Positions 1-34,374 of a DNA stretch of 34,374 bases are shown in pieces. Numbering within the stretch: position 1 is the first letter of the stretch; every line of letters starts with the position of its first letter. A program made the position numbers and the translations under genes. The notes beneath the pieces were generated by a model. The model was given only the letters and a program-made list of their open reading frames with translations. It was not told the DNA's origin and did no database searches. The DNA is from Sterolibacterium sp. (GTDB lineage: Bacteria; Pseudomonadota; Gammaproteobacteria; Burkholderiales; Rhodocyclaceae). The stretch spans positions 1-34,374 of the forward strand of contig JAGOVA010000027.1 in assembly GCA_018061005.1 (NCBI GenBank), written 5' to 3'.

Positions 1-83
1 AGTCGTTGAGTGGGGCGTAGGACAAAAAGATATTTCCAGGGAAACGTCAGTGCGATGAACCGGGCTTGTCCAACAACCGGTTC

Positions 84-113
84 AGATCGTGGCTCGCTTC
101 GCGATCACGATCT
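84..113. repeat. Hairpin just beyond the truncated endonuclease gene
   Basis: The arms AGATCGTG (84-91) and CACGATCT (106-113) are perfectly complementary around a 14-base loop that itself contains CGC/GCG. A further GGTT (79-82) pairs with AACC (114-117) after one bulged base. It sits at the 3' side of the minus-strand endonuclease gene, so it could act as a terminator or be the edge of a small repetitive element. There is no T-tract on either strand, so intrinsic termination is weakly supported. Confidence 0.45.
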
Positions 114-117
114 AACC

Positions 118-654
118 TTAATCGTTACTGCTGACGGCACATCCGGTCGCCTTGTCCGATGGCGTAAACGGTAGATCATAACGCTGTGGTTTGGCCGGAA
201 TAACCTTGACGAAATAAGCGACATATCCCTTGTAAATGCTGGTTTTTTGCATCACCAGATCATCTAGCGACCGGTAAACCACGATTTCATCCGATTTTTT
301 AACCGTGTTGTGCTTATTCTTGATTTCCGCCACGATTTTTTTCTCGTGGTTCACCACATCACAACCAGCTCGGGAACCCACCCCCAAATCTTCCCAGCCC
401 GCCACCGCCCCCAAAATGCGCTGGTGCAAATCGCCAAGGCAATTAATCATAGTTTTTTGTGCCTGCCGGGTGCGCTCGTTCCTCTCCCATTGAATTTCAT
501 CCAGACCAAACGCGGTCATCTCGAACAACATGGCAAAGGGATCAATGACATTGCGCTCCAGATTACTCTTGCATACCGCATTCACACCCGCATCCACTAC
601 GGCACAAACAATGCCTTTGAGCTGCTCATCCGATAGATATGACAAATACGCCAT
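118..654 (-). pseudogene. Eco47II-family type II restriction endonuclease, C-terminally truncated
   Basis: The 178-residue product resembles the Eco47II/Sau96I-type restriction endonucleases (PF09553), which cut GGNCC-like sites. Recognised features, from memory of the family, are the N-terminal NVIDPFAMLFEM stretch, the QKTMINCLGDLHQRILG helix, the GWEDLGVGSRAGCDVV segment, and VAEIKNKHNTVKKSD, where E-x-K looks like the PD-(D/E)XK core. The match runs through LPFTPSD and then stops after an unrelated tail, KATGCAVSSND. Family members are usually about 230 residues, so roughly 50 C-terminal residues are missing. No partner cytosine methyltransferase is visible here, although one could lie left of the window. 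The gene is divergent from pgpA. It is probably an inactive relic, because an active endonuclease without its methylase would be toxic. Confidence 0.7.
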
Positions 655-713
655 GAAAGCCCCAGACAGAAAAATCGTGATTCTATAACCTGCATTGCCT
701 TATCATCAGCCTC

Positions 714-1217
714 ATGAAAATCAAGAAAAACCCGCCCCCACCCTGGCGTTTCATTTTTCAGTCACCCCACCACTTTTTTGCCTGCGGCCTGGGCAGTGGC
801 CTGTCGCCCTGGGCTTCGGGTACAGCCGGTACGCTGTTCGCCTGGCTGACCTACCCGCTGCTGCGCCTGCTACTGGCGGACGACCTGCATTTCGCCGTGT
901 TTCTGGCTGCCGCCTTTGCTTATGGCGTGTGGGCTTGCGAGCGCACGGGGCGCGCCCTGGGGGTGACCGACCACGGCGCGATCGTCTGGGATGAGATTGT
1001 CCCGTTCTGGTGCGTTCTGCTCTTCACCCCGGCCGGGCTGCTCTGGCAACTGGCGGCTTTTCTGCTGTTCCGTTTTTTCGACATCACCAAGCCGTTGCCG
1101 GCGCGCTGGTTCGACCAGAAAGTCAAAAACGGCTTCGGCGTGATGATGGACGATGCCGTCGCGGCCGCCTACTCGGTGCTGGTACTGCTTGCGGCCAACG
1201 CCTGGTGGTTGCGTTGA
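714..1217 (+). CDS. pgpA: Phosphatidylglycerophosphatase A
   Basis: PgpA dephosphorylates phosphatidylglycerol phosphate to phosphatidylglycerol at the inner membrane. The 167-residue protein has the family landmarks: GLGSGLSPWASGTAGTL near the N-terminus, the acidic DHGAIVWDEIVP motif, and FRFFDITKPLPARWFDQKV followed by GFGVMMDDAVAA, which together form the membrane-adjacent active site. Several hydrophobic helices lie between them. Length is normal for the family. The ATG at 714 has no strong Shine-Dalgarno sequence. The stop overlaps the ATG of pncC by one base (TGATG), implying coupled translation. In many proteobacteria pgpA follows thiL; here a divergent endonuclease relic occupies that place. 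Confidence 0.93.
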   Translation: MKIKKNPPPPWRFIFQSPHHFFACGLGSGLSPWASGTAGTLFAWLTYPLLRLLLADDLHFAVFLAAAFAYGVWACERTGRALGVTDHGAIVWDEIVPFWCVLLFTPAGLLWQLAAFLLFRFFDITKPLPARWFDQKVKNGFGVMMDDAVAAAYSVLVLLAANAWWLR

Positions 1218-1729
1218 TGGACGACGAACTTTCCCGCCTTTCCACCCATGTGGGTCACGCACTGAGTGAACGTCAGTGGCTGCTCACCTGCGCGGAATCC
1301 TGCACCGGTGGCTGGGTTTCGGAAGTCATCACGGCCACGGCGGGGAGTTCAAACTGGTTTGAGCGGGGCTTCGTCACCTATTCCAACGCCGCCAAACAAG
1401 ACATGCTGGGCGTATCCGCCGACACACTGGCGCAGCACGGCGCAGTCAGCGAGCCGACGGTGCTTGAAATGGCGGCGGGCGCACTCAGCCATTCCTCCGC
1501 GCAAACCAGCCTGGCCATCAGCGGTGTTGCCGGCCCCGGGGGTGGCTCACCGGGTAAGCCAGTGGGGACGGTATGCTTCGCCTGGTGCATGACCGGTTCG
1601 GCTCCCAGCAGCGAAACCTGCTGCTTTCCAGGAGACCGGGAAGCCGTGCGGCGACAAGCCGTCATTCACGCACTCAGCGGCCTGCTATCCCGCCTGGTGC
1701 GGCAGGTGCCAGCAAAAGCTATGCCATAA
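1217..1729 (+). CDS. pncC: Nicotinamide-nucleotide amidase (CinA C-terminal domain)
   Basis: PncC deamidates nicotinamide mononucleotide to nicotinic acid mononucleotide in pyridine-nucleotide salvage. The 170-residue protein is the stand-alone CinA C-terminal domain. It shows the AESCTGG motif with the catalytic Ser near residue 31, the [13 protein letters not shown] segment, and [20 protein letters not shown]. The start at 1217 overlaps the pgpA stop; the reading frame is open further upstream but those codons lie inside pgpA and are not homologous. It is directly followed by recA, the usual cinA-recA linkage. The 31-base gap to recA holds no obvious promoter, so recA may be read partly from upstream. 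Confidence 0.92.
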
Positions 1730-1743
1730 TTCAACTCGATTTT

Positions 1744-1756
1744 TAAAAGGAAACCC
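1744..1756 (+). promoter_or_regulatory. recA ribosome-binding region
   Basis: The leader TTTTTAAAAGGAAAC places an AAAGGA Shine-Dalgarno core about 8-10 bases before the recA ATG at 1761. I looked for a LexA-type operator (CTGT-N8-ACAG) in the short pncC-recA gap and saw none. Confidence 0.5.
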
Positions 1757-1760
1757 GACG

Positions 1761-2795
1761 ATGGCCACGGACGACAACAAGAGCAAGGCACTACAGGCCG
1801 CGCTGGCGCAGATTGAAAAGCAGTTCGGTAAAGGCTCGATCATGAAAATGGGCGAGTCGCAGATCGAAAATGATCTGCAGACCACCTCTACCGGCTCACT
1901 GGGGCTGGATCTGGCCTTGGGTGTGGGCGGCCTGCCACGCGGTCGTGTGGTGGAAATTTACGGCCCGGAATCGTCTGGCAAGACCACGCTGTGTCTGCAT
2001 ATCGTCGCTGAAATCCAGCGCGCAGGCGGTACGGCAGCTTATATCGATGCCGAAAACGCACTTGACCCGGTGTATGCCGGCAAGCTCGGCGTGAATGTCG
2101 GCGACATGCTGATCTCACAGCCCGACACCGGCGAGCAGGGGCTGGAAATTGCCGACATGCTGGTGCGCTCCGGCGGCGTCGATATCGTCGTCATCGACTC
2201 GGTGGCCGCCCTTGTGCCGCGCGCTGAAATCGAAGGTGAAATGGGCGACCAGCTGCCCGGCCTGCAGGCACGGCTGATGAGCCAGGCACTGCGCAAGCTG
2301 ACCGGCAACATCAAACGCACCAACACCCTGGTCATTTTCATCAACCAGATCCGCATGAAGATCGGCGTGATGTTCGGCAGCCCGGAAACCACCACCGGCG
2401 GCAACGCACTCAAGTTCTACGCCTCGGTGCGCCTCGACATCCGTCGCACGGGCGCGATCAAAAAGGGCGATGAAGTCATCGGTAACGAAACCAAGGTCAA
2501 GGTCGTCAAGAACAAGATCGCACCACCGTTTCGCGAGGCGCACTTTGACATTCTCTATGGCGAAGGCATTTCTCGCGTCGGCGAAATCATCGACCTGGGC
2601 GTCGAGCACAAGATCGTCGAAAAATCCGGTGCCTGGTATGCCTACAACGGCGAAAAAATCGGCCAGGGCAAAGACAACGCGCGTGAATTCCTCAAAGAAC
2701 GCCCGGAACTGGCGCGTGAAATTGAAAACAAGGTGCGTGCCGCCGTCGGCGTGGCCGCACTGAGCCCGGAGTCAGAGGCCGCAGACGGACTCTGA
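1761..2795 (+). CDS. recA: Recombinase A
   Basis: RecA forms ATP-dependent filaments on single-stranded DNA, drives strand exchange and triggers LexA self-cleavage. At 344 residues it is full length. Visible features are the N-terminal [12 protein letters not shown] segment, Walker [10 protein letters not shown], Walker [13 protein letters not shown], loop L1 around [20 protein letters not shown], loop L2 [20 protein letters not shown], and a short acidic C-terminal tail. A good AAAGGA ribosome-binding site precedes the ATG. recX follows after 16 bases, the classic recA-recX pairing in which RecX limits RecA activity. No SOS box is visible in the immediate leader. Confidence 0.98.
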
Positions 2796-2811
2796 CTCGC
2801 TGCCCTTTGCC

Positions 2812-3366
2812 ATGAGCAAGCCGTCACGCGGCGCGCAGCCGACCTTGTCGCTGCGTGGCCGCGCCATCAAGCTGCTGGCGCAGCGCGAACATAGCCGCAC
2901 CGAGCTGGCACGCAAGCTCAGCCAGCCCAGACGCGACCACCGCTCAACGGCGATGTCCGGCACGGACGAAACACCGCCCGCCTCAGCAGAAGAAATCGAC
3001 CGGGTACTCGATCAACTGGAAGGCTGCGGCCTGCTCTCCGATGCGCGTGCAGCCGCCGCGTATGTGCGCGGCCATGCGGCGCGCTTTGGCACGGCGCAGC
3101 TCACCCACCGCCTGCGTACTCGCGGCATCGATGCCGAGCTGATCGCCACCAGCCTGGCACAAGAAGAAATTGAAGATGAACCGACCCGTGCGGCCGCCAT
3201 CTGGCACAGCAAGTTTGGCCATGCCCCGCGTGATGCCCGCGAATGGGCGCGACAGGCGCGCTTCCTGCAGGGGCGGGGATTTTCCGGCGAAGTGATCCGC
3301 CGTTTGCTCAAAGAGATGGATGAACTGCCCCGGAATGCGGGCAGCGCTGGAGAAGACCATGACTAA
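2812..3366 (+). CDS. recX: Regulatory protein RecX
   Basis: RecX binds RecA filaments and inhibits recombinase and coprotease activity. The 184-residue product has the typical helical repeats: [21 protein letters not shown] at the N-terminus, then [26 protein letters not shown], and a C-terminal [20 protein letters not shown] segment. The insert [27 protein letters not shown] is longer than in compact RecX proteins. The ATG at 2812 closely follows recA. The 3' end overlaps the proposed lptB start by 8 bases, indicating one transcription unit. Confidence 0.93.
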
Positions 3367-4096
3367 ACTGATCGTGAACGGGCTACGAAAAAAATACAAA
3401 TCGCGCAGCGTGGTCAAGGATGTTTCCTTTGATGTCGGTAGCGGCGAAGTCGTTGGCCTGCTGGGGCCCAATGGCGCGGGCAAGACCACCTGTTTCTACA
3501 TGATCGTGGGGCTCGTCGCCACCGACGGCGGCGAAATCCGCCTGGAGGGAGACGAATCCGGCAGCACGCTGCTCACCCATATGCCCATTCACCGTCGCGC
3601 ACGGCTGGGGCTGTCGTATCTGCCGCAAGAAAACTCGGTCTTCCGCAAACTCAGCGTGGCCGACAATATCCGCGCCGTGCTGGAATTGCAGAATATCCGC
3701 AAAGAAGACGTGGAAAGCCGTCTGGATGCCCTGTTGCAGGAACTGCACATCACTCATCTGCGCGACAACCCGTCGATTGCCCTTTCCGGCGGCGAACGGC
3801 GGCGGGTTGAAATCGCCCGCGCGCTGGCCACCAACCCCCGCTTCATCCTGCTCGATGAACCCTTCGCCGGGGTTGACCCGATTGCCGTCATCGACATCCA
3901 GAAAATCATCAACTTCCTCAAGGAACGCGGCATTGGCGTGCTCATTACCGACCACAATGTGCGCGAAACCCTGGGCATCTGCGACCGCGCCACCATTATT
4001 AACGAAGGTGCCGTGCTGGCGGCCGGGCGGCCGGATGAGATTGTTTATAATGAAAGCGTCCGCAAAATCTACCTTGGCGAAAACTTCCGCATGTAG
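3359..4096 (+). CDS. lptB: LPS export ABC transporter ATPase
   Basis: LptB is the cytoplasmic ATPase that powers LptFG-driven extraction of lipopolysaccharide from the inner membrane. From the ATG at 3359 the product has 245 residues with Walker [10 protein letters not shown] (36-44), the Q-loop [14 protein letters not shown], the LSGGERRR signature, Walker [14 protein letters not shown], and the H-loop ITDHNVRET. An upstream in-frame ATG at 3320 lies inside recX and adds non-homologous residues, so 3359, preceded by GGAG, is preferred. rpoN follows, as in most proteobacteria. lptC and lptA, which usually precede lptB, are absent here; recX takes their place. Confidence 0.95.
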
Positions 4097-4125
4097 ATAC
4101 CATTGAGCCAGACGCCCGTCGGATC

Positions 4126-5655
4126 ATGAAACAAACACTCCAACTCAAACTCTCCCAGCACCTGGCGCTGACCCCGCAACTGCAGCAAGCGCTGCGGCTG
4201 CTGCAGCTCTCCACGCTGGAACTGAACCAGGAGATCGACCAGTTTCTGCAAGACAACCCCTTGCTCGAACGCGCCGAAGCCGACGATAGCCGTTTTGTTT
4301 CTGCCGATGCGGCACTGACTACACCCCAGCTCCCCTCGCAAAATGAGGCCTCAACGACGCAAACGAGCGAATCAGATCGCGACAGCGGCAGTGCGTCTGA
4401 CCCTGAAGGGTGTCACGATGACCCCAGCTACTCCGCCAGCAACGCAGCCGACAGCGACTGGGGGAACGAAGGCCGCAGCAGCCCGGCACGCGAAGCAAAC
4501 GACGACGACGAAACCAACTTCAACGAACTACAAAAAGCCGAAATCAGCCTGCGCGAGCACCTCGGCGCGCAACTGGGCTTGATGCAACTCAGCGACCATG
4601 ACCGGGGCATGGCCATCTTTCTCGTCGAAGCACTGGACGAAGATGGCTACCTGGATCAACCCCTCGAAGAACTGATCGACGTCCTGATCGACTGCCTGCC
4701 GCCCGACGAACAGACGCCAGCGGAAGAAAAACGCGCCCAGTTACTCGAAGAACTCCAGATCGCCCTGTGCCGCCTGCAAAGCCTCGACCCGCCCGGCATC
4801 AGCGCACGCAACCCCAGTGAATGCCTGGCACTGCAACTGAACAACCACCCGGCCTCAATCACCCGTGACCACGCCCTCACCCTGGTTCGCGAGCATCTCG
4901 ACCTCCTGGCCGCGCGCGACTTCACCCGCCTCAAGCGGCTACTCGGCTGCGACGACGACGAACTGCGCGCCGCCCAGACCCTGATCCGCTCACTCAACCC
5001 GCGCCCGGGGGCAGCCTACGCACCACTCGATACCCGCTACATCGTGCCCGACATCATCGTCCGCAAACAACACGGACACTGGCTGGCCAGCCTCAACCGC
5101 GACGCCATGCCGCGCCTGAGCATCAACCAGATGTATGCCAACATCCTGCAAAAAAACCGGGGCGGCGAAAATGGCGGGCTATCCAGCCAGCTCCAGGAAG
5201 CCAAATGGCTGATCAAAAACATCAAGCAACGTTTCGACACCATCCTGCGTGTCGCGCAGGCCATCGTTGACCGGCAACAAGCCTTCCTCGACCACGGCGA
5301 AGTAGCCATGCGCCCGCTCACCCTGCGTGAAATCGCCACCACCCTCAGCCTGCACGAATCCACCATCTCCCGCGTGACCACCCAGAAATACCTGGCTACC
5401 CCACGTGGCATCTTTGAATTCAAATACTTTTTTGGCAGCCACGTCGCCACCGACAGCGGCGGCGCAGCCTCCTCCACCGCCATCCGCGCCCTCATCAAAC
5501 AACTGGTCAGCGCAGAAGATAGCCACAACCCACTTTCCGATGCCAAAATAACCGAAATTCTCGGCGAACAAGGCATCGTTGTTGCACGCCGCACTGTTGC
5601 AAAATACCGGGAAGGACTCAGCATTCCCGCCGTTAACCTGAGAAAATCACTTTAA
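4126..5655 (+). CDS. rpoN: RNA polymerase sigma-54 factor
   Basis: RpoN directs RNA polymerase to -24/-12 promoters that need enhancer-binding ATPases. The 509-residue protein has the glutamine-rich region I (LKLSQHLALTPQLQQALRLLQ, roughly residues 6-26), an acidic low-complexity region II (about 50-135, rich in D, E, S and N), the core-binding domain, the helix-turn-helix around LREIATTLSLHESTISRVT, and the C-terminal RpoN box ARRTVAKYRE at about 487-496, which reads the -24 element. It starts 29 bases after lptB and precedes hpf, the conserved rpoN-hpf-ptsN order. Confidence 0.97.
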   Translation: MKQTLQLKLSQHLALTPQLQQALRLLQLSTLELNQEIDQFLQDNPLLERAEADDSRFVSADAALTTPQLPSQNEASTTQTSESDRDSGSASDPEGCHDDPSYSASNAADSDWGNEGRSSPAREANDDDETNFNELQKAEISLREHLGAQLGLMQLSDHDRGMAIFLVEALDEDGYLDQPLEELIDVLIDCLPPDEQTPAEEKRAQLLEELQIALCRLQSLDPPGISARNPSECLALQLNNHPASITRDHALTLVREHLDLLAARDFTRLKRLLGCDDDELRAAQTLIRSLNPRPGAAYAPLDTRYIVPDIIVRKQHGHWLASLNRDAMPRLSINQMYANILQKNRGGENGGLSSQLQEAKWLIKNIKQRFDTILRVAQAIVDRQQAFLDHGEVAMRPLTLREIATTLSLHESTISRVTTQKYLATPRGIFEFKYFFGSHVATDSGGAASSTAIRALIKQLVSAEDSHNPLSDAKITEILGEQGIVVARRTVAKYREGLSIPAVNLRKSL

Positions 5656-5743
5656 CGACTGACGCAATTTGCCACCTGTTCTTTTCTGTCTCAAGCAGCA
5701 TGCTTCATCACCCGGTCATTCCGACCATACAAAAGGAGTAGCC

Positions 5744-6064
5744 ATGAACCTCACCATCACCGGTCATCACCTGGAAGTCACCCCGGCCATCGACGAATAC
5801 GTCAAGACCAAGCTCGACCGGGTCATCCGTCACTTCGACAACGTCACCAGCGTGCATGTGGTGCTCTCCGTAGACAAGCTCAAACAAAAGGCCGAAGTCA
5901 CCATGCAGGTCAAAGGCAAAGCCATCCATGCCGACAGTATCGAACAGGATCTCTACGCCGCCATCGATTGCGTCGCTGACAAACTCGACCGGCAAGTCGT
6001 CAAGCACAAAGAAAAAGTTTCCAACCACGCCCACGAAAGCCAAAAGCGGCAGGCCGTCGAGTAA
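5744..6064 (+). CDS. hpf: Short ribosome hibernation promoting factor (HPF/YfiA family)
   Basis: HPF binds the 30S decoding region in stationary phase and promotes inactive 100S ribosome dimers. The 106-residue product MNLTITGHHLEVTPAIDEYV... is the short form: a single beta-alpha-beta-beta-beta-alpha domain with the DKLKQKAEVTMQVKGKAIHA strand region and the SIEQDLYAAIDCVADKLDRQVVKHKEK helix. It lacks the long-HPF C-terminal dimerisation domain. The ATG at 5744 follows a strong AAAAGGAG ribosome-binding site; an upstream in-frame start at 5669 is not supported by homology. It lies in the conserved rpoN-hpf-ptsN order, about 90 bases after rpoN. Confidence 0.94.
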   Translation: MNLTITGHHLEVTPAIDEYVKTKLDRVIRHFDNVTSVHVVLSVDKLKQKAEVTMQVKGKAIHADSIEQDLYAAIDCVADKLDRQVVKHKEKVSNHAHESQKRQAVE

Positions 6065-6102
6065 ACCCGGCCAAGCGGGAAAGTGCTGAAGCCGTTACCT
6101 GA

Positions 6103-6119
6103 TTTTGTTGTTTCACGTT
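6103..6119 (+). repeat. 17-bp dispersed repeat, copy 1 (upstream of ptsN)
   Basis: TTTTGTTGTTTCACGTT occurs here and again, identically, at 25396-25412 upstream of dsbB. Both copies are intergenic and on the same strand, 134 and 20 bases before their genes. The TGTTTCACGT portion equals one half of the chromosomal parS consensus, but the second half-site is not present. Confidence 0.6.
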
Positions 6120-6188
6120 TTCACGCGAACACGTCAACAGCTCACGGATCGCGCGCCATCAGCACATTTCAGCGAAACATGAAGCAGC

Positions 6189-6222
6189 GGTCGAAGCGGG
6201 GTATACTGCGCCACCTTCGACC
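6189..6222 (+). promoter_or_regulatory. Probable ptsN-hprK promoter flanked by an inverted repeat
   Basis: A TATACT -10 element lies at 6202-6207 in the 188-base gap before ptsN. It is enclosed by perfect 8-bp inverted arms, GGTCGAAG (6189-6196) and CTTCGACC (6215-6222). No convincing -35 hexamer is visible at 16-18 bases. An inverted repeat bracketing the -10 could be a repressor operator, or a hairpin could form in the 5' leader. Confidence 0.45.
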
Positions 6223-6252
6223 GCCGACATGCCCGCTCGTCAGCCCTGACCG

Positions 6253-6738
6253 ATGAATCAAATCGCCCGACTCCTGCTCCCCGAAAACATCCTGCTCGAC
6301 CTCGACGCCAGCAGCAAGAAACGTGTTTTCGAACAAGCCGGCATCCTTTTTGAAAACCAGCACGGCATCGCCCGCAGCACGGTCTATGACGCCCTGTTTG
6401 CCCGCGAAAAACTCGGCTCCACCGGCCTCGGCCAAGGCATCGCCATCCCGCACGGCCGCATCAAAGGCCTCAAGGAAGCCCACGGCGGCTTCATGCGGCT
6501 AGCCACACCCGTTCAATTCGACGCTCCGGATGGCAAACCCGTCAGCCTGATCTTCATCCTGCTGGTGCCCGAAGCCGCCACCGAACGCCACCTGCAAATT
6601 CTCTCTGAACTTGCCCAAATGTTTTCGGACCGACCCTTCCGTGAGCAGCTCGCCGCCGCTACCGACGTCGCCGCCACCCACCAACTCTTCCTGAACTGGC
6701 AGCTCGATGGCTCAACTGAACATCGCCCAGCTATTTGA
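6253..6738 (+). CDS. ptsN: Nitrogen-regulatory PTS EIIA component
   Basis: PtsN (EIIA-Ntr) accepts phosphate from the PTS-Ntr chain and regulates potassium transport, nitrogen and carbon functions by protein contacts. The 161-residue PTS_EIIA_2 domain carries the phosphorylated histidine at His67 in GQGIAIPHGRIKGL, plus the RLATPVQFDAPDGKPVSLIFILLVPE strand region and LSELAQMFSDRPFREQL near the C-terminus. The 3' end overlaps hprK by 32 bases, so the two are co-translated. Pairing with hprK is typical of betaproteobacteria. Confidence 0.95.
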   Translation: MNQIARLLLPENILLDLDASSKKRVFEQAGILFENQHGIARSTVYDALFAREKLGSTGLGQGIAIPHGRIKGLKEAHGGFMRLATPVQFDAPDGKPVSLIFILLVPEAATERHLQILSELAQMFSDRPFREQLAAATDVAATHQLFLNWQLDGSTEHRPAI

Positions 6739-7645
6739 GCTCAACCGCGACCGGCTCAGCCTCGAGTGGATCTGCGGCTCGCTTGACGAGCCCATCGCCA
6801 TCAAACAGCTCGACATCTCGCCTGCCGATCTCGTCGGCCACCTCAACCTCATCCACCCCGGCCGCATCCAGGTTCTAGGCACACCTGAAATCCGCTGGGC
6901 TGAAGGGCGGCAGCAAGAAAAAATCAACCATCACATGGTTGAAATCATCACCGCACGCCCCCCTGCCATCATCGTCGCCGACGACTGCCCTATCCACGAA
7001 ATGCTGCGCGAACTGTGCGAACGCGGCGACACCCCGCTGTTCACCACGCCCCTTTCCGCCGCCGCCGTCATCGATGCCCTGCGCCTCTACCTGGCGCACC
7101 AACTCGCCGAAACCGCCTCGCTACACGGCGTATTCATGGACGTACTCGGCATGGGCGTGCTCATCACCGGCGAATCCGGCGTCGGCAAAAGTGAGCTCGC
7201 CCTCGAACTCATCTCGCGCGGCCACGGCCTCGTCGCCGACGACGTTGTCGAAGTCTCACGCCTCACCCCGGATGCCCTCGAAGGCCGCTGCCCCGAACTA
7301 TTGCGTGACTTCCTTGAAGTTCGCGGCCTCGGCCTGCTCAACATCCGCACCATTTTTGGCGAAACCGCCTGCCGTCGCAAGATGAAACTCAAACTCATCG
7401 TGCATCTGCAAAAACCGCAAGTTGGCGTCCCCGAAGCCGCCCGCCTGCCACTCGATGCCCAGACCGAAAACATCCTCGGCGTGCCCATCCGCAAAGTAGC
7501 CATCCCCGTAGCCGCCGGCCGCAACCTCGCCGTACTCCTCGAAGCCGCCGTGCGCTCCACCATCCTGCAATTCCGTGGCATCGACAACATGCAGGAATTC
7601 CTCGACCGCCAGCAACAAGCCCTGAGCAGCGACAACTACGACTGA
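6707..7645 (+). CDS. hprK: HPr kinase/phosphorylase
   Basis: HprK phosphorylates and dephosphorylates HPr on a serine, linking PTS phosphoflow to regulation in betaproteobacteria that lack sugar-uptake PTS. The 312-residue protein has an N-terminal HPr(Ser)-kinase domain (about 1-130), the catalytic LHGVFMDVLGMGVLI region with His140, Walker A GESGVGKS (155-162), ADDVVEV, and the HprK signature EVRGLGLLNIRTIFGE. The ATG lies within the ptsN end (32-base overlap). In many relatives rapZ (yvcJ) follows; here the accessory island begins right after the stop. Confidence 0.95.
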   Translation: MAQLNIAQLFELNRDRLSLEWICGSLDEPIAIKQLDISPADLVGHLNLIHPGRIQVLGTPEIRWAEGRQQEKINHHMVEIITARPPAIIVADDCPIHEMLRELCERGDTPLFTTPLSAAAVIDALRLYLAHQLAETASLHGVFMDVLGMGVLITGESGVGKSELALELISRGHGLVADDVVEVSRLTPDALEGRCPELLRDFLEVRGLGLLNIRTIFGETACRRKMKLKLIVHLQKPQVGVPEAARLPLDAQTENILGVPIRKVAIPVAAGRNLAVLLEAAVRSTILQFRGIDNMQEFLDRQQQALSSDNYD

Positions 7646-7802
7646 GCGACAACCTGCCTGGCAGAATGACGCTAAAGTGTTCGGTCTCGGTTTCGCCATC
7701 GGCAAATAGCGGATAGCGAACTGATGATGTGCGCGTAAGGTGTAAGCTTCGAGCGGCCAGCATAATTAAATGGAACGCATTTTTTTCGTGTATTTCGAAT
7801 AC

Positions 7803-8126
7803 TCACGCATGCGCTGCCTTGCGCAATATCTGTTCAGCCCATCGATTCAGGCTTAGCCCCATATGCGCCGCAGCCTTAAGTGCCGCAGCATGCACGGAAG
7901 GATCGACACGCAACATCAAACGCCCCGAGGCTGGCTTGTCCGGTTTCTGTCCGATTTTGTCGCAAGCGGCCACATAATCGTCGATCGCCTCATGAAAGGC
8001 GCGGCCAAACTCGGCAATCGATTCGCCATGAAAACTGATAATGTCGTCGATATCCAGCACGCGACCAACGAGAATATTGTCATCCGGGTCGAACTCCAGG
8101 CTGGCGACATAACCGCGATAGGTCAT
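7803..8126 (-). CDS. hicB: HicB-family antitoxin
   Basis: HicB antitoxins bind and neutralise the mRNA-cleaving toxin HicA and repress the operon. The 107-residue protein has an N-terminal partial RNase H-like fold (YRGYVASLEFDPDDNILVGRVLDIDDIISFHGESIAEF, then FHEAIDDYVAAC) and a C-terminal ribbon-helix-helix DNA-binding domain (SGRLMLRVDPSVHAAALKAAAHMGLSLNRWAEQIL). Its ATG overlaps the stop of a hicA remnant (ATGA, 8123-8126), confirming the original hicA-hicB order on this strand. The toxin upstream is only a C-terminal fragment, so this antitoxin is probably an orphan. Confidence 0.88.
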   Translation of the reverse strand: MTYRGYVASLEFDPDDNILVGRVLDIDDIISFHGESIAEFGRAFHEAIDDYVAACDKIGQKPDKPASGRLMLRVDPSVHAAALKAAAHMGLSLNRWAEQILRKAAHA

Positions 8127-8242
8127 GGTGTTTTTGGTCGTGACAGAATCTCCAGTTTCAGCAAGAACTCTCGCGCCGCTTTGACCCGGTAACGAAGTGC
8201 TTCACGGCTCGGATGCGGGCGATGAAAATACGCACGCCGATC
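8123..8242 (-). pseudogene. hicA: hicA toxin remnant (C-terminal part only)
   Basis: Reading the minus strand just upstream of hicB, one frame gives DRRAYFHRPHPSREALRYRV then KAAREFLLKLEILSRPKTP, ending at a TGA that overlaps the hicB ATG. From memory this matches the C-terminal half of the longer HicA toxins (pattern FHRPHP-x-KEA-x-x-Y-x-V-x-x-AREFL). The FHRPHP histidine is likely the catalytic one. No start codon or N-terminal half is present: further upstream the sequence belongs to a different protein in another frame. The toxin has therefore lost about half its length to a deletion. Confidence 0.7.
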
Positions 8243-8520
8243 TGACTGCGCGTGGCCTGACCTCGATCGTGCAGGAAAGCCAGCACTCGGTTGGAAAGTT
8301 CAAGCGCGTGGGCCATCCTGGCATCGTCTGCAGCACTCACAAAAACGTACCGGACGGATGCCATGATGTACTGTATCCAAGCCATCGCTGCATCGATGTG
8401 CGGCACGTCGACTCGAGTCTGCAAATCGGTCAGCGCGAACAACATCGCCAAGCGCAGCAACACCCGATTCCAGTTGGACAGGAAGTCGTCGAAGATGCGC
8501 CGGACGATGGCACCCGCCCG
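8158..8520 (-). pseudogene. C-terminal remnant of a DUF3987/YfjI-like replication (primase-helicase type) protein
   Basis: The minus-strand frame reads RRIFDDFLSNWNRVLLRLAM, continuing LFALTD...VDVPHIDAAMAWIQYIMASVRYVF...NRVLAFLHDRGQATRSQI. This resembles the C-terminal helical region of DUF3987 proteins found on plasmids, prophages and ICEs (typical pattern VLRLALLFALLD-x-HL-x-AL-x-YC-x-S-x-RYIFG). The expected N-terminal primase/helicase domains are absent. At about 8515 the frame gives way to an unrelated short protein, and at about 8240 it runs into the hicA remnant, so both ends are deletion junctions. It is evidence of a decayed mobile element. Confidence 0.55.
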
Positions 8521-8663
8521 AGGTCGCCAACGTGGCCCCAGTTGAGGGCATCGGGGTCGTGACCGAAGTGGTCGTCGGCAAGTTGCTGCAACCGTGCCAG
8601 TTTGGCGTGGATGGCGGTCGTGCGGTTAAGGTAGGCGTCAAGGGCGGTTTGTTGGGTGTTCAT
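8513..8663 (-). pseudogene. N-terminal remnant of a small conserved mobile-element protein
   Basis: From an ATG at 8663 the minus strand encodes MNTQQTALDAYLNRTTAIHA, continuing KLARLQQLADDHFGHDPDALNWGHVGDLGR. This resembles the start of small proteins of unknown function that accompany plasmid and ICE genes in betaproteobacteria. After GDLGR the frame degenerates into a Ser/Thr/Cys-rich tail that is only the out-of-frame reading of the DUF3987 remnant. The gene is cut short by the same deletion. No function can be assigned. Confidence 0.5.
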
Positions 8664-8819
8664 CGTGGGCTCCGTGGTTGATTAACGACACCGCCATTCA
8701 CGCGCTGCTTGATCAGAAAGCCAAGATCTAGTTCGGTCATTCGATCACAAAGTTCTGGCTGTAGTTGTGCCACATTGATACAATCAAGCACTTATGCCAA
8801 CCCAATCAGGTCACCCGAG

Positions 8820-9143
8820 ATGAAGCGTTGTGTTGTCGGTATCCGCCGCCCCGGTGAGCCGGAAGTCACAGCCAAGGGCAAGGATGCTCCCACGGTCTGG
8901 TTTCCGTCAATGGCCACGATGGCAGCCGTGCTGTCGGAGGACAACCGGGCGCTGTTACGCATCATCCGTGACGCCAAGCCCAAGACGTTGACCGAGCTGG
9001 CTGCACTGTCCGGTCGTCAGGTGCCGAACCTGTCGCGCACGCTGCGGATGATGGAGGGTTACGGGCTGGTGGCGTTGAAGAAAAACGTACGCGAAATCGA
9101 ACCTATCGCGCTGGCAACCAGTTTCAAGATCCTGATCGACTGA
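8820..9143 (+). CDS. HTH transcriptional regulator / putative antitoxin (MarR-like, HVO_A0114 type)
   Basis: From ATG 8820 the 107-residue product reads MKRCVVGIRRPGEPEVTAKG with KDAPTVWFPSMATMAAVLSE and then a winged-helix core, NRALLRIIRDAKPKTLTELAALSGRQVPNLSRTLRMMEGYGLVALKK. The pattern matches small DNA-binding proteins annotated as putative antitoxins or regulators, with the recognition helix around TELAALSGRQVPNLSRTL. It ends 11 bases before hsdR on the same strand, so the likely role is local control of the restriction operon, or it is a leftover of a toxin-antitoxin pair. A TACAAT sequence shortly upstream may be a -10 box. Longer in-frame starts (TTG at 8709) add non-conserved residues. 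Confidence 0.7.
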   Translation: MKRCVVGIRRPGEPEVTAKGKDAPTVWFPSMATMAAVLSEDNRALLRIIRDAKPKTLTELAALSGRQVPNLSRTLRMMEGYGLVALKKNVREIEPIALATSFKILID

Positions 9144-9154
9144 GGGACGACACG

Positions 9155-11572
9155 ATGAAGGGGGAGGCAATGCGAGATGGCGTGATCACCGAAGCGGATA
9201 CCTGCCGCGAATTCGTCACCCCACGATTGGTGGAGGCTGGCTGGGGAGCGACTCCGCATTCCATTGGCGAACAGCGCAGCTTCACCAATGGCCGCATCAT
9301 CGTGGCCGGTGGCAAGGTTCGCCGTGGTAAACAAAAGCGCGCCGATTACCTGCTGTACTACCGTCGAGACTATCCCCTTGCCGTGGTCGAAGCCAAGGAA
9401 ATCGGCCTACCTGCCGAAACCGGCGTACAGCAGGCACGCGAGTACGCGGAGATTCTCGGCCCCAAGTTTGCGTACGCCACCAACGGCCACCGCATCATCG
9501 AAATCGACTACACCACCGGCACCGAGCGCGAGGTGGATCGCTACGCCACGCCGGATGAGTTGTTTGCCCGGCTGACGGGAAGCACGCAGTTACCCAAGGA
9601 TTCATCGCCCCATCTGCTGGAGCCATTCAACCTCGTTTCTGGCAAGGTGCCGCGCTATTACCAGCAGATCGCGATCAATCGCGTCATTGAGGCCACCCTC
9701 CTTGGTCAGAAGCGAATTCTCGCCACACTGGCCACTGGCACCGGCAAGACCTGCGTGGCTTTCCAGATCTGCTGGAAGTTGTGGAACAGCCGCTGGAACC
9801 GAACAGGCGAACACCGCCGCCCCAAGATCCTTTTCCTGGCCGACCGCAACATTCTGGTCGATGACCCGATGGCGAAGATGTTCGCGCCCTTTGGCGATGC
9901 TCGGCACAAGATTGCGGGCGGCGACACCAGTCAGAGCCGGGATATGTACTTCGGCATTTATCAGGCGCTGACCACCGCCAGTTCAGATGTCTTCCGCCAG
10001 TACCGTCCAGATTTCTTCGATCTCATCATCATCGACGAATGCCATCGCGGTTCCAGCCGGGACGAAAGCGCATGGCGTGCGGTGTTGGATTATTTCGAAC
10101 CTGCCGTGCAGTTCGGCATGACCGCCACGCCGCTGCGCGAGGAATCGCGCGACAGCTACGAATACTTCGGAAATCCGGTCTACACCTACAGCCTGCGTCA
10201 AGGCATCGAGGACGGTTTCCTGGCACCGTATCGCGTGCATCGCGTCATCACTACGGTCGATGCCGCAGGCTGGCGGCCCAGCAAGGATGAGCTGGATCGG
10301 TATGGGCGTGAAGTGCCTGATGATGAATACCAGACCAAGGACTTCGAGCGTGTTGTGGCGCTTCGCTCACGCACACGAGCGATGGCCCGCCACCTGACCG
10401 ATCTGCTCAAAAGTACAGACCGCTTTGCCAAGACACTGGTGTTCTGCGTGGATCAAGAACACGCCGCCGAGATGCGACAGGAATTGATCAACCTGAATAG
10501 CGATCTGGTCAAGCAGTACCCCGACTATGTCTGCCGCGTCACCGCCGACGAGGGCGCGATTGGACTCACCCATCTGTCGCACTTTCAGGACGTGGACAAG
10601 CCCACGCCAGTCATCCTCACCACATCTCAATTGCTGACCACCGGCGTCGATGCTGAAATGGTCAAGAACGTGGTGCTGGCGCGTGTCGTGGGCTCACGCT
10701 CCGAATTCAAGCAGATCGTCGGTCGTGGCACCCGCTTGAAGGTGGATTATGGCAAGGAATACTTCAACATCATCGACTTCACCGGCACGGCCACGCGCCA
10801 CTTTGCCGACCCCGATTTCGATGGCGATCCTGCTCGTATCGAAGAAGTAACGGTCGATGAGTCGGGAGAGGTCGTCGAAACCGCCGCAGACGAAGTGACC
10901 GGCGTAGCAGAGCCCGAAGCAGAGTGTGTGGTCGAAACGGAACAGGGTGATGACACAAGCGGCAACGGCGAAATCATCACGGAACCACCGGCGGAACCGC
11001 GCAAGTTTTACATCGACGGCGGCGAGGTCGAAGTGATTGGCCATCTGGTCTATGACCTCGACACCGACGGCAAGAAGCTGCAGGTGGTCAAGTACACCGA
11101 ATACTCAGGCCGCGCCGTACGCACCCTCTACCCGACGCGCGAAGCACTGCAATCGGCATGGGTCAATCCCGACACTCGCGCCGAGGTACTACGCGAGCTG
11201 ACCGAGCGCGGCATCAGTTTTGAGGAACTGGCCGCCAGCAGCGAACAGCCCGACGCCGATCCGTTCGATCTGTTGTGCCATCTGGGTTGGAATGCGCCGC
11301 TGCTCACCCGCCGCCAGCGGGCGGAAGCTGCCAAACGTCAGGCTCAAGACCTGTTTGCCCAACATGGCGAGACCGCCCGTGAAATTCTGTCGCTGCTGCT
11401 CGACCGCTATGTCGAGCGCGGCATTTTGCAATTCAATGCGCTGTCCGAGCTGATGAAGGTGCAACCCTTCGACCGCTACGGCAGTCCTTCCGAAATCGCC
11501 ACCCGCCACTTCGGCGGCGTGCGCGGCATGAAGGACGCTGTATCCCGGCTGCAGACCGCGCTCTACCAATAA
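9155..11572 (+). CDS. hsdR: Type I restriction enzyme R subunit
   Basis: HsdR is the motor and nuclease subunit of the R2M2S complex; it translocates DNA and cuts unmodified targets. The 805-residue protein has an N-terminal PD-(D/E)XK nuclease domain (D64 in KRADYLLYY and E79-x-K81 in VVEAKE), superfamily 2 helicase motifs Walker A ATGTGKT (193-199), DECH (294-297) and TATP (323-326), the C-terminal helicase lobe with QIVGRGTRLKVDYGKEYF, an acidic linker (about 560-610), and a C-terminal region for M-subunit contact. The ATG at 9155 has GAGGGA upstream; ATG 9170 is an alternative with GGGGGAGG very close. hsdM follows after 15 bases. Confidence 0.95.
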   Translation: MKGEAMRDGVITEADTCREFVTPRLVEAGWGATPHSIGEQRSFTNGRIIVAGGKVRRGKQKRADYLLYYRRDYPLAVVEAKEIGLPAETGVQQAREYAEILGPKFAYATNGHRIIEIDYTTGTEREVDRYATPDELFARLTGSTQLPKDSSPHLLEPFNLVSGKVPRYYQQIAINRVIEATLLGQKRILATLATGTGKTCVAFQICWKLWNSRWNRTGEHRRPKILFLADRNILVDDPMAKMFAPFGDARHKIAGGDTSQSRDMYFGIYQALTTASSDVFRQYRPDFFDLIIIDECHRGSSRDESAWRAVLDYFEPAVQFGMTATPLREESRDSYEYFGNPVYTYSLRQGIEDGFLAPYRVHRVITTVDAAGWRPSKDELDRYGREVPDDEYQTKDFERVVALRSRTRAMARHLTDLLKSTDRFAKTLVFCVDQEHAAEMRQELINLNSDLVKQYPDYVCRVTADEGAIGLTHLSHFQDVDKPTPVILTTSQLLTTGVDAEMVKNVVLARVVGSRSEFKQIVGRGTRLKVDYGKEYFNIIDFTGTATRHFADPDFDGDPARIEEVTVDESGEVVETAADEVTGVAEPEAECVVETEQGDDTSGNGEIITEPPAEPRKFYIDGGEVEVIGHLVYDLDTDGKKLQVVKYTEYSGRAVRTLYPTREALQSAWVNPDTRAEVLRELTERGISFEELAASSEQPDADPFDLLCHLGWNAPLLTRRQRAEAAKRQAQDLFAQHGETAREILSLLLDRYVERGILQFNALSELMKVQPFDRYGSPSEIATRHFGGVRGMKDAVSRLQTALYQ

Positions 11573-11587
11573 CGAGAAACGCATCCC

Positions 11588-13429
11588 ATGGCCAAATCTG
11601 CCACCCAATCAGCAAAGACAGGCGAGAAAAAGACCCGCGCGCCACGCAAAGCAAAAACGCCGCTCACCACGCGTGAAAACCTGTCTGCGCTGATCGGCAC
11701 CGCCCGCAAGATCCTCCGCAAGGACAAGGGCCTCAACGGTGACGTGGACCGCCTGCCGCTGCTCACTTGGGTGATGTTCCTCAAATTTCTAGACGACCTC
11801 GAAATCGTGCACGAGGAAGAATCCGAGCTCGACGGAAAACGCTATCAGCCCATCATCGAGTCTCCCTATCGCTGGCGCGACTGGGCTGCTCGCGAAGATG
11901 GCATCACCGGCGATGAACTGCTGGCTTTCATTAGTCAGGAATTCACCGTGCGTGCCGATGGCAGTACGGGCAAAGGCCTGTTCGCCTATCTGCGTGGATT
12001 GGCAGGCGAAGGCGAAAAAGGCAGCCAGCGCGAAGTCATCGCCAACGTGTTCAAAGGCGTACAGAACCGCATGGTCAGCGGCTACCTGCTGCGCGACATC
12101 ATCAACAAGATCAACGGTATCCACTTCTCGGCCAGTGAAGAAATCCACACGCTTTCGCACCTGTACGAATCCATGCTGCGTGAAATGCGTGATGCCGCAG
12201 GAGACTCGGGTGAGTTCTACACGCCGAGACCGGTCGTGCGCTTCATGGTGCAGGTCACCGACCCGCGCCTGGGTGAAACAGTATTGGACCCCGCATGCGG
12301 CACCGGCGGCTTTCTGGTCGAAGCCTATGACCACATCGCCCCACAGGTGAGTTCGCCCGATCAGCGGCGCAACTTGCAACGCGACACACTCTACGGTCAG
12401 GAAGCCAAGCCACTGCCCTACATGCTGGCGCAGATGAACCTGTTGCTGCACGGGCTGGAAGCCCCGCAAATCGCCTACGGCAACACGCTGGATCGACGGA
12501 TCAACGAGATCGGCCACAGCGAGCGCGTGGACGTCATCCTCACCAACCCGCCCTTTGGCGGTGAAGAAGAAGTCGGCATCAAGGCCAACTTCCCACCCAA
12601 TATGCAGACGGCGGAAACCGCGCTGCTGTTCCTGCAGTACATCATGCGCAAGCTGCGCGTGGCCGGTGCGCCGGTGCCCGGTGGCAAGCCGACTGCACGC
12701 GGTGGCCGCGCCGCCGTGGTCGTGCCCAATGGCACCCTGTTTGGCGATGGCATCAGCGCCGTCATCAAGCAGGAAATGCTCAAGGAGTTCAAACTCCACA
12801 CCATCGTGCGTTTGCCGCAAGGCGTGTTCGCGCCTTACACCGACATTCCGGCCAACCTGCTGTTCTTCGAGCGCGGTGGCCCGACCGACACCATCTGGTA
12901 TTACGAACTGCCACTGCCCGAAGGCCGCAAGAAATACAGCAAAACCGCGCCCCTGCAGTTTGAGGAATTCGCGCAAGCAACAGCGTGGTGGAACAACCGG
13001 GAGGAAGGCCCGCAGGCCTGGCAGGTGGATTTCGCGGCCAAACGTGCTGCCGCCGTTGAAGCCGCCACGCCGCACTGGCAGCGTGCCGAAGCCGAACGCA
13101 ATGCCGCCATCGCCTTGGGCAAACCCATTCGGGAATTGGAGCAGGCCATTCAGGCTGCCGCCAACGGCCAAAAAACTGAGCTGCAAGACCGCTTGAAGGC
13201 GCTCAAGACTGAGCAGGCCGCCCACGAGCAGGCCGCCAAGGTTGCGCAGTCCGAGGGCGATGCACTGTACTGGCCGATCTTCAATCTGGATCTGAAAAAT
13301 CCGAACGCCAAGGCCGGGCTTGAGCATGCCGACCCGAAAGACCTGATCGCCGCCATGCGCAGCCACGAGGCTGAAGTCATGCGCCTCTTGGGTGAAATTG
13401 AAGCCTTGGTGGCCGAGGTACAGGCATGA
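11588..13429 (+). CDS. hsdM: Type I restriction enzyme M subunit (N6-adenine methyltransferase)
   Basis: HsdM methylates adenine within the bipartite site chosen by HsdS and is required for both modification and restriction. The 613-residue protein has a basic N-terminal tail, the HsdM N-terminal helical domain (about 28-170), GEFYTPRPV (208-216), SAM-binding motif I DPACGTGGF (234-242), catalytic motif IV NPPFGG (320-325), and a C-terminal coiled-coil stretch rich in Ala, Glu and Gln (about 480-560). It is longer than the classical 520-residue HsdM because of this C-terminal extension. Its stop overlaps the next gene by 4 bases (ATGA). It looks intact. Confidence 0.96.
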   Translation: MAKSATQSAKTGEKKTRAPRKAKTPLTTRENLSALIGTARKILRKDKGLNGDVDRLPLLTWVMFLKFLDDLEIVHEEESELDGKRYQPIIESPYRWRDWAAREDGITGDELLAFISQEFTVRADGSTGKGLFAYLRGLAGEGEKGSQREVIANVFKGVQNRMVSGYLLRDIINKINGIHFSASEEIHTLSHLYESMLREMRDAAGDSGEFYTPRPVVRFMVQVTDPRLGETVLDPACGTGGFLVEAYDHIAPQVSSPDQRRNLQRDTLYGQEAKPLPYMLAQMNLLLHGLEAPQIAYGNTLDRRINEIGHSERVDVILTNPPFGGEEEVGIKANFPPNMQTAETALLFLQYIMRKLRVAGAPVPGGKPTARGGRAAVVVPNGTLFGDGISAVIKQEMLKEFKLHTIVRLPQGVFAPYTDIPANLLFFERGGPTDTIWYYELPLPEGRKKYSKTAPLQFEEFAQATAWWNNREEGPQAWQVDFAAKRAAAVEAATPHWQRAEAERNAAIALGKPIRELEQAIQAAANGQKTELQDRLKALKTEQAAHEQAAKVAQSEGDALYWPIFNLDLKNPNAKAGLEHADPKDLIAAMRSHEAEVMRLLGEIEALVAEVQA

Positions 13430-14619
13430 CCGACCGCAGCACGCCAGTCCTGCCGGATCAGGCTGATTACGCCTCCGTTCACACCGACATCGTCGCTCTG
13501 CTGGAATCGGCTCGCCGCGCCGCCGCACGCAGCGTCAATGCCCTGATGACCGCCAGCTACTGGGAAATTGGCCGCCGCATTGTCGAGTTTGAACAGGGCG
13601 GGCAGGAACGGGCCGAATACGGTGAGGCCTTGCTGCTGCGCCTTGCTACTGACCTGTCTGCTCGTTTTGGCTCAGGGTTCAGCAGGCGTAATTTGCAGCA
13701 AATGCGTTTGTTCTACCTGGCTTGGCCGCCGGAAAAGATTTGGCAGACACCGTCTGCCAAATCTCCCAGCCCCCAAATTCGCCAGACACCGTCTAGCGAA
13801 TCTTCCGGCGCACCCATTTCCGAGACACTGTCTCGGAAATCCCCGGATCTACCCACCCTGGCCCAAGCCTTCCCACTGCCTTGGTCGGCCTACGTGCGCC
13901 TGCTCTCGGTCAAAAACCCGCAGGCCCGTGCTTTCTACGAAACCGAAACGCTGCGTTGCGGCTGGTCGGTGCGCCAGCTCGACCGGCAGGTGAACAGCCA
14001 GTTTTACGAACGCATCGCACTCTCGCACAACAAGGCGGCGATGCTGGAAAAGGGTGAAGCGGCTGAGCCCGGTGACACCATCACGCCCGAGCAGGCCATC
14101 AAAGACCCCTTCGTGCTGGAGTTCCTCAATCTCAAGGACGAGTATTCCGAATCCGACCTTGAGGACGCGCTGATCCAGCACCTCGCCGACTTCCTGCTGG
14201 AGCTGGGCGACGACTTCGCTTTCGTGGGCCGCCAGCGTCGCCTGCGGCTGGACGACAACTGGTTTCGCATCGATCTGCTGTTCTTTCACCGCAGCTTGAA
14301 GTGCCTGCTGGTCATCGATCTCAAAGTTGGCCAGTTCAGTTATGCCGATGCCGGGCAGATGCACATGTACCTCAATTACGCCCGCCAGCACTGGATGAAG
14401 CCCGGCGAAAACCCGCCCATCGGGCTGATCCTGTGCGCAGGTAAAGGCAGCAACGAAGCACATTACACGCTTGAAGGTTTGTCCAACAAAGTGCTGACGG
14501 CTGAATACCGGACGGCGCTGCCGGATGAAAAATTGCTGGCCGAGGAATTGGAAAAAACGCGGCGCGAGCTGGAAGCGCGGCGGATTGCGCACGGTGGTGA
14601 TGCGGAGGGCGGCGTATGA
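13426..14619 (+). CDS. DUF1016 (YhcG-type) PD-(D/E)XK nuclease embedded in the hsd operon
   Basis: The 397-residue protein belongs to the DUF1016/YhcG family, often found within restriction loci. The N-terminal domain (about 15-100; SYWEIGRRIVEFEQGGQERAEYG and FGSGFSRRNLQQMRLFY) is DNA-binding-like. The C-terminal PDDEXK nuclease domain holds FRIDLLFFHRSLKCLLVIDLK, with D283 and D298-x-K300 as probable catalytic residues. Between them, residues 104-142 form three 13-residue repeats, I-x-[QE]-T-[PL]-S-x-[KE]-S, encoded by palindromic DNA. The family alignment resumes at FPLPWSAYVRLLSVKNPQARAFYE. ATGA overlaps join it to hsdM and hsdS, so it is co-translated. Its biochemical role is not established from sequence; auxiliary defence nuclease is the best inference. 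Confidence 0.88.
   Translation: MTDRSTPVLPDQADYASVHTDIVALLESARRAAARSVNALMTASYWEIGRRIVEFEQGGQERAEYGEALLLRLATDLSARFGSGFSRRNLQQMRLFYLAWPPEKIWQTPSAKSPSPQIRQTPSSESSGAPISETLSRKSPDLPTLAQAFPLPWSAYVRLLSVKNPQARAFYETETLRCGWSVRQLDRQVNSQFYERIALSHNKAAMLEKGEAAEPGDTITPEQAIKDPFVLEFLNLKDEYSESDLEDALIQHLADFLLELGDDFAFVGRQRRLRLDDNWFRIDLLFFHRSLKCLLVIDLKVGQFSYADAGQMHMYLNYARQHWMKPGENPPIGLILCAGKGSNEAHYTLEGLSNKVLTAEYRTALPDEKLLAEELEKTRRELEARRIAHGGDAEGGV
13736..13840 (+). repeat. Three tandem covarying hairpins inside the DUF1016 gene (39-bp period)
   Basis: Hairpin 1 has arms AGATTTGGCAGAC (13736-13748) and GTCTGCCAAATCT (13752-13764), a perfect 13-bp stem. Hairpin 2 has 11-base arms at 13777-13787 and 13791-13801 with one mismatch (83/95). 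Hairpin 3 has arms ATTTCCGAGAC (13816-13826) and GTCTCGGAAAT (13830-13840), perfect over 11 bp. All loops are three bases (ACC, ACC, ACT). Centres at 13750, 13789 and 13828 are exactly 39 bases apart. The core AGACACYGTCT is constant, while the outer arms change between copies with matching changes on the other side. The spacers (12 and 14 bases) are not conserved. All copies are read in the same frame. Confidence 0.92.
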
Positions 14620-15764
14620 AGGCGTGGCCCAAAGTCGCCCTCGGCAAATTGCTCCAGCGTTCCGATGAATCTGCAGTGATCGATCCTGCGGCCGAGTACC
14701 ACGAAGTCACCATCAAGCTGTGGGGCAAAGGGGTCATCTGCCGGGGCAAGGTTTCGGGCAGCGATGTCGTGTCGGTGCGACGTGTTGTGCGCGCCAACCA
14801 GCTGATCCTTTCCAAAATCGACGCGCGTAACGGCGCGATTGGTTTGGTGCCGCCAGAACTTGACGGCGCCATCGTCAGCAACGATTTCCCCTCATTCGAA
14901 TTTCGTGACCCAGACCAGTGCAACGCGGCATTCATGGGCTGGTTGGTGCGGTCATCGCCCTTCGTGGAGCTGTGCAAGGCTGCCAGTGAAGGCACCACCA
15001 ACCGCGTGCGCATCAAGGAAGATCGCTTTCTCGATCAGCAGATTGCGCTTCCGCCGCTGACCGAACAACAAACCCTCGTCACCCGTCTCGACGCACTGGC
15101 CGAGAAAGTCCGGCAGGTCGAAGCGCATCTGGATGCCGTCGAGCGCGACGCCGAACACCTGTTGGCACTGCGCTTCCGCGATGCCATTGCCGATGCGCCA
15201 CTGCGACTGATGGCTGAGATCGCCCCGCTTGTACGTCGGGAGCAATCCATTGACCTGAATGGCAGCTATCCAGAGCTAGGCATCCGCTCCTTCGGCAAAG
15301 GGACCTTCCACAAGCCGCCACTGTCTGGCGGCGACGTCGGAACCAAGCGTCTGTACAGCATCGAACCCGGTGACCTGTTGTTTTCCAACGTTTTTGCATG
15401 GGAGGGTGCGATTGCCATTGCTCAGCCTGAGGATGCGGGTCGCTTCGGTTCTCACCGCTTCATTACCTGCCAAGCCAACCCGGAGCTGACGACTGCCGCG
15501 TTCCTGCGCTACTATTTCTTGACCGATGAGGGAATGCTAAAGATCGGCGAGGCATCGCCAGGCGGAGCTGGGCGCAACCGGACCTTGGGCCTGGAAAAGC
15601 TGATGGCCATAGAGGTGCCAATGCCCTCGCTGGCGGTACAGCAAACCTTCGACCGTCTGCAAGCCGAAATCGCCGCCCTCAAGGCCAAACACACCGCCAT
15701 CCGCGAAGCCAATGCCGCACTGCTGCCCGCGACGCTGGAACGGGTGTTTACCGGAGAGCATTGA
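14616..15764 (+). CDS. hsdS: Type I restriction enzyme specificity subunit
   Basis: HsdS recognises the two halves of the bipartite DNA target. The 382-residue protein has the standard two-repeat plan: target-recognition domain 1 (about 1-140, starting WPKVALGKLLQ), a central conserved helix (LPPLTEQQTLVTRLDALAEK and onward, about 145-190), target-recognition domain 2 (about 195-335, including GDLLFSNVFAWEGAIAIA and GSHRFITCQ), and a C-terminal conserved helix (VPMPSLAVQQTFDRLQAEIA and onward). It starts within the DUF1016 stop (ATGA) and its own stop abuts the GTG start of the SIR2 gene. It appears intact; the specificity cannot be predicted by eye. Confidence 0.93.
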   Translation: MKAWPKVALGKLLQRSDESAVIDPAAEYHEVTIKLWGKGVICRGKVSGSDVVSVRRVVRANQLILSKIDARNGAIGLVPPELDGAIVSNDFPSFEFRDPDQCNAAFMGWLVRSSPFVELCKAASEGTTNRVRIKEDRFLDQQIALPPLTEQQTLVTRLDALAEKVRQVEAHLDAVERDAEHLLALRFRDAIADAPLRLMAEIAPLVRREQSIDLNGSYPELGIRSFGKGTFHKPPLSGGDVGTKRLYSIEPGDLLFSNVFAWEGAIAIAQPEDAGRFGSHRFITCQANPELTTAAFLRYYFLTDEGMLKIGEASPGGAGRNRTLGLEKLMAIEVPMPSLAVQQTFDRLQAEIAALKAKHTAIREANAALLPATLERVFTGEH

Positions 15765-16331
15765 GTGCAGTTCGTCACCCACGGCCCCGATATCCCGGAT
15801 GCGCTTTTGCAGGCGCATGAGGAAGGCCGCGTGGTGTTTTTCTGTGGGGCAGGCATTTCCTACCCCGCTGGCTTGCCCGGTTTCAAGGGGTTGGTAGACG
15901 AGATCTACCGGCTAAACGGCACCGCTCGCAAAGACATCGAGCACGAGGCGTACAAGGCGGAGCGGTACGACGCCACCTTGGACCTGCTGGAGCACCGCCT
16001 GCCTGGTCAACGCCTTGCCATGCGCCGGGTGCTTGCCGAGGCGCTGAAGCCCAAACTGCGCCGCAAGGGTGCTACCGACACGCATGCCGCGCTGCTGCGG
16101 CTGGCGCGCAGCCGCGAGGGCGCGCTACGGCTGGTCACCACCAACTTCGACCGCATCTTCCATGTGGCGGCCAAACGCACAGGCCACACGTTCCAAGACT
16201 ACGCAGCCCCGATGCTGCCGATTCCAAAGAACAGCCGTTGGAACGGACTGGTCTACCTGCACGGCTTCCCGAAGACGTGGAATGTGATGTTGTGTGCAGC
16301 TCCCCGCAGCAACCCGCAGAGGTGCTCATAA
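15765..16331 (+). pseudogene. SIR2-family NADase-like defence protein, C-terminally truncated
   Basis: The GTG at 15765 directly follows the hsdS TGA. The product begins like SIR2-domain effectors that deplete NAD during phage infection: VVFFCGAGISYPAGLPGFKG (GAG at 28-30), then VTTNFDRIF (TNFD at 126-129), and GLVYLHG with the HG at 166-167. Right after YLHGFP the homology ends in an unrelated tail, TWNVMLCAAPRSNPQRCS. Family members continue for hundreds of residues, so the rest of the NADase domain and any sensor domain are missing. Loss of the C-terminal part of the Rossmann-like fold probably inactivates it. The position suggests it was the last gene of the composite restriction operon before a deletion. 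Confidence 0.78.
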
Positions 16332-16380
16332 GCTCGGGAGGCCAGTCTGCACATGGTCAGCCGTCCGCCACCAAAACCCA

Positions 16381-16413
16381 AAATCCCAACCCTTATCGGT
16401 TGGGATTTTTTTT
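16381..16413 (+). terminator. Rho-independent terminator of the hsd/SIR2 operon
   Basis: The stem is AATCCCAACC (16382-16391) paired with GGTTGGGATT (16398-16407) around the loop CTTATC, extended by further A-T pairs, and followed by a run of eight T residues ending at 16413. The stem is perfect. It lies about 50 bases after the truncated SIR2 frame on the same strand. Confidence 0.92.
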
Positions 16414-16589
16414 GCCCGGAGCGCCAGTGTTGGCGCGGTTTTCGGCTTTGCCCTCGCGAGCGGCTCCCTCCAATTTCTGCGTTTTTCCCTACCCTCACGC
16501 CTCTCTGTTCTCTATTTTTCTCTGGCGGTCTCACGAGCGTTCTTGGGGTCATCCCCTTTGTTGGCACGGGCTTACGGGCGATCAGTTGT

Positions 16590-16653
16590 GATTGAAGTTT
16601 CCTGTAGCGGTGGCGACTGAAGTTTTTGGCGCACTGCCACCGCTCTCCACAGG
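16590..16653. repeat. Compound inverted/direct-repeat element between the defence operon and chrB
   Basis: Two near-identical 11-mers, GATTGAAGTTT (16590-16600) and GACTGAAGTTT (16615-16625), are 25 bases apart. They interleave with a perfect 9-bp inverted repeat, AGCGGTGGC (16606-16614) and GCCACCGCT (16636-16644), extended outside by CCTGT (16601-16605) and ACAGG (16649-16653). Multiple short end repeats of this type resemble a transposon terminus, possibly IS21-like, but no transposase gene is present, so the identity is uncertain. The rest of 16331-16689 shows only the terminator. Confidence 0.45.
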
Positions 16654-16688
16654 TATTCATCAGTTCGGCATTCAGTCTTATTTAAATT

Positions 16689-16712
16689 GTAGAAATATCT
16701 ACCTATTGGTAG
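16689..16712 (+). promoter_or_regulatory. Overlapping palindromes at the chrB start: probable ChrB operator
   Basis: GTAGAAATATCTAC (16689-16702) and CTACCTATTGGTAG (16699-16712) are two perfect palindromes sharing CTAC. They end 10 bases before the chrB ATG at 16723 in an AT-rich stretch. ChrB proteins are known chromate-responsive regulators of chr operons, so an autoregulatory operator is a reasonable inference. There is no clear Shine-Dalgarno sequence between the palindromes and the ATG. Confidence 0.6.
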
Positions 16713-16722
16713 AATTTACTAC

Positions 16723-17664
16723 ATGAACAATTGGATTTCCCTCATTACAAGCCTTCCCACCGAAAACGCAACCTTGCGTCAGCGTGCTTGGCGGGCCCTC
16801 AAGGCATCCGGTGCAGCCGTCTTGCGGGATGGGGTGTATCTCATGCCTGAGCAGACTGACTGTCGTGCCACGCTGGAGGGGCTGGCAGCCGATATTCGCG
16901 AGGGGGGAGGCACGGCGTATGTGCTGCGGATGGCGGCATCCGATGACACAGACTTCACCAGCCTGTTTGATCGCAGCAAGGAGTTCACTGCTCTGCTGGC
17001 CGACGTTGGCCAGATCAGGTCAACCCTGACAGCCGACTCGGTACAGGACGCGCTGCGCCAAACCAGAAAGCTACGCAAGTCGTTCGCCAATCTTGTCGAA
17101 ATCGACTTCTTTCCCGGCGCGGCCCAAGGTCAAGTCGATAGCGCCTTGCGCGAACTGGAATTGGCCTGCTCTCGCACCTTGTCGCCTGATGAGCCGCAAG
17201 CCCAGACGGGTGACATTGCTCGCCTTCTGGCTTCGGACTACCAAGGCCGTCTCTGGGCCACCCGGCAACGCCCCTGGGTGGATCGACTGGCCAGTGCCTG
17301 GCTCATCCGGCGCTTCATTGATCAGCAGGCACGGCTGCTGTGGCTGGACAACCCAACGGATTGCCCGACAGATGCCCTCGGTTTCGATTTCGATGGTGCA
17401 AGGTTCAGCCATGTCGGCAGCCGCGTCACGTTTGAAGTGCTGGCGGCGAGCTTTGGTCTGGATCAGACCGCCGTGGCTCGCTTGGGGCTACTGGTGCACT
17501 ACCTCGATGTTGGTGGAGTACGGCCACCTGAAGCTGCGGGCATTGAAAGCGTGCTGGCCGGGATGCGCGAGAGCCTCTCTAACGATGACGAACTACTGCT
17601 TGCCGCGTCCAGCGTCTTTGACGGGTTGTTGGCCAGCTTCACGAAAGGAACCCCAACAACATGA
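16723..17664 (+). CDS. chrB: Chromate resistance regulator ChrB
   Basis: ChrB senses chromate and controls chrA expression. The 313-residue protein has an N-terminal domain (about 1-150, beginning WISLITSLPTENATLRQRAW and including the GVYLMPE strand, reminiscent of PaaX-like folds) and a C-terminal ChrB domain (about 175-310) with the signature RPWVDRLASAWLIRRFIDQQ followed by ARLLWL, GFDFDGARFSHVGSRVTFEVL and LLVHYLDVGG. The overlapping palindromes immediately upstream are the likely operator. The 3' end overlaps chrA by 4 bases (ATGA). It looks intact. Confidence 0.92.
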   Translation: MNNWISLITSLPTENATLRQRAWRALKASGAAVLRDGVYLMPEQTDCRATLEGLAADIREGGGTAYVLRMAASDDTDFTSLFDRSKEFTALLADVGQIRSTLTADSVQDALRQTRKLRKSFANLVEIDFFPGAAQGQVDSALRELELACSRTLSPDEPQAQTGDIARLLASDYQGRLWATRQRPWVDRLASAWLIRRFIDQQARLLWLDNPTDCPTDALGFDFDGARFSHVGSRVTFEVLAASFGLDQTAVARLGLLVHYLDVGGVRPPEAAGIESVLAGMRESLSNDDELLLAASSVFDGLLASFTKGTPTT

Positions 17665-19019
17665 ACAACGCATCCACTCCGGCGGAAAGCACCGCAACAC
17701 CGCCCGCCGTCAGTTTCTGGCAGGCTTTTTCCTTCTGGCTCAAACTTGGCTTCATCAGTTTCGGTGGCCCGGCCGGGCAGATTTCGATCATGCACCAGGA
17801 GCTGGTAGAAAACCGGTGCTGGATTTCTGAAAAGCGCTTCTTGCACGCACTGAACTACTGCATGGTGCTGCCGGGGCCGGAAGCACAGCAACTGGCCACC
17901 TATATCGGCTGGCTGATGCACAGGACTTGGGGCGGCATCGTGGCCGGAGTGCTGTTCGTTCTGCCCTCGCTACTGATCTTGATTGCCCTGTCGTGGGTGT
18001 ACATTGCCTTTGGTGAGATGCCCCTGGTCGCGGGTCTGTTCTACGGCATCAAGCCTGCGGTGACGGCCATCGTGGTGCAGGCCGCACATCGCATCGGCTC
18101 ACGGGCGCTGAAGAACCATTGGCTATGGGGCATTGCCGCAGCCTCGTTCGTGGCCATCTTTGCGCTCAATGTGCCTTTTCCTGCCATCGTCGCGATTGCC
18201 GCCGTTCTGGGCTATGTCGGCGGACACATCGTCCCCGATAAATTCAAGACGGGAGGCGGGCATGGCAGCGCCGACAAAACATTCGGCCCCGCTCTGATCG
18301 ACGACAACACGCCGACACCCGAGCACGCAAGATTCCGCTGGTCGCGTCTGCTGCAAGTGATCGTGGTGGGCAGCTTGCTGTGGCTGGTGCCGATGGGCTT
18401 GCTGACGGCATCCCTTGGCTGGGATCACACCCTGACGCAGATGGGCTGGTTCTTTACCAAGGCCGCGCTGCTGACCTTCGGCGGCGCGTATGCCGTGCTG
18501 CCCTACGTATACCAAGGGGCGGTCGGCCACTATGGATGGCTCTCGCCCACGCAGATGATCGATGGTCTGGCCTTGGGTGAAACCACACCGGGGCCGCTGA
18601 TCATGGTGGTGGCCTTCGTCGGTTTCGTCGGCGGTTATGTGAAGGCGCTGTTCGGCCCTGATGCACTATTTCTCGCGGGTGCGGTCGCTGCCAGCCTGGT
18701 GGCATGGTTCACCTTCCTGCCGTCATTCCTGCTCATTCTGGCAGGCGGGCCATTGGTGGAAAGCACCCACAACGATCTCAAGTTCACCGCACCGCTGACC
18801 GCCATTACCGCTGCCGTGGTGGGCGTGATTCTGAATCTGGCACTGTTCTTCGGCTATCACGTGCTCTGGCCCCAGGGTTTCAGCGACCATTTTGACTGGG
18901 TATCCGGCCTGATCGCAGTCGCTGCCGCCGTGGCCCTGTTCCGCTTCAAACGCAATGTCATCCACGTAATCGCTGCGTGCGCGGTCGTTGGGCTGATTCT
19001 GAAAACGCTGATCCTGTGA
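17661..19019 (+). CDS. chrA: Chromate efflux transporter ChrA
   Basis: ChrA exports chromate across the inner membrane, giving resistance. The 452-residue protein is the long two-domain CHR type. The first half carries FWLKLGFISFGGPAGQISIMH and MVLPGPEAQQLATYIGW. The second half repeats the pattern as FFTKAALLTFGGAYAVLPYV and LGETTPGPLIMVVAFVGFVGG. About ten to twelve hydrophobic segments are visible. A hydrophilic linker rich in His, Gly and Asp (about 195-225) joins the halves. It is translationally coupled to chrB and is followed after 8 bases by a second, broken chrB-domain gene. Confidence 0.95.
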   Translation: MNNASTPAESTATPPAVSFWQAFSFWLKLGFISFGGPAGQISIMHQELVENRCWISEKRFLHALNYCMVLPGPEAQQLATYIGWLMHRTWGGIVAGVLFVLPSLLILIALSWVYIAFGEMPLVAGLFYGIKPAVTAIVVQAAHRIGSRALKNHWLWGIAAASFVAIFALNVPFPAIVAIAAVLGYVGGHIVPDKFKTGGGHGSADKTFGPALIDDNTPTPEHARFRWSRLLQVIVVGSLLWLVPMGLLTASLGWDHTLTQMGWFFTKAALLTFGGAYAVLPYVYQGAVGHYGWLSPTQMIDGLALGETTPGPLIMVVAFVGFVGGYVKALFGPDALFLAGAVAASLVAWFTFLPSFLLILAGGPLVESTHNDLKFTAPLTAITAAVVGVILNLALFFGYHVLWPQGFSDHFDWVSGLIAVAAAVALFRFKRNVIHVIAACAVVGLILKTLIL

Positions 19020-19027
19020 GGTGAACA

Positions 19028-19410
19028 ATGCAATGGATTACCCGCGAGTGCCCGAAGATCGACCGCATTGCCTGCCCGTGGCAGAGAAAACCGGCGCGAT
19101 TCCCTATGACATCCCCGGCGTGGAATTTTCCCATGTCGGTGAGTTGTGCAGCTTCGATGCCTTCCTCTCCAAGTACCAGCTGGATGACCCAGCACTACAA
19201 CAGCTGGCAGTGATTGTGCGTGGTGCTGACACCTCGCGACTCGATCTCACGCCGCAGTCAGCTGGGCTCTATGCGCTATCGCTGGGGCTGTCGCAGACCT
19301 TCGCCGACGATCACGAGATGCTCAAGCATGGCATGGTGATGTACGACACACTTTACGCGTGGTGCCAGCATTGCCAGAGTGAAACCCATAACTGGCCACC
19401 GAAAATGTAA
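19028..19410 (+). pseudogene. Second ChrB-domain gene, broken by an internal deletion and frameshift
   Basis: From ATG 19028 the frame reads MQWITRECPKIDRIACPW, the normal start of a stand-alone ChrB C-terminal-domain protein, but then leaves the family pattern. A different frame carries on the homology: VAEKTGAIPYDIPGVEFSHV, then LCSFDAFLSKYQLDDPALQQ, ending CQHCQSETHNWPPKM at 19410. Family members have about 25 residues (LIRRFID... to the AEKTG region) between these parts. The junction falls at CCGTGG (19076-19081), consistent with recombination between short direct repeats that removed the segment and shifted the frame. A continuous 129-codon frame from GTG 19021 exists, but its first 19 residues are out-of-frame noise. 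Confidence 0.8.
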
Positions 19411-19436
19411 CGATATACAAGCAAGGTATTTCGCTA

Positions 19437-19724
19437 ATGAATCAAAGCATCCTGTTCGCCATCCTGGCCGCCCTGTTGTTCGGAGCCAGCACTCCTTTCG
19501 CCAAGCTACTGATGAATGAGGCGTCCCCCATCGTACTGGGCGGGATGCTCTATCTGGGCAGCGGATTGGGTCTTGGTTTAGCGCGGCTGATCCGTGACCG
19601 GGGCTGGAAGAATCCCGGAATGGCGGCAACGGAATGGCTTTGTTTGCTCGGTGCCATCTTTTTCGGCGGGGTACTCGGCCCAGTTGCCTTGATGTTTGGC
19701 TTGACCCACTCCAGCGGTGCCTAG
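19437..19724 (+). pseudogene. EamA/DMT-family transporter, truncated
   Basis: MNQSILFAILAALLFGASTP followed by FAKLLMNEASPIVLGGMLYL is the start of an EamA-type drug/metabolite transporter. Three transmembrane segments are visible, through LCLLGAIFFGGVLGPVALMFGL. The frame stops with TAG at 19722 after THSSGA, at 95 residues; intact proteins have about 290-300 residues and ten helices. Homology ends exactly where a REP-like, G-rich patch begins. The intact gene often accompanies chr cassettes, so this is probably the last gene of the chromate unit, cut by the event that brought in the cas2 fragment. Confidence 0.8.
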
Positions 19725-19759
19725 GGAAACAGGGGGGGAAACAGGGGACAGACCACGGT
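19724..19759 (+). repeat. Perfect 12-bp tandem duplication plus REP-like sequence
   Basis: GGGAAACAGGGG occurs twice in direct contact, at 19724-19735 and 19736-19747. The second copy runs into GGGGACAGACCACGG (19744-19758), a motif I recall from REP-like sequences and RAYT/IS200-type transposase surroundings in proteobacteria. The element sits exactly at the breakpoint between the truncated EamA gene and the cas2 fragment. Confidence 0.6.
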
Positions 19760-19831
19760 TTCTCCGACAAAAGCGTCTTTCGGCAAGCTTGTCGCATCAC
19801 ACCGATTTTTGGCCGTCACCATAATAATCTC

Positions 19832-20023
19832 ATGAGCCGCGACCTTTACCTGATTGCCTACGATGTTTGCGAGCCACACCGGCTCTACCGGGTGTGTCGT
19901 TACCTGACAGGTTACAAAGTCGGCGGTCAGAAATCCGTGTTTGAAATCTGGGCAACCCCTGCCGAGCTGGAAGAAATCCGCAGCGAGCTGGATCGTCTGA
20001 TGGAAGAAGAGATAAACGCATAA
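19832..20023 (+). pseudogene. cas2: Orphan N-terminal fragment of CRISPR-associated Cas2
   Basis: MSRDLYLIAYDVCEPHRLYR and VCRYLTGYKVGGQKSVFEIW, then ATPAELEEIRSELDRLMEEE, is a clear Cas2 N-terminus: the first beta strand with the conserved Asp of AYD, the R-RV-x-x-x-L helix, the G-x-x-V-Q-K-S-V-F-E strand, and the following helix. Cas2, with Cas1, integrates new spacers. The frame stops at 63 residues, after INA, against about 90-100 normally. An 8-base duplication, TAAACGCA repeated at 20014-20029, lies at the stop. No cas1, effector cas gene or CRISPR repeats are present nearby. It is the scar of a lost CRISPR-Cas locus. Confidence 0.75.
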
Positions 20024-20066
20024 ACGCAATATCGTCTTCTGCAGCAGCGTGGTTGGAAATGTGATG

Positions 20067-20090
20067 AAAATGATTATGCAACATCATTTT
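20067..20090. repeat. AT-rich hairpin between the cas2 fragment and cysB
   Basis: AAAATGAT (20067-20074) and ATCATTTT (20083-20090) form a perfect 8-bp stem with an 8-base loop, between two convergent genes (cas2 fragment plus, cysB minus). It could serve as a weak bidirectional terminator. The low GC content of the stem makes this uncertain. Confidence 0.35.
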
Positions 20091-20139
20091 GTTGACGAAA
20101 AGATGGCAAGCTTGCCGGGTTCATCGTGACCCATCCTGC

Positions 20140-21084
20140 TCACAGCCCCGGATCCTCCCCGCCCTCCCCTTGTAGCGCCGCTTGCACCCGCTTGCGTGAG
20201 AGGTGCGGGGCGAACAGTTCGATGAATTCATAGGCATAGTCGCGCAGCCAGGCGTTGCGGCGCAGGCCGATGCGCGTCATGCTCGATTCGAACAGGTGGG
20301 CGGCATCAATGGCGCGCAGCCCGGTATCGGCTTTTGCGTCGTAAGCCATCGCCGCAACGATGCCCACACCGAGCCCGAGGGTGACGTAGGTTTTGATGAT
20401 GTCGGCATCAATCGCGGTGAGCACCACATTCGGCGTGAGATTGCGTGCGGCAAAGGCTTTATTGATCTGGCTGCGACCCGAAAAGGCGGTGTCGTAAGTC
20501 ACCACCGGATGGCGGGCGATGGCTTCCAGCGTCAGCGGGCGTTCTTCCAGCAAAGGGTGGTCGGGCGGCGTGATGATGCAGCGGTTCCACTGCTGGCAGG
20601 GCAGCATCACCAGTTCGTTATGTTCGGCAATGGCTTCGGTGGCAATGGCGATATCCGCCTGCCCTTCGCTCACCCAGTCGCAAATCTGCGCCGGATTGCC
20701 CTGATGCAGCTCCAGGCGCACCTTCGGGTAACGCGCCATGAACGCCCGCACCACAAGCGGCAGTGCGTAACGCGCCTGGGTGTGGGTGGTGGCGATGGTC
20801 AGACGACCGCTGTCGGCCTGGCTGTAGTCCTCGCCGACCTGTTTGAGATTGCCCAGCCCGGCCAGCACGCCTTCGATGAGCTCAAGAATCTGCCGCCCCG
20901 GTTCGCTGATGCCGGTGAGCCGCCGCCCCTGGCGCATGAAGATATCGACGCCCAACTCGTCTTCAAGCAGGCGAATCTGCTTGCTGATGCCCGACTGCGA
21001 GGTGTGCAACACCTTGGCCGCCTCGGTAATGCTCAGGCCATGGCGGGCAACTTCATGGGCGTAACGTAGCTGTTGCAGGTTCAT
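20140..21084 (-). CDS. cysB: LysR-type regulator CysB
   Basis: CysB activates sulfate-assimilation genes in response to sulfur limitation (N-acetylserine or APS in relatives). The 314-residue protein has the LysR winged helix-turn-helix (about 1-60: LQQLRYAHEVARHGLSITEA, LHTSQSGISKQIRLLEDELG) and an effector-binding domain (about 90-300) with CysB-type features TTHTQARYALP, HQGNPAQICDWVSEGQADIAIATE, VVTYDTAFSGRSQI and GLGVGIVAAMAYD. It is divergent from the exporter and cys genes, with a palindrome TATAAC-N5-GTTATA in between. This supports control of its neighbours and itself. Confidence 0.93.
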   Translation of the reverse strand: MNLQQLRYAHEVARHGLSITEAAKVLHTSQSGISKQIRLLEDELGVDIFMRQGRRLTGISEPGRQILELIEGVLAGLGNLKQVGEDYSQADSGRLTIATTHTQARYALPLVVRAFMARYPKVRLELHQGNPAQICDWVSEGQADIAIATEAIAEHNELVMLPCQQWNRCIITPPDHPLLEERPLTLEAIARHPVVTYDTAFSGRSQINKAFAARNLTPNVVLTAIDADIIKTYVTLGLGVGIVAAMAYDAKADTGLRAIDAAHLFESSMTRIGLRRNAWLRDYAYEFIELFAPHLSRKRVQAALQGEGGEDPGL

Positions 21085-21091
21085 GGTTCTT

Positions 21092-21108
21092 TATAACCAA
21101 AAGTTATA
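21092..21108. promoter_or_regulatory. LysR-type operator in the cysB/exporter divergent region
   Basis: TATAAC (21092-21097), CAAAA, GTTATA (21103-21108) is a perfect inverted repeat fitting the LysR T-N11-A box. It lies 8 bases upstream of the cysB start in the 111-base divergent region, which is otherwise AT-rich. It is the likely CysB autoregulatory site and may also serve the exporter-cysI direction. Confidence 0.6.
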
Positions 21109-21195
21109 CATTTGTGAAAATAAAGTATTTTTAGATTTTAAGCCAGCCCGATATCATGCGCTTCCTTCACTTTACGCGCCGCATTCCGACTCATC

Positions 21196-21978
21196 ATGGA
21201 TCTTGCCTACAGCCTTGCCGGATTCTTTGTTGGTGCCGTCGTCGGCCTGACCGGTGTGGGCGGTGGCTCGCTGATGACACCCTTGCTGGTGCTGCTGTTC
21301 GGCATCCACCCGGCGACGGCGGTCGGCACTGATCTGCTCTACGCCGCCATCACCAAATCCGGTGGCAGTTTTGTGCATGCCCGCCGTGGCTCGGTCGATT
21401 GGCGCATCGTCGGCCTGCTGGCCGCGGGCAGCGTGCCGGCTTCGATCTTGACCCTGCTGCTGGTGGCGCGTTTTGCGCCCGACGGGCTGGGCGGAGCCAC
21501 CAAACTGATTTCCGCCGCGCTGGGGGTGGCCTTGCTGCTCACGGCGGCTTCGCTGGTCTTCCGCCGCCATTTGCAGGCTTTTGCCCTGACACACTTTCCG
21601 GTAGAACCGAACCCACGTCGCACCGCCATTTTGACGGTGATCACCGGACTGATCCTGGGGTCGCTGGTCACCATTTCTTCCGTCGGCGCAGGCGCGCTCG
21701 GGGTCACGGCACTGTTTTTCCTGTACCCCAAGCTGCCTGCCCTGCGGATCGTCGGCAGTGACATCGTCCATGCCGTGCCGCTCACGCTGGTGGCCGGGCT
21801 GGGTCACTGGTGGTATGGCAGCGTCGATTGGTCACTGTTGGGCGCGTTGCTGATCGGCTCATTGCCCGGGATTTATCTGGGCAGCCATCTGGCCGCAAAA
21901 ATTCCCGATAAAATCCTGCGCCCTACCCTGGCCGGCATGCTGGTTCTGATTGGCGGCAAATTGATCGCCGCCTACTGA
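21196..21978 (+). CDS. TauE/SafE-family sulfite/organosulfonate exporter
   Basis: The 260-residue, strongly hydrophobic protein has the TauE/SafE signature LAGFFVGAVVGLTGVGGGSLMTP near the N-terminus and its second-half counterpart, LGSLVTISSVGAGALGVTAL. About seven or eight membrane segments are visible. Family members move sulfite, sulfoacetate or related anions. Its place between cysB and the sulfite reductase gene suggests handling of sulfite, either as overflow export or exchange. The ATG at 21196 opens MDLAYSLAGFF. cysI follows after 65 bases with its own GGAG ribosome-binding site, so the two probably share a transcript. Confidence 0.88.
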   Translation: MDLAYSLAGFFVGAVVGLTGVGGGSLMTPLLVLLFGIHPATAVGTDLLYAAITKSGGSFVHARRGSVDWRIVGLLAAGSVPASILTLLLVARFAPDGLGGATKLISAALGVALLLTAASLVFRRHLQAFALTHFPVEPNPRRTAILTVITGLILGSLVTISSVGAGALGVTALFFLYPKLPALRIVGSDIVHAVPLTLVAGLGHWWYGSVDWSLLGALLIGSLPGIYLGSHLAAKIPDKILRPTLAGMLVLIGGKLIAAY

Positions 21979-22043
21979 TCCCTATCTCTTTTTAAGTCCC
22001 ACATTCCACGTCTCACGCCCCGAGCATCGCTCCGGAGAACTTC

Positions 22044-23732
22044 ATGTACCAATACGATGAATTCGATCAGGCACTCGTCGACCAGCGCGTCGCCCAGTTC
22101 CGCGACCAGATGACGCGCCACTTCGCGGGCGAACTGAGCACCGACGACCTGCGTCCGCTGCGCCTGCAAAACGGCCTGTACATCCAGCGGCACGCGCCGA
22201 TGTTCCGCATCGCCGTGCCTTACGGCATGCTGGCCAGCCGCCAGCTGCGCGCCCTGGCGCACATCGCCCGCACCTATGATCGCGGCTATGGCCACTTCAC
22301 CACGCGCCACAACATGCAGTTCAACTGGATTCCGCTGGAGCGCGTTCCAGAAGCTCACGCCGAACTGGCCAAGGTGCAGATGCACTCGATCCAGACTTCC
22401 GGTAACGATGTGCGCAACACCACCACCGATCACTTTGCCGGGGTTGCCGCCGATGAAATCGCCGATCCGCGCCCGTGGTGCGAAATCATCCGTCAGTGGT
22501 CAACCTTCCACCCTGAATTCGCCTATCTGCCGCGCAAATTCAAGATTGCGGTGAATGCCGCCGCAACCGATCGCACGGTCATCCAGGTCAATGACATCGG
22601 CCTGGATCTGAAAAAGGATGCGGCAGGCAACATCGGCTTTCGCGTGCTGGTGGGCGGCGGGCTGGGGCGCACGCCGATACTTGGCAGCGTGATCCGCGAG
22701 TTTCTGCCCTGGCCGCACCTGCTCAGTTACATCGAGTCCATTTTGCGTGTTTATAACCGTTATGGTCGGCGCGACAACGCCTTCAAGGCGCGCATCAAGA
22801 TTCTCGTCAAGGCACTGGGGGCGGCAGAATTCGCCCGGCAAGTGGAAGAAGAATGGCAGCACGAAAAAGACGGCGCGGCCACGCTTACCCAGGCTGCGGT
22901 GGATCGCATCGCCCGCCACTTCGCCCCGCCCGCCTATGAAACCCTGGCCAACAACGACCCCACACTGGCGCAACAACGCCAGCAAGACAAAGCGTTTGCC
23001 CGCTGGCTGGAACGCAACATCACCGCCCACAAGATGCCCGGCTATGCCGCCGTCACGGTTTCACTGAAGTCCTATGACCAGCCGACCGGCAACATTTCTG
23101 CCGACCAGCTCGATCTCGTCGCCGACCTGGCCGACCGCTACAGTTTTGGCGAAGCGCGTGTCTCGCACGAGCAGAATGTGATTCTGGCCGACGTACCCCA
23201 GCGCGATCTCCACACACTCTGGCAGACCCTGCGCGCACAAAAACTGGCCACACCCACCGTCGGCCTGCTTACCGACATCATCTGCTGCCCGGGCGGCGAC
23301 CTGTGCGCGCTGGCCAATGCCAAATCGACTCCGATTGCCATGGCCGTGCAAGAACGACTGGGTGATCTCGATTACCTGCATGATGTCGGCGACATTTCAC
23401 TCAACATCTCCGGCTGCATGAACGCCTGCGGCCACCATCACGTCGGCAATATTGGCATCCTCGGCGTCGATAAAAAAGGCGAAGAGTGGTATCAAATTTC
23501 CATTGGTGGCCGTCAAGGCAATGACACCCGCCTGGGCAGCATTCTGGGTCCCTCGTTTGCCGCAGTCGACGTGCCCCGCGTGGTCGAGCAGCTCGTCGAT
23601 GTCTATCTCGAACAGCGCGCCAACGGCGAGCGTTTCATCGATGTCGTCGACCGGATCGGTGTCGACCCCTTCAAGGCGCGCATCTACGCTGCCCAGAACA
23701 ACGCACAGGAAAAGAAGGTGGCTCATGGCTAA
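22044..23732 (+). CDS. cysI: Sulfite reductase hemoprotein subunit
   Basis: CysI carries siroheme and a [4Fe-4S] cluster and reduces sulfite to sulfide in assimilation. The 562-residue protein shows the duplicated nitrite/sulfite-reductase fold: the first half has RHAPMFRIAVPYGMLASRQLRALAHIA and GHFTTRHNMQFNW, and the second half has KMPGYAAVTVSLKSYDQPTGNIS. The cluster ligands follow the canonical spacing C-x5-C and C-x3-C: C415/C421 in CCPGGDLC and C458/C462 in GCMNACGHHHVGN. A CTCCGGAG ribosome-binding region precedes the ATG. No flavoprotein cysJ is present, so electrons may come from ferredoxin or another donor. The end overlaps the DUF934 gene by 8 bases. Confidence 0.93.
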   Translation: MYQYDEFDQALVDQRVAQFRDQMTRHFAGELSTDDLRPLRLQNGLYIQRHAPMFRIAVPYGMLASRQLRALAHIARTYDRGYGHFTTRHNMQFNWIPLERVPEAHAELAKVQMHSIQTSGNDVRNTTTDHFAGVAADEIADPRPWCEIIRQWSTFHPEFAYLPRKFKIAVNAAATDRTVIQVNDIGLDLKKDAAGNIGFRVLVGGGLGRTPILGSVIREFLPWPHLLSYIESILRVYNRYGRRDNAFKARIKILVKALGAAEFARQVEEEWQHEKDGAATLTQAAVDRIARHFAPPAYETLANNDPTLAQQRQQDKAFARWLERNITAHKMPGYAAVTVSLKSYDQPTGNISADQLDLVADLADRYSFGEARVSHEQNVILADVPQRDLHTLWQTLRAQKLATPTVGLLTDIICCPGGDLCALANAKSTPIAMAVQERLGDLDYLHDVGDISLNISGCMNACGHHHVGNIGILGVDKKGEEWYQISIGGRQGNDTRLGSILGPSFAAVDVPRVVEQLVDVYLEQRANGERFIDVVDRIGVDPFKARIYAAQNNAQEKKVAHG

Positions 23733-24252
23733 GATCATCAAAAATGGCGCGGTCGTAGACGACTCCTGGCAGGTCGTGCGCCTGGCCGAAGGCGAAACAG
23801 CACAGGGCGTGCCCCTGCCCGAAGGCGCGCTGCTCGTCCCGCTCGCGGTCTGGCAGGAACGCCGGGGCGAATTGCTTGCCCGCCGGCAAAACGGCGGCGC
23901 ACTGGGCGTGTGGTTCGCACCGAACGAAGGCCCGGAAGCAATCGCCGCCGATCTCCCGCTGTTTGCCGTGATCGGTGTGGACTTCCCCAAATTTGTGGAT
24001 GGCCGGGGCTATTCCACCGCACGTCTGCTGCGCGCCCGCTATGGCTATACGGGTGAATTACGCTCGATCGGCGATGTCCAGCGCGACCAGTTGTTCTACC
24101 AGCAACGCGTCGGTTTCGACGCCTTTGCCCTGCGCCCGGATCACGACATCGACGCCGCCGTACACAGCCTGCGCGATTTCAATGCGGCCTACCAGCACTC
24201 TACCGACAGCCAGTTCACCCTGCGCCGCCTGACCTACCCGAATGCCGCCTGA
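23725..24252 (+). CDS. DUF934 protein of the sulfite-reduction cluster
   Basis: The 175-residue protein MAKIIKNGAVVDDSWQVV... belongs to DUF934, nearly always found beside cysI and cysH in proteobacteria. Conserved stretches are PLAVWQERR, LGVWFAPNEGPE, LPLFAVIGVDFPKFVDGRGYS, ARLLRARYGYTGELRSIGDV and QLFYQQRVGFDAFALR. No cofactor-binding motif is obvious. The start at 23725 is chosen because it gives the conserved N-terminus and overlaps the cysI stop by 8 bases. It is presumed to be an auxiliary factor for sulfite reduction; its biochemical function is not known to me. Confidence 0.85.
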   Translation: MAKIIKNGAVVDDSWQVVRLAEGETAQGVPLPEGALLVPLAVWQERRGELLARRQNGGALGVWFAPNEGPEAIAADLPLFAVIGVDFPKFVDGRGYSTARLLRARYGYTGELRSIGDVQRDQLFYQQRVGFDAFALRPDHDIDAAVHSLRDFNAAYQHSTDSQFTLRRLTYPNAA

Positions 24253-24258
24253 ATTCTC

Positions 24259-24999
24259 ATGAAACAGATCACCCGCCCCGACCTCAGCGATGCCACCCTG
24301 ATCGCCGCACTCGATGCCCGCATCACGCAAACCCGCGCACGGCTGAATGAAATCGCCCGCGACTTCAGCCCTGTCGTCTTCGCCAGCAGCCTCGGCGCAG
24401 AAGACATGGTGCTGACCGACCTGATCCTGCGCGCCCCGCTGGCCATAGAAATCTTCTCGCTCGACACCGGCCGTCTGCCCAACGAAACCTACGCGCTGAT
24501 GGATGCCGTGCAGAAACATTACGGCCTCAAACTCAAGCTCTACTATCCACACCACGAAGCCCTCGAAACCTGGACGCGCGAAAATGGCATCAACGCGTTT
24601 TACAATTCCGTCGAGCTTCGCAAAGCCTGCTGCCACATCCGCAAGGTAGAACCCCTGCAACGCGCGCTGCGCGGCAAAAAAGCCTGGATTACCGGCCAGC
24701 GCGCCCAACAAGCCGCCACCCGCGACGGCCTGCCCGCGCAACAGTTTGATGCCGCCAACGGCCTGGAAAAATTCAACCCGCTCACCGAATGGACGGAGCA
24801 GGAAATCTGGGCATACATCCGCCGCCACGACGTGCCCTACAACGCCCTGCACGACCAGCACTACCCGAGCATCGGCTGCGCCCCCTGCACCCGCGCCATC
24901 AGCGTCGGCGAAGACATCCGCGCCGGTCGCTGGTGGTGGGAAAATCCGGATTCGAAGGAATGCGGTTTGCATGTAAAATCCGCATCGACCATCGGTTAA
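24259..24999 (+). CDS. cysH: Assimilatory APS reductase (PAPS/APS reductase family)
   Basis: The 246-residue enzyme reduces activated sulfate to sulfite. The P-loop-like FASSLGAEDMVLTDL (about 41-55) binds the nucleotide. Cys124-Cys125 in RKACCHIRK and Cys207-x2-Cys210 in GCAPCTR are the four ligands of a [4Fe-4S] cluster, marking the APS-using (plant/betaproteobacterial) type rather than the cluster-free PAPS reductase. The catalytic cysteine is Cys235 in KECGLH. It starts 6 bases after the DUF934 stop. The sulfite product feeds the adjacent cysI. The sulfate-activating cysDN genes are not in the window. Confidence 0.94.
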   Translation: MKQITRPDLSDATLIAALDARITQTRARLNEIARDFSPVVFASSLGAEDMVLTDLILRAPLAIEIFSLDTGRLPNETYALMDAVQKHYGLKLKLYYPHHEALETWTRENGINAFYNSVELRKACCHIRKVEPLQRALRGKKAWITGQRAQQAATRDGLPAQQFDAANGLEKFNPLTEWTEQEIWAYIRRHDVPYNALHDQHYPSIGCAPCTRAISVGEDIRAGRWWWENPDSKECGLHVKSASTIG

Positions 25000-25058
25000 C
25001 ACCATCGCAGTTACGCTGTTTGCGGCATTTGTCCACATGCCGACACACCGCCCCACCT

Positions 25059-25135
25059 CGTCATTCCCGCGCAAGCGGGAATCCATGATGGTGAGCTGAT
25101 GGCCTGCATGGCTCACCGCAGGCGCAGGAATGACG
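25059..25135. repeat. REP-like inverted element after cysH
   Basis: CGTCATTCC (25059-25067) and GGAATGACG (25127-25135) are perfect inverted ends. Inside the left end lies a perfect hairpin, TCCCGC-GCAA-GCGGGA (25065-25080). This matches the widespread CGTCATTCCCGCGCAAGCGGGAATCC-type repeat of beta- and gammaproteobacteria. In the rest of the 433-base gap between cysH and dsbB I see only a degenerate GTAGGGTGG-CGGGGCAAAGCGG-like intergenic repeat on the minus strand (about 25286-25318) and the 17-bp repeat before dsbB. Confidence 0.7.
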
Positions 25136-25395
25136 TCACTCAACCCCAACCGATGGACACCGATTGTTGCTGGTTCAATCGGCATATAGAAACCATAATA
25201 CAATCAGTGCCCGTTGCGTGGATCGAACGAAAGGGTGACGTGATTTCAGCACCACGCGACTGGGGCTTGGGCTCTGAACAGCGATCCGCCGCTTTGCCCC
25301 GGCCACCCTACGCTATCCCACAGCACGCCCAGCCGCCACTCAAATAGAAACCATGCATCGGCTCGCTTTACCCTAAGCCTCAACCCCTCTGCGGC

Positions 25396-25412
25396 TTTTG
25401 TTGTTTCACGTT
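25396..25412 (+). repeat. 17-bp dispersed repeat, copy 2 (upstream of dsbB)
   Basis: TTTTGTTGTTTCACGTT here is identical to 6103-6119 upstream of ptsN. It lies 19 bases before the dsbB ATG, where a 5' leader or regulator site would be. The flanking bases differ between the two copies. Confidence 0.6.
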
Positions 25413-25431
25413 AATTTTTACAAGACCCACG

Positions 25432-25926
25432 ATGCTGCCACGCTCCTTCCACTCTCCCCGCGCGCCCTTCGTGGCCATTTTCCTCATCGCTCTCGGGCTG
25501 TTCATCAGCGCGGTTTATCTCGGCAACGCCCTGCGGCTCGCGGCCTGCCCGCTGTGCATCCTGCAACGCATGGCCAGCCTGGCACTCGGCTGCACTGCCC
25601 TGCTGGGCATATTGTCGGCCAACCACCGCTGGGGGCGCGTACTCTCCGCACTATTGATGACCGCTAGCACCGCCACCGGCGCATTCATCGCCGCTTACCA
25701 GACCTACATCCAGCGCATCGCCCCCAACGTCCAGTGCAGCGGCGAAGCCGCCTGGTGGGAATTGTTTGTCGATTGGGCAGGTGAACGATCCCCCCTGCTG
25801 TTTCAGGCAAGCGGTCTGTGCTCCGACCCCGCCTGGAAACTCTTCGGCCTCTCGCTCGCCGAATACGCCCTGATGGGCTTCATTGCCCTGACCCTGGCAA
25901 GCCTGCTCACCCTGAAACGCCGCTAA
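25432..25926 (+). CDS. dsbB: Disulfide bond formation protein DsbB
   Basis: DsbB reoxidises periplasmic DsbA and passes electrons to quinone. The 164-residue inner-membrane protein has four hydrophobic helices and both essential cysteine pairs: Cys39-x2-Cys42 in ACPLCILQR in the first periplasmic loop, and Cys102 (VQCSG) with Cys130 (GLCSDP) in the second. The order and spacing match the family. The start is ATG 25432, with no strong Shine-Dalgarno sequence. It precedes the surface-polysaccharide genes but is not obviously part of their pathway. Confidence 0.94.
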   Translation: MLPRSFHSPRAPFVAIFLIALGLFISAVYLGNALRLAACPLCILQRMASLALGCTALLGILSANHRWGRVLSALLMTASTATGAFIAAYQTYIQRIAPNVQCSGEAAWWELFVDWAGERSPLLFQASGLCSDPAWKLFGLSLAEYALMGFIALTLASLLTLKRR

Positions 25927-25983
25927 CCCAGCACGGCGCAACGCCCTGCCCACAAAACAACAGGCACGCATCCTCAGGAAACG

Positions 25984-27141
25984 ATGAACGCTGCCCCCGG
26001 CCAACGCATCGATGACATTGAATTGCTCCGTGCATGCGCGGTGCTGCTGGTCGTGCTCGAACACGCGCACGGTAACCTGATTGCCTGGCCCAACGCTGCC
26101 TTCGACACCTTCAATCGCCACTTCAATGGCGCTGCCGGTGTCGATCTGTTCTTCGCCATCTCCGGCTTTGTCATTGCTCGCGTTCTCCTGCCACGATTAG
26201 CTGCGTGCAACAATCACGCGGCATTTATCAGAACCAGCATTGCCTTCTGGATCCGCCGCGCCTGGCGAATTCTGCCTTCCGCCTGGCTATGGCTGGCGAT
26301 CATCCTCACAGCGACATGGGGGTTCAATCGCTCAGGCGCGTTCGGCTCTTTTGATGCGACCGCTGCAGGCAGCATTGCTGCCGTGCTGCAGTTCTACAAC
26401 CTCCACTTCGCCCACTGTTTCATGAGCTACGACTGCGGCGCGAATTTCTTCTACTGGAGTCTGTCGCTCGAAGAGCAGTTTTATCTGGTGCTTCCCCTGC
26501 TGATTTTCCTCTGTCGTCGTCACCCCAGAGGGTTGGTCACCGTACTGATTGGACTGGTACTACTACAACTACTCACACAACGTTCGCTACTGGGGGTGAC
26601 TTTTCGCACCGATGCACTGTTACTGGGGGTACTGATTGCCATTGCCGCATCCCGCAATGGCGAACGCCGCCAGATGCCGAACCTCTTGGTACCGCCCAGA
26701 TTCATACGCTCACCACTAACCCTGGCACTGCTCGCCGCCATCGCCGCTGCGGCGACAAGCGACTGGACATTCGCCCCCTACCGTTTCGGTATTGTCGCCC
26801 TGCTTTCAGCATTCCTGGTCTGGCTGGCATCGTTCGATGCCAGCTATCTGATGGCCACCTCACCCACAAAGCGCGTCCTGCTCTGGATCGGCTCGCGCTC
26901 CTATGCCATCTACCTGATCCATGTACCAGCCTTCTTCGCGACGCGCGAACTGTGGTTTCGCAGTGCAGCGCCGGGCACGACCTTCGATGCGAGCTGGACA
27001 CTCCCCTTCGTGCTGTCAGCCGTCACGCTCATTGGCGTACTTGCCGAACTTAACTACCGTCTGGTGGAATCGCCGCTGCGCCAGCATGGCACCACCATTG
27101 CCGCGCGCTACGCGGCACGCAGCCCTTCAGCAGCCACTTGA
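25984..27141 (+). CDS. Acyltransferase-3 family membrane O-acyltransferase (first of three)
   Basis: The 385-residue protein is an OafA/YrhL-type integral membrane acyltransferase (PF01757), which usually O-acetylates surface glycans. It begins DDIELLRACAVLLVVLEHAHGN, containing the conserved R and H pair, followed by GVDLFFAISGFVIARVLLP and YWSLSLEEQFYLVLPLLIFL. About ten hydrophobic helices are visible, with SRSYAIYLIHVPAFF near the C-terminal end. An AGGAA ribosome-binding site precedes the ATG. There is no SGNH domain. Its stop overlaps a possible TTG start of the next acyltransferase, so the three are co-translated. Confidence 0.9.
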   Translation: MNAAPGQRIDDIELLRACAVLLVVLEHAHGNLIAWPNAAFDTFNRHFNGAAGVDLFFAISGFVIARVLLPRLAACNNHAAFIRTSIAFWIRRAWRILPSAWLWLAIILTATWGFNRSGAFGSFDATAAGSIAAVLQFYNLHFAHCFMSYDCGANFFYWSLSLEEQFYLVLPLLIFLCRRHPRGLVTVLIGLVLLQLLTQRSLLGVTFRTDALLLGVLIAIAASRNGERRQMPNLLVPPRFIRSPLTLALLAAIAAAATSDWTFAPYRFGIVALLSAFLVWLASFDASYLMATSPTKRVLLWIGSRSYAIYLIHVPAFFATRELWFRSAAPGTTFDASWTLPFVLSAVTLIGVLAELNYRLVESPLRQHGTTIAARYAARSPSAAT

Positions 27142-27149
27142 CCATCGAA

Positions 27150-28139
27150 ATGGGTTTCTATCGTTTTTTCCTTGCCCTGCTGGTTGCCGTTTCGCACACC
27201 GGTATCAATGTATATGGTTTCAATCCCGGGGTCGTCGCAGTGATTTCCTTCTTCCTGCTCAGCGGCTATGTCATGACGCAACTGATCCGTAAATACTACC
27301 TGCAACCCGCGCGAATTAGTCGCTTCTATCTCGATCGTGCCGCACGGCTGTTCCCGCAATACCTCTTCTACTTCACACTGGCCTCGCTGTTTCTCTACAT
27401 AAGCGACATGCCGACAATCTTCACTCACAAACTCAATGCAACGAAATGGCTTTTAAACATCCCCATCCTGCCGCTAGGGTTCTACCAATGGCTGCTTGAC
27501 GGCGCAACCGTACTGCCGCAAGCCTGGTCACTGGGGCTGGAAATGTGTTTCTATCTGGTCATCCCATGGCTGTTGCTGTGCTGTTCACGCGGCCAGATTC
27601 ACGCCCTCGCCGCGGCATCCTTCCTGATTTTCCTCACCGCATTCACCGGGCTGATCGATACCGATGCCTTCGGTTACCGCCTACTGCCGGGCACGCTATT
27701 CATGTTCCTCGTCGGCGCAGCCTTTGCCGAGGACGACACCGCACGATCGGCACGTTTGTTTCGCCACGCAATAACAGCAGCCGCAGCCATCCTGCTCGCG
27801 TTCGCCTGCTGGCAAACCCGCTACTACGCACTGCCCTACAACAAGGAAGTATTGCTCGGCCTGCTACTCGGTCTTGTCGCACTCAGCCTGCTGCGCCACC
27901 GATCACGTTCAGCACCCGACGAGTTCTTCGGCAACCTTAGCTACGGGGTGTTTCTTAACCATTTCATCGTCATCTGGTGGCTACGCAAACATTATGACAT
28001 CGAAGCCTACGGAGGCTTCGATGTCATAATGCTGCTTCTCATATCCACCCTCATGGCGACAGCAAGCTTCTATTTCGTCGAGCGCCCGGCGATCCACTGG
28101 CGTCACTCGATACGTCAGGTGACCAGCAACAAACAATGA
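27150..28139 (+). CDS. Acyltransferase-3 family protein (second of three)
   Basis: From ATG 27150 this 329-residue membrane protein begins MGFYRFFLALLVAVSHTGIN, with the conserved histidine in VSHTG. It continues GVVAVISFFLLSGYVMTQLIRKYY, FYLDRAARLFPQYL, WSLGLEMCFYLVIPWLLL and LSYGVFLNHFIVIWWL. It is a shorter and more divergent branch than its two neighbours: the catalytic R-x10-H spacing is kept, but the LEEQFYL motif reads LEMCFYL. A TTG at 27138, overlapping the previous stop, is an alternative start. The end overlaps the next gene by 4 bases (ATGA). Substrate unknown. Confidence 0.86.
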   Translation: MGFYRFFLALLVAVSHTGINVYGFNPGVVAVISFFLLSGYVMTQLIRKYYLQPARISRFYLDRAARLFPQYLFYFTLASLFLYISDMPTIFTHKLNATKWLLNIPILPLGFYQWLLDGATVLPQAWSLGLEMCFYLVIPWLLLCCSRGQIHALAAASFLIFLTAFTGLIDTDAFGYRLLPGTLFMFLVGAAFAEDDTARSARLFRHAITAAAAILLAFACWQTRYYALPYNKEVLLGLLLGLVALSLLRHRSRSAPDEFFGNLSYGVFLNHFIVIWWLRKHYDIEAYGGFDVIMLLLISTLMATASFYFVERPAIHWRHSIRQVTSNKQ

Positions 28140-29281
28140 TGGCGGACAAAAACCTCGAAATCGAATCCTTGCGTGCAGTAGCGGTACTGATGACCTGCCT
28201 GAGTCATCTGCCTCAATTGATGCCGTTCCACGATGACACCCTCACCCGGATGTTCTTTGTATACATGCCATGGACGGGCGTTGACCTGTTCTTCTGCATA
28301 TCCGGCTATGTGGTCAGTCGCAGCTTCGTCGACCTCCTGGATCACCATCAGACCGGCGGACATTTCTGGCTGACCGCGCAAGGCTTCTGGATCAGACGCT
28401 TCTTTCGTCTGATGCCGAGCGCTTGGTTGTGGGTCGCCATCGGTATCGTCTGCGCGCTGACCTTCAATAGCACCGGCATTTTTTCAACGCTGTACCAAAA
28501 CTTGCGTAGTGCCACAGCCGTGCTCACACTGTCTGGCAATCTCGCCTGGCAGTACGGGCACATCCTCGACCCCAACGGCATTTACTGGAGCCTGGCTCTG
28601 GAGGAGCAGTTCTACCTCCTGTTCCCGCTATTCCTGCTGGTGGTGGCACCCGCCTGGCGCTGGCGTGTATTGCTGTTGTGCATCGCCCTACAATTTCCCG
28701 TCGACCGCAATCCATTCGGCACGCCGTTCTCAACCTACGCGGCCTTCTTCCGCCTCGACGCACTGATGTGGGGGATACTAATCTTTCTGTTCAGCCGTTC
28801 GGCGCAATACCGGCTGTTCGAGCCAACCTTTCTGCGCGGCGCGCCGCTACGCACGCTGCTCGTCAATCTGCTGTTGCTCTACCTGCTCGGCGCCATCGCC
28901 GGACAGATGATCGCGATACCCATCGCCGTCGGCCTGATCGCCCTCGTCGCCGCACTGCTGGTGCTGCTTGCCTCCTACGATGCAGGCTACATCTGCCACA
29001 TTCCCGGCATTGGCCGCCTGCTAACCTGGCTTGGCGCGCGCTCGTACGCCATTTACCTGATCCACATTCCAGCCTACCGTTTCTGTTTCGAAGCCTGGTC
29101 ACGTCACGCTGCTGAAATCGACCACGCGCTCGACGGTACATACACCGTGCGCCTGCTACTTTCTGCCGCCGTGTTAACGCTGCTACTCGCCGAACTCAAC
29201 TTCCGTTTCATCGAAGAACCACTACGCCGACGCGGTGCAGCAATCGCCGCACGCCGCCTAGCGTTGGCATCCGCTGCTTGA
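28136..29281 (+). CDS. Acyltransferase-3 family membrane O-acyltransferase (third of three)
   Basis: The 381-residue protein closely parallels the first acyltransferase: LEIESLRAVAVLMTCLSHLPQL, GVDLFFCISGYVVSRSFVDLL, FWIRRFFRLMPSAWLWVAIG, YWSLALEEQFYLLFPLFLL, LGARSYAIYLIHIPAYRFCF and a C-terminal LLLAELNFRFIEEPLRRRG. The shared order of motifs and length suggest that genes one and three arose by duplication. It is coupled to the second by an ATGA overlap and followed after 13 bases by a glycosyltransferase gene, placing it in the polysaccharide operon. Confidence 0.9.
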   Translation: MMADKNLEIESLRAVAVLMTCLSHLPQLMPFHDDTLTRMFFVYMPWTGVDLFFCISGYVVSRSFVDLLDHHQTGGHFWLTAQGFWIRRFFRLMPSAWLWVAIGIVCALTFNSTGIFSTLYQNLRSATAVLTLSGNLAWQYGHILDPNGIYWSLALEEQFYLLFPLFLLVVAPAWRWRVLLLCIALQFPVDRNPFGTPFSTYAAFFRLDALMWGILIFLFSRSAQYRLFEPTFLRGAPLRTLLVNLLLLYLLGAIAGQMIAIPIAVGLIALVAALLVLLASYDAGYICHIPGIGRLLTWLGARSYAIYLIHIPAYRFCFEAWSRHAAEIDHALDGTYTVRLLLSAAVLTLLLAELNFRFIEEPLRRRGAAIAARRLALASAA

Positions 29282-29294
29282 TTCACCGCCCCCC

Positions 29295-31001
29295 ATGCTC
29301 TTCCTCATTCATTCTGACATCAACGCCAGCAACATCCAGCGCAGCCTTGGCATGCCGGAGTACAGCTATTACTTCGTGCTCAAATCCTATCTGGATGTAC
29401 TTGAAGAACTCGGCACGGTCATTCAGCTCACTGACCCGCTCAACGAAGCCGACCGCCACTTTGACACGGCTCGTGCGCGCGGCGAAGACTGCGTATTCAT
29501 TTGTTTCGCACCGCCACATCGTGCGCCTGTTGACCTGCGCTGCCCGACGCTATGCGTGTTTGCCTGGGAGTTCAGCAACATTCCCGACACGCCGTGGGAC
29601 AATGATCCGCGCAACGACTGGCGTTTCGTGCTCAAACGCCATGGCCGCACCATCACGCTGTCGTCCTACACCGAACAGGTGATCCGCGACATCCTGGGTG
29701 CGGACTTCCCGGTACGCGCAATCCCCGTACCGGTATACAACAAGAAGACGCACCCATCCGCCAACATCGTCGCACGCGACCCGGTGCTCGCATCGCGTCA
29801 CCTGATGGCCAGCTGCACGGTGATTGATAGTCATTACTATGATATTGGTATCGATACGTTCACCAGCCACCTGCCTGCCGAATACCTTCGGCTTCCCGAA
29901 TGGCGGGGCGACCCGACTGAGCTGAGCTTTAAGGCGGGCAGCAATGAAAGCGGTCTCGTCGGCGGCTTCTACGAGCCCGAACCGTGGGGTATCTGGTCGC
30001 GTATCGGCGCGCCGTGGGTGATGCTGCCATTCCACACGCGCGGCCGCTGCAGGCTCGCCGTCGAAGTAACCGCCTACGGTCCGAATGTCGGTCGCACCAT
30101 CGAGATCGAGCTCGGCGGCCAAGTGCGTCCACTGCCGCTAAGCGGCGATTTCGCCTGGCACGAATACGTGTTCGACTTCACCAACGACACGCGCCTGATC
30201 CGCTTCTCCGGCCTCGACACTACAGGCATCCCGAACGCACGCGACCCGCGCGGCATGGGCATCGGGTTACGCAGCATCCGCATCGAACGCCTCGACGCAA
30301 CACCCACTGCCAGCGTGGTGTCTGAAGAACAAGCGTCAGTGCAGATTCCGCTCGACGGTGTCGTCTACACCAGCGTTTTCAATCCCGGCGACGACCGCAA
30401 GAACTGGGGCGACATGCTCACCGCCTTTTGCTACGCCTTCCGCGACGAGCCGCGTGCTGTTCTGCTGCTGAAAATGACCCACCACGCGCTAGGCTCCTTC
30501 CTTGGCCAGTTCCATTACCTGTTGCAGCGCATCGGCCCCGTGCAGTGTCGCATTCTCATTCTCCACGGCTTCCTTGACGACAACGCCTACCGCCAGCTCA
30601 TCGACGCCAGCACCTATTGCGTCAACACCTCACGCTGCGAAGGCCTCTGCCTGCCGCTGATGGAGTTCATGAGCCAGGGTATCCCGGCCATATCACCGCG
30701 TCACACAGCGATGCTCGACTACGTCAACGCCAACAACACCTTCATCGTTGCCAGCAGTGCCGAACCAGGCATCTGGCCACACGACCCGCGCACCCGGCTG
30801 CATACACTGCGCCAACGCATCGACTGGCATTCATTGGTCGAGGCTTATCAAACAAGCTTTCGCGTCGCCCTCGAAGCACCCGCACGCTACCGGCACATGA
30901 GCGAGCAGGCACAGGTCGCGCAACTGGCCTTTTGCGGGCACAACACCGTACGCAGCAAGCTGGCCGCCTTCTTCAACATTCCGGAGGCGAGTCGGCCATG
31001 A
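29295..31001 (+). CDS. Glycosyltransferase with an inserted beta-sandwich-like domain
   Basis: The 568-residue protein starts MLFLIHSDINASNIQRSLGM and contains a GT-B-like fold. The C-terminal half has VVYTSVFNPGDDRKNWGDML, LLLKMTHHALGSF and the nucleotide-sugar site CEGLCLPLMEFMSQGIPAISPRHTAM, with the E-x7-E pattern of GT4-type enzymes. Residues about 175-340 are an insertion absent from the next gene. It contains GGFYEPEPWGIWSRIGAPWV, RCRLAVEVTAYGPNVGRTIE and FAWHEYVFDFTND, which resembles beta-sandwich carbohydrate-associated modules. It overlaps the next, paralogous gene by 4 bases. It likely adds sugar to the surface polysaccharide; donor and linkage are unknown. Confidence 0.8.
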   Translation: MLFLIHSDINASNIQRSLGMPEYSYYFVLKSYLDVLEELGTVIQLTDPLNEADRHFDTARARGEDCVFICFAPPHRAPVDLRCPTLCVFAWEFSNIPDTPWDNDPRNDWRFVLKRHGRTITLSSYTEQVIRDILGADFPVRAIPVPVYNKKTHPSANIVARDPVLASRHLMASCTVIDSHYYDIGIDTFTSHLPAEYLRLPEWRGDPTELSFKAGSNESGLVGGFYEPEPWGIWSRIGAPWVMLPFHTRGRCRLAVEVTAYGPNVGRTIEIELGGQVRPLPLSGDFAWHEYVFDFTNDTRLIRFSGLDTTGIPNARDPRGMGIGLRSIRIERLDATPTASVVSEEQASVQIPLDGVVYTSVFNPGDDRKNWGDMLTAFCYAFRDEPRAVLLLKMTHHALGSFLGQFHYLLQRIGPVQCRILILHGFLDDNAYRQLIDASTYCVNTSRCEGLCLPLMEFMSQGIPAISPRHTAMLDYVNANNTFIVASSAEPGIWPHDPRTRLHTLRQRIDWHSLVEAYQTSFRVALEAPARYRHMSEQAQVAQLAFCGHNTVRSKLAAFFNIPEASRP

Positions 31002-33181
31002 TGGTGTTCCTCGTCTATTCCACCGAAACCGACCAGACCATCACATCAAGCCTCGGTCTGGCCGATTACAGCTACTTCTTCGTCATGAAGAAATTCCTGC
31101 CGGTACTGGAGCGGCTTGGCCGTGTGCTCGCCGTTGACAACCCGGCAACCATCGACTCAATCTACGATGCCCAGCGGGCGCGTGGCCGCGCAGTGATTCT
31201 GTTGTCATTCACACCGCCGCAGCGCACACCGCAAGGCTTGCGTTGCCCGACCTTCCCGGTGTTCGCTTGGGAATACAGCAGCATCCCCAACGAGTCCTGG
31301 GGCAATGAGCCACGCCACAACTGGGCGGCGATACTCAAGTCCCATCCCGGCGCCATCACCCACTCACAGTTCGCCGTGGCCGCCGTGCGTGCTGCTTGCG
31401 ACGAACCGGGAACGCCATATCCACTGGTTTCGCTGCCTGCACCGTTATGGGATGAGTACGCGCCCCTCTATCGCGAGGTCGAAATCTGCAGCAAGAACCC
31501 CTGGTCTATCGACCTCCCCAAGGGGGTTATTCTCGATAGCCATGCGCTGGATTTTCGTCCGGATGCCCCGACGCCCCCCCCCTCGTTTAAGGAGCACCCG
31601 TGCAACATCCGCCTTGAGGGCGTGATCTATACCGCCGTATTCAACCCGAATGATGGTCGTAAAAACTGGCTGGATCTGCTCTCGGCGTTCTGCTTCGCTT
31701 TCCGCAACCAACCGGAAGTCACGCTACTGCTGAAGCTCGCTTACCACGACGCGCAACTGGCCTGCGGCATGGTCTGGCATGAAATGCAGAAGCTGGCACC
31801 CTATCGTTGTCGCGTCGTTGCCATTCAGGGCTATCTCGACAGCGATGCTTACCGGCGCATGGTCGCTCACAGCAGCTACGTCGTAAACACTGCGCACGGC
31901 GAAGGCCAATGTCTGCCTTTGATGGAATTCATGTCGGCGGGCAAACCAGCAATTGCCCCGAACCACTCGGCCATGGCAGATTACATCACAACAGAGAATG
32001 CCTTCATCGTCCGCTCCAGCGAAGAATGGACACATTGGCCGCACGACCCACGTCTGCTGCTGCGCGCCATGCGCTACCGCATCGACTGGGAATCGCTGCA
32101 TGATGCCTACCTGGAGAGCTATCGCATCGCGACACAATCCCCAGAGATTTACCGCCGCATGGCAAATCAGGCGCATTTAACACAGCAGCATCAATGCAGC
32201 ATCGAAACCATCACGCAGCGTCTCAAAAGCTTCCTGGATGCGCAAGGCTATCGCCCCCGCTATCGTTCTGATTTTGAAATATCACTCATGCACCGACTGG
32301 CTCGCCTGCGCCTGCGCGCATCAGCGACTCGCGCCTTATGGCGACCCCGTCTGCGACGTGCCCTGACGGCACCTCCAGCACCGCAAACCATCGCATCACC
32401 ACCCGTATCACATCAAGAGCCTCCCGCTCCGCTCGCCACTCCGGATCCCTCATTGACCGATGCCCGCCTGAGTGGCTGGTTCCAGCATGAAAGTGCCGAA
32501 CTTCTCCAAGGGTTTGCCATTGCGCCTGAAGACACTGTGCTGGATGTCGGTTGCGGTGACGGCCCTTTCATCCACTTCTGCGGGCAACACGGCGCTGAAG
32601 TCATTTTTGCCGACATCAATGCCGACAAGGTGGCAGCCGTTGAAAAACTGCTGTCCGGCACCAAAGCACGCGCCATCCGGCCGCTCGTCAGCGATGCCAA
32701 TCCACTCCCGCTTCCTGATGCGACGGCCACCCGCGTCATCTGCATGGAAGTGCTCGAGCACGTCGATAATCCGGCACAATTCATGGCCGAACTGGTGCGC
32801 GTCGGCCAACCCGGCGCGCAATACCTGCTGACAGTGCCTGATCCGGTCGCTGAAACCGTCCAGAAAAATCTGGCACCCGACAGCTATTTCCAGAAACCCA
32901 ACCATATCCGTATTTTTCAACGTGACGAATTCGAGCAGTTGGTGAAAGACGCCGGACTAATCGTCGAACGTCGCGTGTCCTATGGCTTTTATTGGTCGCT
33001 GTGGTGGATGATGTTCTGGGCGTGCGAGCAGGACTTCGCCCCACCCTGGCATCCCTTGCTACAAAACTGGGCTAAAACCTGGGACACCTTGCTGACGCTG
33101 CCACAAGGGCCGCGAATCAAAAAGGCGCTGGATGAAGCCATGCCCAAAAGTCAGGCCATCATCGCCCGCAAGCCATTGTAA
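30998..33181 (+). CDS. Glycosyltransferase-methyltransferase fusion
   Basis: From ATG 30998 (overlapping the previous stop, ATGA) the protein has 727 residues. Residues about 1-420 are a glycosyltransferase paralogous to the preceding gene: SLGLADYSYFFVMKKFLPVL, FAWEYSSIPNESWG, VIYTAVFNPNDGRKNWLDLL and GEGQCLPLMEFMSAGKPAIA. A Pro/Ala-rich linker (about 445-485) joins a class I SAM methyltransferase (about 490-727) with motif I VLDVGCGDGPF, the acidic FADIN, and MEVLEHVDNPAQFMAELVRV. The fusion suggests sugar addition and methylation, possibly chain capping, by one polypeptide. An upstream in-frame start at 30617 lies inside the previous gene and is rejected. Confidence 0.85.
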   Translation: MMVFLVYSTETDQTITSSLGLADYSYFFVMKKFLPVLERLGRVLAVDNPATIDSIYDAQRARGRAVILLSFTPPQRTPQGLRCPTFPVFAWEYSSIPNESWGNEPRHNWAAILKSHPGAITHSQFAVAAVRAACDEPGTPYPLVSLPAPLWDEYAPLYREVEICSKNPWSIDLPKGVILDSHALDFRPDAPTPPPSFKEHPCNIRLEGVIYTAVFNPNDGRKNWLDLLSAFCFAFRNQPEVTLLLKLAYHDAQLACGMVWHEMQKLAPYRCRVVAIQGYLDSDAYRRMVAHSSYVVNTAHGEGQCLPLMEFMSAGKPAIAPNHSAMADYITTENAFIVRSSEEWTHWPHDPRLLLRAMRYRIDWESLHDAYLESYRIATQSPEIYRRMANQAHLTQQHQCSIETITQRLKSFLDAQGYRPRYRSDFEISLMHRLARLRLRASATRALWRPRLRRALTAPPAPQTIASPPVSHQEPPAPLATPDPSLTDARLSGWFQHESAELLQGFAIAPEDTVLDVGCGDGPFIHFCGQHGAEVIFADINADKVAAVEKLLSGTKARAIRPLVSDANPLPLPDATATRVICMEVLEHVDNPAQFMAELVRVGQPGAQYLLTVPDPVAETVQKNLAPDSYFQKPNHIRIFQRDEFEQLVKDAGLIVERRVSYGFYWSLWWMMFWACEQDFAPPWHPLLQNWAKTWDTLLTLPQGPRIKKALDEAMPKSQAIIARKPL

Positions 33182-33205
33182 AATACGCGATTGTCACGTT
33201 CATTG

Positions 33206-34252
33206 ATGGACATGAAACGACTTTTCATTACCGGCGTGACCGGTTTCGTCGGCAAGACTTTTCAGTGCATGTCCGCCGAAATTGCCCGCGAACATGGCTG
33301 GACATTGCTCCCGCCCGACATCACGCCCCGCTACAACCTGCTCGACCCGGCCTCGCTCAGCCGGGCATTGCAGGATGCACGGCCGGATGGTGTGATCCAT
33401 CTGGCCGGGCAGAGCTTTGTGCCAGACGCGATCAAAAACCCGACGCACACGCTGCAGGTCAACCTGATGGGCACGCTGAACCTGCTGCAAGCCTTGAAAG
33501 AAACGGGTTTTAACGGCAGCCTGCTTTATGTTAGCTCGGGCGATGTCTATGGACAGGTGCGCCCTGAGATGCTGCCCATTACCGAAACGCAGGCCGCCGA
33601 TCCGCAAAACCCGTATGCCGTCAGCAAAGCCGCTGCCGAGATGCTCTGCCGCCAATGGAGTCTGGATGCCCCCTGGCGCATCGTCGTGGCGCGCCCTTTC
33701 AACCACATCGGCCCCGGGCAACGTCCGGAATTCGTCGTCTCTGGCATTGCCCGGCAGATTGCCCGGATCCGCCTGGGACGGTGTGACCCCATCATCGAAG
33801 TCGGCGACATTGATGTTACGCGAGACTTTCTCGATGTTCGCGATCTGGCGCGCGCTTACCTGAGTCTGCTCATACAAGGCCAGAACGGAACGACCTACAA
33901 CGTCTGCTCAGGACGAGAACATTCCATCCGCGAAATCATCGGACACCTGACCCGCCTGGGCGAAATCACCCCGGAAATCCGCCACGACGCGACGCGTTAT
34001 CGCCCTGCTGACCAGCGGCGCGTGTGTGGCGACAATACCCGGCTGCGCGCTGCCACCGGCTGGCAACCCACGCTCTCTCTTGAACAATCCCTGCACGACG
34101 CACTGCTCGACTGGCAACAGATCGAATGCACGCCGGGCACGCCCGACATACCCGGCACCCTATCCAGCCGCTCAACCGCCCAGCCGTCGCAGAACGCCTG
34201 TGGCATACCCACACATTCACGTTGCGCCGACCTATCGAGGACACCGCCATGA
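33206..34252 (+). CDS. rmd: GDP-6-deoxy-D-mannose reductase-like NAD-dependent epimerase/dehydratase
   Basis: The 348-residue protein is an extended SDR enzyme: Rossmann GVTGFVG (10-16), HLAGQSFVPDA, YVSSGDVYG with Ser110/Ser111, and the catalytic Tyr137-x3-Lys141 in NPYAVSKAAAE, then VARPFNHIGPGQRPEFVVSG and DVTRDFLDVRDLARAY. The pattern fits Rmd, which reduces GDP-4-keto-6-deoxymannose to GDP-D-rhamnose; a related GDP-sugar epimerase is possible. No gmd is in the window. The ATG 33206 (or 33212) is preferred over TTG 33191. The last 45 residues (after LLDWQQIE) are a Pro/Ser/Thr-rich tail beyond the usual end. The stop overlaps manC (ATGA). Confidence 0.8.
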   Translation: MDMKRLFITGVTGFVGKTFQCMSAEIAREHGWTLLPPDITPRYNLLDPASLSRALQDARPDGVIHLAGQSFVPDAIKNPTHTLQVNLMGTLNLLQALKETGFNGSLLYVSSGDVYGQVRPEMLPITETQAADPQNPYAVSKAAAEMLCRQWSLDAPWRIVVARPFNHIGPGQRPEFVVSGIARQIARIRLGRCDPIIEVGDIDVTRDFLDVRDLARAYLSLLIQGQNGTTYNVCSGREHSIREIIGHLTRLGEITPEIRHDATRYRPADQRRVCGDNTRLRAATGWQPTLSLEQSLHDALLDWQQIECTPGTPDIPGTLSSRSTAQPSQNACGIPTHSRCADLSRTPP

Positions 34253-34374
34253 TCATCCCCGTCATACTCTCTTGTGGTGCGGGCACCCGGCTCTGGCCGG
34301 TTTCGCGCGAAGGCCACCCCAAGCCTTTCATCCGGCTGGCCGATGGCGAGTCGCTGCTGCACAAGACCTACCGG
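34249..34374 (+). CDS. manC: Mannose-1-phosphate guanylyltransferase, 5' end only
   Basis: The first 42 codons read MIIPVILSCGAGTRLWPVSR followed by EGHPKPFIRLADGESLLHKTYR. This is the nucleotide-binding start of ManC/AlgA-type enzymes, which make GDP-mannose from mannose-1-phosphate and GTP (signature L-S-G-G-x-G-T-R-L-W-P, then PKPF). Here the first glycine pair reads C-G instead of G-G. It is coupled to the preceding reductase by ATGA, and GDP-mannose is the precursor of that enzyme's pathway. The gene continues beyond the window. Confidence 0.9.
   Translation, partial: MIIPVILSCGAGTRLWPVSREGHPKPFIRLADGESLLHKTYR

Follow-up and report, generated by a model that had tools for sequence, protein, structure and literature searches.

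Genes of the DUF1016/YhcG family carry short DNA palindromes that occur family-wide at a homologous position and in a homologous codon phase, and whose two arms change together at the DNA level. We tentatively propose, at close to an even chance, that these palindromes are a cis-acting DNA site in DUF1016/YhcG genes that is defined by its shape, that probably serves as a target of the encoded protein, and that has its arms matched by template switching together with selection. The palindromes are not described in the titles and abstract openings of the literature on DUF1016, YhcG, ORF6N and RhuM (a survey with subscription papers and bioRxiv preprints largely outside it). Letters that vary between species while the arms stay matched point to an apparently undescribed role of the DNA structure, or to a copying process by which the palindromes are rebuilt.

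Three palindromes in the nuclease gene of an hsd operon

The window, which is the whole stretch of 34,374 nucleotides analyzed here, contains an operon with the gene order hsdR, hsdM, DUF1016/YhcG nuclease gene and hsdS (Table 1). In the product of the third gene, DUF1016_N (PF17761, residues 21-196, 144.7 bits) and the YhcG_C PD-(D/E)XK nuclease domain (PF06250, residues 223-375, 192.1 bits) were both recognized above the curated Pfam cut-offs, and residues D283 and K300 of the PD-(D/E)XK motif are invariant in a 55-row alignment, so that the protein is a predicted nuclease; it also matches the PADLOC candidate defence models PDC-S02. A sequence-based search for relatives of solved structure returned none that was convincing (best E 0.65), and a search of the protein against viral contigs returned no match. 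Genes of the DUF1016 family are also found in plasmids (464 records) and phages (16 records). As for the surroundings of the operon, a 188-aa ORF at 15765-16331 matches Dsr1 models (1275 positions) over their first 168 residues only and is probably a remnant, and the region 16723-19410 holds chrB, a chromate transporter and a second ChrB_C-like ORF.

Table 1. Palindromes and operon genes of the window
Feature	Position	Strand	Description
Palindrome 1	13736..13764, centre 13750		13-bp arms, 3-nt centre; encodes I-W-Q-T-P-S-A-K-S
Palindrome 2	13777..13801, centre 13789		11-bp arms, 10/11 paired (one mismatch), 3-nt centre; encodes I-R-Q-T-P-S-S-E-S
Palindrome 3	13816..13840, centre 13828		11-bp arms, 3-nt centre with an extra A-T pair beside the centre; encodes I-S-E-T-L-S-R-K-S
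hsdR	9155..11572	+	Context only
hsdM (N6_Mtase)	11588..13429	+	4-bp overlap with the start of the nuclease gene; context only
DUF1016/YhcG gene	13426..14619	+	397 aa; Pfam, PADLOC
hsdS	14616..15764	+	4-bp overlap with the end of the nuclease gene; context only

An earlier note on this DNA had described three hairpins with 3-nt loops in one reading frame, and both recomputation and folding against shuffled sequences confirmed them. The palindromes are spaced by exactly 39 bp, all three centres fall on codon position 1 of the ORF, and the predicted DNA folding energies are -13.1, -7.0 and -10.3 kcal/mol for palindromes 1, 2 and 3, respectively (equalled by 0 of 200 shuffles in each case). They encode approximately residues 105-139 and hence sit inside DUF1016_N, not in a linker between two DUF1016 domains where the note had placed them. 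A search for the core AGACACYGTCT with at most one mismatch, which the note had proposed for DNA outside the gene, gave four matches in the 34 kb (three of them exact), all at the three palindromes, against an expectation of 0.54 and with 0 of 100 shuffles giving four. When the whole window was scanned for palindromes, copies 1 and 3 scored 13 and 11, the mismatched palindrome 2 scored below 10, and elsewhere only position 26833 reached 10. The three copies differ from one another at arm positions 6-9 yet each is (nearly) self-complementary, as had been noticed for their outer arms.

A homologous position and codon phase across the family

A search of species genomes gave 134 relatives. Of the best 80, which were retained, 69 contain the anchor motif; 66 of these 69 have at least one codon-phase palindrome of at least 7 pairs, the exceptions being L051 (partial), L053 and L070. 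According to record labels, the I-x-Q-T-x-S-x-[KE]-S unit is present in Proteobacteria, Cyanobacteria, Planctomycetes, Acidobacteria, Bacteroidetes and Propionibacteriaceae. Relatives that lack the insert have a single palindrome directly 5' of a conserved Trp motif, with very different letters (e.g., caattcgtgacgcaCtgcgtcacgaattg in L132, caattcgagagacaCtgtctctcgaattg in L113 and gaatttgtgcaacagGttgttgcacaaattc in L103), and yhcG of Escherichia coli K-12 has three palindromes, the final one being aagatttggcagacgCtgtctgccaaatctt. The general geometry at this homologous spot is a 3-nt centre with arms of 8-12 bp and the centre on codon position 1. The suspicion that the palindromes might be a family-wide element is thus borne out by DUF1016 relatives of several phyla.

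For a broader sample, 275 records yielded 299 DUF1016 ORFs, of which 249 were near full length and 209 unique, and clustering at 80% identity left 130 genes, with L001 (a relative of 95% identity) standing for the window gene. The Trp motif was recognized in 116 of them and unrecognized in the other 14. In 56 of the 116 the palindrome centre lies exactly 6 codons before the Trp; in the remainder it is farther away, mostly with inserts, except for four genes without a palindrome. A best score of at least 8 was reached by 111 of the 130 genes, with 107 of the 111 palindromes at domain residues 40-150 and 105 having an odd centre on codon position 1, and the other 19 genes have no palindrome scoring at least 8 anywhere. 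The fixed core and the strict 39-bp period reported by the earlier note hold for the window gene and not for the family: 83 distinct 13-nt cores were counted in the 112 genes where a palindrome precedes the Trp motif, which indicates that shape is kept and not sequence, although cores do recur within DUF1016 subfamilies; and 39 bp is the commonest spacing between copies in the 130 non-redundant genes (16 of 43 spacings), next to 30, 36, 48 and others.

Arm pairing at the DNA level

To separate DNA from protein, synonymous codons were permuted within each gene with the protein kept. A score of at least 11 was found in 57 of the 130 genes compared with 8 of 5200 permuted versions, and a score of at least 13 in 24 genes compared with 0 of 5200. 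Protein-level selection alone was rejected on the strength of these permutations (for DUF1016 as well as for the ORF6N and RhuM genes described below) and of an ORF6N core that is read in two codon phases. Palindromes scoring at least 11 are also concentrated in the family, with 57 inside DUF1016 ORFs (0.371/kb) compared with 6 in 377 kb of flanking DNA (0.016/kb), and two of the latter fall in ORFs of at least 150 codons.

Sliding the partner by 1-3 bases lowers pairing from 0.904 to 0.22-0.29. In the 128 best DUF1016 sites, pairing extends to d=12-13; the values of this set lean upward, as do those of the other selected sets, since the 128 sites are the best centre of each gene, and the sets of 167 copies, ORF6N and RhuM comprise only palindromes above a score. 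Because choosing the best centre inflates pairing, we added an unselected set of 51 insert-less genes, picked by protein spacing alone from 106 genes with both motifs, in which the codon six before the Trp (W-6) was examined. Watson-Crick pairs made up 460 of 561 at W-6, compared with 17-32% at the 12 remaining centres between W-9 and W+3. The pairs d=2-9 are matched at 0.82-0.96 (composition expectation 0.36-0.58), whereas the outer pairs d=10-12 are matched at 0.53-0.73, near their expectation of 0.49-0.64, so that the certain covarying arm in insert-less genes is 8 bp. The pair beside the centre is weakly matched both in the 128 sites (0.63 vs 0.49 expected) and in the 51 genes (0.75 vs 0.49), as expected for a 3-nt tip that is mostly open, though not fully unpaired; the value of the 51 genes is less typical of an open tip. 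Compensatory change, as proposed from the window alone, is hence real, family-wide and located at the DNA level, judging from the codon permutation, the unselected 51 genes and the pairs of relatives considered below.

The remaining mismatches bear on whether the structure acts as RNA. A hairpin in the mRNA, for expression tuning, RNA processing or ribosome pausing, would be in keeping with strong hairpins that would be present in the transcript. G-T mismatches, however, are no commoner than A-C mismatches, which argues against such a hairpin because an mRNA stem should favour G-U: the 128 DUF1016 sites have 16 G-T and 23 A-C at d=2-12 (p=0.34), the unselected 51 genes 7 and 15, an earlier count of 167 unique copies 26 and 46, ORF6N 7 and 14, and RhuM 1 and 6. 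Pooling the 128 DUF1016 sites, ORF6N and RhuM gives 24 G-T vs 43 A-C (p=0.027), which is the wrong direction for an mRNA stem, and we regard this explanation as very unlikely. The slight excess of A-C on the coding strand looks as if a hairpin of the template strand tolerated wobble; it is weak and possibly reflects codon constraints. The idea that mRNA structure tunes the hsdM-to-hsdS ratio loses ground for the same reason and also because hsd genes are often undetected nearby. They were detected next to 34 of the 80 close relatives (the best 80 of 134), 31 of 188 other DUF1016 loci (including repeats of the same gene), 3 of 60 ORF6N loci and 3 of 30 RhuM loci, all of which are minimum counts given the short flanks and queries derived from the window. 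Linkage to an hsd operon was accordingly rejected as a general common cause of the palindromes.

Similar palindromes in ORF6N and RhuM genes

A match in the flanking-DNA control led to ORF6N (PF10543), a DNA-binding domain, in which 27 of 52 unique ORFs score at least 11 compared with 7 of 1040 permuted versions. One group (e.g., L286) translates the ORF6N core GGTCACAA-n-TTGTGACC into L-R-S-Q-x-V-T-S, and another (e.g., L299) uses a different codon phase and obtains L-V-T-T-C-D-R-F or similar, which implies that it is the DNA that is conserved and not the protein. Another match led to RhuM (PF13310), with 17 of 27 genes scoring at least 11 compared with 0 of 540 permuted versions; of its 26 unique palindromes, 24 are centred on codon position 3. 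The palindromes of both families differ from those of DUF1016 in sequence and in codon phase. Both sets are unique but unclustered, and their counts are less independent than those of the 130 DUF1016 genes. The three families resemble one another in geometry without being identical. According to the selected sets, the paired positions are d=2-12/13 for DUF1016 and d=2-13 for ORF6N, with weaker pairing up to 15 in the latter; for RhuM they are d=3-12, since d=2 is paired at only 0.65.

A possible fourth palindrome family is represented by a gene on the minus strand of L333 (plus-strand coordinates ~80-420), which we take to be terminase-small-subunit-like. It has eight 13-residue repeats of the LDKNDSYQ type, in which three palindromes score at least 7 at steps of 78 and 117 bp (multiples of 39). 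Strong palindromes were also seen outside recognized genes near DUF1016 genes (L049:2898, L086:747 and L131:1797); the one at L049:2898 resembles the RhuM type and may be the remnant of a gene.

These data are relevant to a symmetric intragenic operator, in which a dimer of the encoded protein would bind a sequence-specific palindrome in its own gene for autoregulation. The ORF6N core TCACAA-n-TTGTGA is fairly constant, and the recurrent cores of DUF1016 subfamilies would agree with such an operator. On the other hand, variable positions of an operator should lose complementarity, and arm positions 6-9 of the window copies did not; weak pairing beside the centre and the diversity of cores (83) also suit a fold-back better. 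With letters free, complementarity kept and three differing copies in one gene, recognition by sequence only is excluded as the full explanation, and we consider the operator rather improbable.

Escherichia coli alleles and copies elsewhere in genomes

The strict pattern was sought in 369 genomes of the class and matched in two, both times in DUF1016 genes. A search of the window's own genome with CAGACANNGTCTG gave two matches, one of which is beyond the window, and the reversed control gave one. Copies outside the DUF1016 gene were found upstream of 7 and downstream of 8 of 127 genes, compared with 12.8 matches with random cores. Outside E. coli and L134, the number of extragenic copies is therefore close to chance, and a regulon of sites was not seen in these searches.

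In E. coli, genomes with a match have it at a median of two and a maximum of four places, and three places that were inspected lie at the gltD-nanQ locus. At a permissive cut-off, 5341 E. coli genomes match the 33-nt palindrome compared with 4417 matching yhcG. A non-coding palindrome of the same length lies 27 bp 3' of the yhcG stop codon and has two forms among E. coli, CGAATTCTGCAGAC..GTCTGCAGAATC vs CGAATTCTCCAGAC..GTCTGGAGAATC (L180, L182), with both arms changed. In K-12-type strains, a yhcG-type palindrome preceded by GAGG and ATG is located directly 3' of gltD (L365:1618-1660), on the left border of the gltF-yhcF cluster; in L175, gltD adjoins yhcG and the palindrome is absent. Nine of 13 E. 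coli yhcG alleles have three palindrome units, two have two and two have one. One of the one-unit alleles, from O157:H7, is shorter by 78 bp and in frame; the other, shorter by 80 bp, carries a frameshift annotation. Such variation in unit number lends partial support to the slippage device that the earlier note had listed among possible roles.

Two of the nine three-unit alleles are of the truncated E. coli B type, in which yhcG ends exactly at the 3' edge of the third palindrome (L169:4001-4870) and is followed by a 102-aa ORF annotated as a transposase. This junction is present in ~720 E. coli genomes, E. coli B included. Since they have identical sequence in common, a single ancestral event is suggested, and the edge of palindrome 3 was not counted as evidence for a breakpoint.

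A mobile palindromic element, REP-like or similar to the Rickettsia palindromic elements, that had inserted in these genes might account for the related E. coli copies that follow yhcG and (in K-12-type strains) gltD, and for the variable number of units. However, both matches in the 369 genomes are in DUF1016 genes, E. coli genomes have few places, and the position is homologous and not scattered, so we give little credence to this alternative.

Comparison with known systems

REP palindromes have hundreds of intergenic copies and are associated with RAYT transposases, HUH enzymes that cut nucleic acid. The DUF1016 palindromes are likewise short, tied to the gene of an enzyme that (here by prediction) cuts nucleic acid, and represented in E. 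coli by a copy beside yhcG; they differ in being inside the gene, in their few copies (at most four places in E. coli) and in a product that is PD-(D/E)XK by Pfam, not HUH. The pac site of phages lies inside the gene of the terminase small subunit, whose product recognizes it, and lac O2 is an intragenic operator. In these cases, too, the DNA site of a protein is within a gene, recognition being putative for the DUF1016 palindrome; pac and lac O2 are defined by sequence, whereas in the DUF1016 palindromes sequence is free and self-complementarity is kept.

Rickettsia palindromic elements, ~100-150 nt long and located in coding, RNA and intergenic sequence, are another case of palindromes that lie in bacterial genes and are translated in frame (PMC4316617). 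Unlike them, the DUF1016 palindromes have a fixed position, and dispersal was not found in the 369 genomes of the class. The Rickettsia elements lose arm identity over time, according to PMC6649704, whereas the DUF1016 palindromes keep it. The same paper describes perfect, matched inverted repeats in functional protein-coding genes of Nematomorpha mitochondria, for which template switching is discussed as here; those palindromes are up to 284 bp long, scattered, and gained or lost between species (PMC6649704), while those of DUF1016 are 25-29 bp long and occupy one homologous position, mostly in one codon phase, across bacterial phyla. Template switching in yeast genes (PMC8604942) and in stems of RNA genes (PMC8794818) resembles the process proposed here in that paired changes arise in one event; spacers are inverted there. 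Homogenization of arms by template switching is a general process and alone predicts no family-specific conserved site.

Paired arm changes between relatives

In place of a tree-based test, relatives were compared in pairs. Among 39 disjoint nearest pairs with at least 70% identity of the nuclease domain, there were 83 pair positions where both sides had changed and pairing was kept, 43 where one side had changed, and 13 where both sides had changed but the two relatives are not both paired, a comparison in which different copies may be set against each other in multi-copy genes. Restricted to single-copy genes, there were 14 paired vs 17 one-sided changes at 85-100% identity (20 pairs), 27 vs 19 at 70-85% (16 pairs) and 33 vs 23 at 55-70% (13 pairs). 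The tip differs in 32 of 54 single-copy pairs and is exactly inverted in 6 of these 32, and tips occur in both orientations in the 128 sites (ACT 33/AGT 11, GCT 13/AGC 11, GCC 13/GGC 12, ACC 10/GGT 6). Of the 39 differences (in 1113 sites) between two E. coli yhcG alleles, five fall in the second palindrome, and a paired change of the arms is among them.

The paired changes could be due to template switching and nothing else. The main rival to our proposal is that these are function-free, self-perpetuating coding palindromes, in which one arm is copied onto the other, the tip is inverted occasionally, and persistence is a historical accident. In coding genes of yeast, template switching makes arms alike and turns spacers around (PMC8604942); stems can be both created and maintained by it (PMC8794818), and it is discussed as one possible mechanism for the coding palindromes of Nematomorpha (PMC6649704). 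The process is also treated in PMC7202029. Consistent with this rival, single changes between close relatives are roughly equalled or outnumbered by paired ones, tips are found in both orientations, and G-T and A-C mismatches are similar. It nevertheless leaves unexplained why one homologous position and phase is kept across phyla, why a similar geometry that is rare in flanking ORFs occurs in three unrelated families, and why E. coli has a non-coding copy of the same length, and tip inversion does not appear to be a dominant signature. We consider it possible but somewhat unlikely. Selection on structure and a copying mechanism that regenerates palindromes, the pair of explanations offered by the earlier note, are accordingly the two still standing.

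A putative fold-back site and its implications

The reading that we prefer, a shape-defined site on which the encoded protein probably acts, would combine both processes. The site would fold back into a hairpin or cruciform, with 3 nt in the tip and 8-12 bp in the arms, at one fixed place in the gene, and the extra copies in some subfamilies may be tandem expansions of it. Paired changes at short distance suggest that template switching supplies the changes, which would arise largely in one step during replication, across the hairpin. The homologous position and phase across phyla, the three unrelated families and the non-coding E. coli copy suggest that function keeps the site, and selection might do so because something recognizes the fold-back. 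The most likely recognizer may be the encoded protein itself, considering that a cruciform is a four-way junction and that low-scoring fold-recognition predictions liken the nuclease domain of YhcG to YraN and to archaeal Holliday-junction resolvases (PMC1189080). Deletion of yhcG is synthetic lethal with hypomorphic alleles of dnaB, dnaN and parE (PMC2672614). From the resolvase-like prediction and the synthetic lethality together, our guess is that fold-back DNA, including that of its own gene, may be what YhcG acts on. A likely use would be self-regulation or self-targeting of that gene; a target of the nuclease itself was among the possible roles in the earlier note. A wider version, in which several families of DNA-acting or mobile-type genes (DUF1016/YhcG, ORF6N, RhuM and perhaps others) each hold a shape-defined fold-back site recognized by the encoded protein or by a shared partner, is in our opinion possible but somewhat unlikely.

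If the palindromes are functional, the same bases would encode a protein and a DNA shape on which that protein or a partner acts; this would be compensatory evolution inside coding DNA across phyla and would provide a handle on the function of YhcG, ORF6N and RhuM. Should recognition by the own protein or a shared partner be true, site and protein would travel as a unit, allowing self-regulation or self-targeted recombination with a specificity that outlives sequence drift. If only template switching is involved, the palindromes would be a natural record of how proteins have been rewritten by hairpin-templated mutation over very long periods, and covariation within coding DNA could no longer be taken as proof of function. 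Either way, the question can be tested in yhcG of E. coli K-12.
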